DNA from: Malonomonas rubra
Lineage (GTDB): Bacteria; Desulfobacterota; Desulfuromonadia; Desulfuromonadales; Geopsychrobacteraceae
Direction of reading: 5' to 3'
NCBI RefSeq assembly: GCF_003247215.1
Contig: NZ_QKAP01000115.1
Location: 1-54,947 of the forward strand
DNA length: 54,947 bases
Below, in pieces: positions 1-54,947 of the stretch; position 1 is the stretch's first letter; the number at the start of each line of letters is the position of its first letter. A program made the translations under genes and the position numbers. The notes under the pieces are model-generated. The model did no database searches. It had not been told where the DNA came from and saw only the letters and a list, made by a program, of their open reading frames with translations.

Positions 1-2709
1 CAGGCCCGCGAGTACGATTTCGATGAAGCCGAATACCTGGCGGCGATGCGCAAAGTACCGCTTTTCAGCGAAAAGAAACTGCGCAAAAATCTGAGCTTCC
101 TTCATAACCTCACGCAAACCCTGGCCCAAAAGGGCTTGCAGCGCAAACAGCAAGAGCAGGCGGAAGCCGAACTGCGCAAGCAGAATAAAGAACTGGCCAC
201 CAACCAGAAGCTGCTGCAGGAAAGCGAAGCGCGCTTCCGCGCCCTGCATGATGCCTCTTTCGGTGGGATTGTCATCCACGACAAAGGGTTGATCCTCGAC
301 TGCAACCAAAGCCTGTCCGATATCACTGGCTATTCTCACGACGAACTGATTGGCATGGACGGTCTCAAGCTGATCGCCCCCCCTTTCATCGACCAGGTGA
401 TACAGAACATCAACCGTGGATATACAGAAGCCTACGAGGCCGAGGGTATACGTAAAAACGGCTCCATCTATCCGCTGGCGATTCGGGGGAAAAACATCAT
501 CTATCAGGGGAGCGAAGTCAGAGTCGTTGAGTTTCGCGACATCACAGCACGTAAGCAAGCGGAGAAGGTCCTGCAGCAAAATGAGCGCAAGCTCAGAGAG
601 GTCCTGATGAACATGCCGGTTGCCGTGGCGATCGTCAACCGACAACAGGAAATCACCTTCCGCAATCGGCGCTTTGTGGAAATGTTCGGCTACACCGAAG
701 CCGACGTCCCGACGGTCGACGAGTGGTGGTTGAACGCATACCCTGACAAACAAACCCGGCAGTGGGCAAAAACAATCTGGCAAGAAAGTCTTCAGCTGGC
801 GCTTAAAAAAGGAACTGATTTCCCTCCTCAGGAATTTCCGATCTGCTGCAAGGATGGCTCAACGCTGGCTGTGGAAATTTCGGCCATCCTGCTGGAGGAA
901 GAGATCCTGACCACCTTTGTCGATGTGACCGAGCGCAAACGCGCGGAGGAAATGATCGAAAAAAGGTTGCTTGCGCTGACGCAGCCGATCACCGGCAAGG
1001 TTTCTTTTGAAGAGCTATTTAACCTTTCTGATGTGCAACAACTTCAGGACGAGTTCGCCCAGGCAACCGGCGTCGCATCAGTTATCACCACCCCCGACGG
1101 AACCCCGATCACCACCCCGAGCAATTTTACCCGCTTGTGCAGCCAGATCATCCGCCAGACGGAGAAAGGTTCTGCCAACTGCTGTAAATCGGACGCGCTG
1201 CTCGGCCGCTACAACCCGGACGGCCCGATCATTCAGCCCTGCCTGAGTGGCGGTCTGTGGGACGCGGGAACCTCGATATCGGTCGGAGGTAAGCATATCG
1301 CCAACTGGTTGATCGGCCAAGTCCGTGATGAAACACAGTCGGAAGAGAAGATGTGCCGGTACGCCCATGAAATAGGCGTTGACGAAACCAAATTCATGGA
1401 AGCCTTCCGCGAAGTCCCGGCCATGTCCCGCCAGCAATTCGAGCTGGTGGCCAAGGCTCTTTACACCCTAGCCAGCCAACTGTCCAATACCGCCTACCAG
1501 AATATCCAACAGGCCAGGTTCATCACTGCGCTGAAGCAGGCCGAAGCTGAAAAACTGGAGCTGTCCGAACAATTACGCCAATCGCAGAAGATGGAAGCAA
1601 TCGGTACCTTGGCCGGCGGCGTTGCTCACGATTTCAACAACATACTTTCTGCGATCCTCGGCTATACCCAGCTGGCCCTGCGCAACCAAAGCGGCGACGG
1701 CAAAACCCGAAGCTACCTCAAAAATGTTATTTCAGCTGCCGAGCGGGCTCGTGAATTGGTCAAGCAGATTCTGATGTTCAGTCGTAAGGGGGAAAGAAGA
1801 CACGAGCTAATCAGGCTGGACACGGTGGTCCTCGAAGCGATCAGGCTGCTGCAGAAAACCATTCCCGCGACCGTGCGCATTCAGGTCGATGTTGACGCCG
1901 CGACCGGCTACGTGCAGGCTGACTCGACCCAGATCCACCAAGTGGTGTTGAACCTTTGCACCAACTCCTATCACTCGCTGCCGGAGCAGGGAGGTGAAAT
2001 CTCTGTCAGTCTGAACCCGTGCGTTGTCGACGCCGTTACCGCCGCCCACTACCCGAATCTTCGTCAGGGACATTACGGACAGCTGACGGTTGCAGACAAC
2101 GGGACCGGGATTCCGCCGGAGATCATGCCGCGGATTTTTGATCCCTTTTTCACAACCAAACAGCAGGGCCAAGGAACAGGCATGGGACTAGCGGTCACCC
2201 ACGGCATCGTCCAGAGTCACGATGGAGCAATCGACGTAGAAAGCGACGTCGGACAAGGCACAACCTTCAAGGTATTCTTCCCTCTCTGTGACAAGCAGCC
2301 GAAAGACCAACAGGCAAAAGATAGCAGCCCCACTAGCGAACGCGGTTCGGAACATATCTTGCTGGTCGACGACGAGGAGATGTTGGTCAACCTTGGAAAA
2401 GAAGCCCTCGAACTGCTTGGCTATCAGGTTACCGCAACGACCTCGGCCTCTGAGGCGCTCAGGCTGTTCGAGGCCGATCCCGCCAGCTACGACCTGTTCA
2501 TCACCGACCAGACAATGCCGGAAATGTCCGGGGATGTGCTAGCCAAGCAGGCGATGCTTATCCGCGCCGACCTGCCGGTGATTATCTGTACCGGGCACAG
2601 TGCCGTGCTGAACACGAAAAAAGCTCAGGAGATCGGAGTGAAAGCACTGCTGATGAAACCGCTCGACTATGGCGAGCTGAACCGGGAAATTCGCAAGATT
2701 TTTACCTGA
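1..2709 (+). CDS. Hybrid sensor histidine kinase, PocR-PAS-PAS-PocR-HK-REC (5' end outside window)
   Basis: The frame is open to the first base of the window. The first codons read [20 protein letters not shown], which resembles the C-terminal tail of a PocR ligand-binding domain, so the ATG at 46 is probably internal. Counting from base 1: PocR tail about 1-60 with a coiled coil to 75, PAS about 78-185, PAS about 195-310, a complete second PocR about 330-500 (with NCCKSD and QPCLSGG), HisKA with the phospho-acceptor His in GGVAHDFNN (codon 1627), HATPase with [10 protein letters not shown] and GTGMGLAV, and a C-terminal receiver with Asp in [12 protein letters not shown] (codon 2506). It probably autophosphorylates on a small-molecule signal and passes the phosphate to its own receiver. 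No TM segment is visible in this part, and the output partner is unknown. Family sure, ligand unknown. Confidence 0.9.
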
Positions 2710-2748
2710 GATTTCAGCACCGCGCGGCACATGCCACAGTCGCTGTAT

Positions 2749-3441
2749 TTACTCGACCCGCAGATATCTGCGCTCTGGCCGACCAACTACGCCGTAGATC
2801 AAATCCGCTTTCAAAAAGCCTTCTGTTGCCAGAAATTCCAGATAGCGGCGCGCCGTCGAGCGGCTGATGCCAACCGCCTTGCCGACCTCCTCGGCATTTA
2901 AATCTGTAACCGCAGGGTCATCGAATACCTTGCGCACCTTGCTCAACGTGAGCGCGTCGATCCCTTTGGGGATGGCACCGGTGTCAGCCTCCGGCTGACG
3001 ATGAGCATGCAGCAACCGATCAACATCCTTCTGTTCCAACGCACCACCTTCTTGCAACTGGCAGAAATATTCATAGAACTTCTGCAACGCTTCGGCAAAG
3101 CGGGGAAAGAAAACCGGCTTGATGATGTAGTCGAAAACCCCACCACGCAATGCCTCCTGCAGCGAAGCCATCTCGCGCGCGGCAGTAATCAGGATCACGT
3201 CGCACGCCTGCTCCCGGTTGCGAATCGACTTGAGCAGGTCCATGCCGTTTCCCTCGGGGAAGAACAGATCGAGCAAAACCAGGTCAGGCTGCAGGACATC
3301 AACCATCTCTTCCGCGTCAGCGATCGCATTGGCCACACCGACCACTTCGAATTCCGGCAACTTCTCAACAAAGCGCTGGTGCAACTCGGAGATTCGCATA
3401 TCATCTTCCACCACCAACACCCGAACCTTGATCTCGCTCAT
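2749..3441 (-). CDS. CitB/DcuR-type response regulator
   Basis: A 230-residue response regulator. An N-terminal receiver (about 6-125) has acidic pocket VEDD at 11-14 and phospho-acceptor D58 in LVLLDLFFPEGNG; K108 lies in YIIKPVF. The C-terminal third (about 155-228) holds a helix-turn-helix (LNAEEVGKAVGISRSTARRYLEF) of the CitB/DcuR class, ending in a small wing. It lies 9 bp downstream of the sensor kinase on the same strand, so the two form one operon and are almost surely cognate. Relatives activate uptake and catabolism genes for citrate or C4-dicarboxylates. No transporter gene lies next to it, so the target is elsewhere. It converges on the hybrid kinase, with only 39 bp between stops and no clear hairpin. 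Confidence 0.9.
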   Translation of the reverse strand: MSEIKVRVLVVEDDMRISELHQRFVEKLPEFEVVGVANAIADAEEMVDVLQPDLVLLDLFFPEGNGMDLLKSIRNREQACDVILITAAREMASLQEALRGGVFDYIIKPVFFPRFAEALQKFYEYFCQLQEGGALEQKDVDRLLHAHRQPEADTGAIPKGIDALTLSKVRKVFDDPAVTDLNAEEVGKAVGISRSTARRYLEFLATEGFLKADLIYGVVGRPERRYLRVE

Positions 3442-3450
3442 AATCGGGTC

Positions 3451-5064
3451 CTAACTCTTTGGGATAATCACGGTAAACAGTGCCCCACCCAGCTCGCCGT
3501 CGCCATAGGTTATCTGCCCGCCGAGTGACTCAACGGCACGCTTAACCAAGGCCAGTCCGGTACCCCGCCCAGAACCACTTTTGGTGGTTGCCCCACGATT
3601 GAACAGGGTCTCGGCGACTTCCTTTGCCACTCCCGGTCCGGAATCCTCGACCTCGATGATCAGGTCAGGCCCCAGATCGGTCAGATAGAGGCGCACCAGC
3701 GGTTGGTTACCCGACTCGCGGACCGCATCGAAGGCGTTGTCGAGCAGGTTGCCAAGGATCGTCACCAGCGGCTCCCGCTCCAACTCCGGCGGCAGCTCGG
3801 CAAACGAGTTCTGCGGATCGAATTCGAGCTCGATCTTTAGTTCGCAGGCACGGTTATATTTGCCGAGGATCACCCCGGCGATCACCGGATCGGGCACCGC
3901 TTCGGCCAGGTTGCGGATCAGCTGCTGATAGCCACTCGCCTCAGTCATTACCAAATCAAGCGCCTCCTGTTGTGCTCCCAGCTGCAACAGCCCGGCGATG
4001 GTGTGCATCTTATTCGAATATTCGTGGGTCTGGGCACGCAACAACTCCGAATATTCCTGGGCGTGGGACAGCTCGCGGGTCACCCGGTCGAGTTCATCCT
4101 TCGGCCGAAAACTGGCCACCAGCCCACCCTGCTCGGTATCGAGCGGCAACATGTTGACGATCATCGGCCGGTTCAGCAGCACCATCTCCTGATCGAGCAG
4201 CTTCTCTCCAGCAACCAAGGCGCTGGCCAGATCGGGGCTGGAACAGACATCTTTGAGTGGCTGACCACGTAATTCCTTGTCGAAATCGTCTCCTAGATAA
4301 AGCCGCGCCGCTGCATTGACAAAGGAAAGATAACCTTTGCCGTCAACGGCGATGATCCCCTCGCGGATCGCACCAATGATGGCGTTGCGCTCGTGAAACA
4401 GTGCAGCGATCTCATGCACCTCCAGCCCCATGATCGCCGCCTTCAAGCCACGAGCGATAAGGGTCGCACCAAACACGCCGAACACTAGTACGATCCCGAC
4501 ATAGCCGAGAATTTCCAGCTGTTTTTCGTGGATCAACAGGTTGATGTCGCTGATCAGGTAACCGACCGCGACAAAGCCGATGATCTGTTGCCGATCGTTG
4601 TGGATCGGCACGATGCCGCGCAACGAAGGGCCGAGGGTGCCGATTGCCTGCGAAGTATATGACTTGCCTTCATGCAACGCTGCGTCTAGATCACCGCCTA
4701 CAAAGCGCTGGCCGATCTTCTCCGGGGCGGGGTGCGAGAAGCGGATTTCATTGCGATCCCCGACCACTACATACTCTGCCCCGGTCGCCCGGCGGATCGC
4801 TTCGGCCACCGGCTGTACGGCAGCGGCATCCCCCGCCTGCAGCCCCTCTATAATCTGTTGATTGATCGCTACCGACTGGGCAACTTCCAGAGCTTTGCGG
4901 CCGATCTGCTCGCGCAGCAGTTTTTCGGAAGAATCGGAGAAGAGCGCACCAATCAGGCTGACCAGCAGGATTAGCAGCGCCGTCACCAGCAAGCTCAGCT
5001 TGGTTTGCAGGCGACGGGGAAGAAAACGATCTATCAATTGGTAAAAGGCCACAGGGGTCTCCAC
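3451..5064 (-). CDS. CitA/DcuS-type membrane sensor histidine kinase
   Basis: A 537-residue inner-membrane kinase. TM1 about 22-42 and TM2 about 184-204 bracket a periplasmic Cache/PDC-type sensor. The segment RNEIRFSHPAPEKIG (R108, H111) and a later Arg near 149 match the carboxylate-binding Arg/His pattern of CitA and DcuS. A cytoplasmic PAS follows (about 220-320), then the H-box TQ-less form RAQTHEYSNKMHTIAG (H347) and an ATPase domain with LLDNAFDAV, EDSGPGV and GRGTGLALVKR. The start is a GTG at 5064; its upstream GGAG is close and weak. The gene pairs with the response regulator 9 bp downstream. Inferred job: sensing external di- or tricarboxylates. The exact ligand cannot be read from sequence. 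Confidence 0.9.
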   Translation of the reverse strand: METPVAFYQLIDRFLPRRLQTKLSLLVTALLILLVSLIGALFSDSSEKLLREQIGRKALEVAQSVAINQQIIEGLQAGDAAAVQPVAEAIRRATGAEYVVVGDRNEIRFSHPAPEKIGQRFVGGDLDAALHEGKSYTSQAIGTLGPSLRGIVPIHNDRQQIIGFVAVGYLISDINLLIHEKQLEILGYVGIVLVFGVFGATLIARGLKAAIMGLEVHEIAALFHERNAIIGAIREGIIAVDGKGYLSFVNAAARLYLGDDFDKELRGQPLKDVCSSPDLASALVAGEKLLDQEMVLLNRPMIVNMLPLDTEQGGLVASFRPKDELDRVTRELSHAQEYSELLRAQTHEYSNKMHTIAGLLQLGAQQEALDLVMTEASGYQQLIRNLAEAVPDPVIAGVILGKYNRACELKIELEFDPQNSFAELPPELEREPLVTILGNLLDNAFDAVRESGNQPLVRLYLTDLGPDLIIEVEDSGPGVAKEVAETLFNRGATTKSGSGRGTGLALVKRAVESLGGQITYGDGELGGALFTVIIPKS

Positions 5065-5276
5065 TCGGCAATTGACTGGCTAAGACGAGCTTAGCACAAT
5101 CGCGCCGGGTCCGCGAAAAACGACTGAAGACGCAGAAAAAAACTGTTCCGGCCAAGAGGCCACAGCAAATGAGAACCGCACACAACGAAAACAGTCAACC
5201 GCAGCGATGCCGCACCGTTGCTATGCTATTCGAGACCGTTCAGACACAGTTTACTGTTATCAATTACCATGAACTG

Positions 5277-6032
5277 TTAGGACCTGGAACTTTTAAACAG
5301 AACCTGAAACCGGTACCCCGCATAGCTGAAAATCACCCCATCGAGGGTAATTTCTTCAACAAAATACTTACCATCCAACAGCCCCCCCTCGCGCAGCAGT
5401 TTATTGTTGATACTGACCAGCCGCTGCTGAGCGTCATCGAAGTACGCGTGCAAGGAGATATGCATTTCCGGGATATCCCGGCGCACGGCGGGGGGCAAAT
5501 CAGAGAGGTTGTAAAGTCGCGGAGCTTGTTCTACCAAAGAAGAGAGATCACGAGAGCCTTGCGTCTCCCCGACTATTTCAGCATCCGTTGGCGCGAGCTG
5601 CTCTTGCAATGGGGCAGAATCGATCTGCTTAACAGCTTCTGCGACGGCTTCCGCTCGAGGCTGCGGTTCAGTAACAGCTGCCGTTACAAGTTGCGGGCTC
5701 TCATGGATTGGCTTTGGCAACAGTTCGCGGACCATAGCAGGGGAAGAAGCTTTGATTGCTAATGAAGTTACCGGTTCTTCCGGTGATTTTTTTTCTACCG
5801 AGTTGGCCGGAGCGACTTGTAGCTGGACTGACTGATCCGGCTGGGACCAAGGACCGAACAACCAAAGCAGGATCACTGCATTCAACATCAATACCGGCAG
5901 TAGCAACCATCCCCACAGCGGGCGCCGTGCCCCTGAATCGGCAGGCACGTGATGAGAGGTCACCAAGTTAGGGACATTTCCATCCTGCCGCTTTTTATCC
6001 GATTTTCTTAAGGCGTCGAGAATAAAAGACAT
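5277..6032 (-). CDS. gspB: GspB-like type II secretion assembly protein
   Basis: A 251-residue protein with the N-terminal signature MSFILDALRKSDKKRQ typical of GspB/ExeB, one TM helix (about 40-60), a Pro/Ala/Glu-rich periplasmic linker, and a C-terminal T2SSB-type domain (about 188-250, with LPPAVRRDIPEMHISLHAYF and GVIFSYAGYRFQVL). In Aeromonas, ExeA and ExeB form an inner-membrane complex that helps place the secretin GspD in the peptidoglycan layer. The gene follows gspA by 5 bp with AAGG upstream of the ATG, so the two are co-transcribed. No other type II secretion gene lies in the window. The 212 bp between its stop and the kinase start holds no recognisable feature. Confidence 0.85.
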   Translation of the reverse strand: MSFILDALRKSDKKRQDGNVPNLVTSHHVPADSGARRPLWGWLLLPVLMLNAVILLWLFGPWSQPDQSVQLQVAPANSVEKKSPEEPVTSLAIKASSPAMVRELLPKPIHESPQLVTAAVTEPQPRAEAVAEAVKQIDSAPLQEQLAPTDAEIVGETQGSRDLSSLVEQAPRLYNLSDLPPAVRRDIPEMHISLHAYFDDAQQRLVSINNKLLREGGLLDGKYFVEEITLDGVIFSYAGYRFQVLFKSSRS

Positions 6033-6037
6033 AACAT

Positions 6038-7627
6038 CTAACCTTTTAAGCCTGTTACCAATGTCGGCTGAAGCGGATTAAGCCTGATATTTAGCAGAAT
6101 CAGGGTATAGATGCCGACAACACCATCCGGTTCCAATCCCGCATCAACCTGAAACTGCTTCACCTCTTCTAGCAGTTGCCCGTCAAAGATAAAATCCTCC
6201 TCTCGGGGGTTCCGATCATTCAACACAGCCATTTGCCGATCCAGCCACTTCACTACGTTGCCACTGTCACCCGGCCTAACTGAACCGGTATAATGGGGGG
6301 GCAACTGCCATAACAGGGAGAACTCTCCCAACCAGCATCCAGCAAGGTCAGCAAGTGGAATCACCCGCTGCTGAGAACCGACAACCAGAGTGGCCATCCC
6401 ATCCGACAACCTTGTCAAGGTGGCATAAAACTCCTCTCCTTGTGAATTCTGCAATTGCAGAACCGCTGGGCTATTCAACTGCCTCAAACGCCCGAGGCTG
6501 CCACTCTTTTTCGCAATCCCCAGCCCGTATCTTGCCGCCTGGTCTCTTGCTGCCCCCTGATCCGCTTGATAGTTGCGTCCCCAAACTTCAAACAGCTTCT
6601 GATAAGCCAACTCACCACTGTTCGTGATGTCCAGTTGTTCATCCCAACGAGAAGGGGTCACTGTCTGATTTTGAGACACCGGCAGCCTAACTGCCTGCGA
6701 CGGCGGTGGGATTGATCCGGGCCAGAAAAAAAACGCCAGCAGAGCGATCCCGAAACCGGCAGCGGATAAGGATAGCAGCCATTTCCAGGCGGGGAACGCA
6801 GATCGTTGCGGGTTCAGCTGCCGACCGAAGACCTCGCGCGAAGCCTCTACCAAAAGGGCCGGACTAACCGTCTGCACCTCGCGGACGTAGGCTGCCAGCA
6901 GGGCTCGGTCACAAAGCAGATTAAGAAGACGAGGGACACCACCGGTGAGCTGATAGAGCTTGTCAAGAGTCGCTACGGAGAAAAGTGGCCGTTCGACTCC
7001 GGCTACAGCCAGTCGGTGGCAAACATATGCCTTAATTTCGCTCTTTGCCAATGGTTCGAGATGATAGCGCGCCGTGATTCGTTGGGCTAACTGTCTTAAC
7101 TCAGGCTGCTCCAATATCTGCTTCAACTCCGGCTGCCCGAGCATGATCACCTGTAACAGTTTCTGCTTGTTCGTTTCCAGATTCGTCAATAACCGAATCT
7201 GTTCCAGCACGGAAACCGACAGATTCTGGGCTTCATCAATGATCAAAACCGTCTTGCGCCCCTTGCTGTGGGTAGCAAGCAGAAAGCGGTTGATCGCGTC
7301 GATAAAAACCTTGATGCTGCAAACCCCTTGCGGCGTCTCGATCCTGAGTTCATCGCAGATGGTCTCAAGCAGTTCGGTAACGGTGAGTTTTGGATTTAAT
7401 ACGAAGGCGATATCGGAGTTTTCCGGGACCTGCTCCAGTAAACAGCGGCAGACAGTGGTTTTACCTGTACCAACCTCACCCGTCAGAAGCACAAACCCAC
7501 CATCCGACTGAAAACCGTAGAGCAGATGGGCCAAGGCTTCTCGATGGCGATCACTCATGTACAAAAATTGCGGATCGGGAGCGATAGAAAAAGGTGCTTC
7601 CTTGAAACCAAAATAATCGTTGTACAT
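6038..7627 (-). CDS. gspA: GspA/ExeA-type AAA ATPase with peptidoglycan-binding domain
   Basis: A 529-residue protein. The N-terminus MYNDYFGFKEAPFSIAPDP is typical of ExeA-family ATPases. Walker A is GEVGTGKTT (50-58), Walker B is LIIDEAQNL (128-136), and the AAA region runs to about 265. A single TM (about 281-303) places the rest in the periplasm, ending in a PG_binding_1-like motif (VKQFQVDAGLEPDGVVG, about 468-490) that would hold the protein to the cell wall. With GspB it is thought to use ATP to open or organise peptidoglycan for secretin assembly. The ATG at 7627 has no strong ribosome binding site. The 242 bp upstream holds the lut terminator and presumably the gspA promoter, which I could not pin down. 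Confidence 0.88.
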   Translation of the reverse strand: MYNDYFGFKEAPFSIAPDPQFLYMSDRHREALAHLLYGFQSDGGFVLLTGEVGTGKTTVCRCLLEQVPENSDIAFVLNPKLTVTELLETICDELRIETPQGVCSIKVFIDAINRFLLATHSKGRKTVLIIDEAQNLSVSVLEQIRLLTNLETNKQKLLQVIMLGQPELKQILEQPELRQLAQRITARYHLEPLAKSEIKAYVCHRLAVAGVERPLFSVATLDKLYQLTGGVPRLLNLLCDRALLAAYVREVQTVSPALLVEASREVFGRQLNPQRSAFPAWKWLLSLSAAGFGIALLAFFFWPGSIPPPSQAVRLPVSQNQTVTPSRWDEQLDITNSGELAYQKLFEVWGRNYQADQGAARDQAARYGLGIAKKSGSLGRLRQLNSPAVLQLQNSQGEEFYATLTRLSDGMATLVVGSQQRVIPLADLAGCWLGEFSLLWQLPPHYTGSVRPGDSGNVVKWLDRQMAVLNDRNPREEDFIFDGQLLEEVKQFQVDAGLEPDGVVGIYTLILLNIRLNPLQPTLVTGLKG

Positions 7628-7795
7628 AAAAAACGATAACCCTGATAGTTTTTACAATGAGAGCTGCAATATGAATGAAAGACAAAAATTTTTATCAATG
7701 CCGCAGCCTATAAAATTTAAGCGCTAAAGGCAACAACAGGTTAAATTTACGCGTATATTCCGAGAATGGTTCAGCAAAACCAGCAGATAAAAAAG

Positions 7796-7825
7796 CCCCG
7801 TTCCGATAGCAGGGGCGGAACGGGG
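7796..7825 (-). terminator. Rho-independent terminator of the lut operon
   Basis: A perfect 10-bp stem CCCCGTTCCG (7796-7805) / CGGAACGGGG (7816-7825) with a 10-nt loop. Read on the minus strand it is followed by a run of six T, and it lies 45 bp past the stop of the LUD/Fe-S gene. Confidence 0.88.
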
Positions 7826-7869
7826 GGAAGTGCGCGGAAGAAAGAAAATTACAACGGTAGATGATGGGG

Positions 7870-10023
7870 TTATGGTTTGTTCTTCAACGCCTCGGCGAGC
7901 AACTCAACGGTGTGCTGCACGCGAACGTTCACCCCTTGCTTTTCGACTCCCCCGCGGATCTGCAGCATACAACCGGGACAGTCCATCGCCACGCAGGAGG
8001 CGCCACTCTCGACAATATCACTCAATTTGTCATTGAGTATCCGCATAGCAATCTCGGGATGACTGGTCAGCGAGTAAGAGCCGCCGAAGCCGCAGCAACG
8101 ATCGGCGTGAGCCATCTCGACCAGGTCAAAACCTGCCGATTCGAGCAACTGCCGGGGTTCTTTCCAGACCCCGGCGCCACGTTTCAGGTGGCAGGAATCG
8201 TGGTAGGTCACTTTTTCTCCGCTTGCCGATGTTTTAAATTGATCGGCGACACCGAGTTGGTGGACGACAAAACCAGCCGCGTCAACGGTTATCTCTGCCA
8301 ATTTTTCTGCCTTGGCGGCCCAGGCCGGGTTGTCTTTGAGATGCTCGACAAAGTCGCGCTGCAACGCCATGGTGCAGGTCGGGCAGGTGGTGAGGACGAA
8401 ATTGGGATTCCCCTCCAGCATCGCATCGATATTCTGCTTGGCCAGCTCGATAGCGGTCTCCTTGTCGCCCGAGTAAAGCGCCGGTACGCCGCAACAGTTC
8501 TGCTTTTGCGGATAGTAGACCTCTACATCATGGGCGTTCATCACCGTCACTAGATCGAGGCCCAACTCAGGATAAAGGAAGTCATTGGCGCAGCCGCCGA
8601 ACAGGGAGACCCGGTAACGCGGCTTCTCAACCTTCTGTGGCTGGTGCAGGATGACATCGCGCAACGGCTTCTCGGCCACTGCCGGCAGGGTGCGCCACTC
8701 GGTCAGCGAAGAGAAGAACAGCGGCAGATGACGGATGCTGCGCTCCCCCCGGGTGACCGGTTTCTGCATCAGGCTGGCGGCGCGAATCAAACCGTGGAAC
8801 AGCCTGCGGTTACGCATCACTTTGCGAAAAACGATATCCTTGCCGACGCCAATACCTTCTTCCTCGCCGACTGTTTCGCGCAAGCTGAGGATTATCTCCT
8901 CCAGGTCGATCTTGCTCGGGCAGATCGCTACGCAGGAGCGACAACCGATACAGGCTCGAACGATTTCGGCGGCTTTTTCCAGCCCGTGGAAAAAAGCGGT
9001 CAGGATGATGCCGATAGCGCCGATGTAGATGTGCCCGAAAACATGCCCTCCGACGGTCTGGTAAACGGGGCAAACATTGGCGCAGGCCCCGCAGCGGATG
9101 CAGTTGAGGGCATCTCGGCACTGTGGCGACTCCGCCAGGGTGCTACGACCATTGTTAAGCAGGACGATGTGCAGCTCTTTCTCCTCGCCAGCGCAGGGCA
9201 CCGCGCCACGAATCCAGGTCACGTATGAAGTGATCGGCTGTCCGGTGGCGTTCTTCGGTAGGATGCGGATTACCTTTGTGGCGTCCTTCAGCGTCGGCAC
9301 CAGTTTTTCGGTGCCAACCAGTGCCACATGCACCTTTGGCAGGGTCGAAGCGAGCCGGGCGTTCCCCTCGTTGGTCATCAGGGCAATGCCGCCGGTTTCG
9401 GCGACGGCAATGTTGGCACCGGTGATGCCAATTTCAGCCTCTAGGTAGCCCTGCCGCAGCTGCTCACGAGCGACCTGCACCAGATGGGAAATCTCTGCCG
9501 GTTCTGTCTTACCGGTTTCCTTGCTGAACAGCTCGGCGACCTCTTCCTTGAACATGTGGATCGCCGGCATCACCATGTGGCTGGGGCGTTGCCCGGCCAG
9601 CTGAATGATCCACTCGCCAAGGTCGGTCTCCAGCGCCTTGGTGCCAGCCTTTTCCAGCGCCACGTTCAAGTGGGTCTCCTCGCTGGCCATGCTCTTGCTC
9701 TTGACTGCCAGCTTGGCACCCTTCTGTTTCGCCAATTCGGCAATATAGTTGTTGGCATCCTCGGCGGTCTTGGCTAAATAGACGGTCGCCCCAGCGGCTT
9801 CAGCGTTCTTGACAAACTGCTGCAACAACGCGGTATGGTTCTCGCGCACACCGGTCTTCATCGCAGAGATCTCACTGCGCATCGCTTCGAAATCGTAGTT
9901 GGCAAAGGCTTTGCCGCGCGAAACCAGGTAAGCGTCACCGAACTTGTGCAGGGCATCCTGCAGTTTCGGCGTGGCGAGGGCCTTATCGATGCGACGTCTA
10001 TATTCACGCGATCTTTGCTTCAT
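7870..10023 (-). CDS. LutB-LutA fusion: LUD domain, two 4Fe-4S clusters and CCG domains (L-lactate oxidation)
   Basis: A 717-residue cytoplasmic iron-sulfur protein. Residues 60-300 form a LUD domain like LutB/LldF (TGANIAVAETGGIALMTNEG). Two ferredoxin-type motifs follow: C308/C311/C314/C318 and C358/C361/C364/C368. The C-terminal half (about 445-700) carries two Cys-rich CCG domains like LutA/LldE: QNCCGVPALYSGD, TTCPTCTMA, HDSCHLKRG, RCCGFGGSYS and DCPGCMLQ. In Bacillus LutA, LutB and LutC are separate and together oxidise L-lactate to pyruvate; here A and B are one chain, as in some Desulfovibrio. The start ATG at 10023 has AAGG upstream. It is the second gene of the operon with lutC, and a hairpin terminator follows. 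The electron acceptor is unknown. Confidence 0.88.
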   Translation of the reverse strand: MKQRSREYRRRIDKALATPKLQDALHKFGDAYLVSRGKAFANYDFEAMRSEISAMKTGVRENHTALLQQFVKNAEAAGATVYLAKTAEDANNYIAELAKQKGAKLAVKSKSMASEETHLNVALEKAGTKALETDLGEWIIQLAGQRPSHMVMPAIHMFKEEVAELFSKETGKTEPAEISHLVQVAREQLRQGYLEAEIGITGANIAVAETGGIALMTNEGNARLASTLPKVHVALVGTEKLVPTLKDATKVIRILPKNATGQPITSYVTWIRGAVPCAGEEKELHIVLLNNGRSTLAESPQCRDALNCIRCGACANVCPVYQTVGGHVFGHIYIGAIGIILTAFFHGLEKAAEIVRACIGCRSCVAICPSKIDLEEIILSLRETVGEEEGIGVGKDIVFRKVMRNRRLFHGLIRAASLMQKPVTRGERSIRHLPLFFSSLTEWRTLPAVAEKPLRDVILHQPQKVEKPRYRVSLFGGCANDFLYPELGLDLVTVMNAHDVEVYYPQKQNCCGVPALYSGDKETAIELAKQNIDAMLEGNPNFVLTTCPTCTMALQRDFVEHLKDNPAWAAKAEKLAEITVDAAGFVVHQLGVADQFKTSASGEKVTYHDSCHLKRGAGVWKEPRQLLESAGFDLVEMAHADRCCGFGGSYSLTSHPEIAMRILNDKLSDIVESGASCVAMDCPGCMLQIRGGVEKQGVNVRVQHTVELLAEALKNKP

Positions 10024-10101
10024 CTGTTCGCCTTCTAGAAGAGTTTTTTGTTCAAAGAAAATCTTATTTCAAAAAATCTTTTTTATTAAAAAGTAAAACT
10101 T

Positions 10102-10662
10102 TTACATTTCCAACGGACTTTCCGACAAACCCGGCACCAACAGGATATGCAGCTGCTTAGGACCATGTACCCCGATTGTCAGTACCCGCTCAATATCCGC
10201 GGTACGACTCGGACCGGTGATGTAAGCAATATAGTTGCGCGGGTCACGCAGGTGCAGTTGCCTCAACGGTTCAACCGCCTCTAAGCTATCAGCATAAATC
10301 TTTTGCGGATCGAGCAATGCGAATTGCACTTCCGGCAAGGTGGTCGCGAGACGAATCTCTTCGGCAGTGCTCTCCAATGCCAACGTGCCGGTGTCGGCCA
10401 TGGCGAAGTTGACCCCGGTCACCCCGGCCTGTGCTGTTGGCGCCTGCTCGCGAAAATCGCTGTCAACCACGGTAATCCCGGCCCGCCGCAGTTGCCCGGC
10501 CAGGTCAATCCTCTCGCCACTGGCAAATGCCGGACAAAGCAATATACCGGGCGTCTTTTCCGCTAGGTATTCGACTGCCTGCTTCACACCATCACAGGCA
10601 ACAACCTGTGCACCCGCAGCTTCGGCCGCAGATACAAAATTTTTTTTCACTTCTTTTACCAT
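10102..10662 (-). CDS. LutC/LldG-like LUD domain protein
   Basis: A 186-residue LUD-domain protein matching LutC/LldG, the small third component of the LutABC L-lactate oxidation complex. Family motifs are TGVNFAMADTGTLALES and the C-terminal ITGPSRTADIERVLTIGVHG, shared with the LUD part of the next gene. The start is set at 10662 because GGAGG stands 7 nt before this ATG. A longer open frame reaches 10719, but it would run through the operator at 10677-10689 and the -10 region, so it is rejected. First gene of the operon; the next gene begins 78 bp on, across an A/T-rich gap. Probably repressed at the operator that overlaps its transcription start. Confidence 0.85.
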   Translation of the reverse strand: MVKEVKKNFVSAAEAAGAQVVACDGVKQAVEYLAEKTPGILLCPAFASGERIDLAGQLRRAGITVVDSDFREQAPTAQAGVTGVNFAMADTGTLALESTAEEIRLATTLPEVQFALLDPQKIYADSLEAVEPLRQLHLRDPRNYIAYITGPSRTADIERVLTIGVHGPKQLHILLVPGLSESPLEM

Positions 10663-10676
10663 CTGCGCCTCCAAAA

Positions 10677-10689
10677 TTGGTCTGACCAG
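10677..10689. promoter_or_regulatory. FadR/GntR-type operator, copy 1 (lutC side)
   Basis: The dyad TTGGTCTGACCAG carries the TGGTnnnACCA core of FadR-family (PdhR/LldR-like) operators. It lies between the minus-strand -10 and the lutC ribosome binding site. It is part of a 23-bp direct repeat (10675-10697 and 10826-10848) that differs at one base. Confidence 0.8.
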
Positions 10690-10694
10690 GCTCA

Positions 10695-10724
10695 AAGATA
10701 AACATAGTTGCGAGACCATGTCAA
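10695..10724 (-). promoter_or_regulatory. Sigma-70 promoter of the lutC operon
   Basis: On the minus strand: -35 TTGACA (10724-10719), 18-bp spacer, -10 TATCTT (10700-10695). The operator begins 5 bp downstream, so a bound repressor would cover the start site. Confidence 0.65.
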
Positions 10725-10795
10725 CCGTCCAAACCTGCGCACAACAAATGAAAATAACTGTATTCCACCTAAATAGAACTATTTCCTAACCTACC

Positions 10796-10824
10796 TTGAC
10801 AGCTTTACAAACCGCAGCTAATAT
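10796..10824 (+). promoter_or_regulatory. Sigma-70 promoter of glcD
   Basis: A near-consensus promoter: -35 TTGACA (10796-10801), 17-bp spacer, -10 TAATAT (10819-10824). The operator starts 3 bp downstream of the -10 and covers the expected transcription start. Confidence 0.85.
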
Positions 10825-10827
10825 AAA

Positions 10828-10840
10828 TTGGTCTGACCAA
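10828..10840. promoter_or_regulatory. FadR/GntR-type operator, copy 2 (glcD side)
   Basis: A perfect odd palindrome TTGGTCTGACCAA placed just after the glcD -10 box. The same 23-bp block, including the flank GCTCAAAG, occurs at 10675-10697. The pair implies joint control of both operons by one regulator. Confidence 0.85.
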
Positions 10841-10862
10841 GCTCAAAGTCAAAGGAATCAAC

Positions 10863-12254
10863 ATGACCACCAAACCGCTTATCGATCAGCTCTGCCGGCA
10901 ACTCGGCAAAAACAATGTCCTCTGGCTACCTGAAGACCTGCTGGTGCTCGGCTATGACTCCACACCGGGATTGCACGCCACCCCCGACGTTGTAGTCTAC
11001 CCGACCGACAGCGAGCAGGTAAAGGCGGTGGTCAAAATCGCCTGCGACCACAATATACCTATCACTCCGCGTGGCAGCGGTACCGGCCTGTCAGGTGGCA
11101 GCATCCCTATTAACGGCGGCATCGTGATCTGCACCAACAAGATGAACAAGATCCTCGAGATCGACGAAGAGAACCTAACCGCCACCTGTCAAGCCGGCGT
11201 CGTCACCCTAGATCTCTTCAATGCGGTCGCCGAAAAAGGGCTCTTTTATCCGCCCGACCCCGGTTCACAAAAGATTTCGACCCTGGCTGGCAACGTCATG
11301 GAGGACGCCGGCGGTCTGCGCGGCCTCAAGTACGGTGTCACGCGCGACTACGTCATGGCCCTCAAATGTGTGCTGCCTGACGGCAGCTTGCTTGCCACTG
11401 GCGGCAAGAGTGTCAAGGATGTGGCCGGATACGCTTTTAAAGACCTGCTGATCGGTTCGGAAGGCACGTTGGGAATTATCACCGAGATCACCGTCAAGCT
11501 GATCCCGCCGCCACAGGACAAACGCACCTTCCTCGCTTACTTCGACGATATCCGCAGCGCCGGCAAGGCAGTGTCTCAGATCATCGCCGCCAAGATCATC
11601 CCCTCGACCATGGAGATCATGGACAAAGCGACCATCAACTGCGTCGAAGATTACGTCAAAATAGGCCTGCCACGACAGATGGCGGCACTGCTGCTGATCG
11701 AGGTGGATGGCCACCCGGCGGTGGTCGCCGAAGAAGCGGAAGGAGTTGAACGAATTCTCATGCAGGTCGGTGCTGCCGATGTGCTGATGGCTAAAAATCC
11801 CGAGCATGCCGCGGAACTGACCGCTGCCCGCCGCACGGCTCTTTCGGCTTTGGCACGAGTCTCGCCGACTACCCTGTTAGAAGACGCCACCGTCCCCCGT
11901 TCGATGTTGGCCGACACCTTTGCCCTGATTGAGCTGTTGACCGAAAAGTATCAGCTCAAGGTCGGCACCTTCGGTCATGCCGGCGACGGCAACCTGCATC
12001 CGACTGTGCTCTGCGACGAGCGCGACGAAGACGAGATGCAGCGCGCCCACGCCTTCTACGACGAGCTTTACGAACAGGTTCTCGCCTGGGGAGGCACGGT
12101 CTCCGGTGAACATGGCATCGGCATTGCCAAGAAAGACTACTTAGCCCGGCAAATAGGCCCCGCCGGTGTTGCGGTGATGAAACGGATCAAGCAGGCCTTC
12201 GACCCGGCTGGACTTCTGAATCCGGGCAAGATCTTTGCTGACGGTCAGGAATAA
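10863..12254 (+). CDS. glcD: GlcD-type FAD-linked oxidase, probable D-lactate (2-hydroxyacid) dehydrogenase
   Basis: A 463-residue flavoprotein of the GlcD/Dld family. The FAD-binding PCMH part (about 35-215) shows PRGSGTGLSGGS, GLKYGVTRDYV and GSEGTLGI. The C-terminal cap/catalytic part shows GTFGHAGDGNLHP, SGEHGIGIAKK and the closing LNPGKIF. It oxidises a 2-hydroxyacid to the ketoacid and passes electrons to the Fe-S partner encoded next. The start ATG at 10863 has AAAGGAA upstream. The gene sits divergently from lutC and shares its operator type, which favours D-lactate over glycolate as substrate, but glycolate cannot be excluded. First gene of a two-gene operon. Confidence 0.9.
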   Translation: MTTKPLIDQLCRQLGKNNVLWLPEDLLVLGYDSTPGLHATPDVVVYPTDSEQVKAVVKIACDHNIPITPRGSGTGLSGGSIPINGGIVICTNKMNKILEIDEENLTATCQAGVVTLDLFNAVAEKGLFYPPDPGSQKISTLAGNVMEDAGGLRGLKYGVTRDYVMALKCVLPDGSLLATGGKSVKDVAGYAFKDLLIGSEGTLGIITEITVKLIPPPQDKRTFLAYFDDIRSAGKAVSQIIAAKIIPSTMEIMDKATINCVEDYVKIGLPRQMAALLLIEVDGHPAVVAEEAEGVERILMQVGAADVLMAKNPEHAAELTAARRTALSALARVSPTTLLEDATVPRSMLADTFALIELLTEKYQLKVGTFGHAGDGNLHPTVLCDERDEDEMQRAHAFYDELYEQVLAWGGTVSGEHGIGIAKKDYLARQIGPAGVAVMKRIKQAFDPAGLLNPGKIFADGQE

Positions 12255-12258
12255 ACCG

Positions 12259-13560
12259 ATGGCCGACCCAAAAAGTTTGGGAAATTTTACTGCCCAGGAT
12301 GCACCTACATATGAATCGTTGCTGCAGTGCATGCGCTGCGGCTTCTGCCTGCCGACTTGCCCAACCTTTGCCCTGACCGGTCGGGAGCGTTCCAGCCCGC
12401 GCGGCCGGGTCGCCTTGGCACGAGCCGTGGCGGAAGCGAAGTTGCCCTTCACAGAAGCGATAAAGGAAGAGGCATTCTTCTGCCTCGACTGCCGCGCCTG
12501 CAGCACCGCCTGCCCATCCGGCGTCAATCCGGGCGAGGTAATGGAAATTTGCCGCAGTCAGGTTCATCAGCAACAATCACTGCCGAAATGGCAGGAAAGC
12601 TTCCGTAATTTCATCCTGCAGAAGATGCTCCCCGATCCGGGCAGACTGGAATCATCCATGCTACCGGCACGCATATACCAGAAACTCGGCATTCAGTGGT
12701 TGGTGCGCAACAGTCGGATTCTGAAGCTGGGACCGAGGTGGTTCGAAAAAGCCGAAGGGATGCTGCCGGAGCTGCACACCCCGCTGCGACAGAGAATTCC
12801 CGAACTTAACCTAGCCAAAGGGGAAAAACGCGGCCGAGTCGGCTTTTTTCTCGGCTGCGTGATGACCCTGATGTATGCGGAGGTTTCGCGCCAGACGGTG
12901 CGGGTCTTGAGCCATCAAGGTTTCGACGTAATCACACCGAAACTGCAGAAATGCTGCGGTGCGCCGCACTTGACCGAGGGAGACCGGGAAACCACCCGGC
13001 AGCTTGCCGCTCACAATCTGGATCTGTTCCTGGAACTAGACGTCGATGCCATCGTCACTGACTGCGCCGGCTGCAGCGCTGCGTTAAAGGAGTACGAAGA
13101 GATTCTCCACGAACGACGGGAGATAGACAAGCTGGCGAAGTTCCGCTCGTTGGTCAAAGATGTCAGCGAGTTCCTCGTCGAATGGGGACTGCGCACCGAG
13201 CAGCTACAACCAGTCAACAGGTCGGTGACCTACCACGACCCCTGTCACCTCTGCCACGCACAGGGAATAAGCAAGCAGCCCCGCGAGCTACTTAAAGCAA
13301 TTCCGGGGGTCGAGTTCCGTGAGATGAACGAGTCGAGCTGGTGCTGTGGATCAGCCGCAACCTTCAGCCTGAAGTTCACCGCGGAGAGCCAGAATATCCT
13401 CGATCGCAAGCTGAACAACGTGCAAAACACAGGGGCCGACATCCTGATCACCGCCAACCCCGGCTGCCACCTACAGTTGGCTTGGGGGCTGCGCGAAGCG
13501 GGCATGCCGCAACCGGTCATGCACCTGATGGAGTTGCTCGGGCAGGCAACACCGGAATAG
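12259..13560 (+). CDS. glcF: GlcF-type Fe-S subunit with CCG domains
   Basis: A 433-residue electron-transfer partner of the preceding flavoprotein. Two 4Fe-4S motifs, CMRCGFCLPTCP (Cys 24, 27, 30, 34) and CLDCRACSTACP (Cys 75, 78, 81, 85), are followed by two CCG domains (KCCGAPH, TDCAGCSA, YHDPCHLCHAQG, SWCCGSAATF, TANPGCHLQ). Family members accept electrons from GlcD-type flavins and pass them to quinone or another carrier. The start is placed at the ATG 12259, 4 bp after the glcD stop, with AGGA upstream. A longer frame from 12235 would overlap glcD and lacks support. A weak hairpin follows the gene. Confidence 0.88.
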   Translation: MADPKSLGNFTAQDAPTYESLLQCMRCGFCLPTCPTFALTGRERSSPRGRVALARAVAEAKLPFTEAIKEEAFFCLDCRACSTACPSGVNPGEVMEICRSQVHQQQSLPKWQESFRNFILQKMLPDPGRLESSMLPARIYQKLGIQWLVRNSRILKLGPRWFEKAEGMLPELHTPLRQRIPELNLAKGEKRGRVGFFLGCVMTLMYAEVSRQTVRVLSHQGFDVITPKLQKCCGAPHLTEGDRETTRQLAAHNLDLFLELDVDAIVTDCAGCSAALKEYEEILHERREIDKLAKFRSLVKDVSEFLVEWGLRTEQLQPVNRSVTYHDPCHLCHAQGISKQPRELLKAIPGVEFREMNESSWCCGSAATFSLKFTAESQNILDRKLNNVQNTGADILITANPGCHLQLAWGLREAGMPQPVMHLMELLGQATPE

Positions 13561-13632
13561 CGACCTAGGCAACCTCTTCTCGCCCAGCCAATATCAGCAA
13601 ACTGATCTACCCGTGCTGTTCGAATAGCCAAG

Positions 13633-13674
13633 GGAGGCCTGAACCTCGGCAGTGATGGCAGGGCACCTCCTTTT
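13633..13674 (+). terminator. Weak hairpin with T-run after glcF
   Basis: GGAGG-CCTG (13633-13641) can pair with CAGG (13659-13662) and CCTCC (13666-13670) with a 3-nt bulge, followed by TTTT. It is imperfect, so termination here is only possible. Confidence 0.35.
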
Positions 13675-13700
13675 CCAACCACAAAAAAGATAGCTGAATC

Positions 13701-14909
13701 TCAGATGCAGACCCGGTTACGACCAGCCTTCTTTGCACGATAGAGCGCCTTGTCTGCAGCATCGATAATTAGCTCGGCGGTCGGCAGTTTTTCGCTACGC
13801 TCAGCGCCACCAATACTGATGGTCACCTTCAGGGCCGGATACTGCTTTTTGCCTACCGGCTTCTTTTTCGGTTTTTTCTTCGATCGATCCTTACCGCGAG
13901 GGATGAAACGAGCATCCTCAACAGCACTCCGCAACAGTTCCAGAAACGGCAACGCCTCTTTCAGCGGCCTGCGGGGAAAAATTACCGAGAATTCTTCGCC
14001 GCCGAAGCGGAACACCTTTCCGCCTCCACCGACAGTCGACAATTTGCTGGCGACCATCCGCAATACCTGGTCGCCAACAACATGTCCATGAGTGTCGTTG
14101 AATTTTTTGAAGTGATCGATATCGAGCATTGCCAAGCTGTAACAGCTTCCGAGCTTGACCAGATCCTCGTACAACGCCCGCCTCCCCGGCAAACCAGTCA
14201 GTTCATCGCGATAGGCCAGAGAATGAGACATCTCAACTATCCCCAGCAGCAGCAACAGTCCGGCAGAAGCCAGATAAAGACGCAGTGGCTGCCCAGCATA
14301 AGTGGAGAAACCGAGAATTAGAACAATCTGCGCCCAAAAGAAACTGACATCAAATGCCGCACTAGTCCGGATAGCGCGCCAAGCAAAAAACAGCAGCGCC
14401 AGCAACGAACTGAATAGCGCCGGCTGCGATAAAAACAGCGTTCCACCAAATGGCACTTCAAATAACGGATAATTCAAATAGGCGCGCATCTCGGCAGGAT
14501 GGGTCCGCAGGAGCCAGACAAAGACGGAAAACTCGGCGGACAAAAACAGTAACCAAGCGACGGTTCGCAGGTTCACCAGTCCCCGCTCGCTAAACCAGAG
14601 GACCAAAAGCAGATTTGGCGGCAACAGCACAGCTGCGCCCTGAAGCAGAATCCGTCCCGGGTCCCCGGAAACAGAGCGCAGGCTGACATCAACCAGAACG
14701 AACAGCAGGATTGCGAAAAGCAGCCGGGTCCGGTTAAAGCGCCAGCCGAGCAGGCCGCCGGCCACAACTACCAGGTACGGAAAGACGCTGAAAAATGAAG
14801 ACAGTTCAGCAGGCAGGTCCTCGCAGGCCAAGCCGAAACCAGTCAGCAAGCATAACAGTCCGTTTGGCAACAAAAATGGATAGATAAATTTCTTCAGCGT
14901 GAGAGTCAA
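13701..14909 (-). CDS. Membrane-bound diguanylate cyclase (GGDEF)
   Basis: About 402 residues. The N-terminal 220 are strongly hydrophobic with about seven predicted TM helices. The C-terminal GGDEF domain has DELTGLPGRRAL, the Mg-binding LDIDHFKKFND and the active site FGGEEF. No RxxD inhibitory site precedes GGEEF. A lysine-rich stretch (RSKKKPKKKPVGKK) interrupts the domain before the final beta strand, which is unusual. The start is uncertain: a TTG at 14909 has AGGGGGA at good spacing, while a TTG at 14972 would add 21 residues but has no clear site. Expected role: making c-di-GMP in response to a membrane signal. The 49 bp before the next gene holds nothing notable. Confidence 0.85.
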   Translation of the reverse strand: MTLTLKKFIYPFLLPNGLLCLLTGFGLACEDLPAELSSFFSVFPYLVVVAGGLLGWRFNRTRLLFAILLFVLVDVSLRSVSGDPGRILLQGAAVLLPPNLLLVLWFSERGLVNLRTVAWLLFLSAEFSVFVWLLRTHPAEMRAYLNYPLFEVPFGGTLFLSQPALFSSLLALLFFAWRAIRTSAAFDVSFFWAQIVLILGFSTYAGQPLRLYLASAGLLLLLGIVEMSHSLAYRDELTGLPGRRALYEDLVKLGSCYSLAMLDIDHFKKFNDTHGHVVGDQVLRMVASKLSTVGGGGKVFRFGGEEFSVIFPRRPLKEALPFLELLRSAVEDARFIPRGKDRSKKKPKKKPVGKKQYPALKVTISIGGAERSEKLPTAELIIDAADKALYRAKKAGRNRVCI

Positions 14910-15021
14910 AAAAGCTTTCCCCCTAGCGAGCACAAAGAAAAAGTTATAACCGACCAACAAAAAGGGTGACAAGACCGATCGATAAATCCTCTGCCTACGT
15001 GACCGGCAGCAGCATGGCGAG

Positions 15022-17211
15022 TTAATTAGGCAGGATAAAATGTGGCCCTTCGGCAGGGCGCTCGCTGAAGATGGCTAGGGTGTCACTGGCCGACAATGCC
15101 TTACCGTATAGATACCCCTGCACCTCGCAACAACCGAGGTTGCGAAGATAATCTAGTTGCAGCAGGTTCTCGACCCCCTCTGCAACGATGTGCAGATTGA
15201 GTCCTTTGGCCATCATGGCGATGGCGTTGACAACACAGGACTCTTTGCTCTCCTCTTGTATTTCGCGGACAAATGAGCGATCGATCTTCAAGGTATTGAC
15301 CGGAAAATTCTGCAGATAACTGAGGGACGAGTACCCTCGACCAAAATCATCAATCGCCACTGAGAAGCCGTACTCACGCAGCTGGCGCAAATTTTTGACC
15401 ATTTCGCTATACCCCTTGAGCAGTCCCTTCTCGGTGACTTCCAACTCAAAGATCGATGCTCGCAAGCCGTAACGCTGAAGAAGTTCGATAAAATTCTGTA
15501 CGAAGTCCTCTTGCTCCAGCTGTACCGGAGAGATATTGACCGAAATCTTCAATTCGGGCAGACCCTTGCGCTGCCAGCGCACCAGCTCTTTACAAATAGT
15601 CTGCAAAACCCAATCGCCGATCGGAACAATCAGCTTCGATTCTTCGGCTATCCAGATAAAATCGCCGGGAAAGATCAGGCCCTTTTCCGGGTGACGCCAG
15701 CGCAGCAGAGCTTCCATGCCGATAATAACATGGTTGGTTGGATCGACCTTCGGCTGGAAAAAGACTTCAAACTGATTTTTCTCCAAGGCCAGATAAAGAT
15801 CACGTTCAACCGAAAGAAAGGTTGAATCACTGCCATCCATGGCGTCACTGTAGAAACAGTATCCGTCCTTACCGTTCGATTTGACGTGATACATCGCTAT
15901 ATCAGCGCTCTGCAGCAGGCTGTCTGTTGTTTCCCCCGCCTTCGGATAGATGGCGACACCGATACTCATGCTGAGGAACAGCTCATGTTCCTTGACATGG
16001 AACGGCTGCCGCACCGCACGGATGATCTTTTCTGCGACCGCCGCTACGTTCTGCTTGGTTTCGACATCTGGCAACAGCAGGGCAAACTCGTCACCACCAA
16101 AGCGGCAGAGGGTATCTTCCTCCCGCAGGCAATCGAGAATCCGCTGCGAGGCTTGTTGCAGGACCAGATCTCCCATCGCATGCCCAAGGGTGTCGTTGAT
16201 CTCCTTGAAACGATCGAGGTCGAGAAACAGCAGCGCGAATTTCTGTCGATTCCGTCGAGCGTGAGCAAATACCTGGTTAATGCGGTCGTTGAACAGCAAA
16301 CGGTTTGGCAGGCTAGTCAACATGTCATGATAGGCCTGATAGCTGACCTGTGCCTCGGAGCGTTTCCGGGCGGTGATATCACGCGCGCAGCCTAGAGTAC
16401 CGGTGAAAAACCGCTGACCATCTTCCGAAACCTCGTAGATTCCCTTGGCATTCAGCTCTACCAGCAGCTCGAAATTATCCAGGCACTTCACTTGGCGACT
16501 GGCCTGATTCACCTGCAAGCGGATTTCGGTATTGGTCGTTGACCGCGTCCCGCTACGCTGTTCGGCAAAAAAATTGTAGATATCATCAGCATTATGGGGA
16601 TGAATCAACCTGGAGAAATGCGTAGCGAGCAATTCACTGCGCTTGTAGCCCAAAAGCTCCTCCGCCTTGTCATTGACGTAAGTGAACATCCCCTTCGCGT
16701 CGAGCATATAGATAAAATCGGGTGAATTATTGACGATAAAGCGATGGAGGCTCTCAGATCTCTGCAGGTTTTCCTCGGCGACAAGCCGCTGCCGGGATTG
16801 CCAGTAGTGCTCCAGCGCGTTGTTGATGGTTGTTAACAGCTCTTCCGGCTCGTAAGGCTTGCGGATAAAATCGTAAGCGCCGTTGCGCATTGCACTTTTA
16901 ACAGCGAAAAAAGAGGTTTCCCCGCTGACGACGATCACTTCGACATCGATCCCCTGCTCACCGATAGCACTCAGCACGCTATGACCATCGACGACCGGCA
17001 TGCGCAAGTCGAGCAGCACTAGATTGAAGTCTCCTTCCTTCAGGAACTCAAGCGCCCGCGCCCCGCTACTTGCCATTTCAACTTGATAACCACTGATCCG
17101 CAACAGCGCATGCATACTCTCGAGCACCGCCTGCTGATCGTCGACGATCAGGATTCGCGACAGCTTGATTTTCTCGGGAGCAAAGGCCCCAACGATGCGC
17201 TTGGCTAGCAA
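15022..17211 (-). CDS. Response regulator with PAS, GGDEF and EAL domains
   Basis: A 729-residue protein. A receiver (about 18-135) has ILIVDD and phospho-acceptor Asp in LVLLDLRMPVVDG. A PAS domain follows (about 155-290). The GGDEF domain has RFGGDEFALL and an intact RxxD I-site (REED) five residues before it. The EAL domain shows EALLRWRHP, SVNISPVQL, ELEVTEKGLL, DDFGRGYSSL, LKIDRSFV and AEGVEN, so the key catalytic residues are present. Both c-di-GMP synthesis and hydrolysis are possible. The start is a TTG at 17211 with AGGGGGGAG upstream. It follows the HDOD-kinase by 14 bp, so the kinase probably phosphorylates this receiver. Confidence 0.92.
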   Translation of the reverse strand: MLAKRIVGAFAPEKIKLSRILIVDDQQAVLESMHALLRISGYQVEMASSGARALEFLKEGDFNLVLLDLRMPVVDGHSVLSAIGEQGIDVEVIVVSGETSFFAVKSAMRNGAYDFIRKPYEPEELLTTINNALEHYWQSRQRLVAEENLQRSESLHRFIVNNSPDFIYMLDAKGMFTYVNDKAEELLGYKRSELLATHFSRLIHPHNADDIYNFFAEQRSGTRSTTNTEIRLQVNQASRQVKCLDNFELLVELNAKGIYEVSEDGQRFFTGTLGCARDITARKRSEAQVSYQAYHDMLTSLPNRLLFNDRINQVFAHARRNRQKFALLFLDLDRFKEINDTLGHAMGDLVLQQASQRILDCLREEDTLCRFGGDEFALLLPDVETKQNVAAVAEKIIRAVRQPFHVKEHELFLSMSIGVAIYPKAGETTDSLLQSADIAMYHVKSNGKDGYCFYSDAMDGSDSTFLSVERDLYLALEKNQFEVFFQPKVDPTNHVIIGMEALLRWRHPEKGLIFPGDFIWIAEESKLIVPIGDWVLQTICKELVRWQRKGLPELKISVNISPVQLEQEDFVQNFIELLQRYGLRASIFELEVTEKGLLKGYSEMVKNLRQLREYGFSVAIDDFGRGYSSLSYLQNFPVNTLKIDRSFVREIQEESKESCVVNAIAMMAKGLNLHIVAEGVENLLQLDYLRNLGCCEVQGYLYGKALSASDTLAIFSERPAEGPHFILPN

Positions 17212-17225
17212 ACTCCCCCCTATAT

Positions 17226-19298
17226 CTATTCGACAGCAGGAAAGATATCATCACCTAAGGGGATTTGCAGATGAAAACAGGTCCCCGATGTGGGAGAGCT
17301 ATGATAGCTCATCCGGGCCCCCAAGTCATCAACCATCCCCTTGACGATACTTAAACTGACTCCGGCATGCCCCGGCCCTTTGGTACTGACCACCGGCCGG
17401 AACAACTTGTTCTGAAGCTGGCGCTCTATACCAGCACTGTTATCCTGCACCACAATCTCGGCATAACGGCCACCATCTATGCAGAAACTGTCGCGCGTTT
17501 TCAGAACGATTTCACCACCGGCAGCAACCGCTTCCGCCGCATTCTTCAGCAGATTGACCAATACCTGTTTCACCAGCGTGCCGTTGGTGACCACCCGCTC
17601 CAGATCATCTTTCAAATCGAACCGGACTTCGATCTGGCGCGGCTGTAAGTCGGACTCCTGCAATACATCGACCGCCTCATAAACCAGTTGATTGAGACTG
17701 ACATTCTTGTCTGGAAACGGCGGCAATTCCTGCTGGTTGAGGTAATAGGTCAGCACATCGTCTACACGCCGGACTTCGCGTTTAATCGTACCGGCCATCT
17801 TACGATGCTCCTCATCGACCAGAAGATGGCTTATAACTTCAGCATAGTTGCCGATAATGGTCAACGGGCTGCTCAATTCATGACTAACCCGGCGCAATAA
17901 ACCGTTCCCCTCGCTGAAACGATCCTGCACCCCGTTGGAAAGCTGAGCCACAGCCTCACTAACAACCTGTCCGAACATCTGCATCCGCAAACTTCTCAAA
18001 TCTTTTTGATCCTGTTTGCCACTCACACCAAGGACCACTGCTCCCAACGGTCGACCGTCAAGGCGAAACGGCTGACAACAGAACCCCTTGTTGCCACAGA
18101 TCCGTGTCAGCAGTTGATCAGTGATCGACAACTTTTGCTCGGTTTCAAAACTGCTAATGACCTCGCCACGAATCAAAGATTGCACCACAAGACTCAACGA
18201 AGCATCAAGTGGAATTTTCAGCTCACTGACCAGGCGTGTTTGCCCTGCAGCCACAATCCCGGACAGCTGGTCGTTTTTATGATCGACAAGTAAAAAGACC
18301 GCTTCGTTGGCTGAGCAGTTTTCCAGGTACAAGGCTCGTGCTTCGCGGACCAGCTCTTCCGGCCGATTGGCGCCAAGCAGTCGCGCACGGGCACCTTCCT
18401 GATCAGCAAGAGCGAAAATGAGATCGACTAACGCCCCCTTGGTCTGCTTAAGTTCGGCAAACAACTGCTTAATATCATTTGCTGGCGCTTTGCTCTGATA
18501 CAACCCGTGGGCCCAACGAAACAGATAATCGCACTCGCTCCGACTGAACTGGAACAGGTTCTCGGCCAATTGCGCAGTGGAAGAACTCAGCTGCTGCGGC
18601 TGCCGACAGACCTCCTGCGCGAGTCGGGCGATTTTGAGCAACTGCCCGCAGCTCTCGATCTCGGCGACATCATTATGAAGAAAACGAATCGCATCAACCA
18701 GAAATGAATCGAGCCGCCAGGCATCGATTACCTCCACCGCTATTTGCAAGTGGTTGGTCTGGTAAACCTCCTGCTCAAGGGCGCACAATTCAGGACTGCA
18801 GCAGGCCTGCTCCGCCAACTCAGCGTAGGTCCCCCCATAGCTGGAAAACTGCAGCTGCATGCCAAGGTTGAGCAGCAGGCCACAGAGCTGAGCCTCCTCG
18901 ATATGCAGGTACCCGACCGTCGGCGCTAAGCACCGGGCAACCTGGCCAGCAACACCCGCCGAAAACCAAAGATTATTCAGATAGGTCAGGGCTGCGGGGG
19001 AGAATTCATGAGCCACAATCTGCTTTGCGGCCTGCAGAGCAATTCCTGTTAACACCGGCGTGCCCAGCTGCTGGATCGATGACGTCACCGGCTCGACAGG
19101 ATCGATTTCGACCGTTCCCCCTTTGCTGGCAGCCTGAATTACCCGCGCACAGAGGGCGGCATCCCGTAGAACGATATCCGCCAGAGTCTGCGTACTACTG
19201 CCCGCCAAGCATGACTCGATAAGAGAAACAAGGACCTGTGGCATGCACAGCAGCTTGGCGACAGCCTGCTCGCTGTATGGAATAGCTACTCGATTCAT
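17226..19298 (-). CDS. HDOD domain - histidine kinase fusion
   Basis: A 690-residue soluble protein. Residues about 20-220 form an HDOD domain (LADIVLRDAALCARVIQAAS, SIQQLG, LCGLLLNLGMQLQ). A GAF-like region spans about 290-455. The kinase core starts at RRVSHELSSPLTIIGNY and ends with an ATPase domain (LLKNAAEAV, VVQDNSAGIE, HAGVSLSIVKGMVDDLG). No TM is seen. The combination of HDOD and kinase in one chain, followed by a c-di-GMP enzyme with a receiver, suggests a dedicated phosphorelay. The ATG at 19298 lacks a clear ribosome binding site. The signal is unknown. Confidence 0.88.
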   Translation of the reverse strand: MNRVAIPYSEQAVAKLLCMPQVLVSLIESCLAGSSTQTLADIVLRDAALCARVIQAASKGGTVEIDPVEPVTSSIQQLGTPVLTGIALQAAKQIVAHEFSPAALTYLNNLWFSAGVAGQVARCLAPTVGYLHIEEAQLCGLLLNLGMQLQFSSYGGTYAELAEQACCSPELCALEQEVYQTNHLQIAVEVIDAWRLDSFLVDAIRFLHNDVAEIESCGQLLKIARLAQEVCRQPQQLSSSTAQLAENLFQFSRSECDYLFRWAHGLYQSKAPANDIKQLFAELKQTKGALVDLIFALADQEGARARLLGANRPEELVREARALYLENCSANEAVFLLVDHKNDQLSGIVAAGQTRLVSELKIPLDASLSLVVQSLIRGEVISSFETEQKLSITDQLLTRICGNKGFCCQPFRLDGRPLGAVVLGVSGKQDQKDLRSLRMQMFGQVVSEAVAQLSNGVQDRFSEGNGLLRRVSHELSSPLTIIGNYAEVISHLLVDEEHRKMAGTIKREVRRVDDVLTYYLNQQELPPFPDKNVSLNQLVYEAVDVLQESDLQPRQIEVRFDLKDDLERVVTNGTLVKQVLVNLLKNAAEAVAAGGEIVLKTRDSFCIDGGRYAEIVVQDNSAGIERQLQNKLFRPVVSTKGPGHAGVSLSIVKGMVDDLGARMSYHSSPTSGTCFHLQIPLGDDIFPAVE

Positions 19299-19607
19299 AA
19301 AAACTTAAATTCAGAGGTTAGCGTCGGCGAGCCCCATCCTGCAACAAAAGCAAATGTAGCCCCTTTTCTATTATCAGCAAAACAACTGCCATCAGCAACC
19401 AATATATGGATAATTTATGTTAATATTCAGGCACTTAGAACTCCCCGTAAATACTACCGAAAAATTCTTAGCGATTTTAATTAACCACTATTTTAAGCAA
19501 ACAGAAGAAAACAATACCTCTTGCTATAAGATACTGATTTTGACAATGGCCTCAAACACAGCTACACTCCGCCGAGTAAAAAAAGTACTCAGTCATGGAG
19601 CAGCACA
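19299..19607. other. 309-bp divergent intergenic region
   Basis: The gap separates the minus-strand HDOD-kinase from the plus-strand sigma-54 activator. It is A/T-rich and holds a convincing plus-strand promoter near its right end. A possible extended -10 on the minus strand (TGATAATAG, 19368-19376) is weak. No small ORF or RNA structure stood out. Confidence 0.5.
19540..19568 (+). promoter_or_regulatory. Sigma-70 promoter of the sigma-54 activator gene
   Basis: -35 TTGACA (19540-19545), 17-bp spacer, -10 TACACT (19563-19568), 39 bp before the start codon. Confidence 0.7.
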
Positions 19608-22418
19608 ATGATCCAAACCCAGATAGCGCAACTGATCGATCAGATTGACCGGTTCGGAAAAGAAAATCTTGAAGAGATTCTGCACAAATTGATCGAAGCG
19701 GTGCAGCTGCTAGTTGCGGGGCGCTATCGAATCTATCTGGAGGACTTGACCCATGGAGCCCTCACCTGCGTCGCCGCAGCGGGAGGCGAGGTGGTACAAA
19801 TTAAAGAGAAAGCTTTTCCGATCAATGACGAACACTACCTGATCGCCCAAGTTTACCGGCAACAACAGGAACTGGCGATCGAAGATTTAAGCCAGCATCC
19901 GGATGACCTGCCGATCGACAGTGGCAATCAACAAGCTGGCGCCAGCTACATGCTACCTCTCACACATCAGGCACGCTCGATCGGAGTCCTATGCCTCGAT
20001 CGGGGAGAGCCCGGAGAGTTTCCATCCAGCGAGGTGCTTGAGCAGCTACGCAAACTGCTGACGACAATCACTCCGACGCTGAACCGTGCGCGAAAATATC
20101 ACCAACAGCTGCAGTTGGCCCGCCGGGTCGACGAAGCCAAAAAAAGGGAAGCCGCGCTGTTCATGATGCAATCGGCAGCAAACCTGATCGATCAGGTCGC
20201 ACTTGCATCGGTGCTAATTCCATTGTCCGCCTCGGAAGAAAGAGAAGGAACGTTGCAGATTCTTGCCGCCTACTCAAAAGAGAGCAAGGCTGGCCAACTC
20301 TACGAGCGTGAACGACTGATCAACCTAAGCCCTGGGCAATCGCTGGTCTCCCGCTTTATCGACCGCGCCGGCGTGATCGTCGATGACAGTCTGCTCTCGC
20401 CACACTATATTCAGGACCTGGTCTCGGAACCGTTGCAGAAACAATTCTTGACCGAAAAATTAGGTCTTAAATCGCTCTACATGGTACCCCGCTTCGACCC
20501 GGAAACCCGGCGACTAATCTGCCTAGTCAACTACTACACCAAAGAAAACTACGACTTCAGCCAGTTCGAAAGAGGCTTGCTCGAATCACATGCGGAAATG
20601 GCACAACGCGTCGTTCAGGAGATCGGTGACGAGCACCTTGAGGTGCAGATCCTCTCGGAAATTGGCGATCTGCTGCAGCAAGCGGGTGACGGGTTGCAGC
20701 CCTTTCTGAGACGCGTACTATCCAAGGCGACCCAGTTGATCGGCGCTGATACCGGCAGCATTGCTTTGGTACGCAAACAGGAAGGCGAGCGTTGGCTGCT
20801 GGTCGATGATGCCCAAGGCAACCTGATCGGTGCCAAACACAAAGACTGGCTAAAAAAATATATTCCGCCGATCAGGGTCGGCGGTGTCGAACTGCCGGAA
20901 GACCAGCGTAGTTTGACCGGCTCGGTCGCCGCCTCGGGAAAACCAGCGATCCTGCCCGACACCCAGGACAAGGAGGCCTGCAACGGCTTCTATCTGCCGG
21001 TAACGGATGCGATCCGCAGCGAGATCGCCGTCCCGGTGATTTACGATGAGGAAGTCCTGGCGGTCATCTGCCTCGACAGCCGCAAACCGCACTACTTTAC
21101 TGGTGAGCACCGCCGCATCCTGTTGATCATCGAACGGATGATCGGCCATCACTTGGCGATGCTACAGAAAGTCGAACAGCTGACTGGCGAAATTGACCGT
21201 CTGCGCCAGGATGTCGACTACAAGGACCCGAGCATCTCCTCATACCGGCTCGGCAACATCATCGGCAACTCCCAAAAAGCTCAGTCGATCATCGAAACCA
21301 TTCAACGGATCACCCCACCGCTATGCCAGCGCCTGGCAATGTGGAAGCAGTCGGACCTCCACGAAAAAGGTGAATTTCTAGGCCTGCCATCAATCCTGAT
21401 CACTGGCGAAACCGGGTCGGGCAAGGAGTTTCTATTCAACAACCTGTTCACTCAGCTCAACCGCATCTACCGGGAGTTGCTGCCGGGCCAGGGCACCCTG
21501 CCGCTGAAAAAAACCAACATCGCTGCCTACAGCGGCGAGCTGACCTACTCGGAACTGTTCGGCCACAAGCGTGGCGCCTTCACCGGCGCTCACACCGACC
21601 GCCGCGGCATTCTGGAAGAGGCCCACGGTGGGGTGGTCTTTCTTGATGAGATCGGCGACGCCGATCCAAAAACCCAGGTACAGCTGCTGCGATTTCTCGA
21701 TAGCGGCGAATTCGTCCGACTGGGAGAGAATATCACCCGCCACTCCCAGGCACTGCTGGTCGCAGGCACCAACCGCGACCTGCGCCAACTGATCGCTGAA
21801 GGGAAATTTCGCGAGGATCTTTACCACCGTCTTTCGGAGTTGATCATCGAAGTTCCCTCGCTCAACGAGCGGCGTGAAGACATCCCCGACTTGGCGGTCC
21901 ACTTTCTCGGCAGGCTATTTCAGGTTTATCATCGAACTGGACAGGGGAGCGAAGATGCTCCGATTCTCGGTCCGGACGCCAAGCAGCTGTTGTCACAGCA
22001 CTACTACACCGGCAACATGCGCGAACTACGTAGCATCCTGTTGCGCGCGATGCTGTTCCGAAGTGGGCGGTTCATCCAGAAAGCGGATATCGAAAAAGCC
22101 CTGCAACCACAAAGCGGCTACCACAGCCCGGACAAGAAAGAGGTTCTGGAACAACAGCTGGGAAAAGAGATTCTGCAACGTATCGAGAGCGAAGAGCAGG
22201 ACTTCTGGCAAGCGATCTACCATCCCTATTCTCAAAAGGAGCTGACCCGCGAGGTTGTACTGAAGGTGATCGAGGAAGCGCGCCAGAAGGGAGCCAGCAG
22301 CATGCCGAAACTGGCACGAATGCTAAAAGCCTGCGATCCGGCCGACAAAACAGCTGAAGAGCGGAAGGTTTTTTTCCGCTTTAAGAACTTCCTCTACAAA
22401 ACGATCCGCATCAGCTGA
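19608..22418 (+). CDS. Three-GAF sigma-54-dependent activator with atypical C-terminus
   Basis: A 936-residue regulator. Three GAF-like segments (about 1-160, 180-335, 345-515) precede an AAA+ core with Walker A GETGSGKE (600-607), the sigma-54 contact loop GAFTGA (656-661), Walker B VVFLDEIGD (676-684) and FREDLYHRLS. About 30 extra residues lie just before Walker A, and the usual NCAAIPE-type segment reads NIAAYSGELTYSELFG. The C-terminus is not a clear Fis helix-turn-helix; EEARQKGASSMPKLARMLKA (about 888-907) may be a diverged one, followed by a basic tail FRFKNFLYKTIRIS. GGAG lies 7 nt before the ATG. It probably drives sigma-54 promoters in response to a ligand sensed by the GAFs. Confidence 0.9.
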   Translation: MIQTQIAQLIDQIDRFGKENLEEILHKLIEAVQLLVAGRYRIYLEDLTHGALTCVAAAGGEVVQIKEKAFPINDEHYLIAQVYRQQQELAIEDLSQHPDDLPIDSGNQQAGASYMLPLTHQARSIGVLCLDRGEPGEFPSSEVLEQLRKLLTTITPTLNRARKYHQQLQLARRVDEAKKREAALFMMQSAANLIDQVALASVLIPLSASEEREGTLQILAAYSKESKAGQLYERERLINLSPGQSLVSRFIDRAGVIVDDSLLSPHYIQDLVSEPLQKQFLTEKLGLKSLYMVPRFDPETRRLICLVNYYTKENYDFSQFERGLLESHAEMAQRVVQEIGDEHLEVQILSEIGDLLQQAGDGLQPFLRRVLSKATQLIGADTGSIALVRKQEGERWLLVDDAQGNLIGAKHKDWLKKYIPPIRVGGVELPEDQRSLTGSVAASGKPAILPDTQDKEACNGFYLPVTDAIRSEIAVPVIYDEEVLAVICLDSRKPHYFTGEHRRILLIIERMIGHHLAMLQKVEQLTGEIDRLRQDVDYKDPSISSYRLGNIIGNSQKAQSIIETIQRITPPLCQRLAMWKQSDLHEKGEFLGLPSILITGETGSGKEFLFNNLFTQLNRIYRELLPGQGTLPLKKTNIAAYSGELTYSELFGHKRGAFTGAHTDRRGILEEAHGGVVFLDEIGDADPKTQVQLLRFLDSGEFVRLGENITRHSQALLVAGTNRDLRQLIAEGKFREDLYHRLSELIIEVPSLNERREDIPDLAVHFLGRLFQVYHRTGQGSEDAPILGPDAKQLLSQHYYTGNMRELRSILLRAMLFRSGRFIQKADIEKALQPQSGYHSPDKKEVLEQQLGKEILQRIESEEQDFWQAIYHPYSQKELTREVVLKVIEEARQKGASSMPKLARMLKACDPADKTAEERKVFFRFKNFLYKTIRIS

Positions 22419-23696
22419 TCAGCAGCCGATTAACCGCTCGACAGCTGCACGGTCAGCAGCGGTCCACGGGCCGACTACAACCAACTTCAACGCTTCCGGC
22501 CGAAGCACCTCAGCGGCGACCTGCTGCAGCTGATCAGCAGTGATCTGCTGCAATTCGCTCCGGTCCTGTTCCAGAGTCCTTAAATAATTGGCCTGCAACC
22601 CCCAACCGTAGCGGACTGCCAGCGCCTCGGTCTGGTCGCGGGAAAAGTCGAGATCGAACAGGTAGCCACGCACCGTTGCTTCCAGTTCTTCATCAGGCAC
22701 CGGTTGTTCACGCAACTCTTGTAGAACCTGCAAAAGTTCAGCGAGCGACTGTTGTAAATTCTCCGGCGCAACAGCCAGATCGATGACCAGATACCCGGTA
22801 TCGTCAAGCATCGAGCAGTTTGCCTCTACCGCGTATGTCAAACCGAGTTGTTCTCTTAATCGCAAGGGAAGCCGCGCTCCACCTCCCCATGACAGCAGGC
22901 GGCGCAATACGCGCAGCGCCAATGTTCGTTCGTCCCGCCGACCAGCCAACGGAAAAGCCAACTGCACACTGATCTGCGAATCGGAATCAGCCACCCAACA
23001 ACACTTCGGCACGGAGGAGTCCACCACCGGAGCCGGCTCGGCTTTCTGCAACGGCTGTGGTGCCCAATCGCCGAACTCCCTCTCTACCTGTTCCAGCAGC
23101 TGATCCTGCTTGATCCGGCCACAGGCGCAAATCACCAGGTTCTGCGGCAGATACCAGTTGCGATAGTAGTCCTCTAAAGCCGTGCGATCGATGCGGGCCA
23201 GAGTCTCCGGGGTACCGATCAGCGAATCGCCGAGCGGGTGGCCTGGCCAAAGCAGATTGACCATCAGGTTGTCGAGGTTGATCTGTACCTCTTTTTCATT
23301 GTAATCCTCGCGCGCTTCTTCAAGGATGATCCTCCGCTCAACATCGATGTCATTGAACAGCGGTCGCCGCAACATCGAGGCGAACAAAGCCAACCCATCC
23401 GCCAGGTAGTCGGGATGGATTCGGGAATGGAAGCAGGTCGTCTCGGCATCGGTCGAAGCGTTGACCGCCCCGCCAATTGCCTCAAAGGCCCGCTCCAAAT
23501 CGGTGCTGGTGGCATATTCGGCGGTGCCCCGGAAAATCATATGTTCAAGAAAATGGGAAATACCTGAGAACTCAGCTGGTTCGTTACGGCCCCCGACCGC
23601 TAGATAACAGACCAGCTCTGCCGCGTGCAGCTGCGGCATCGGTACAGTCACTAACCGGATACCGTTCTCCAGAGTATTAATAAAATATTCGGACAT
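22419..23696 (-). CDS. M16 family zinc peptidase
   Basis: A 425-residue protein with the inverted zinc motif HFLEH (H48, E51, H52) and the downstream Glu in IILEEAREDYNE, so the metal site is intact. The second half (about 180-400) is the paired M16_C domain that closes the chamber (QLAFPLAGRRDERTLALRVL, the R/Y region LPLRLREQLGLTYAVEA). It resembles processing peptidases such as YmxG/PqqL-type proteins that degrade or trim small peptides. No signal peptide is seen, so it is probably cytoplasmic. Its stop codon directly abuts the stop of the sigma-54 activator (TGA|TCA). It stands alone in transcription. Substrate unknown. Confidence 0.9.
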   Translation of the reverse strand: MSEYFINTLENGIRLVTVPMPQLHAAELVCYLAVGGRNEPAEFSGISHFLEHMIFRGTAEYATSTDLERAFEAIGGAVNASTDAETTCFHSRIHPDYLADGLALFASMLRRPLFNDIDVERRIILEEAREDYNEKEVQINLDNLMVNLLWPGHPLGDSLIGTPETLARIDRTALEDYYRNWYLPQNLVICACGRIKQDQLLEQVEREFGDWAPQPLQKAEPAPVVDSSVPKCCWVADSDSQISVQLAFPLAGRRDERTLALRVLRRLLSWGGGARLPLRLREQLGLTYAVEANCSMLDDTGYLVIDLAVAPENLQQSLAELLQVLQELREQPVPDEELEATVRGYLFDLDFSRDQTEALAVRYGWGLQANYLRTLEQDRSELQQITADQLQQVAAEVLRPEALKLVVVGPWTAADRAAVERLIGC

Positions 23697-23927
23697 TTCC
23701 TTTTAGCCTTGGTTCAGTGTAAATTCAACACAGGCAGGCAAAGTAAAACAGTTAGGTTAGAAATGCCAGCAGAATCAGACATCTGCCACCAGTGCACTCT
23801 TGCTCCAAGCCATAAACAGGAAGCCAGATTCCAGCCCTGAAACGGCATCGTAACCGAGACAGCATGTCCGTGGCTGGCGGAACCGGGGCCGGCCCTGTTA
23901 GAATCATGCTAAAAAGAGTGATTTACT

Positions 23928-23956
23928 TTGACAGTTTGGTCACGTAGAGCTATTGA
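23928..23956 (+). promoter_or_regulatory. Candidate promoter of the efflux operon
   Basis: -35 TTGACA (23928-23933), 17-bp spacer, weak -10 TATTGA (23951-23956). If used, transcription starts near 23963, downstream of the TTG at 23953, which supports the GTG start at 23992. Confidence 0.45.
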
Positions 23957-23991
23957 AAAGAAAATGCCAACCAACAACGAGAAGAACTAAG

Positions 23992-25398
23992 GTGTCCCGT
24001 ACTCTGCTCATACCCCTGCTCATACCCCTGCTGCTGATCTCCGGCTGCCAACCTCAGCTATTTACGCAGAAAAAAACATTATCCGAGTTTCCGCAGCCGC
24101 CCACTTGGACAGCAGCTCCCACTGCTGACCAGAGTGAACCGGGCGCCTGGCTCGACAGCTTTACGGACCCAACTTTGTACCGCCTGATCACTGAAGGGTT
24201 GCAGAACAATTTCAGCCTTCAATCTGCCGCGGCACGCATCCGGGCGGCACAAGCGCGGGCCACACAAGCCGGCGCGGAATTGCTCCCGACGGCGATTCTT
24301 GATAGCTCTGCCGCACGCAGGAAAACCCAGCCCAGCGGTTCAGTAAACAACAGCTTTTCCCTGACCGGCCGAGTACAATGGGAGATCGATCTCTGGGGTC
24401 GCTTTGACTTGTCGGCTCGGGCCGCCACTGCAGAAGCAAAAGCGACACAGACCGACTACCGTGCAGCGCAGCTATCGCTGGCGGCCAACATCGCCCGCAG
24501 CTGGTTTCAACTGTGCGAAGCAGGGCTGCAGCTGCGACTGGCCGAACAAATCGTTGCCTCCTACCAACAAAGCCTGCAGGTGATTGAGGAACAATACCGC
24601 AGCGGCCTGACCAGCGCCCTCGATCTGCGCTTGGCGCGCTCCGAACTGAGCAGCGCCCAGGCCAGCCAAGCAGAACGAGCCAGGCTGTTCGACAGTGGAC
24701 AACGTGCCCTAGAGCAGCTTCTCGGTCGCTACCCGTCAGGTTCGCTAGCCTCCTCGCACCAACTGCCAGAATTGTCGGCAGAGCTTCCGGTCGGCCTACC
24801 TTCAACCCTGCTGCAACGCCGTCCCGATATCCAGGCCAGCGAGTTGCGGCTACAAGCCGCCGAACTGCGCACGACAGCCGCACAACGCAATCGCCTGCCT
24901 ACTTTTGCCCTGACCGGCAGTGCCGGGACGGCCAGTGAGCGCCTCTATCGACTGCTCGACTGGGATTATCTGGTCTGGAGTCTTGCAGCCTCAGCAACTC
25001 AATCCTTGTTCGACGGCGGTCGCAAAGCCGCTGAACAGCAGTTGACAAAAGCACAATTCGACGAACAACTAAACACATATGCCGAAAAATTGCTGACTGC
25101 GTTTCGCGAAGTCGAGGGCTCCCTTGCCTCAGAAGACAGCTTGCGGAATCAGGAGCGAGCATTGCAACAGACAGTTAGTGAAGCCGACGAAGCGCAGCAC
25201 TTGGCGGAGCAACGCTACCGACAAGGGTTGGAAGGGATTATCACCCTGCTGGAAACCCAAAGACGGGCCTTCAGTGCCCGCAGCAATCTGCTACGCACCA
25301 GCCGATTGCGACTGGAGAACCGGGTCGATCTACACCTGGCCCTGGCAGGACCAATCGGCACTTTCATACCGTTGCACGAGGGGATGGAGACACCATGA
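23992..25398 (+). CDS. TolC/NodT-type outer membrane efflux lipoprotein
   Basis: About 468 residues. The start is set at the GTG 23992, giving a lipoprotein signal peptide VSRTLLIPLLIPLLLISGC with lipobox LISGC and lipidated Cys19. A TTG at 23953 would add 13 residues but lies in the probable -10 box. Two OEP repeats typical of NodT-family factors follow, with WEIDLWGRF, YRSGLTSALDLRLAR, LLQRRPDIQASELRL, QSLFDGGRKAA and YRQGLEGIITLLETQRR. It would form the trimeric outer-membrane channel of the pump encoded downstream. Its stop overlaps the MFP start by 4 bp (ATGA), a sign of translational coupling. Confidence 0.9.
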   Translation: MSRTLLIPLLIPLLLISGCQPQLFTQKKTLSEFPQPPTWTAAPTADQSEPGAWLDSFTDPTLYRLITEGLQNNFSLQSAAARIRAAQARATQAGAELLPTAILDSSAARRKTQPSGSVNNSFSLTGRVQWEIDLWGRFDLSARAATAEAKATQTDYRAAQLSLAANIARSWFQLCEAGLQLRLAEQIVASYQQSLQVIEEQYRSGLTSALDLRLARSELSSAQASQAERARLFDSGQRALEQLLGRYPSGSLASSHQLPELSAELPVGLPSTLLQRRPDIQASELRLQAAELRTTAAQRNRLPTFALTGSAGTASERLYRLLDWDYLVWSLAASATQSLFDGGRKAAEQQLTKAQFDEQLNTYAEKLLTAFREVEGSLASEDSLRNQERALQQTVSEADEAQHLAEQRYRQGLEGIITLLETQRRAFSARSNLLRTSRLRLENRVDLHLALAGPIGTFIPLHEGMETP

Positions 25399-26564
25399 AA
25401 CGCCTGATCAACTTTTTATTGCCACTTATCGTGCTGCTCACGGGAATTGCCATTGCCGCCAGTCTGATTGCCTCGGCCCCGGAGACCGAGCGAAAAAGCC
25501 CGCCGGTTCCGTTGCCGAGCGTCGAGGTGGCAACACTGCAACCAGAGTCATATCAAGTCAAAATACTTAGTCGCGGCACCATCTCGCCGCTGACTAGCAG
25601 CAGCCTGGTGCCCGAAGTCTCAGGCCGGATCATTGAGGTAGCGGAAAATTTCCGCAACGGTGGTTTCTTCGCCAAGGGCGAGCTTCTCCTGCAGATAGAC
25701 CCACGGGATTACCAGAACGCCGTGACCATCGCCCGCGCCGAACTGGCCATCCAGAAACAAGCCCTCGCCGAAGAGCTAGCACGGAGTGAACAGGCGCGTA
25801 ACGACTGGCAGAAGTTGCAACTGACCGGCGAACCCGACCCGCTGGTGTTACGCATTCCACAGCTGGAGACTGCTCAAGCAAAGCTGGCTGCCGCGGAAGC
25901 ACGTTTACAGCAAGCCCGGCTCGACCTGGAACGCACCCGGATCAGCGCACCCTATGCCGGGCGGGTGCTGGAGAAAAAGGTCGATTTCGGTCAGTACGTC
26001 TCTGCCGGAAGCAGCCTGGCCGACATTTACGCCAGTGACTGTGTCGAAGTCCGCCTGCCGATCACCAGTGAGCAGCAGCTCTATCTCGAATTACCAGAAA
26101 ACGGCGCATCTCAAGCAGGTGCCCGGGTCGAATTCATTGCCCGCATCGGCAAGCATGAGGAACGTTGGCCGGGGCGTCTTGTACGCACCGAAGGGAGCGT
26201 CGATATCCGCAGTCGCCAACTGTTCGTCGTCGCCCGGATCGATGATCCTTATCGCCGCCACGGTGAGCGGGCGCCGCTAAAAATAGGCCAGTTTCTGGAA
26301 GCGGAAATTTTCGGCAAGACCCTTGAACAGGTCTTTATTATCCCCCGCCATGCAGTCCGCGGTGAGCAAACCATCTATCTGGTTGACAAGGAAAACCGCC
26401 TGCAACGCCGCGAGCTGGAAGTTGTCTGGCGCGACGAGCAGAGCCTGATCGCCCGTGGCCCGCTGCAACCGGGCGACCGGCTGTCGTTGACCACCCTGCC
26501 GTTTGCCGCAAACGGAATCAAGGTCGAGATCGCCGCCGCCAAAACTGCACAGCCGGAGTCCTGA
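25395..26564 (+). CDS. RND pump periplasmic adaptor (membrane fusion protein)
   Basis: A 389-residue adaptor. An N-terminal membrane anchor (about 4-26, FLLPLIVLLTGIAIAASLIAS) is followed by the split lipoyl domain (VPEVSGRIIEV ... ISAPYAGRVLEKKVDFGQYV), a helical hairpin rich in Ala, Glu and Gln (about 105-180), a beta barrel and a membrane-proximal domain (IIPRHAVRGEQTIYLVD). It bridges the outer channel and the inner-membrane permease. Translationally coupled to the upstream gene by the ATGA overlap, and only 2 bp from the permease start, so the three are one operon. Substrate cannot be told from sequence. Confidence 0.92.
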   Translation: MKRLINFLLPLIVLLTGIAIAASLIASAPETERKSPPVPLPSVEVATLQPESYQVKILSRGTISPLTSSSLVPEVSGRIIEVAENFRNGGFFAKGELLLQIDPRDYQNAVTIARAELAIQKQALAEELARSEQARNDWQKLQLTGEPDPLVLRIPQLETAQAKLAAAEARLQQARLDLERTRISAPYAGRVLEKKVDFGQYVSAGSSLADIYASDCVEVRLPITSEQQLYLELPENGASQAGARVEFIARIGKHEERWPGRLVRTEGSVDIRSRQLFVVARIDDPYRRHGERAPLKIGQFLEAEIFGKTLEQVFIIPRHAVRGEQTIYLVDKENRLQRRELEVVWRDEQSLIARGPLQPGDRLSLTTLPFAANGIKVEIAAAKTAQPES

Positions 26565-26566
26565 GC

Positions 26567-29500
26567 ATGAAAGGGATGATCTCCTGGTTCGCCAACAATC
26601 CGGTCGCCGCGAATCTGCTGATGGCCATCATTATCGGCCTCGGCCTCTGGTCGATGCTTGAGCTGGTTCCGCTGGAGGTATTTCCGGAATTCGAACGCGA
26701 CACCGTCACCATCGACCTTCGCTATCGGGGTGCCACCCCCGCTGAGGTGGAAGAGGCGGTAGTGATCCGAGTCGAGGAAGCGATCTCCGACCTGCAGGGG
26801 ATCGAGGAAATGACTTCCAGCGCCAAAGAAGGCAGCGGCGAAGTGCGGGTCGATGTGGAAAAAGGCTACGACCCGCGCGAGTTGCTCAACGACATCAAGA
26901 ACCGCGTCGATGCCATCTCCACTTTCCCGGACGATGTCGAACGGCCCAGTTACAAAGTCCTTGAATTTCGCCGTGAGGTCATCTCCGTGGTGGTCGCCGG
27001 AGCCTTGATCGAACGGGATCTGCGACAGCTCGGTGAGCTGATCCGCGACGACCTGACCGCGCTGCCGGAAATCAGCCAGGCCGACCTGGTGGCGGTCCGC
27101 CCGTACGAGATGTCGATCGAGGTCGATCAGCACACCCTGGAAAGCTATGATCTGAGCCTGAGCGACATCGTCACCGCGGTACAGCGCTCTTCGGTCGACC
27201 TGCCCGCCGGGGCGATCAAAACCAGTGGCGGCGAGATTCTGCTGCGCACCCGCGGCCAGGCCTACGATGCCCGGCAGTTTGCCGACATCCCGCTGCGCAG
27301 CAATCCGGATGGAACCCGCTTGAAGTTGGGTGATCTGGCGCTGATTCACGACGGCTTCGACGAGGAACCACTGTTCGCACTGTTCAACGGCCATCCGGCA
27401 GTGTTGATCGAGGTGTATCGCACCGGTGACCAGAGCGCCCTCGAAGTCGGGCGGGCGGTGCGCGAGTACGTCGCCGACAAACAGGAGCAGCTGCCACCGG
27501 GGATCAGCCTCGATTACTGGCGCGACCGCTCACGGATCGTCAACCTGCGTCTGAACACTCTGATCAACAATGCTATCCAGGGGGGTATTCTGATTTTCCT
27601 CACCCTCTCGCTGTTCCTGCGCTTCTCAATCGCCATCTGGGTCTGCGCCGGCATCCCGATCAGTTTCATGGGTGCCTTGGCGCTAATGCCGATGCTCGGG
27701 GTGACTATCAACCTGGTCAGTCTGTTCGCTTTTATTGTCGTCCTCGGGATGGTGGTCGATGACGCAATTATCACCGGCGAGAATATCTATTCCCACCTGA
27801 AAAAGCATGGCGAGACCGTCGATTCGGTGATCAGGGGCGCCCAGGAGGTTGCGGTGCCGGTCACCTTCGGCCTTTTGACCACGGTGGCGGCGTTCTTGCC
27901 GCTGCTGTTCATGGAGGGACGGCGGGGACCGATCTTCGCCCAGATTCCGTTAATCATCATCCCGGTACTCTGCTTTTCCTGGATCGAGTCGAAACTGATC
28001 CTGCCGGCCCACCTGCGCCACGTTCATCTGCAGAAGAAAAAAATCGGCCCGCTGCTGCGCCTGCAGGCTCGGGTTGCCGATACCCTGGAACGGTTCATTC
28101 ATAAGTGCTACCAGCCGGTGCTGAAGAAAGCGATCGAACGGAGGCACCTGACCTTTTCCATTTTTACTACAGCGGTTTTGATCATCGTCAGCTTTGTGGT
28201 TAGCGGTCGTTACGGTTATAATTTTTTCCCGCGAATTCAGAGTGAAACTGCACGTGCCACCCTGAGCATGCCGGCCGGAACCTCCATCGAGCAAACCCGC
28301 AAACATGTCGAACGGATGGGGCAAATCGCCCTCGAACTACAGGAGAAGTTTCAGGAACCGGACGGTTCCCGCTCACTGATATCGAACATTCTGGTCAGCA
28401 TCGGCTGGACCGGCGGCGGTCATCCCGGGATCAGCGGCAACCCGGAAGTCGGTCAGGTGACGATGGAGCTGGTCCCACCGGAAGACCGGTTGAGCAGCGT
28501 TACCACCAATGAAATAGTCAGCGAGTGGCGGCAGCGGATCGGCGTCATTCCCGGCGCCAAAGAACTGACCTTCCGCGCCGAAATCGGCCGTAGTGGTGAC
28601 CCGATCGACGTACAGCTGACCGGCGCTGATTTTACCGCCCTGAGTGAGGTTTCGGCGGCAATCCAGCAGCGCCTCGCCGAATATCCCGGCGTCTACGATA
28701 TTCAGGATAGCTTCGATCAGGGCAAACAGGAAATTCAACTCAAGCTGAGACCGGAAGCAGAGCTGCTCGGCCTGACTTCGAGCGACCTGGGACGACAGGT
28801 GCGAGCCGCCTTTTTCGGCGCTGAAGCGCAACGGATTCAGCGCGGTCGCGATGACGTGCGAGTGATGATCCGTTATCCAAAGCAACAGCGCGAAAATTTA
28901 TCCAGTCTGGAAACGATGAAAATCCGCTCAACTGAAGGAATCGAAGTCCCCTTCAGCCAGGTCGCCGACGCCCAGCTCGGCACCGGCTTTTCAACCATCC
29001 GCCGCGTCGACCGTAACCGGGCGCTGAATGTCACTGCTGACGCCGACAAGCAGAAAGTCGATGTTAACCGGATCGCGTCCGACTTGCGGGTATTTCTCGA
29101 TCAGCTGTTGCTCGATTATCCCGGTATCCGGTACAGCTTTGAAGGGGAGCTGCGCGAACAGAAAGAGTCGGTCGGCAGCCTGCTGTACGGCGTGTTGTTC
29201 GTGCTGTTCGCGGTCTACGCGCTGCTGGCGATCCCGTTCAAATCCTACCTGCAGCCGCTGATGGTGATGCTGGTCATTCCCTACAGCGTCGGCGGCGCGA
29301 TCGTCGGACACATGATCATGGGCATGAACCTCAGCTTTATGAGCATGCTCGGCATCCTAGCGCTCTGCGGCGTGGTGGTCAATGACAGCCTGGTGCTGGT
29401 CGACTTCATCAACCGGCGGCGTCGCGAAGGGGTGCCGCTACACGAAGCAGTGATGACCGCCGGCGGAGCCCGCTTCCGACCTATCCTGCTGACCTCGATC

Positions 29501-29695
29501 ACTACCTTTTCCGGCTTGGCACCACTGCTCCTGGAAACCAGCACCCAGGCCCAGTTCCTGATCCCGATGGCGATCTCGCTCGGGTTCGGTATTCTCTTCG
29601 GCACCTTACTGAGTCTGTTGCTGGTGCCGGCCAGCTATCTGATCCTAGAAGACTTCGTTGGCTTTTTCAAAAAGTCCAAGGCACCGAATATGTAG
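26567..29695 (+). CDS. RND efflux permease (AcrB/HAE1-like)
   Basis: A 1042-residue inner-membrane transporter with the standard 12-TM, two-large-loop RND layout: TM1 about 12-32, periplasmic loop to about 330, TM2-6 about 335-470, then the repeat. TM4 carries the proton-relay pair D398-D399 in GMVVDDAIITGENI. The equivalent of the AcrB TM10 Lys is Asn in GVVVNDSLVLVDFIN, as in several environmental HAE1 branches. It uses the proton gradient to export compounds via the adaptor and the NodT-type channel. No local TetR- or MarR-type regulator accompanies the operon. No strong terminator was found in the 51 bp to the next gene's stop. Confidence 0.93.
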   Translation: MKGMISWFANNPVAANLLMAIIIGLGLWSMLELVPLEVFPEFERDTVTIDLRYRGATPAEVEEAVVIRVEEAISDLQGIEEMTSSAKEGSGEVRVDVEKGYDPRELLNDIKNRVDAISTFPDDVERPSYKVLEFRREVISVVVAGALIERDLRQLGELIRDDLTALPEISQADLVAVRPYEMSIEVDQHTLESYDLSLSDIVTAVQRSSVDLPAGAIKTSGGEILLRTRGQAYDARQFADIPLRSNPDGTRLKLGDLALIHDGFDEEPLFALFNGHPAVLIEVYRTGDQSALEVGRAVREYVADKQEQLPPGISLDYWRDRSRIVNLRLNTLINNAIQGGILIFLTLSLFLRFSIAIWVCAGIPISFMGALALMPMLGVTINLVSLFAFIVVLGMVVDDAIITGENIYSHLKKHGETVDSVIRGAQEVAVPVTFGLLTTVAAFLPLLFMEGRRGPIFAQIPLIIIPVLCFSWIESKLILPAHLRHVHLQKKKIGPLLRLQARVADTLERFIHKCYQPVLKKAIERRHLTFSIFTTAVLIIVSFVVSGRYGYNFFPRIQSETARATLSMPAGTSIEQTRKHVERMGQIALELQEKFQEPDGSRSLISNILVSIGWTGGGHPGISGNPEVGQVTMELVPPEDRLSSVTTNEIVSEWRQRIGVIPGAKELTFRAEIGRSGDPIDVQLTGADFTALSEVSAAIQQRLAEYPGVYDIQDSFDQGKQEIQLKLRPEAELLGLTSSDLGRQVRAAFFGAEAQRIQRGRDDVRVMIRYPKQQRENLSSLETMKIRSTEGIEVPFSQVADAQLGTGFSTIRRVDRNRALNVTADADKQKVDVNRIASDLRVFLDQLLLDYPGIRYSFEGELREQKESVGSLLYGVLFVLFAVYALLAIPFKSYLQPLMVMLVIPYSVGGAIVGHMIMGMNLSFMSMLGILALCGVVVNDSLVLVDFINRRRREGVPLHEAVMTAGGARFRPILLTSITTFSGLAPLLLETSTQAQFLIPMAISLGFGILFGTLLSLLLVPASYLILEDFVGFFKKSKAPNM

Positions 29696-29746
29696 AAATT
29701 TACTAATGGCTGCCGCATAAAGAGCTGGGGGAGGGCTTTCCTAGAC

Positions 29747-30127
29747 TCAGCTCCCAAGCTGCTCTTTTAGGGCGCGATTCTCCTTGAACAGGGAGATCTG
29801 CGCTTTAAAGGGTCCCTGCAGATAATAGGCGAGGGTCTGAAGTGACGTTTTGTCGATCTCATGCTTCGCGGCGAAATAATCGATCAACACATCGGAGTCA
29901 GCGAGATATTCTCCAGGTGCAATCTCGACCGTTGGGAACGACGCGGCCTGGCCGGTTTCTTCTTGCAGGAACTCGCGGTATTTATCCATCTCCGCATCAT
30001 CATTGCCGTCCGCGCTGATGATCTCGAATTGTTCGAGCAGGCCCGCCTCACTCAAAAAGAGCAGAAACTTGAAGCAGAACGGACAAGTGCTCTTCATATA
30101 GACTTTCGGTTTGAGAATACTTGTCAT
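29747..30127 (-). CDS. Glutaredoxin-like protein (GST N-terminal fold)
   Basis: A 126-residue protein with the redox motif CPFC in VYMKSTCPFCFKFLLFL and the cis-Pro region ASFPTVEIAPGEYLADSDVL, typical of glutaredoxin/GST N-terminal domains. The last 40 residues form a helical tail with Glu/Lys/Leu. The start is set at the ATG 30127, which has GAGGAG 8 nt upstream. A longer open frame to 30238 has no such site and adds an implausible N-terminus. Likely a cytoplasmic thiol-disulfide enzyme; its partner is unknown. It lies alone between the efflux operon (convergent) and the hem operon terminator. Confidence 0.8.
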   Translation of the reverse strand: MTSILKPKVYMKSTCPFCFKFLLFLSEAGLLEQFEIISADGNDDAEMDKYREFLQEETGQAASFPTVEIAPGEYLADSDVLIDYFAAKHEIDKTSLQTLAYYLQGPFKAQISLFKENRALKEQLGS

Positions 30128-30280
30128 CAAAGAATCTCCTCGTTCACCTCTATGGGTTACGTTGTTTGCACCGGTCCGAAGCGTTGCAGAGCCTGCACCA
30201 TAACTTCCAGTATCCGCAAAACAGCTGGTTTCGGGCAAGTCGCTCAGAACATTTTTTTACTCCTTCGCTTGAAAACAGAA

Positions 30281-30310
30281 AAGAGGACCGTCGCTGCCAA
30301 CGGTCCTCTT
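30281..30310 (-). terminator. Terminator of the tetrapyrrole operon
   Basis: A perfect 11-bp stem AAGAGGACCGT (30281-30291) / ACGGTCCTCTT (30300-30310) with an 8-nt loop, followed on the minus strand by a T-rich run. It lies 34 bp past the hemB stop. Confidence 0.88.
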
Positions 30311-30344
30311 TCTGTCTTTATTCAAGTAATTCTGTTCCGGCTGT

Positions 30345-31319
30345 TTAGCCCTGCAAAAGTTTCGCCGCTTCCTTGGCGTGATAGGTGATGATCAGGTCGG
30401 CGCCAGCGCGCTTCATGCCGAGCAGAGTCTCCATCATCAGCCGGTCGCCGTCGATCCAGCCCTTCTCGGCAGCCGCCTTGACCATCGAGTACTCGCCGGA
30501 GACGTTGTAGGCGACCAGCGGCAGATCGAAGTTGTCTTTGAGCTCACGCAGAATGTCGAGGTAGGCAAGCGCCGGCTTGACCATCAGGAAATCGGCCGCC
30601 TCGGCGACATCCTGATTCGCCTCGCGCAGTGCTTCCATACGGTTGGCCGGATCCATTTGGTAGGTACGCCGGTCGCCGAAGGTCGGCGTGCTCTCGGCAG
30701 CGTCGCGAAATGGTCCGTAGTAAGCGCTGGCGTACTTGACCGCATAGCTCATCACCGGGATGTGCTCGAAACCGTTCTCGTCGAGGATGTCGCGCAGTGC
30801 AGCGATGCGACCATCCATCATGTCGGACGGAGCAATGATATCGGCGCCGGCCTGTGCGTGGGAGAGCGCCTCTTTCGCCAGCAGTTCCAAAGTCGAGTCG
30901 TTGTCGACGTCGCCATCCTTGATGATGCCACAGTGCCCGTGGTCTGTATACTCGCACATGCAAACGTCGGTAATCACCGTCAGTTTCGGCACCTCTTTCT
31001 TGATGGCGCGAATAGTGTTCTGGATAATGCCGGTCTCACTGTAGGCATCGGAGCCAACCGCGTCCTTCTCTTCCGGGATACCGAACAGGAGCACCGCTGG
31101 AATGCCCAACTCATGAACCTCTTTCGCCTCGGCGACGATATTCTCGATCGACTGCTGGTAGATGCCAGGCATCGAAGGAATCTCTTTCTTGATGTTCTCA
31201 CCAAAGGCGCTGAACATCGGGTAGATCAGGTCATCGACGCGCAGGTGGGTTTCACGAACCATACGCCGGATATTCTCGTTACGACGAAGACGACGGGGAC
31301 GGTAGCTGGGAAAATACAT
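30345..31319 (-). CDS. hemB: Porphobilinogen synthase HemB
   Basis: A 324-residue enzyme that condenses two 5-aminolevulinate molecules to porphobilinogen. The zinc-binding segment [14 protein letters not shown] is complete, and both active-site lysines are seen in [10 protein letters not shown] and [12 protein letters not shown]. The closing region [12 protein letters not shown] is also conserved. The start is the ATG at 31319 with AAGGAG 7 nt upstream; a TTG two codons earlier is less likely. Last gene of the operon, 28 bp after cobA-hemD, and followed by a clear terminator. Confidence 0.96.
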
Positions 31320-31347
31320 ATGCAATCTCCTTTTCGAAAAGGGTCTT

Positions 31348-32865
31348 TTAGTCCTGATAATATTTGACCATCGCCGTCACTAAATCATCGATGGTCGACT
31401 TCTCCGGCTCCAAATCCACTGCAAAACCATGCTTGCGAATCGCCTTGGATGTGATCGAGCCGATTGAGAAAAACTTCGCTCGCCCCTGCAGCTTTATCAG
31501 TTCATCGCCAAACATTTCGAGCAGATTCTCGAAGGTAGATGGTGAACTGAAACAGATGGCATCCAACTCGCTTTCCACCAGCAGGTGACGAATCATATCC
31601 TCTTTGCCGGTCGGTCGAATGGTTCGATATGCGACCGGAGCGACTACCTCGGCACCTGCCTGCCGCAGGCTGTCGGGAATAAGGGTACGGGCGATTTCGG
31701 CACGCGGGTAGAGGAAACGTTTCCCTGCCACCCCTTCAGCCAACAGCTCTTCGATCAGCCCTTCTGCCTGGTAAATTTTTGGCACCAGATCGGGCCGCAA
31801 GCCACGCTTTTCGATCGCCTCGGCGGTTTTCGGACCTACTGCTACCAATTGTACCCCGGCGAGGCTGCGCACATCCAGTCGGTTGGCCGCAATGCGTTCG
31901 AAGAAGGCATCGACACCGTTGGCCGAGGTCAGTATCAAACTGTCGAAGCTGGCAATCTCCTTGACCGCCTGATCGAGCGGCTGCAAATCATCCGGAGGAG
32001 CAATCTCGATGGTCGGGATACAGATGGTCTCGGCCCCCTGCTGTTGAAGTTTCTGCACAAAATTGGCCGCCTGAACACGCGGGCGGGTGATCAGAAAACG
32101 TTTACCGAACAGCGGCAGGTTGTCATACCAGCGCAGATCTTCGCGGTATTTAACCACTTCGCCGATAATAATGATCGCCGGAGTTTCGATTCCGGCGCGG
32201 GCAACATCCTCGACGATGGTTGCCAGAGTGCCGACCTGAGTACGCTGCCGCGGCAGGGTCGCCCACTGCACCACCGCCACCGGCGTCTGCGGTGAACAGC
32301 CGTGCTCGATCAACTTCCCACTGATCAACTTGAGGTTGGTCAGCCCCATGTAAAAAACTAGCGTACCGAGCCCAGTCGCCAGTCTTTCCCAGTCGAGGCC
32401 GGTGAGTTTACGCTCCGATCGTTCGTGTCCGGTGATCAAGGCAACGCTGGTGCTGATGTCTCGGTGAGTCAGGGGGATGCCGGCATAGGCAGCTGCAGCG
32501 AATCCAGAGGTAACTCCGGGGACCACCTCGAAAGGGATGTTCCGCTGCTTAAGGTAGGCTGCTTCCTCTCCGCCCCGGCCAAAAATGTAGGGGTCTCCCC
32601 CTTTCAGGCGCACCACCTGCAAACCTGCCACCGCTTTCTCCGCCAGCAGGGCGTTGGTTTCCTCCTGGGGGAGGTGATGGTTGCCACACACCTTGCCGAC
32701 GTAAATCTTTTCGGAATCAGCGGGAGCATAATTCAACAGCACTGGATTGGCCAGATAATCGTAAATGACCACATCCGCGTTCTTCAGACACTGTTTCCCC
32801 TTCAAGGTCAAGAGGCCGGGATCACCCGGCCCCGCTCCAATTAAATAAACTTTTCCGATTGCCAA
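31348..32865 (-). CDS. Uroporphyrinogen-III C-methyltransferase / uroporphyrinogen-III synthase fusion (CobA-HemD)
   Basis: A bifunctional protein of about 505 residues. The N-terminal half is the SAM-dependent methyltransferase ([57 protein letters not shown]), making precorrin-2. From about residue 250 the HemD domain begins ([45 protein letters not shown]), which closes the hydroxymethylbilane ring. The start is ambiguous: the TTG at 32865 lies 5 bp after the hemC stop and gives the usual N-terminus, while a TTG at 32898 would overlap hemC by 28 bp. The fusion lets uroporphyrinogen III pass straight to the siroheme branch. Part of the hem operon. Confidence 0.92.
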
Positions 32866-32870
32866 AGAAG

Positions 32871-33821
32871 CTATTCTTTCTCGTCGAATGTTTTGCAACC
32901 GTAGACCTCATTGAGAATCGGTCCGGCCCCTTCTTCGAGCAACTGCTTGGCCAACGCAATACCAGTCTCTTCCGCCTGATCAACATGACAGGTGACGGTC
33001 TTCTTGATCATCTGCTTGCCCTCTACATCTGAAACAAGCGCGGTCAGTTCCAGTTGGTCTCCCGTGACGGTGCCATAAGCGGCAATCGGAACCTGGCAGC
33101 CGCCCTCGAGGGTCGACAGTACTGCCCGCTCGGCAGTAACGGCATAAGCAGTCGGTGGGTGATTGAAGAAATCGATCAGCTCGTTGGTGACGTCATCATC
33201 TATCCGGCTCTCCAAACCGAGTGCGCCCTGTCCGATCGCGGGCAGACAGGTTTTGGGGTCGAAATACTCACTGATCTGGTCACCGAAACCGAGCCGTACC
33301 ATCCCGGCCGCAGCCAGAATGACCGCATCGAGGTTCTCCGTTTCTAGCTTGCTGAGGCGGGTCTGCACATTGCCACGGATATCGACCATCTCCAGATCGG
33401 GGCGCATGTTCAGCAGCTGCGCTTTGCGGCGCAGCGAGCTGGTACCGACACGCCCCCCCTGGCGGATATCCATAAAGCTGCCGTAGCCCTCTTTCAGCAC
33501 CGCGATGTCACGCGGGTCTTCCCGCTCGGTAATGCAACGCAGGCCGGTTCCTTCAGGGAAAAATGTCGGCACGTCCTTCATCGAGTGCACAGCGATATCG
33601 ATTTCATTACGCAGCATCGCTTCCTGAATTTCTTTGACGAACAGGCCCTTGCCACCTACCATAGCCAGCGGCACGTCGAGGATCTTGTCCCCTTGGGTCT
33701 TGATCTTGGTTAGGGTGACAGTCAGGTCCGGGTATTTCTTTTCCAGCTCTTGCTTGACCCAGTTGGCCTGCCAAAGTGCGAGGGCGCTAGCGCGGGTACC
33801 GATGCGGAGGGTACGGGACAT
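32871..33821 (-). CDS. hemC: Hydroxymethylbilane synthase HemC
   Basis: A 316-residue porphobilinogen deaminase. It polymerises four porphobilinogens to hydroxymethylbilane. Family marks are RIGTRASALALWQAN, HSMKDVP, RRKAQLLNMRP and C242 in LEGGCQVPIAAYG, the attachment site of the dipyrromethane cofactor. The ATG at 33821 has AAGGAG 7 nt upstream. It lies 11 bp after hemA and is followed almost at once by cobA-hemD, so translation is likely linked. Length is normal for the family. Confidence 0.96.
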   Translation of the reverse strand: MSRTLRIGTRASALALWQANWVKQELEKKYPDLTVTLTKIKTQGDKILDVPLAMVGGKGLFVKEIQEAMLRNEIDIAVHSMKDVPTFFPEGTGLRCITEREDPRDIAVLKEGYGSFMDIRQGGRVGTSSLRRKAQLLNMRPDLEMVDIRGNVQTRLSKLETENLDAVILAAAGMVRLGFGDQISEYFDPKTCLPAIGQGALGLESRIDDDVTNELIDFFNHPPTAYAVTAERAVLSTLEGGCQVPIAAYGTVTGDQLELTALVSDVEGKQMIKKTVTCHVDQAEETGIALAKQLLEEGAGPILNEVYGCKTFDEKE

Positions 33822-33832
33822 ATCAAACTCCT

Positions 33833-35146
33833 TTATTGGTCGTCTAACGGTTCAGCAATCTGCTGCTGAGCGTCAGTATTTTCAGGCAGATCGAACAGGG
33901 TTCGGACGGCGTCAATGTACAGGTCGCCGTCACTGCCGTTTTGGGCTTGCTTCAAAATATTGGTCGGGTGATGCAGAATCTTGTTGACGATGGCGTTGGC
34001 CATTGCCTCGATCGCCTTCTGCTCTTTTTTGCCGAGTCCGTTCAAATTGGACAGGGTCTTTTCAACTTCAACCTTGCGTACCTCGTCAAGCTGACGGCGC
34101 AGGGCAACGATGGTTGGTTTGACCTGTAGCGAAGACATCCATTTCTGGAACTGGACGATCTCGCCGTCGATGATTTTCTCTGCCTTGGCCGCTTCTTTTT
34201 CCCGTTCTTTCAGGTTGGCCTGCACCACACCCTGCAAATCGTCGACGTCGTAGAGGTAGACACCATCAATTTTACCAGCCAACGGATCGATATCGCGCGG
34301 TACGGCAATATCGATCATGAACATCGGCTTGTGACGACGGCTCTTGATCACTTCCTTGACCTTTTTCGCCTCCAGCACGTAATCGGGCGCTCCAGTGGAG
34401 GAGAGGACAATATCGACCCGATGCAACTGCTCACGGAAGTTCTCGAAGGAAACCGGGATACCGCCCTCAAACTCGGCGGCCAGTTTTTCGGCGCGGGCGA
34501 AGGTCCGATTGGTGACCATCACTCGGGCGACACCGTTATTAACGAAGTGCTTGGCGGCCAACTCGCACATCTCACCGGCGCCGATCAGCATGACGGTCTT
34601 GTCCTCGAGAGTATCGAAAATCTTGCGAGCCAGCTCAACGGCTGCAAAGGAGACCGACACAGCGCTACTGGCGATGGCGGTTTCGGTACGCACCCGTTTG
34701 GCAACCGAAAAGGCCTTGTGCAGAAAACGGTTGAGAATCACCCCGGCGGTTTTGAATTCGGTAGCGTAGCCGTAAGCGGTCTTGATCTGACCCAAAATCT
34801 GCGGTTCGCCGATCACCATCGAATCGAGACTGGAGGCAACCCGCAGTACGTGGCGGATGGCAGCCTCACCTTCGTACTCGTATAGATGTTCATTGAGGAT
34901 GTCGGAAGGAATCTTGTGATACTCCGACATGAAGTTCTTCAGCTCGATGATCGCCGCTTCAATATTGCGCGAGGCAGCATACAACTCGACCCGGTTACAG
35001 GTGGATACAATCACCCCTTCGGAGATCGCCGGCAAGGCCATCATCTGCTGTGAAGGAGCTTCCATCTCTGTGGGGGCGAAAGCAACTTTTTCTCTAATTT
35101 CGACTGGAGCCGTTTTGTGACTCAGTCCCACTACAACAATATCCAT
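33833..35146 (-). CDS. hemA: Glutamyl-tRNA reductase HemA
   Basis: A 437-residue enzyme that reduces glutamyl-tRNA to glutamate-1-semialdehyde, the first committed step of the C5 tetrapyrrole route. The catalytic Cys50 is in [13 protein letters not shown], the NADPH fold in [17 protein letters not shown], and the C-terminal dimerisation helix is complete (about 320-420). A conserved N-terminus [20 protein letters not shown] fixes the start. HemL, the next enzyme, is not in the window. It follows ccsB by 20 bp; the ccsB-hemA order is common in related bacteria. Confidence 0.96.
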
Positions 35147-35166
35147 GGTCTGTTCGTCAGCTCCGG

Positions 35167-36000
35167 TTAATTGGTGAAGGCATCAAAAGTGTGCTGCCCC
35201 CCGAGCAGCAAGTTGACGCCGAGATAGGTAAACAACAAAAACAAAAAACCGATAATGGCAAAAATGGCCGCCTTGCGCCCCCGCCACCCTACCGTCAGCC
35301 GGCCATGCAGCAGACCGGCGTAAAGAAACCAAGTGATCAACGCCCAAGTTTCTTTCGGATCCCAGCTCCAGTAGGTGCCCCAGACGGTGTTGGCCCAGAA
35401 TGCTCCGCTGATGATCCCCAAGGTCATCAACGGGAAGCCGACGCTCAAGCAGGTGTAATTGACCTTGTCGAGCGAATCAAGGGAGGGCAGCAGCTGATAG
35501 ATACCTGTAAAACGCTTGCTTTTCAGCATCCGGTCCTGAACCAGGTACATGACGCCAGCACCGAAGGCGAGGGCAAAGGTGGCATTACCGAGAAAAGCGA
35601 ATGCGATATGCACCGGAAACAACCAGCTACGCAGCATCGGGTTGAGCTGCACCACCATATCGGGGCTAAGGGCGCTACCGAGCATCAACAAAAAAGCGAG
35701 CGGAGCGGCAAACGCCCCCATCACCGTCATGCGAAAGCGCAGGTCGAGCAGCAGATAGAGCAGCACCAAACACCAGGCAAAAAAGGATAGCGACTCATGC
35801 AGCGTAGTGACCGGGGTACCACCGGCAGTTGCATGCCGGACACCGAAACTGGCAGCATGCAGCACCACTCCAACGACCAAGATCCAACGCCCGATCTTGC
35901 CAGCCTGCGGTTTCTTCCCGATCATGTCGACCAGATAGAAGGTGCTGGCCAGAAAATAAATGACCAGTGCCGCATAAAATAAAACGGAAAGAATATTCAT
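35167..36000 (-). CDS. ccsB: CcsA/CcsB/HemX-type cytochrome c assembly membrane protein
   Basis: A 277-residue integral membrane protein with about eight TM helices. The heme-handling WWD-type motif is [18 protein letters not shown] (about 210-227), and conserved His residues occur nearby. Family members move or hold heme for c-type cytochrome ligation, or (HemX of Bacillus) lower the level of HemA. Placed directly before hemA and coupled to the upstream gene by a 4-bp ATGA overlap, so either role fits. The ATG has GGGAG upstream. Membrane topology is predicted from hydrophobicity only. Confidence 0.85.
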
Positions 36001-36683
36001 ACGCTCCCTTCCGGCAGCTGCAGGTGCAGCTGCTCCAGAGAAAATTCAGGGCCAAAGTTTTCTATTAATAACTGATCTATTTCACAAAGCTTCCCTAGTT
36101 CCAGCAACGGAAGCAATTGCTCAACCCAAAAACTACGCAAAACCTGATGATTATATTGAGCGGCGAACTGCCCCGTCAACAGCTTTTGTCGAATTTCCGC
36201 CATTACCTCTAATGAAAGAGCCCAACTCGCAGGAATCGAGTCAGCTACGCGATCCCGTATCTCAGCGGCCAACGCCGGGCTACCGCCAGCAGTCGATACC
36301 GCCACCGACAAACGCCCTTGCTGCCAGACCGCTGGCAGGGAAAAGTCTCCGCCATCCGAAAGATCCGCGCGACAACAGAGCAGGTTGCGTCGCCGTGTCT
36401 CTGTAGCGACCTGCTGATTGACCTGCGCGGAATCGGTGCAGGCGAACACCAACGCGGCATCAGTCAGATCTTCTGGGCAAAACGGGCGCGCAATCGCCTC
36501 TACCGCTGCTGCAGACCAATCCGCCTGATCCAGTGCCGGGTCGACCAAGCGTACCTTGGCGCCTGCTTGCAGCAATTTGCTCACCTTGCGTTGCCCAACT
36601 GCACCTGCACCAACCACTACAACCAGCCGATCACACAAATTCAAAACAACCGGATAAGAAAGCCGCTCTGCCTCATTTTCCAT
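35997..36683 (-). CDS. Precorrin-2 dehydrogenase / sirohydrochlorin ferrochelatase-like (Met8/CysG N-terminal)
   Basis: A 228-residue protein with the NAD-binding signature VVVVGAGAVGQRKVSKLLQAG near the N-terminus and the family segment LVFACTDSAQVNQQVATE and STAGGSPALAAEIRDRV. It oxidises precorrin-2 to sirohydrochlorin; Met8-like enzymes can also insert iron, but that cannot be judged here. Its product is one step past CobA-HemD in the same operon, so the operon can feed siroheme, cobalamin or the siroheme-dependent heme route. It ends in an ATGA overlap with ccsB and starts 10 bp after the SIS gene. Confidence 0.88.
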   Translation of the reverse strand: MENEAERLSYPVVLNLCDRLVVVVGAGAVGQRKVSKLLQAGAKVRLVDPALDQADWSAAAVEAIARPFCPEDLTDAALVFACTDSAQVNQQVATETRRRNLLCCRADLSDGGDFSLPAVWQQGRLSVAVSTAGGSPALAAEIRDRVADSIPASWALSLEVMAEIRQKLLTGQFAAQYNHQVLRSFWVEQLLPLLELGKLCEIDQLLIENFGPEFSLEQLHLQLPEGSV

Positions 36684-36693
36684 TCAAGCGACC

Positions 36694-37272
36694 TTAAACA
36701 CCAAACAGTTCGGCTTCCACCAACTCACAAAGCAGTTGTCCGGCAAACAGAGCCAATTCCAACTGCCGAGGCACCACGGAAGTTCCCAGATCGATACAAT
36801 GATCCACGCCGTCACGACACAAGGGATCTGCATGGCTCTCACTAGTCAGCAACGCGACCTGCTGCTCATTATCAAGCACTTCGTCACGCAAAGCCCGCAA
36901 CGCATTCGAGGCTGAACCATCATTTAACATCAACAACAGATGGTTGTCGCTATTGAGTGCCCGATAATGGCGGACCAGAAGCTGTTCCGACTCCCCAGCG
37001 TTGCTCATCACCGCCGCCAGCGCAGGATCGCTGCCCAGTGCGATGGCCGGCAGAACGGGGCGATCAAATCCGAGTCGATAGGTGAAATGGCCAGCCAAGA
37101 GCTGAGCTACCGGCTGAAAAGCCGCACTTCCAGCCAGAAGCAGTTGTCCTCCACCAGCAAACAACTCGCCCAAGCGATGTGCCAGCCCAGTCACGCCTCC
37201 CCCCTGCTGCTGGCAAAATTTCCCAAGTAATTCCTGCAATTGGCCACATGACGCAGCAACTTTTTGTTCCAT
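36694..37272 (-). CDS. Degenerate SIS-domain protein (GmhA/DiaA-like)
   Basis: A 192-residue protein that aligns by eye along its length with GmhA/DiaA phosphosugar isomerases, e.g. FDRPVLPAIALGSDP and the tail LFAGQLLCELVEAELF. The residues that make the active site are changed: the usual GNGGSA loop reads GSAAFQ (48-53), the ISTSGNS loop reads LMLNDGSA (114-121), and the GmhA zinc His in GHxLCE is Gln. A catalytic isomerase is therefore unlikely; a binding or scaffold role, as for DiaA, is possible. It is the first gene of the tetrapyrrole operon, with AGGAAG before its ATG, which is an unexpected setting. Confidence 0.75.
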   Translation of the reverse strand: MEQKVAASCGQLQELLGKFCQQQGGGVTGLAHRLGELFAGGGQLLLAGSAAFQPVAQLLAGHFTYRLGFDRPVLPAIALGSDPALAAVMSNAGESEQLLVRHYRALNSDNHLLLMLNDGSASNALRALRDEVLDNEQQVALLTSESHADPLCRDGVDHCIDLGTSVVPRQLELALFAGQLLCELVEAELFGV

Positions 37273-37326
37273 TTTCTTCCTCGTCCCACAGCAGCTTCGC
37301 AGCTAAATCAACAGAGAGATTCAGGC

Positions 37327-37355
37327 ATGATAGGAAGCCGTTCCCAGACTGTCAA
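37327..37355 (-). promoter_or_regulatory. Sigma-70 promoter of the tetrapyrrole operon
   Basis: Minus strand: -35 TTGACA (37355-37350), exactly 17-bp spacer, -10 TATCAT (37332-37327). It lies 55 bp before the SIS gene start and drives seven closely packed genes down to the hairpin at 30281. Confidence 0.82.
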
Positions 37356-37384
37356 GCAACAGGTTTGCCAAACCGAATTGCTTC

Positions 37385-37412
37385 TTGATATTTTTGCCAA
37401 GTTCTATATATT
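37385..37412 (+). promoter_or_regulatory. Candidate sigma-70 promoter of the thioredoxin gene
   Basis: -35 TTGATA (37385-37390), 16-bp spacer, -10 TATATT (37407-37412), about 58 bp before the start codon. Confidence 0.6.
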
Positions 37413-37470
37413 TTGAATATCAATTCCGAACCGATCTATTCCCCACTGCCTACCGAAAAAGGAGATTTTG

Positions 37471-37800
37471 ATGGCCGGTGATAAAGTTTTAGAATTTACG
37501 GATGACAACTTTGATGCAGAGGTTCTGAAATCTTCTGTTCCTGTTCTGGTAGATTTCTGGGCCACTTGGTGTGCCCCCTGCAAGGCGATTGCACCGGTAA
37601 TCGATCAGCTCGCAGAAGAATTCGATGCCCAAGTCAAAATCGGCAAGGTGAATGTCGATGAAAATCCGGCTACTCCCGCCCAGTACGGGGTTCGCGGCAT
37701 TCCAACCATGATCCTGTTCAAGGATGGCCAGATCGTTGATCAGCTGGTCGGTGCTGTTCCCAAAAATCAGCTGGAAGGCTTGCTGCAAAAAGCGCTTTAA
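37471..37800 (+). CDS. trxA: Thioredoxin
   Basis: A 109-residue classical thioredoxin with the active site WCAPC in FWATWCAPCKAIAPV and the cis-Pro loop VRGIPTMILFKDG. It reduces protein disulfides in the cytoplasm using thioredoxin reductase, which is not in the window. The ATG at 37471 has AAGGAG 6 nt upstream; an in-frame TTG one codon earlier is not needed. It is a single-gene unit with its own promoter and a bidirectional terminator just after the stop. Confidence 0.96.
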   Translation: MAGDKVLEFTDDNFDAEVLKSSVPVLVDFWATWCAPCKAIAPVIDQLAEEFDAQVKIGKVNVDENPATPAQYGVRGIPTMILFKDGQIVDQLVGAVPKNQLEGLLQKAL

Positions 37801-37807
37801 AATTCGA

Positions 37808-37833
37808 AAGGGCTCCCTAAAAAGGGAGCCCTT
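37808..37833. terminator. Bidirectional terminator between trxA and the DUF4124 gene
   Basis: A perfect 11-bp stem AAGGGCTCCCT (37808-37818) / AGGGAGCCCTT (37823-37833) with an AAAA loop, between two convergent stops that are 39 bp apart. Confidence 0.85.
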
Positions 37834-37839
37834 AAATAT

Positions 37840-38367
37840 TTAATCGCTCTCTTTAACTCTCGTTAAAATCTCTTGTATCGCCTTCTTTTGCTCGCTTGCA
37901 ATCCGTGCAACTTCGAGTTCCTTAAGTAACCGCTGTTTTCCCAACCGAGCCTCCTCGATATCATTACTGGCCTTGATCACTATCTCCCGCGATTGATAAT
38001 CCCACCTCCGCTTCGCTTTACGCTTCTCTGTCACTGCTTGCTGATAACTTTGAGCCAGCTCCTCAGCTCGTTTTTTCAAATCTTTTGCCAGTTGCTGCTT
38101 TTTCAGCAGCCTCTGATCAGCAGCCTCGACACTTTCTTGAAACTCCCTGCTTACACCAGGCTCAACTGGAGTTTGCGGGACAAAATTCAGGTTGTCTACC
38201 TTGCCGGGCTTGACAACATTTTCTTTGCCACGACACTCTTCCGGCAGTCCTTGCAGGCTGTCGGCAAAATGGAGTTGGCCGCTGGCATCGCGGCAAGAGT
38301 AGGTTTGTCCCCAGCAGGTAGAAACCAGCAGGCATAGCCCCAAAGCTGTCATCAACAACAGACGCAT
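37840..38367 (-). CDS. Secreted DUF4124-like protein with coiled coil
   Basis: A 175-residue protein. The ATG at 38367 has AAGGAG at ideal spacing and gives a Sec signal peptide (RLLLMTALGLCLLVSTCWG, about 1-20). The mature N-terminus QTYSCRDASGQLHFADSLQG fits the DUF4124 pattern of a short beta unit found in many periplasmic proteins of unknown role. Residues about 70-170 are charged, rich in Lys, Glu, Gln and Ala, and look like a coiled coil. A longer frame up to 38403 would overlap dtd and is rejected. Last gene of the dapF operon. Function unknown. Confidence 0.75.
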   Translation of the reverse strand: MRLLLMTALGLCLLVSTCWGQTYSCRDASGQLHFADSLQGLPEECRGKENVVKPGKVDNLNFVPQTPVEPGVSREFQESVEAADQRLLKKQQLAKDLKKRAEELAQSYQQAVTEKRKAKRRWDYQSREIVIKASNDIEEARLGKQRLLKELEVARIASEQKKAIQEILTRVKESD

Positions 38368-38380
38368 GGTCAACTCCTTG

Positions 38381-38830
38381 CTAAAATTTTCGCTGGCTGT
38401 CAAGCATGATAGTTACCGGACCGTCATTGACCAGATCAACAGCCATATCGGCCTGAAAACGACCGGTTTGCACCAGAAGCTCCATCTTCCGCAATTGCTC
38501 GACAAAATAATCGCACAGTGGCTCAGCCATATCGGGCAGCGCAGCTTGGCTGAACCCAGGTCGCCGCCCTTTGCGACAGTCAGCCAAAAGGGTAAATTGC
38601 GACACCACCAACAGTTCGCCGGCAATGTCACTGACCGATAAGTTCATTTTACCAGCCTCATCCTCGAAAATCCGCAAACTGGCGATCTTTTCCGCCAAGT
38701 AGTCGGCGGCTTTATGATCATCTCCCTGTTCGACACCGAGCAAAATCAGTAAGCCAGCACCGATCTGGGCAATTTTTTCGTTATCGACCCTGACCCCGGC
38801 CTGTGTAACTCGCTGCAGAACCGCACGCAT
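38381..38830 (-). CDS. dtd: D-aminoacyl-tRNA deacylase
   Basis: A 149-residue enzyme that removes D-amino acids (and glycine from tRNA-Ala) from mischarged tRNAs. The N-terminus [16 protein letters not shown], the SQFTLLAD active-site segment and the C-terminal [12 protein letters not shown] carrying the cross-subunit Gly-cisPro-type motif are all in place. GGGGGAAG precedes the ATG. It starts 1 bp from the nfo stop, so it is part of the same operon. Length is normal. Confidence 0.95.
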
Positions 38831-38831
38831 A

Positions 38832-39716
38832 TCAAGCTTCCCCCTGATTCAACCCGGCAAAGCTGCGCAGCAAAGCCAGGTTCTTAAAATCATCGCAATG
38901 GCTTTCCCCCGGCGGGGTTTCAATAATCTTTGCGATCCCGGCAAACCTCGGATCCCGCATCAAGGCCTTAAAGCCGTCTGGACCGATCAAACCACGGCCG
39001 ACATGATCGTGCCGATCAACCCGTGAACCGAGCGGTTTCTTGCTGTCGTTGACGTGAAACAAGGCCAGACTTTCGAAGCCGAGCAAACGATCAAATTCCT
39101 CCAACACAGCGGCATAGCCTTCTGTGCTACTTAAATCGTAACCGGCAGCAAACGCATGACAGGTGTCGAAACAAATCGCCAGATTGTATGACGATAAACA
39201 TTCTAGAATCTTCGCCAGTTCTTCAAAACGGGAGCCGAGGCAGGTCCCCTGACCAGCGGTATTTTCCACCAATACCCGAACATCCTGAGGCGCCTGATCG
39301 AACACCTGCCGAAAACTCTCGAGCAGCGTCTGCAGTCCAGCTTCACTCCCCTGTCCGACATGGGCGCCGGGATGCATGACCAGATCCCCGATGCCGAGTT
39401 GCGAGCAGCGCACCATCTCATCAACAAAAGCGAGAATCGATTTGTTCCGCAGTTCTGTATCTGGACTTGCAAGGTTGATTAGGTAGCTATCATGAGCGGC
39501 AACGTAATCGATGTCACTTTTCCCACGGGCGCCACGAAAAGCAGCAACGGAAGTTGAAGAGAGAGGCTTTGCCTGCCAGCGGCTAGCGTTACGGGTAAAT
39601 ACCTGAATCGCGGTAGCACCGATTGCCTCCCCGCGGGCAAAAGCTTTTTCGATACCTCCGGCAATCGAAACATGGGCACCGACCAGCAACGGTCGCGACC
39701 TATTTTCTTTCACCAT
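38832..39716 (-). CDS. nfo: Deoxyribonuclease IV (endonuclease IV)
   Basis: A 294-residue AP endonuclease for base-excision repair; it cuts 5' of abasic sites with a three-zinc centre in a TIM barrel. Visible marks are GAHVSIAGG, the ligand His in [72 protein letters not shown] and [12 protein letters not shown]. Its ATG overlaps the stop of the HAD gene by one base (TGATG), so translation is coupled. Length is normal. Confidence 0.95.
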
Positions 39717-40363
39717 CAGGAGTTCATCCAGTCTTCTAGTAGTGGGGCTATTTCCACCGGGCTCGCCAACCGGGCATCGACATAGGATTCCAAAGCTTGG
39801 TTCGGCTGACCATTTCCAACCAACACCGTCTTCATGCCAAATTGCTTGGCGGTTTTCAGATTCAGCGATTGATCCTCGACCATCACGCAGTGGTCGCCCA
39901 AAAGTTGTAAATGTTCCAGTATCTGTTGATACGGATCGGGGTTCGGCTTCGGCTGATAATTGGCAACCCGGATATCGAAAATCCCGGCGAACACCCCTTC
40001 TAGCCCGAGGGCCGCGAGTACCCGATCTACATGGCAGCGGGAGCCATTGGTAAAAACGTAGCTCGGCACTCCAAGTGATTCGATCACCTGCCTTAATTTA
40101 GCATCCTGCGAGAGGCGGCTGCCGACATCGACTTCATGGACATAAGTGAGGTAGTCTTCCGGGTCGACCTCGTGATGCCGGATCAGGCCCTGCAAAGTGG
40201 TGCCGTAATCCTTCCAGTAGCGACGACGCAATGTATCGACCTCTTGCTGTTCGATCCCGACTTGCGTCTGCATGTAATGATTGATCCGCACATCGATCAG
40301 CGAAAACAGGTCCCGCTCTGCGGGGTAGAGGGTATTATCCAGGTCAAAAAGTACCGCTTTCAT
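39716..40363 (-). CDS. HAD-family pyrimidine 5'-nucleotidase-like hydrolase
   Basis: A 215-residue HAD phosphatase. Motif I is FDLDNTLYP (D7, D9), motif II VFTNGS, motif III KPNPDPYQQ and motif IV MVEDQSLNLKTAK. The DLDNTLYP form with the helical cap is typical of the SDT1/pyrimidine 5'-nucleotidase branch. The start is the ATG at 40363, directly behind the dapF stop; a longer frame to 40450 would overlap dapF and adds a low-complexity N-terminus. It sits between dapF and nfo in one operon. Substrate not certain. Confidence 0.85.
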   Translation of the reverse strand: MKAVLFDLDNTLYPAERDLFSLIDVRINHYMQTQVGIEQQEVDTLRRRYWKDYGTTLQGLIRHHEVDPEDYLTYVHEVDVGSRLSQDAKLRQVIESLGVPSYVFTNGSRCHVDRVLAALGLEGVFAGIFDIRVANYQPKPNPDPYQQILEHLQLLGDHCVMVEDQSLNLKTAKQFGMKTVLVGNGQPNQALESYVDARLASPVEIAPLLEDWMNS

Positions 40364-40374
40364 TTCTCTACATT

Positions 40375-41214
40375 CTACCTTGGGTTGAACTCGCCGGAAA
40401 AGACCTCTACAGCCGGGCCGGTCATCATCACCGGGCCATCTTCCAACCATTCCAGCTGCAGGTCGCCTCCACGCAGGTGGTTGACAATTTTCCGATCGGT
40501 GCGACCGGTCAATACCCCGGCAACCGTGACTGCCGAAGCCCCGGTTCCACAGGCCAGCGTCTCCCCGGCCCCACGCTCCCAGGTGCGCTGAATCACCTCT
40601 TTACTGTTTACCACCTGGACAAACTCGACATTGATCCGGTTCGGAAACCAGTCATGTTTTTCAACCAGCGGACCGATCAGTTCCAAGTCGCACTGTTCAA
40701 CATCATCAACAAAAACCACGCAGTGCGGGTTACCCATCGAGACACAGGTAACCTCAATTTCACCATCATCCACCGGCAGTTTTATCGCCACGGCCTGTTC
40801 CTCAGGCGGGCCGATCATTGGCAAGGCGGCACGCTTTAAACGGGGCGTTCCCATGTTCACCTGCACCCGCTCAACCAACCCGGAAGCGCCAATAAACAGC
40901 TGTAACGGTAAAACGCCACTCGCCGTTTCTACCTCAATCTGTTGTTTCTTCACTAAACCATGATCATAAGCGTACTTGGCGACGCAGCGGATACCGTTGC
41001 CACACATCTCCGCCTCGCTGCCGTCGGCGTTAAACATCCGCATCTTCACGTCGGCCAGTTCGGAGGGCAAAATCAGAATCAGCCCGTCCGACCCAATCCC
41101 GAAATTACGATTGCTTACCCGTTGCGCCAGAATCACAGGATCGGCAACCTGCTCCTCGAAGCCATTGATATAGACGTAATCGTTGCCTGCCCCATGCATT
41201 TTCGTGAATTTCAT
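40375..41214 (-). CDS. dapF: Diaminopimelate epimerase
   Basis: A 279-residue enzyme that converts LL- to meso-diaminopimelate for lysine and peptidoglycan. Both catalytic cysteines are present in EMCGNGIRCVAKYAYDHG and ETLACGTGASAVTVAG, and the N-terminus MKFTKMHGAGNDYVYI is typical. The start is the second of two close ATGs, at 41214, because GAAGGA stands 6 nt before it; a longer frame to 41280 would run through the promoter. First gene of a five-gene operon (dapF, HAD, nfo, dtd, DUF4124). Confidence 0.95.
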   Translation of the reverse strand: MKFTKMHGAGNDYVYINGFEEQVADPVILAQRVSNRNFGIGSDGLILILPSELADVKMRMFNADGSEAEMCGNGIRCVAKYAYDHGLVKKQQIEVETASGVLPLQLFIGASGLVERVQVNMGTPRLKRAALPMIGPPEEQAVAIKLPVDDGEIEVTCVSMGNPHCVVFVDDVEQCDLELIGPLVEKHDWFPNRINVEFVQVVNSKEVIQRTWERGAGETLACGTGASAVTVAGVLTGRTDRKIVNHLRGGDLQLEWLEDGPVMMTGPAVEVFSGEFNPR

Positions 41215-41231
41215 ACGCATTCCTTCGGTTG

Positions 41232-41261
41232 TTGTTGACCCCCAGTCTCTGATACTATAAA
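41232..41261 (+). promoter_or_regulatory. Plus-strand promoter of the small protein / MBL operon
   Basis: -35 TTGTTG (41232-41237), 18-bp spacer, -10 TATAAA (41256-41261). Its -10 overlaps the minus-strand -10 of dapF on the opposite strand. Confidence 0.5.
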
Positions 41262-41282
41262 CAGCGTCTGGAATGCTCACAA
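41254..41282 (-). promoter_or_regulatory. Minus-strand promoter of the dapF operon
   Basis: Minus strand: -35 TTGTGA (41282-41277), 17-bp spacer, -10 TATAGT (41259-41254), 39 bp before the dapF start. Confidence 0.65.
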
Positions 41283-41303
41283 CTGATATTTACGGAGATT
41301 GAT

Positions 41304-41528
41304 ATGGCTTTTAACCTGAAGACCAAGCTTTGGCAGACCGGCGCCCTCGACTGGTGGGCGATGATCGACAACGAAGATGTTTTCCTCGGCAACCGAGAAT
41401 TCCCCCAACCTCCGGAAGAGGGAGATGAATGGCTGGTGCGGGCAACCGGCAATCGCTTCAAAGTGATCGAAGGGGAAATCAAACTGATCGCCCAGGAGGA
41501 GGCCCCGGAGCCGTGGCTGAATTACTGA
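41304..41528 (+). CDS. Small protein of unknown function
   Basis: A 74-residue acidic, Trp-rich protein (LWQTGALDWWAMID, FPQPPEEGDEWLVRATG) with no TM or signal peptide. ACGGAG lies at normal spacing before the ATG, and a promoter lies just upstream, so it is likely a real gene. I do not recognise a family. Its 3' end overlaps the start of the MBL hydrolase by 16 bp, so the two are co-transcribed. A beta-rich fold is likely from the alternating pattern, which is only a guess. Confidence 0.65.
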   Translation: MAFNLKTKLWQTGALDWWAMIDNEDVFLGNREFPQPPEEGDEWLVRATGNRFKVIEGEIKLIAQEEAPEPWLNY

Positions 41529-42130
41529 TCGTTCAACTGGCTGCCAGCGAAATGGACAACTTTTCCTATCTGGTCTATTGCCCGGAGACCATGCAAGGGG
41601 CAGCTGTCGATCCCTCGATGCGCCCAGAGGTATTGATTGCCGAAGCCAAACAGCGCGGCGTCACCATCAAGCTGCTGCTAAACACCCACGGACATCAGGA
41701 TCATGTTGCCGGCAACCAGCGCATTCAAGCACTGACCAATGTTCAACTGGCGGCCAACCCAACCGATGTGCCAAACCCCGATCTGCCTTTGTCCGAAGGG
41801 AGCGTTATCCCCCTCGGCAACGCTGCGATAGAGGTTCTGCATACTCCCGGGCACACTCCGGGCTCGCTGGTTTTCAAAACCGGCAAGCGGATCATTACCG
41901 GCGACACCCTGTTCGTCAGCCGCTGTGGCAGAGCCGATCTACCCGGCAGCAATGTCGAGGATCTGTACTATAGCTTGCAGCGACTGAAAAACCTTCCGAC
42001 TGACACCGAGGTTTTTCCCGGCCACGATTACGGTCCGACCCCGACCTCAACCATCGCCTGGGAGTTGGAAAACAACGATTTTCTTAAATGTCCCGACCTG
42101 CAGAGTTTCATCAAATTGCGGCTCGGATAA
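41513..42130 (+). CDS. MBL-fold hydrolase (glyoxalase II-like)
   Basis: A 205-residue metallo-beta-lactamase fold enzyme. The binuclear metal motif THGHQDHVAGN is followed by HTPGHTPGSLVF, GDTLFVSRCGRADLPG and the last ligand His in FPGHDYGPT. The sequence is closest in style to GloB/persulfide dioxygenase-like hydrolases acting on thioesters or sulfur compounds. The start is the GTG at 41513, preceded by CGGAG; a longer frame from 41429 lies wholly inside the upstream gene in another frame. Substrate unknown. A strong hairpin follows. Confidence 0.87.
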   Translation: MAELLIVQLAASEMDNFSYLVYCPETMQGAAVDPSMRPEVLIAEAKQRGVTIKLLLNTHGHQDHVAGNQRIQALTNVQLAANPTDVPNPDLPLSEGSVIPLGNAAIEVLHTPGHTPGSLVFKTGKRIITGDTLFVSRCGRADLPGSNVEDLYYSLQRLKNLPTDTEVFPGHDYGPTPTSTIAWELENNDFLKCPDLQSFIKLRLG

Positions 42131-42133
42131 AAA

Positions 42134-42164
42134 AACGGCCCCGGACTTATAATTCGGGGCCGTT
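42134..42164. terminator. Bidirectional terminator between the MBL and RDD genes
   Basis: A perfect 10-bp GC-rich stem AACGGCCCCG (42134-42143) / CGGGGCCGTT (42155-42164) with an 11-nt loop. On the minus strand it is followed by a long T-run, so it mainly ends the prmA-rsmE-RDD transcript. Confidence 0.88.
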
Positions 42165-42182
42165 GCATTGCAAGCTGCTTGT

Positions 42183-43625
42183 TTACACATCTTCCGTCAA
42201 CCCCCGTAAAGAGATCAACCGGGTTCCAGCCAAGCGGTCATTCCAGCCTCGTCGATCGGGACTAAAAAGAATAGCCAGATAACCAAAGCCGATCGGCAGA
42301 AACTGCAGCAACCCGCCAACGCTACGTAAAAATGCCTGCGAGAAGAGCAGCGGCTCACCAGCAACGGTCTCGACCCGTAACCCGGCCAGCATTTTACCAG
42401 GTGTCTGCCCGGCCAGAAAATGAAACAGGGTAAAATAGCCGAACGCCAAGGAAAACAGGACTAAAAAATAGGGGATGGAAAGATCGAGCAGGATTTCAAA
42501 GGATGGGAGCAGTCCGTTTCTGGAAGTCGAAATCGCAGCTTCAGCCGCCAGCACAAAACAGATCCCTACAACGGTAAGCAAAAAAAGGTCACAGCAAAAC
42601 GCTGCAACCCTATTTCCGATCGATGGCAGCAATTTAATTTCCGCAGTTCCGCTTGCCACCAAGACCGTTGCGTTCTCTGCCTCTTCAAGAGGGTTCGAGC
42701 TAAATTGATCGGTAAGGGGCTCTTCAACCACCCTCCCCGGAATGCCGGATGCGACCGAATCCAGGCCCGCTGCACCCGACTCAGCCGCTGAGGGGAGAGG
42801 ATCGATGCTTAAGTCTGCTGCGACAGCCCCTAAATCAGCCTGCTCTTCAACCAACAGATTAGCCTGAAAATCTCGATCCTCCGCGACCACCACCCTTTCA
42901 TCTTCAGGTTCGGCAATAGTCAGGTCGACCCGTTCTTCCGGAGCCCCCTCCTGCGGAGAGGACCCCGGTAAGTCAAAAGGGTCTTTAGGGTCCTCCGCGA
43001 CCCCTGGTTCCTCATTGTCTTCAAACTCGATCGTATCGCTATCGAACGAGAGGTTGCCCTCATTGTCCCTTGATGAATTAACAGTTTCTCTCACCTCAGA
43101 AGCCTCTTTCCTCGGATCAAAACCGAAATCATCTTCTAATTCGGAAGCATCATCCGTAGATTCTTCAGTGCTGCCTATATCGAATGAAAACTCGTCATCA
43201 CCCTCATCTTCAGCTTCTGGTGAAGGCAAAGACTCTTCGACGTCTTCATCAACCGGTGCTTCTTCAAACAGCTCATCGAAGGACAGATCCTCATCCTCTT
43301 CGCTATCGCTCATAAAGTCGAAGCCGAACTCATCTCTTTCACTTGTTTCCGTTGCTGCAGGTTTGTCGGTTACGCTCAGATCTTCAGCCGTTGCCCTAGT
43401 TATTCCTTCAGCCACTGCTGCCGCCACAGCCGGAGTTGCCGCGGCAACTACTTCTTCAACAATACTTTCTTCCTCGGCTGCTATCTGGCCTGCAGGCTTC
43501 ATCTGCCCGGGGAAGAGAACACTTACAATCCCGAATTTCTGCTTGTGCTCAGTTAAATCCTTGCCACACTTTTTGCAGCTATCGAGATGGTCAAAACTGT
43601 TGTAGCCGCACTTAGGGCATCTCAT
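42183..43625 (-). CDS. Zinc-ribbon / acidic linker / RDD membrane protein
   Basis: A 480-residue protein in three parts. The N-terminus MRCPKCGYNSFDHLDSCKKC is a four-Cys zinc ribbon (C3, C6, C17, C20). Residues about 50-320 are a long, strongly acidic, low-complexity linker rich in Glu, Asp, Ser and Ala. The last 145 residues are an RDD domain with three or four TM helices (NRVAAFCCDLFLL, FHFLAGQTPGKMLAGLRV, DRRGWNDRLAGT). RDD proteins include ion antiporters, but most are of unknown role. It overlaps rsmE by 4 bp (ATGA) and ends the operon. Confidence 0.82.
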   Translation of the reverse strand: MRCPKCGYNSFDHLDSCKKCGKDLTEHKQKFGIVSVLFPGQMKPAGQIAAEEESIVEEVVAAATPAVAAAVAEGITRATAEDLSVTDKPAATETSERDEFGFDFMSDSEEDEDLSFDELFEEAPVDEDVEESLPSPEAEDEGDDEFSFDIGSTEESTDDASELEDDFGFDPRKEASEVRETVNSSRDNEGNLSFDSDTIEFEDNEEPGVAEDPKDPFDLPGSSPQEGAPEERVDLTIAEPEDERVVVAEDRDFQANLLVEEQADLGAVAADLSIDPLPSAAESGAAGLDSVASGIPGRVVEEPLTDQFSSNPLEEAENATVLVASGTAEIKLLPSIGNRVAAFCCDLFLLTVVGICFVLAAEAAISTSRNGLLPSFEILLDLSIPYFLVLFSLAFGYFTLFHFLAGQTPGKMLAGLRVETVAGEPLLFSQAFLRSVGGLLQFLPIGFGYLAILFSPDRRGWNDRLAGTRLISLRGLTEDV

Positions 43626-44389
43626 GACTCATCCTTTCCTTGGAACGCAGTGCTAGTGCTGCACCGACCGTGAGTTAAATCTCCATAAAGATATTGTAAA
43701 ATTGCCACAATCGCAAGTCCGGCAGTCTCGGTCCGTAAAATTCTCGGTCCAAGACTGACCGGCTGATATCCTGCTTTTTCAGCCTGTTGCGCTTCTTCAG
43801 CAGTTACACCACCTTCCGGGCCGACGATCACTGAAACCTTTTGTGGAGTCAGCTTTGGCAACACCCGGTCAAGCGGCATCCTGCTCTCTTCCCAAAGCAG
43901 CAGCTTCAAGTCAGCCTCAACCGCAGCGAGGGCAGCATCCAGACTTTGTTCGATCTTTATTTGCGGAAGGTAGGCCTGTCCCGATTGGCGACCCGCCTCC
44001 TGAACAATCTTTTCCCAACGCTGCAGCCTTTTCTGCTCGCGATCCGGCTTCAGTCGGCCAACACTGCGCGTCATCTGGGTTGGCAAGAACTGATTAACAC
44101 CAAGCTCTGTCCCCTTTTGCAGTACCAGCTCCAGTTTTTCTCCCTTCGGTAGTCCCTGAATCAGAGTTAAGTGACAGACAGGTTCTGGCATGTACTCCAC
44201 ATCGAGAATTTCGACGCGAAAATCATCTTGAACCTCTGCCCTGGCAATAACCCCTTTTCCATCAAACAGGGTACACTCGGCCCCTGCGGTCAACCGGAGA
44301 ACTGAATGCAGATGACGCCCCACATCGGCAGGAAGTTCAACAAGTTGGCCGGGCACAAACTGTTCATGCGGGACAAAAAAACGGTGCAT
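43622..44389 (-). CDS. rsmE: 16S rRNA m3U1498 methyltransferase RsmE
   Basis: A 255-residue SPOUT methyltransferase acting on U1498 of 16S rRNA. The N-terminal PUA-like part (MHRFFVPHEQ ... DVGRHLHSVLRL) is followed by the knotted SAM site VGPEGGVTAEEA and SLGPRILRTETAGL. It starts 4 bp after prmA and overlaps the RDD gene; the prmA-rsmE pair is common in bacteria. Length is normal. Confidence 0.95.
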   Translation of the reverse strand: MHRFFVPHEQFVPGQLVELPADVGRHLHSVLRLTAGAECTLFDGKGVIARAEVQDDFRVEILDVEYMPEPVCHLTLIQGLPKGEKLELVLQKGTELGVNQFLPTQMTRSVGRLKPDREQKRLQRWEKIVQEAGRQSGQAYLPQIKIEQSLDAALAAVEADLKLLLWEESRMPLDRVLPKLTPQKVSVIVGPEGGVTAEEAQQAEKAGYQPVSLGPRILRTETAGLAIVAILQYLYGDLTHGRCSTSTAFQGKDES

Positions 44390-44393
44390 CTAG

Positions 44394-45314
44394 TTAATTT
44401 CTACGCCGATAAAGCAAACAGATCCACTCATCCTGAACCCTGGTTGGAAGGGCGTCCAATGGCAGGTCAGCAAACCCGTCACGGACCAACTGCTCCTTCT
44501 CTTGCAGGATTCCGGACAACACCAGCCACCCCCCGGGGCGCAGATGTCCTAATAGTTCGGCCTTTAAACGAATGTTCTCTTCTGCAAGAATGTTGGCGAC
44601 AACCAGATCGAATGTTCCCTGCAACTCCTCCAACGGGAGTGGGCTGATCTCAATCCGGTCACTGAAATTGTTTTTCACGACATTCTCTTGCGCAACCTGG
44701 CAGGCCAACGGATCGATATCGTTTGCGAGAATTTCCCTGCACCCCAAAGCTGCGGCTCCGAGCGCCAAAATTCCAGAGCCCGTCCCGACATCCAGCATCT
44801 TCACTGGGGGATTTTGGGCGTCCAACAATTCAGCGATCATCTGCAAACAGAGCAGCGTGGTCCCATGTGTGCCTGTACCAAACGCCATGCCGGGGTCGAT
44901 TTCGATCGCCACTTCGTCGGCAACTGGTTGATAGTCTTCCCAACTGGGGTGGATAACCAAACGGGTACCGATCCGCAGAGTCGAAAAATTCTGCTTCCAG
45001 TTTTCCGCCCAGTCTTCCATTTTGACGACACGCGGCGAGGTCACGGTAAATTGATCGGCCCCCAGCGCCGGCAGAGATTGCAAGATGTCTATTATCTGCT
45101 GTTGCAGCCCAGACTTGTTTTCGACAGCTTCAAAATAGGCCTTCAGGCTATACCGCTGCTCGGGCAACAGTTCTTCATCCGGTACGACGAATGTGTCCAG
45201 CTGCCGATCTTCTATCACCGTTCCGCCGGCCCCCAAATCAGCAAGAACAGCCCCGGCCAACTCGACATACTGCCCCGGCAACGACACTTCAATGACAATC
45301 CACTCATTTTCCAT
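44394..45314 (-). CDS. prmA: Ribosomal protein L11 methyltransferase PrmA
   Basis: A 306-residue SAM-dependent enzyme that trimethylates several amino groups of ribosomal protein L11. The N-terminal substrate domain (about 1-90) is followed by the class I fold: AFGTGTHGTTLLCLQ, MLDVGTGSGILALGAAALG, ANDIDPLACQVAQEN and DLVVANILAEE. The ATG at 45314 lacks a strong ribosome binding site. First gene of the operon with rsmE and the RDD protein. Its promoter in the 391-bp gap could not be fixed. Confidence 0.94.
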   Translation of the reverse strand: MENEWIVIEVSLPGQYVELAGAVLADLGAGGTVIEDRQLDTFVVPDEELLPEQRYSLKAYFEAVENKSGLQQQIIDILQSLPALGADQFTVTSPRVVKMEDWAENWKQNFSTLRIGTRLVIHPSWEDYQPVADEVAIEIDPGMAFGTGTHGTTLLCLQMIAELLDAQNPPVKMLDVGTGSGILALGAAALGCREILANDIDPLACQVAQENVVKNNFSDRIEISPLPLEELQGTFDLVVANILAEENIRLKAELLGHLRPGGWLVLSGILQEKEQLVRDGFADLPLDALPTRVQDEWICLLYRRRN

Positions 45315-45499
45315 ATCAACTAATTAACAGAGAGGATGAATGAAAATCAACAAAGAATCTTAAGAAAAACGTTGACACAACATTAAAAGTCTGGCTGAAT
45401 TCTAAGACTAGTCCAATGAGAGAAGTAAGACGCTCGGAAATCAAAGCCCCGTTTTTCTCAACAGAAAAAAGGAATAATTAAAAAATATTATTATCTTTC

Positions 45500-45528
45500 T
45501 TGCACTGACACCAACTCTTTGTTAAAGT
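45500..45528 (+). promoter_or_regulatory. Candidate promoter of the OmpR-type two-component operon
   Basis: -35 TTGCAC (45500-45505), 17-bp spacer, -10 TAAAGT (45523-45528). The dyad ACCAACT (45510-45516) / AGTTGGT (45526-45532) spans spacer and -10 and could be an operator. Confidence 0.45.
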
Positions 45529-45536
45529 TGGTAGGA

Positions 45537-45568
45537 ATTTTCATGAGCAGCTACTATGAAAATAGCTG
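45537..45568 (+). promoter_or_regulatory. Two overlapping, mutually exclusive inverted repeats in the leader
   Basis: Hairpin A pairs ATTTTCAT (45537-45544) with ATGAAAAT (45556-45563). Hairpin B pairs CAGCTA (45548-45553) with TAGCTG (45563-45568). Both stems are perfect and share bases, so only one can form fully. Confidence 0.45.
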
Positions 45569-45611
45569 TAGATTAGCAAAGCCCAGGTATTTGTGTATAT
45601 TTCCAAACTAA
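45543..45611 (+). CDS. Possible 22-residue leader peptide
   Basis: ATG at 45543 with AGGA 7 nt upstream, reading MSSYYENSCRLAKPRYLCIFPN and then TAA. The start codon lies in hairpin A described above. It would be the first ORF in the transcript of the two-component operon. No homologue is known to me; it may be chance. Confidence 0.25.
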   Translation: MSSYYENSCRLAKPRYLCIFPN

Positions 45612-45705
45612 AAATTTCTCACTCGATGACCGATTAAATTTCGGCACGAAAGTTTATAAAAGAGGCGGGGCCTCACCCGACATCTTGCCACGAAGGAGTC
45701 ACTAA

Positions 45706-46380
45706 ATGCGCATCCTGGTAGTTGAAGACGAAAAGAAGGTTGCCAGCTTTATCAAGCGGGGTCTGGAGGAAGAGGAATTTGCCGTTGATGTTGCCTATGA
45801 TGGCGAAGAGGGCGTTTACATGGCGGAGAGCAACAGCTACGACCTGATCCTGATGGATGTCATGCTGCCCAAAAAAGACGGGCTGAGCGCAATCAAGGAG
45901 ATTCGTGAAAAGAACATCCCTGTGCCAATTCTCTGCCTGACCGCAAAAGATACTGTCGACGACATCGTCTCCGGACTCGATATCGGTAGCGATGACTACC
46001 TGACCAAGCCGTTCGCTTTTGCCGAACTGGTCGCCCGTGTCAGAGCGCTGATCCGTCGCGGTTCCCAAGACCGTGGCGCGGAACTCTATTTTGCCGACCT
46101 ACGCCTCGATCCGGTGGGTCACAAGGTCTGGCGCAACAGCAAGGAAATCGATCTGACTGCCAAAGAGTATGCTCTGCTTGAGTACTTCATGCGCAATCCG
46201 AACCAGGTTCTGACCCGGACAATGATCGCAGAACACGTATGGGACTACACCTTCGATTCCTTTACCAACATCATTGATGTGTACGTCAATTACCTGCGGA
46301 AGAAAATCGACCGGGACTTCGACAAGAAACTCATCCACACTGTTCGTGGGGTCGGTTATGTCCTCAAGGAGTCCGATTAA
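45706..46380 (+). CDS. OmpR-family response regulator
   Basis: A 224-residue regulator of the CusR/CopR style. The receiver has VVEDEKK (acidic pocket), phospho-acceptor D51 in LILMDVMLPKKDG, and the Thr and Lys of LTAKD and YLTKPF. The winged helix (about 125-222) shows LTAKEYALLEYFMRNPNQVLT-type and DVYVNYLRKKID. AAGGAG stands 8 nt before the ATG. Its TAA is followed directly by the TTG start of the sensor kinase, so the two are coupled. The signal and targets are not evident; metal stress is common for relatives. Confidence 0.92.
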   Translation: MRILVVEDEKKVASFIKRGLEEEEFAVDVAYDGEEGVYMAESNSYDLILMDVMLPKKDGLSAIKEIREKNIPVPILCLTAKDTVDDIVSGLDIGSDDYLTKPFAFAELVARVRALIRRGSQDRGAELYFADLRLDPVGHKVWRNSKEIDLTAKEYALLEYFMRNPNQVLTRTMIAEHVWDYTFDSFTNIIDVYVNYLRKKIDRDFDKKLIHTVRGVGYVLKESD

Positions 46381-47835
46381 TTGCCAACCGGCGCTAAATT
46401 GAGAAACCGCCTCACCCTTTGGAGCTTTATCCTGTTGCTGCTCTTTCTGGGTGCGGGCGGTTTTTTTTGTTATTACGAACTACAGCTGGAAACCCTCAAG
46501 AACCTGGACGGCCAGCTGTTGTCGATTGCCCGCAACTTCGCTTATGACTATCGCGAAGTTGACCCAGCCACTGCTACCTCAAAAGACTTCTGCCAGAATT
46601 TCAACCGGCAGGTCATCTTTCAGACCAGCGAACAGGCAGTTACACTCTTTTCCTTGCAAGGGGTCCCCCTTTGTCGCAGCCGTCAACCTCTCAGCCAACA
46701 GCTGTCGCTGGGGCCTGAAGCTGAAGCGCACTCAGCTTCGGGAAAAGCTTATTTCGAATCAATCAATATCGGTCAAAATGAGCAGATTCGACGGCTAACG
46801 TTTCCGATCATAGGCAATAACCAGGTTAGCTTTCACCTCCAACTAGGACACTCCCTAGCAGCCCTTAATGCCGGGCTTACCCACTACAAACTCATCTTGA
46901 TAGCTGCCGGGTTGGCCGCCGCAGGAAGTCTTGCTCTTTGCCAATGGCTGTTCCTTGGCCTGTTCACGGGACCGATCAAACAAATAGCCCAGAAAATGGA
47001 CATGACCAGCGAGGAGAACCTGAACCAACTATTCGCCCCCCCAACCCTGACGGGTAAGGAAATCGAGAAACTGGCAAACAGCTATAACAGGATGGCCGAA
47101 AGGATCGGGGGGTATTTGCAGCGCTCTCGCCAATTTGCCACCGATGTTACCCATGAACTGCGTACGCCACTGACCATCTTGCGAGGCGAGACAGAGATCG
47201 GTTTACGCGGTGAGAAAAGTGCTGAAGACTTGCGGCAAGTTCTCAATTCAAACTTGGAAGAAATCAGCCGGATGGGGCACTTGGTTGATGATCTGCTGAT
47301 GCTGTCAAAAAGCGAGTTGGGAGAAATCCCACTGAAAATGGAGGCGCTCAATCTCAATGAACTGCTCGAAGAGCTTTTCTTCCAAGGGAAGATCATTGCT
47401 GCGCCAAAGCAGATTACCGTTAACCTGCAAGCCCCGAAGCAGAAGGTGAGCCTGTTTGCAGACGCCAACCGGATTCGCCAGGTATTCCTTAACCTGCTGA
47501 CTAACAGCATTAAATATACCCCAGAGGGAGGAACGGTCACTATCGACTGGTCCCTGCAGGGTGAAATGGCGCGGATCATTTTCATAGACACCGGAATTGG
47601 CATCGACTACGAACATCAACAACACATTTTTGACCGGTTCTACCGCATCAACAAAACCGGAAACCGTAATGATGGAGGCTCCGGCTTAGGTCTGGCAATA
47701 GCCAAATGGCTCGTAGAAGCTCACGGGGGGAATGTCATGGTCTGCTCCACTCCGGGCCAAGGGAGCAGCTTTGCCATCACACTACCACTAACACCGAAGC
47801 CTGATGGCTCTGCAATCCCACCCTCTCCTGTTTAA
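46381..47835 (+). CDS. Sensor histidine kinase (CusS-like) of the OmpR-type system
   Basis: A 484-residue membrane kinase. TM1 about 12-31 and TM2 about 169-195 enclose a periplasmic domain of about 135 residues with three cysteines (C71, C98 and others near TM1). A HAMP segment follows, then HisKA with H258 in VTHELRTPLTILRGE and an ATPase domain (NLLTNSIKYTPEGG, DTGIGIDYEHQQHIFDRFYR, GGSGLGLAIAKW). The start is a TTG directly after the regulator stop, with AAGGAG 9 nt before it. A strong terminator lies 78 bp after the stop. Confidence 0.9.
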   Translation: MPTGAKLRNRLTLWSFILLLLFLGAGGFFCYYELQLETLKNLDGQLLSIARNFAYDYREVDPATATSKDFCQNFNRQVIFQTSEQAVTLFSLQGVPLCRSRQPLSQQLSLGPEAEAHSASGKAYFESINIGQNEQIRRLTFPIIGNNQVSFHLQLGHSLAALNAGLTHYKLILIAAGLAAAGSLALCQWLFLGLFTGPIKQIAQKMDMTSEENLNQLFAPPTLTGKEIEKLANSYNRMAERIGGYLQRSRQFATDVTHELRTPLTILRGETEIGLRGEKSAEDLRQVLNSNLEEISRMGHLVDDLLMLSKSELGEIPLKMEALNLNELLEELFFQGKIIAAPKQITVNLQAPKQKVSLFADANRIRQVFLNLLTNSIKYTPEGGTVTIDWSLQGEMARIIFIDTGIGIDYEHQQHIFDRFYRINKTGNRNDGGSGLGLAIAKWLVEAHGGNVMVCSTPGQGSSFAITLPLTPKPDGSAIPPSPV

Positions 47836-47912
47836 TTAATAATAAATTTTTATCTTCCCTTTTCATCTTGCCTGTTATATAAGGAGCAATGTAAACCTCT
47901 TTGGAGGTTTCG

Positions 47913-47957
47913 CGCCCCGAAGATCTCCCCCCCCTCCAGATCTTTGGGGCGTTTTTT
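47913..47957 (+). terminator. Rho-independent terminator after the two-component operon
   Basis: A 14-bp stem (47913-47926 with 47938-47951, one G-T pair) with a C-rich loop, followed by TTTTTT (47952-47957). A separate 7-bp hairpin, AAACCTC-TTTG-GAGGTTT, lies just before it at 47893-47910. Confidence 0.9.
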
Positions 47958-48000
47958 ATTTCTCCAAGCAAAGCTACTTCCCAACCGAATCCCCACCTGC

Positions 48001-48021
48001 ACATTTTACTGTATAAAATGT
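48001..48021. promoter_or_regulatory. 21-bp palindrome upstream of the thiolase-like gene
   Basis: Perfect arms ACATTTTA (48001-48008) and TAAAATGT (48014-48021) with a 5-bp centre. It contains TATAAA and overlaps the likely promoter, 31 bp before the start codon. Probable operator; the binding protein is unknown. Confidence 0.5.
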
Positions 48022-48052
48022 TATGCTAAGCCATTAATGTTCAGGAGAAATT

Positions 48053-49657
48053 ATGCATCCCCCATTCCGCCCCCGTCCGGTTTTTTTAGCCGATTCTTTC
48101 ATGCTCCCAGTGGGCAAATACAATGGCAAGCATCTTGAAAAATTAAGTTTTCTAGAACTGGTTGATGCCTTGCACCCATTGTTCAAAAACTCCTCATTTA
48201 GGAAGGAGAAAATCGGCTGCGTGGTGGTTGGCAGTCAAAATCCGTTTGCCTTCTCCGAGATTGATAACGTAGCGGCAAAAGTCTGCGGTCGCCTCGGAAT
48301 CAGCGGCGCCAAATCGGTGCTGGTCGACACCGCGTCATCCTCCGGTGCCAGCGCCTTCGAAGCAGCCTACCTGGAAATCGCTTCCGGGCAGCACGACCAT
48401 GTTCTGGCAGTCGGCATCCAAAAGATGAGCGATGTTTCCACCAGCCAGGCGACCCGAATTGTTGCCGGGGTCATCGATCGGGAGGAAGCCGAATACGGCT
48501 TGACGATGCCAGCCTGCGGGGCGCTGGTCGCCCAGTCCCTGATGACCGAATTCGGCTTAAAAGAGCAGGAATGGACTGAATATTCCGCCCGCTGGACTGA
48601 GCGGGCACAGTCCTATGCAGCAAAAAATCCGAATGCTCACTTTAATTATGAACTCCCGGTCGAGCAATACTTTGCCGACATCGAAACAGGAAAGAACTAC
48701 CTGTATTACAACCCGCTCCGTTATTACGATTTCTGCCCGATGTCGGACGGTATCGCCGCCTGTTTATTAACCGCGGATGAAAACAGGGTGCGTGTGGCTG
48801 GAGTCGGCTCAGGCACAGATATTCCAACCATTGCAGATCGAATGACCTTCACCAGCTTTCCCGCCACGTTGATCGCTCTGCAACAGGCCCTCGGCCTGGC
48901 TGGATTGAACAATCTGCAGCAACTCGAAGGGAAAATCCATATCAACATGCATGATCCGTTCAACGGCTTCGGGCCGATCAACCTCGTGGATCTTGGCGTC
49001 GTACCGCGGGAGCAGCTGTTTGATAGCCTGCTCAACCCGGCCCTGACCGGCCCGAACGGCAGTTTCCCGACCAACCTGACCGGAGGGCTGAAAGGACGTG
49101 GCCACCCGCTCGGCGCTACCGGCATGGTGCAAATTGTCGAGAACTACCAGCTGCTCTGTGAAGGGAAATATGCTGCCGGACTGTCACACTCGATCGGCGG
49201 GCCGATCAACAACAACGTCGTCATCCTGCTGGAGGACAACAATCATTACCAAAACAGAAGTCCGTCCCCCTACAAACCTTCTGTGGAAGTCCCTCTAGGG
49301 CATTTGAAACCACCCCAAATCAACCTCGAAGCAATCTTGGGGAAAGACCAGAAATGCAGCGGAAAGTTGCTAGCCAAGACTTCCCGTTTCGATTTCCGCA
49401 CCGGCAATGCCCAGCGCACCCTGCTGCTATTTTCCACCAGCTATGCCGGAGAAAAATATCGTTTCCTAATCGGCGTCGATCCGCAGGCGGCCTCATCTTT
49501 AGAAGGGCTTTCTTCGGGAGAGAAAATCCGCCTGCAGCAGCTTGAAGGTGAGTTGCGGGTCAACGACGTGCCGATCAGACGCTTCTACCGAAAGACTATC
49601 GAGGGTATGGTCGAACTGGCCGACAGCGCATTCCGGCATTTACGACGTAAGAAGTGA
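48053..49657 (+). CDS. Thiolase-like protein lacking the nucleophilic Cys, with C-terminal OB-like domain
   Basis: A 534-residue protein. Residues 1-395 form a thiolase/SCP2-type fold: HDPF motif (H300), GGLKGRGHPLGATG with His351 and the closing GLSHSIGGPINN. The nucleophile position, normally Cys in NxxCS(T/S)G, is Ser95 in VDTASSSGASAFEAAY, and the second catalytic Cys near the end is Ser380. Residues about 415-534 are an extra domain that resembles the OB-fold C-terminus of TLP1-type thiolase-like proteins. Classic thiolysis is therefore unlikely; an aldolase-like, binding or other acyl-CoA role is possible. AGGAGA precedes the ATG. It is a single gene after a strong terminator. Confidence 0.85.
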   Translation: MHPPFRPRPVFLADSFMLPVGKYNGKHLEKLSFLELVDALHPLFKNSSFRKEKIGCVVVGSQNPFAFSEIDNVAAKVCGRLGISGAKSVLVDTASSSGASAFEAAYLEIASGQHDHVLAVGIQKMSDVSTSQATRIVAGVIDREEAEYGLTMPACGALVAQSLMTEFGLKEQEWTEYSARWTERAQSYAAKNPNAHFNYELPVEQYFADIETGKNYLYYNPLRYYDFCPMSDGIAACLLTADENRVRVAGVGSGTDIPTIADRMTFTSFPATLIALQQALGLAGLNNLQQLEGKIHINMHDPFNGFGPINLVDLGVVPREQLFDSLLNPALTGPNGSFPTNLTGGLKGRGHPLGATGMVQIVENYQLLCEGKYAAGLSHSIGGPINNNVVILLEDNNHYQNRSPSPYKPSVEVPLGHLKPPQINLEAILGKDQKCSGKLLAKTSRFDFRTGNAQRTLLLFSTSYAGEKYRFLIGVDPQAASSLEGLSSGEKIRLQQLEGELRVNDVPIRRFYRKTIEGMVELADSAFRHLRRKK

Positions 49658-49735
49658 TAATTATTGGTCAGAACAGCAGTCCGGAGTGCGCATCTGCACA
49701 GTGCGCTGGAAAAATTATCGTGCTAAATTACGCGA

Positions 49736-51103
49736 ATGCGTATAACCGTTAAACAACAGGTGTTGCTGGCACCCACAACCGTCCTGCTCCTACTGGTCCT
49801 GCTGCTCGGGTTCATGCACTATACCTATTGGGATCTTTCGAGTAAAAGGGCGACGTCGAAAGCGATCGGCGACACCTTCGTCGCTCTCGCTGAAGCAGAC
49901 ATGGCCGCCCGCAGGCTGCAGGTGATCATCCGCGCCCTGCAGTACACCGGGATGGCAAATGCGGAAGACATGGCCCTGGTCAGCGACCTGTACGATCGAC
50001 TGGAAGCGGCGGTAGAACGGATTGAACCATTCGGCCCACTGAAAGGGACCGATGACATTGAACAACTGAAGCAACTGGTCGATAAGTTCAATCCAGCGAT
50101 CAGCTTGGAACCGGAACAGATCGCGCAATTATATGCCAACTTCCGCGCCCAGCTATCCAGTCTTTCCAATACGACTCAGGTCTACCGCAACAAGCTCAGA
50201 CACCTGCAGAACAAGGATATCAACCAGCTCATCGAACACACCGTTCTGGTTTCTATTTCGGTTTTGGTTCTGGCTATCCTGCTTTGTCTGTTGGTTGCCG
50301 TTTATTTCAGCCGCCGAATTCTTAACCGTATCCAACAGCTTTCTGACAATGCAGGACGGATCGCCGCTGGCGACCTGGAATTGCCTCCGGCACCAAAACA
50401 TATCAATGATGAACTCGACGCCCTGGCGGTATCGATCAACCGGATGACAAATCGGCTGATTAAAGTGGTCGGCACAGAAAAGCTGCTGGAAGGAGCAGAG
50501 GAGGAACGCCGCCGAATCGCCATGGATCTACACGACCAAACCTTGGCTGACCTATCTTCGGTGTTGCGGGGACTGCAGACGCTTGCCGCTAAAGCTCCCG
50601 ACCAGGGTACTGAGCACAGCATCATTACCTTAGAGCAGGATCTAGATCGCGCTATCAGCAACCTGCGTGACATCATGAATAACCTGCACCCTCAAACCCT
50701 CGACATTCTCGGTTTGGCCGCGGCGTTGGAATCTCACCTTGACCAGGACTGTTGCAACGACGACCTGCCCGAGTATCATCTATATACTGATCCGCGCGTC
50801 GAGGAACTGAACCTTAGCCGGCTACAACAATTGACTCTGTACCGGATCATCATCGAAGCGATCCACAACGTCATCAAACATGCCGCGGCGACTCGCTACG
50901 AGGTCAACCTCGAGGTTAGGGAAAAGTTGCTGGTCATCTCGGTAGAAGACAATGGTAAAGGTTTTGACCCAAATACCAGCAGCGGTGGTCGTGGCCTTAA
51001 CAATATTCGTGAGCGCGCCAGAGCGATAGGTGCCGAAATCGTCTGGCGAGATTCACGCTTTTCCAGCGGCACCCGCTTTGAGCTGGCGCTAGCTACCAAC
51101 TGA
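49736..51103 (+). CDS. NarX-like sensor histidine kinase (HisKA_3)
   Basis: A 455-residue membrane kinase. TM1 about 8-27 and TM2 about 169-190 flank a helical periplasmic domain of about 140 residues. HAMP (about 191-245) leads to the HisKA_3 dimerisation helix with H266 in ERRRIAMDLHDQTLADLSSV and an ATPase domain with EAIHNVIKHAAAT, VEDNGKGFDP and GRGLNNIRERARAIG. The ATG at 49736 lacks a good ribosome binding site. The response regulator follows after 14 bp. Ligand not known. Confidence 0.9.
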   Translation: MRITVKQQVLLAPTTVLLLLVLLLGFMHYTYWDLSSKRATSKAIGDTFVALAEADMAARRLQVIIRALQYTGMANAEDMALVSDLYDRLEAAVERIEPFGPLKGTDDIEQLKQLVDKFNPAISLEPEQIAQLYANFRAQLSSLSNTTQVYRNKLRHLQNKDINQLIEHTVLVSISVLVLAILLCLLVAVYFSRRILNRIQQLSDNAGRIAAGDLELPPAPKHINDELDALAVSINRMTNRLIKVVGTEKLLEGAEEERRRIAMDLHDQTLADLSSVLRGLQTLAAKAPDQGTEHSIITLEQDLDRAISNLRDIMNNLHPQTLDILGLAAALESHLDQDCCNDDLPEYHLYTDPRVEELNLSRLQQLTLYRIIIEAIHNVIKHAAATRYEVNLEVREKLLVISVEDNGKGFDPNTSSGGRGLNNIRERARAIGAEIVWRDSRFSSGTRFELALATN

Positions 51104-51117
51104 TTCCGGAGCACAAC

Positions 51118-51870
51118 ATGGACCCAATAGAGATCTTAATCGCTGAAGACAACCCTAAAGATTTTGAATTTCTCGAGCAATTGCTCAGTAGTTGGGAGGA
51201 AGAGGTTAAGGTGACCCGAGCGCCAAACGGAAAAGTCGCTCTGGAAATGGGATTGGAAAGGGACAACCCGCTGATTATCAGCGATATTCAGATGCCGGAA
51301 ATGAACGGTATCGATTTCGCCCGCAGCCTGTGGGAAAAACAACCGGAAGCACGCATAGTCTTCTGGAGTCAGTTCAAAGATGAAATGTACGTACGCGCGC
51401 TGGCCAAGGTCGTACCGCCGGAAACCGTCTACGGCTACATCCTCAAGTCGAGCCCGCGCGACCGGATCGCTTCTGCCATCCGCACCGTGCTGCTGGAAGA
51501 ACAGTGCTGGATCGCCCCAGAAGTCCGCAAGGTGCAGGGCCGCGCCGGGCACAGTTTGACGGCGCTTTCCGATATCGAATACGAGGCGCTGCTCGACATC
51601 TCCCTTGGCCTGACCGACAACCTGATTGCCCAACGTCGCTACCTATCCCGCCGCGGAGTGCAGAGTCGACTCAATTCCCTGTACAACAAGCTGGGTCTCG
51701 ACCAGGAACAGTTCCACTGTAAGAAGGTCGGCGATTCATTCAATCTGCGTAACCGTGCCGTTGCCGTCTCTTTGGCCCGCGGACTGGTCAACGCCTTTGA
51801 AATGGAGCGGGAAGAGAAAGATTTTCAGGCCTGGTTCAAACGTTTTCAGCAGAGCAACCAGCCGAAGTAA
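51118..51870 (+). CDS. NarL-type response regulator
   Basis: A 250-residue regulator. The receiver has IAEDN and phospho-acceptor D56 in IISDIQMPEMNG. A LuxR/NarL-type helix-turn-helix spans about 150-198 (LSDIEYEALLDISLGLTDNL, SRRGVQSRLNSLYNKLGL), with an insertion and an extra C-terminal tail of about 50 residues compared with typical NarL. GGAG lies 6 nt before the ATG. Cognate to the kinase 14 bp upstream. The usual KSGDPDALL-type segment reads YILKSSPRDRI, so the Lys is kept. Confidence 0.87.
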   Translation: MDPIEILIAEDNPKDFEFLEQLLSSWEEEVKVTRAPNGKVALEMGLERDNPLIISDIQMPEMNGIDFARSLWEKQPEARIVFWSQFKDEMYVRALAKVVPPETVYGYILKSSPRDRIASAIRTVLLEEQCWIAPEVRKVQGRAGHSLTALSDIEYEALLDISLGLTDNLIAQRRYLSRRGVQSRLNSLYNKLGLDQEQFHCKKVGDSFNLRNRAVAVSLARGLVNAFEMEREEKDFQAWFKRFQQSNQPK

Positions 51871-51985
51871 CCATCTTCCGCCAAACTGGTATGACCGGAA
51901 CCATCCCATTTCGCCGACAAAGGAACTGCCCAGCCTATTAAGATTGGACAGCTCTTTTCTTGTTATTCCCCACCAGCTATGGTAA

Positions 51986-51998
51986 AAGGTCTTACCAA
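51986..51998. promoter_or_regulatory. Operator-like dyad upstream of the FadR-type regulator
   Basis: AAGGTCTTACCAA matches 10 of 13 bases of the operator at 10828-10840 and keeps GGTCT and ACCAA. It lies 17 bp before the start codon, downstream of a weak -10 (TAAAAG, 51983-51988). Confidence 0.5.
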
Positions 51999-52015
51999 GT
52001 AAACCGGAGGATAAC

Positions 52016-52753
52016 ATGGCCACTGTTTTTAAACCGATCCGCCCCAAAAAGCTGTCTGAAGAGATTGTTGACCAGATTAAAGAACTGATCTCCCGCGGCG
52101 AACTGAATCCAGGGCAAAGAATTCCCTCCGAAAGGGAGCTGGCCTCTTTTCTGGGCGTCAGCCGCCCTTCAGTCCGCGAAGCGATCATGGTCCTGGAGGC
52201 GATGGGTTTTCTCGAGTCACGCCAGGGGGGCGGCACCTATGTACGCTCGCTGGCTGACGTCACGATGGCCGATCCGTTGGCTAACATGGTTGAACGCCGG
52301 GACCCGCGCATGCTTCATGCGTTAACCGAAGTGCGTATCGGCCTGGAAACCTGGTCAGCCTACCTGGCGGCAAAACGGGCTGAAGATTCGGAAATTGAAC
52401 GACTGCGCGAACTGTACGCCACCATGGTCGAACAGGCAGAGACCGGCGGGTGGGACGCGGAGATCGATTCGGAATTTCACCTGACCATCACCGCGGCAAC
52501 ACACAATACGCTGCAGGTTCACGTCCTCAACACCATCCAGTCGCTGTTTCAAACTACCATCATGGTGGCCCTGAGTGAATTTTACAGCAAGGAAGGCTAT
52601 ATCGAACTGCTGCTGAGTCACCACCGCGAAATCATGGAAGCGATCGCCGATCACGACCCGGAACGCGCTCGCGACAAGATGATGGAGCACCTGACACTGG
52701 TTGAGGAAAAGCTTGCGCTGTTCCTGCAGAAGGAAAGACCTGATACAGCGTAA
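52016..52753 (+). CDS. FadR-family (GntR) transcriptional regulator with FCD domain
   Basis: A 245-residue repressor-type regulator. The winged helix (about 10-78) has LNPGQRIPSERELASFLGVS, PSVREAIMVLEAMGFLE and GGGTYV. The FCD effector domain (about 90-235) has the metal/ligand His residues in SEFHLTIT and HHREIMEAI and the Asp/Arg of EVRIGLETWSA. PdhR, LldR and similar proteins of this class sense pyruvate, lactate or related acids. CGGAGG precedes the ATG. A dyad similar to the lut/glc operator lies in its own upstream region, which makes it a candidate regulator of that module and of itself. Confidence 0.9.
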   Translation: MATVFKPIRPKKLSEEIVDQIKELISRGELNPGQRIPSERELASFLGVSRPSVREAIMVLEAMGFLESRQGGGTYVRSLADVTMADPLANMVERRDPRMLHALTEVRIGLETWSAYLAAKRAEDSEIERLRELYATMVEQAETGGWDAEIDSEFHLTITAATHNTLQVHVLNTIQSLFQTTIMVALSEFYSKEGYIELLLSHHREIMEAIADHDPERARDKMMEHLTLVEEKLALFLQKERPDTA

Positions 52754-52772
52754 ACCCCCAAACGATTTGCTC

Positions 52773-52801
52773 AAAAGGCTGCTTTCCACAAGCAGCCTTT
52801 T
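52773..52801 (+). terminator. Terminator after the FadR-type regulator
   Basis: A perfect 12-bp stem AAAAGGCTGCTT (52773-52784) / AAGCAGCCTTTT (52790-52801) with a 5-nt loop; the 3' arm ends in T-run. Confidence 0.85.
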
Positions 52802-52826
52802 GCTTTCACGCGCAAGGACTAGATAA

Positions 52827-53093
52827 ATGCAGCTGGAAAAAATTTACCGGGACACGATTGCCAAATGGGGCGAGGATGCCCAATACGACCAAGCAGTTGA
52901 GGAATGCGCCGAGCTAATCGCGGCTTTAAAGCATTATCGCCGTGGGAAAATCGACAAGCAGGCGGTGATTGCCGAACTTGCCGACGTCACCCTGATGTTG
53001 GGACAACTGAGCTGGATGTTCGGGCAAAAAGAGGTCGACGACGCAGTGCAGAACAAACTGGCGAAACTGGACCGACTGATGAACGAGTCCTAA
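52827..53093 (+). CDS. MazG-like nucleotide pyrophosphohydrolase domain protein
   Basis: An 88-residue helical protein with the all-alpha NTP-PPase pattern: E25, E26 and E29 in VEECAELIAALKHYRRG and E50/D53 in VIAELADVTLML, the residues that hold Mg in MazG-like enzymes. Single-domain members hydrolyse non-canonical or excess NTPs. AAGGA lies before the ATG. It lies 18 bp before the MaoC gene and may be co-transcribed with it, though no shared role is evident. Substrate unknown. Confidence 0.82.
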   Translation: MQLEKIYRDTIAKWGEDAQYDQAVEECAELIAALKHYRRGKIDKQAVIAELADVTLMLGQLSWMFGQKEVDDAVQNKLAKLDRLMNES

Positions 53094-53111
53094 CCGAATA
53101 AAAGTCGAAAA

Positions 53112-53600
53112 ATGGATGAAAAAAAACGCGCCATAGCCGAATTGATCGCTTTTTACCAGCCGCGGATCGGCCATGAAATTCACGTTGGCCCCTGGCTGGA
53201 AATAGATCAGCAAAGGATCGATAAATTTGCCGAAACGACCGGTGACCTGCAATGGATTCATATCGATCCGGAACGCGCGATAAAAGAATCGCCATACGGC
53301 TCAACAATCGCGCACGGCTATTTAACTCTGTCGCTCCTCCCTTATTTGACTGAGAGTAACCATCCCGATTTTTTTCCGCAGAATTATCCCGGCATGAAAT
53401 ACCGGGTGAACTACGGGCTGAACAAAGTCCGCTTTCCGGCACCAGTCAAGGTCGGGGCGAAGATCAGAGCACATACCCAGATACAGGCTACGGAAGAGGT
53501 GAAAAACGGTGTGCAGATCTGCTACTTGCTCACCGTCGAAATCGAAGGGCAGGAAAAGCCGGCCTGCGTCGCAGAATTTCTGGCGCGCGTCTTCCCATAA
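53112..53600 (+). CDS. MaoC-like (R)-specific enoyl-CoA hydratase
   Basis: A 162-residue single hotdog-fold protein. The hydratase signature FAETTGDLQWIHIDPERA has the catalytic pair D45 and H50, and STIAHGYLTLSLLPYL follows, as in the NodN/MaoC branch. It hydrates trans-2-enoyl-CoA to (R)-3-hydroxyacyl-CoA. No polyhydroxyalkanoate or beta-oxidation operon surrounds it. The 205 bp after it is A/T-rich with no clear hairpin or ORF. Confidence 0.9.
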   Translation: MDEKKRAIAELIAFYQPRIGHEIHVGPWLEIDQQRIDKFAETTGDLQWIHIDPERAIKESPYGSTIAHGYLTLSLLPYLTESNHPDFFPQNYPGMKYRVNYGLNKVRFPAPVKVGAKIRAHTQIQATEEVKNGVQICYLLTVEIEGQEKPACVAEFLARVFP

Positions 53601-53805
53601 AGAAAGCGGCCCTAAAATCTGCAGGACAATGGGTCAAAATCACTTTTGTGCTAGTTGATAAATCCCTGCATAAAGCCTATCAAGATTGATTCTGCTTGCC
53701 CCAGGAAATTTCTTTTCGCGCCAAACGTATCAAAATCCAGACATTTAAATATGCAAAAATTTTTAAAAGTTTTTTCCATTCCCGTTAACCACCAAAAGCT
53801 GTTAG

Positions 53806-54561
53806 TTAATAATCACTCTCAGAAGTAATGAAGGCCGGTGGCAGATCGCATTCCGCAGGGATTTGAAACGGGATCGGATACCTGATTCCCGCCTTGTGGG
53901 TCGCTTGCAAACCTTCTGCAGTTCGCTCAAGCCAACTTGCCGGGATTCCGATGCAGAGTTCATGATCCTGGGCCATTGCGAACCGGCGGTCTCCGAGGCA
54001 AGGAATCTCGATGGTCGGTTCGTCGGTCATCGCCACCTGCGCCACCGCCCGGGAACAGACCCCGGCATCGCCGGAAGATTTCATGCAGAACTCACCCCCA
54101 TCATGATACAAAAAGGCCTGCACAAAGCGCATCGCCTGTGCAGTATTGACGTAAATCACCACCAGGTCCGGTTCGATACCCTGCAACCGTTTGCTGAGCG
54201 GATAGGTCACAACTGCAGCGACATTGGAATCGACCTTCGGCATTTCCTGCTGCATGGCCGCAGCTGCTGTCTGATTCTGCTGATAAATCCCTTTATTGAC
54301 CTCGCCATCGACCACCCGCTGGGGAGCTTCGATCAAACCGGTACAGCCGGCCCCCAACACGCAATGCGCGGTTTCTGCCGTACAGCAGGTCGACCAAGCG
54401 TACATCCGGCTGTAGGCAATCTGCTGGCAGATGGTCAGTCGCTTACCATGCAAACGGATCTTTTTTCCCTCCAGCTTCGCTGCTTCAGTTATCAGGTTAA
54501 CAGCCACCGGCTGAGTCGCCGGGTTGACAGTCGCATTTACCACTTCAAGAAAATTGTCCAT
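53806..54561 (-). CDS. DUF169 family protein
   Basis: A 251-residue Cys-rich protein of the DUF169 family, recognised by QPVAVNLITEAAKLEGKKIR-type N-terminus, LTICQQIAYSRMYAWSTCC, CVLGAGCTGLIEAP and the C-terminal IPCLGDRRFAMAQDHELCIG. Six or more Cys are spread along it, and a metal or cofactor role has been guessed for the family, without proof known to me. The start is the second of two adjacent ATGs (54561), which is 5 nt from AGGAGG. It lies next to a broken DUF302 gene on the same strand. Function unknown. Confidence 0.85.
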   Translation of the reverse strand: MDNFLEVVNATVNPATQPVAVNLITEAAKLEGKKIRLHGKRLTICQQIAYSRMYAWSTCCTAETAHCVLGAGCTGLIEAPQRVVDGEVNKGIYQQNQTAAAAMQQEMPKVDSNVAAVVTYPLSKRLQGIEPDLVVIYVNTAQAMRFVQAFLYHDGGEFCMKSSGDAGVCSRAVAQVAMTDEPTIEIPCLGDRRFAMAQDHELCIGIPASWLERTAEGLQATHKAGIRYPIPFQIPAECDLPPAFITSESDY

Positions 54562-54604
54562 CATCTCCTCCTAAACAAAAAAAATGAAACGTCTATTCCT
54601 CAGC

Positions 54605-54804
54605 TCAAGGTGACGTCGCCAATTCTGCAAACTTGCTCAAAGCTCCGGTAACCTTCTGTAGCGCCATCGCCCCACAGGAGCCGAGCTGATGACGGTGATC
54701 AAGCTATTGCGGATCGTTTTAGCTCAACCAGACCTGACCGGACACATCCTGCCAGATCAGGGCTTTCTGCGGCAAATCGATCGCCGTTGACTGAGAGCAC
54801 TGCA
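54605..54804 (-). pseudogene. DUF302 pseudogene, interrupted by an IS200/IS605-type element
   Basis: The minus strand reads LQCSQSTAIDLPQKALIWQD, VSGQVWLS, stop, NDPQ, stop, LDHRHQLGSC and GALSKFAELATSP, then TGA at 54605-54607. This matches the C-terminal half of DUF302 proteins (typically LMQ...IDLPxKALVWxD...WLSYNDPxYLxxRH). Both internal stops, TAA (54719-54721) and TAG (54704-54706), stand where the family has Tyr, so each needs one base change. The 5' half is missing: the homology ends exactly at the transposon right end at 54805. DUF302 proteins have a small single domain of unknown, possibly sulfur or redox, role. Dead by both insertion and stops. Confidence 0.8.
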
Positions 54805-54947
54805 GTGAACTACCCCGCCGCAAGCGACGGAGCTTCCTGTTTCAACGAACCATGACTCGTAGACCGGCTCTTGCGAGCCGTTCCGCCGTCAGAGGATTCT
54901 CCACGGGCGTGACTTCGGGCAGTTCCTGCCCTAGAAAGAATATTGAG
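54805..54947 (-). mobile_element. Right end of an IS200/IS605 (IS1341)-type element
   Basis: The tnpB 3' end, a hairpin (CCGTCGC-TT-GCGGCGG on the minus strand, 54830-54815) and the terminal GGGGTAGTTCAC ending at 54805 match the right end of this family. The region should also encode the scaffold of the TnpB guide RNA, with its guide starting in the flank at 54804. The left end lies outside the window. Confidence 0.8.
54810..54947 (-). CDS. tnpB: TnpB (RNA-guided nuclease of IS605-type elements), C-terminal 45 residues only
   Basis: The open minus-strand frame from the window edge reads LNILSRAGTARSHARG and later SRSTSHGSLKQEAPSLAAG, then TAG at 54812-54810. ILxRAGTAR and LKQEAPSLAAG are typical of the tail of TnpB proteins after the zinc finger and RuvC part. 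The catalytic core lies outside the window, so activity cannot be judged. The family is now known as RNA-guided nucleases that keep the element at its site; the guide RNA overlaps this coding end. Confidence 0.8.
   Translation of the reverse strand, partial: LNILSRAGTARSHARGESSDGGTARKSRSTSHGSLKQEAPSLAAG

Follow-up and report, generated by a model that had tools for sequence, protein, structure and literature searches.

The window analyzed here is a contig of Malonomonas rubra (NZ_QKAP01000115.1; 54,947 nucleotides) that carries two divergent gene pairs, ldhI-ldhH and glcD-glcF, and a gene for a GntR-type regulator, as follows:

7870 to 10023, minus strand: LdhH, L-lactate dehydrogenase (quinone) large subunit, with LUD, 4Fe-4S, and CCG domains
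10102 to 10662, minus strand: LdhI/LutC-like protein with a LUD domain, probable L-lactate dehydrogenase small subunit
10863 to 12254, plus strand: GlcD-like FAD subunit, probable D-lactate dehydrogenase
12235 to 13560, plus strand: GlcF-like Fe-S subunit
52016 to 52753, plus strand: PdhR/LldR-type GntR-FCD regulator, proposed to be a repressor

LdhH scored above the cutoff of the corresponding equivalog model (NF045670; 999.1 bits against a cutoff of 800). An earlier reading of the sequence alone (here, the sequence-only reading) had labeled this side lutC-lutAB; the proteins are LdhI- and LdhH-like. On the other side, glcD overlaps glcF, and the next frame of appreciable length downstream lies on the opposite strand. 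GlcD scored below the cutoff of its equivalog model (TIGR00387; 508.4 bits against 567.9), and no GlcE gene was found between or adjoining glcD and glcF at this locus. The pair thus falls outside the GlcDEF glycolate oxidases as defined by the GlcD cutoff together with a GlcE encoded with glcD-glcF.

The region between the two gene pairs contains the following features:

10674 to 10702, plus strand: repeat copy A (29 nt), consisting of a candidate operator and the private flank GCTCAAAG
10677 to 10689, minus strand: candidate operator 1 (minus-strand sequence CTGGTCAGACCAA), just upstream of the ldhI ribosome-binding site
10695 to 10724, minus strand: sigma-70-like promoter of ldhI-ldhH from the promoter scan (TTGACA at 10724 to 10719, 18 nt, TATCTT at 10700 to 10695)
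10796 to 10824, plus strand: sigma-70-like promoter of glcD-glcF from the promoter scan (TTGACA at 10796 to 10801, 17 nt, TAATAT at 10819 to 10824)
10825 to 10853, plus strand: repeat copy B (29 nt), 90% identical to copy A
10828 to 10840, plus strand: candidate operator 2, TTGGTCTGACCAA, 3 nt after the -10 box of glcD

The scan of positions 10600 to 10900 yielded these two promoters, one per strand, each with 10 of 12 matches to the sigma-70 hexamers (shuffle mean, 0.3). The positions 10819 to 10824 and 10700 to 10695, which the sequence-only reading had assigned to the TTGACA boxes, mark the -10 hexamers of the two promoters. Its observation that a near-identical block occurs twice, 151 bp apart and each time just downstream of a -10 box, is borne out. 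The core TTGGTCTGACCA has two exact matches in the window (10677 to 10688 and 10828 to 10839) and none in 100 shuffles, while the block of core plus flank, AAATTGGTCTGACCANGCTCAAAG, matches at 10674 to 10697 and 10825 to 10848 (i.e., two matches against a shuffle mean of 0.01). The whole repeat spans 29 nt at 90% identity, with a start-to-start distance of 151. The operators begin 3 nt (glcD) or 5 nt (ldhI) past the -10 box, so they probably cover the transcription starts, which are expected at about 10688 (minus strand) and 10831 (plus strand). Although the promoters diverge, both copies have the same orientation on the plus strand; consequently, GCTCAAAG lies downstream of the operator at glcD and between the -10 box and the operator at ldhI.

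The operator core agrees with the Escherichia coli LldR box AAnTGGTCnGACCAnTT at 12 of 14 positions (hand count) and resembles AATTGGTAAGACCAATT, the palindrome before E. coli pdhR, which we take to be the site bound by PdhR. With AATTGGTNNNACCAATT-like palindromes at the target promoters, the sites fit the PdhR/LldR operator type; the FadR-type assignment of the sequence-only reading is therefore supported by the comparison of genomes and can be stated more exactly. The two cores in the window are exact, and the M. rubra genome holds four exact copies of TTGGTCTGACCA, one of them before recR and the gene for pyruvate:ferredoxin oxidoreductase (PFOR). Looser forms did not clearly outnumber the reversed controls: TTGGTCTGACCA with at most one mismatch had 15 forward and 5 reverse matches (control, 11 and 6), TTGGTNNNACCAA had 8 forward matches (control, 7), TGGTCNNACCA had 14 and 17 (control, 31 and 24), and ATTGGTNNNACCAAT had none (control, 1). 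There is no clear enrichment of the looser palindromes across this genome, and the case rests on the position of the operators and on their conservation. This lack of enrichment is what would be expected of chance palindromes without a regulatory role, an explanation that we regard as extremely improbable in view of the placement after the -10 boxes, the pairing, and the recurrence of such sites before the same genes in many genomes.

Across 79 genomes (including that of M. rubra), ATTGGTNNNACCAAT occurred at 47 sites, compared with 11 for the reversed control (hand sums). The common gene order in the relatives is ldhIH, CoA-transferase and dehydrogenase genes, a TRAP transporter, a UspA-like gene, glcD, and glcF, and in several of them a regulator gene follows glcF on the opposite strand. 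The TRAP permease was named by model, and the first gene of the transporter (385 aa) probably encodes its binding protein. When only the region before glcD was searched with a strict motif, 6 of 49 loci of the relatives were positive, a low number explained by the position of glcD inside a longer operon in many of them, and the search was therefore moved to the TRAP gene. In the wider set (at most one mismatch, within 300 nt; upstream regions shorter than 150 bases and matches under identity limits of 45, 50, and 70% were dropped), sites were found before 20 of 24 ldhI genes, 16 of 26 TRAP genes, and 7 of 36 glcD genes, the ldhI and TRAP counts being biased upward because part of the stretches had been picked for strict palindromes. 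The 36 glcD upstream regions mix operon heads and internal genes, and the sites were seen mainly where glcD appears, by eye, to head its operon. Because of the bias, the count was repeated on 32 loci for which GlcD similarity was the sole selection criterion (one ldhI match of low identity was dropped). There, 15 of 18 ldhI genes had a site (one mismatch or none) within 300 nt upstream, as did 10 of 19 TRAP genes (17 of 19 at up to two mismatches), leaving 3 ldhI and 9 TRAP upstream regions without a site at the stricter threshold. In one relative (G024; locus L165), two operators are arranged divergently just as they are in the window.

A search by FCD domain found two FCD proteins encoded in the M. 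rubra genome. The one encoded at 52016, about 40 kb from the operators, belongs to the FadR (FCD) subfamily of the GntR superfamily (PF00392, 78.3 bits, cutoff 27; PF07729, 86.3 bits, cutoff 24.3). It scored below the cutoffs of both the PdhR equivalog model (PRK09464; 180.8 bits against 330) and the LldR equivalog model (PRK10421; 178.6 bits against 311). Its identities to E. coli proteins are 38.5% (PdhR), 31.0% (LldR), 29.4% (GlcC), and 27.0% (FadR), and its recognition segment, SRPSxREAI...RQGGGT, is nearly identical to that of PdhR. The effector half carries the LldR-like residue set D-x3-H, H, H, presumably the metal ligands of the FCD domain. These residues (D151, H155, H203, and H225) are invariant in all 43 distinct orthologs (47 of 47 with repeats); the corresponding columns read D, H, H, H in E. 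coli LldR and N, Q, R, H in PdhR (the first PdhR residue was V instead of N in a smaller alignment). The other FCD protein is 28% identical to the 52016 protein, and its sole NCBIfam match at E ≤ 1e-30 was to a phosphonate-type regulator model, below the cutoff (128.7 bits). The regulator ortholog adjoins glcDF in several relatives. All 46 genomes with a GlcD of at least 70% identity had a regulator match (E ≤ 1e-40), compared with 22 of the 33 other genomes; the matches in G007 and G063 are of 61% identity or partial only.

Two further candidate sites in the M. rubra genome lie at other promoters:

51986 to 51998, plus strand: probable autoregulatory site AAGGTCTTACCAA, with two mismatches to TTGGTNNNACCAA, overlapping the extended -10 element of the regulator gene
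L009:4265-4277 (G000:C80:10264-10276), upstream of recR: candidate recR-PFOR operator

At the regulator promoter, GGTC(T/A)TACCA was present in every one of 30 close genomes (the best 30 of 68, with M. rubra included), and 10 of 11 chosen, more distant regulator stretches (10 genomes, one of them represented twice) contained TTGGTNNNACCAA, with no more than one mismatch, close to the start. Upstream of recR, all 30 close genomes (the best 30 of 71 with a recR match) had a site within one mismatch, mostly following an extended -10 element (by eye), and a PFOR match was present in the recR locus of all 30 (RecR and PFOR were named by model). Since this type of operator precedes recR in each of these genomes, recR may share a transcript with PFOR and so come under metabolic control. 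Among 38 further genomes, with up to two mismatches allowed, a site between -97 and -117 occurred in 15 of 28 with the regulator and in none of 10 without it. Pooled, the recR site was found in 44 of the 57 genomes in which the regulator was matched (E ≤ 1e-40) and in 1 of the 11 in which it was not (Fisher P = 3e-5), and outside the family of M. rubra in 11 of 24 and 0 of 9, respectively (P = 0.015), although both P values overstate independence because the genomes are related. The pooled count omits 11 of the 79 genomes (8 without a recR match and 3 with weak or partial matches). In the 13 remaining regulator-bearing genomes outside the family, the recR-PFOR site is absent. The one genome with the site and no regulator match (G034) is 70% complete and may simply be missing the regulator gene from an incomplete assembly.

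On the basis of the conserved sites in the relatives, the own-promoter site, the gene linkage, and the co-occurrence, the 52016 protein is the likely regulator of both operons, as the sequence-only reading had supposed. We predict, with a probability of roughly 0.84, that the two sites in the window are operators for a single PdhR/LldR-type repressor of ldhI-ldhH and glcD-glcF encoded at 52016. A repressor dimer on each operator, lying over the start region, would block initiation by RNA polymerase at both promoters, and a pathway metabolite, most likely lactate (possibly pyruvate), would bind the FCD domain and release it. The same regulator would also control its own gene and recR-PFOR, so that the steps from lactate to pyruvate to acetyl-CoA would be switched together. 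The four lines of evidence above support the part of the earlier claim that one regulator serves both operons; binding, repression rather than activation, and the identity of the effector are parts that we infer. Activation is possible, since E. coli LldR was found in a 2023 study to activate its targets (PMC10272880).

The regulator might instead be mainly a pyruvate sensor (i.e., a PdhR that acts on PFOR, not on the pyruvate dehydrogenase complex), with the lactate genes as part of a pyruvate-node regulon. PdhR is the closest of the E. coli proteins compared (38.5% against 31.0% for LldR) and shares a near-identical recognition segment, recR-PFOR is the best conserved target, and candidate sites precede a pyruvate carboxylase gene and, by eye, an acetolactate synthase-like gene. 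However, the effector half retains the D-x3-H, H, H set of LldR, from which PdhR differs at three of four positions, the regulator gene is linked to the lactate dehydrogenases in the stretches seen, and the pyruvate carboxylase site is found at the same place in 2 of 30 genomes only (M. rubra and, with two mismatches, G003). We therefore consider a mainly pyruvate-sensing role rather unlikely, and pyruvate carboxylase was rejected as a conserved target on the last of these counts. The M. rubra site itself, TTGGTAAGACCAA, is located about 220 nt before the gene (L027:3857-3869; G000:C98). The other site, CTGGTCTTACCAA, is located some 30 nt ahead of a TTGACA that resembles a promoter element of the acetolactate synthase-like gene (L327:1501-1511; G000:C62:7096-7106; by eye), which is a possible further target at the pyruvate node.

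For the conserved flank GCTCAAAG, the sequence-only reading had offered two explanations, a second protein contact and a sign of duplication. All 8 flank bases agree between the two copies, for which the expectation with random bases is about 1.5e-5 per placement, as might be seen if it were a functional second contact or the site of another factor. Yet none of the 43 other distinct operators has GCTCAAAG beside it, and among all 45 distinct ones (49 listed, 4 seen twice) only the two M. rubra operators have GCTC six bases or fewer from the core. No GCTC flank was found beside the sites in 60 recR and regulator loci, and relative to the two promoters the flank lies on opposite sides of the operators. 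Moreover, the flank of the G003 ldhI promoter is partly similar (TTTTTGAAG compared with TCTTTGAGC), which suggests simple descent followed by duplication. Since the flank is private to this genome, the second contact was rejected as a candidate, and we consider any such function very improbable. Duplication fits better: most likely, GCTCAAAG was left behind when a 29-nt stretch was duplicated locally. We infer that the copy at ldhI is the older one and that the 29-nt stretch was copied to glcD, probably when the TRAP-usp genes, which many relatives carry ahead of glcD, were lost; glcD would thereby have acquired its operator.

No close ortholog of the TRAP transporter was found in the M. rubra genome (the best TRAP permease is 34% identical), nor was a Lactate_perm protein. 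The motif TGGTNNNACCA was absent from three loci, of the four with distant TRAP genes in this genome (the fourth is L216). Both lactate dehydrogenases (window positions 7870 to 13560) are thus retained without a close TRAP ortholog or a Lactate_perm protein.

The shared control had also been taken by the sequence-only reading to argue that GlcD and GlcF handle lactate rather than glycolate. The argument is fair but weak, because in E. coli the glc promoter region is likewise bound by LldR and GlcDEF can oxidize D-lactate as well (PMC10272880). The best PDB relatives of GlcD are LctD, from a lactate dehydrogenase complex (7qh2; 344.5 bits), and, second, a protein named glycolate oxidase (9qgz; 328.6 bits), so that sequence by itself leaves the substrate of GlcD unfixed. 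These same points (i.e., the 9qgz match and the binding of LldR at glc) would suit oxidation of glycolate or another 2-hydroxy acid by GlcD/GlcF, with the shared operator reflecting general 2-hydroxy-acid control. Against this, a search for malate synthase (PF01274) found none in the M. rubra genome and was positive in 6 of 14 controls, including E. coli; no GlcE adjoins glcDF; and the relatives cluster TRAP-usp-glcDF with ldhHI, often with the regulator. In addition, the D-lactate dehydrogenase dld-II of Desulfovibrio vulgaris (DVU3027-3028) shares a lactate operon with lldGH (DVU3032-3033) and por, as described in PMC6456213, and thus provides a precedent for lactate. Given the lack of malate synthase, the lack of an adjoining GlcE, and the dld-II precedent, which carry more weight than the shared control, we favor lactate over glycolate as the substrate of GlcDF, short of proof, and the alternative of glycolate or another 2-hydroxy acid appears improbable.

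Anaerobes of this kind commonly use lactate as an electron donor. Regulation of lactate genes by FadR-family proteins is already known, and the operator is of a known kind. E. coli PdhR resembles the M. rubra system in its palindrome type (AATTGGTAAGACCAATT before pdhR-aceE), its recognition segment, the site before its own gene, and the target step (pyruvate to acetyl-CoA); it differs in acting on pyruvate dehydrogenase where the target here is PFOR (with recR), in carrying N, Q, R, H where the regulator here has D, H, H, H, and in overall sequence (38.5% identity). With E. coli LldR and lldPRD, the system shares the box AAnTGGTCnGACCAnTT, lactate genes as targets, and the four FCD residues. 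It differs from LldR at 31.0% identity, in having LdhHI and GlcDF instead of LldD, and in having one operator per promoter compared with the two boxes described for the lldP promoter region in PMC10272880, in which LldR acts as an activator. In D. vulgaris, PFOR, a D-lactate dehydrogenase (dld-II), and an L-lactate dehydrogenase (lldGH) are likewise controlled together (DVU3025-3033), although in one operon under the response regulator LurR and not under a GntR-FCD protein (PMC6456213). The same paper cites a FadR-family LldR of that species (DVU2875), which we set beside the 52016 protein by description; it is a predicted regulator of lactate genes and, unlike the repressor proposed here, a predicted activator of its own operon, DVU2874-3. 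Further FadR-family control of lactate genes is cited there for Corynebacterium glutamicum, Pseudomonas aeruginosa, and Bacillus subtilis.

The system differs from these in its target set, in which two lactate dehydrogenases, a TRAP system, and recR-PFOR are predicted to be under one regulator that scores below both equivalog cutoffs. Among the open-licence papers listed, no title or beginning of an abstract described a lactate regulon in the Desulfuromonadales, which argues only weakly that none has been published. PMC5343134 deals with the regulons of LldR and PdhR across Proteobacteria, and the word Desulfuromonadales does not occur in it. The analysis thus puts names to a candidate regulator, its operator, and its target set and ties the lactate dehydrogenases to PFOR. 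More tentatively, and at somewhat less than even odds, we propose that a PdhR-like DNA-reading head combined with an LldR-like effector domain serves as a master switch from lactate to acetyl-CoA in this part of the Desulfuromonadales (i.e., for both lactate dehydrogenases, TRAP, PFOR, and the supply of RecR) and that, in M. rubra, the 29-nt duplication of the ldhI operator recaptured glcDF after the loss of TRAP. A duplicated operator could in this manner return a displaced operon to control, and the locus would, if this is true, offer a readable case of operator birth.

Several other matches were observed. An exact TTGGTCTGACCA lies between aspartate-semialdehyde dehydrogenase-like and queF-like genes (L010:4643-4654; G000:C114:21142; by eye), and a site on C118 lies inside an RNA polymerase beta'-like gene (by eye). 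In two genomes of one genus (G021 and G014), ATTGGTCGGACCAAT was found at L142:4529 and L144:4752, beside rows of genes of matching length and unassigned function, and it is perhaps the site of another regulator.
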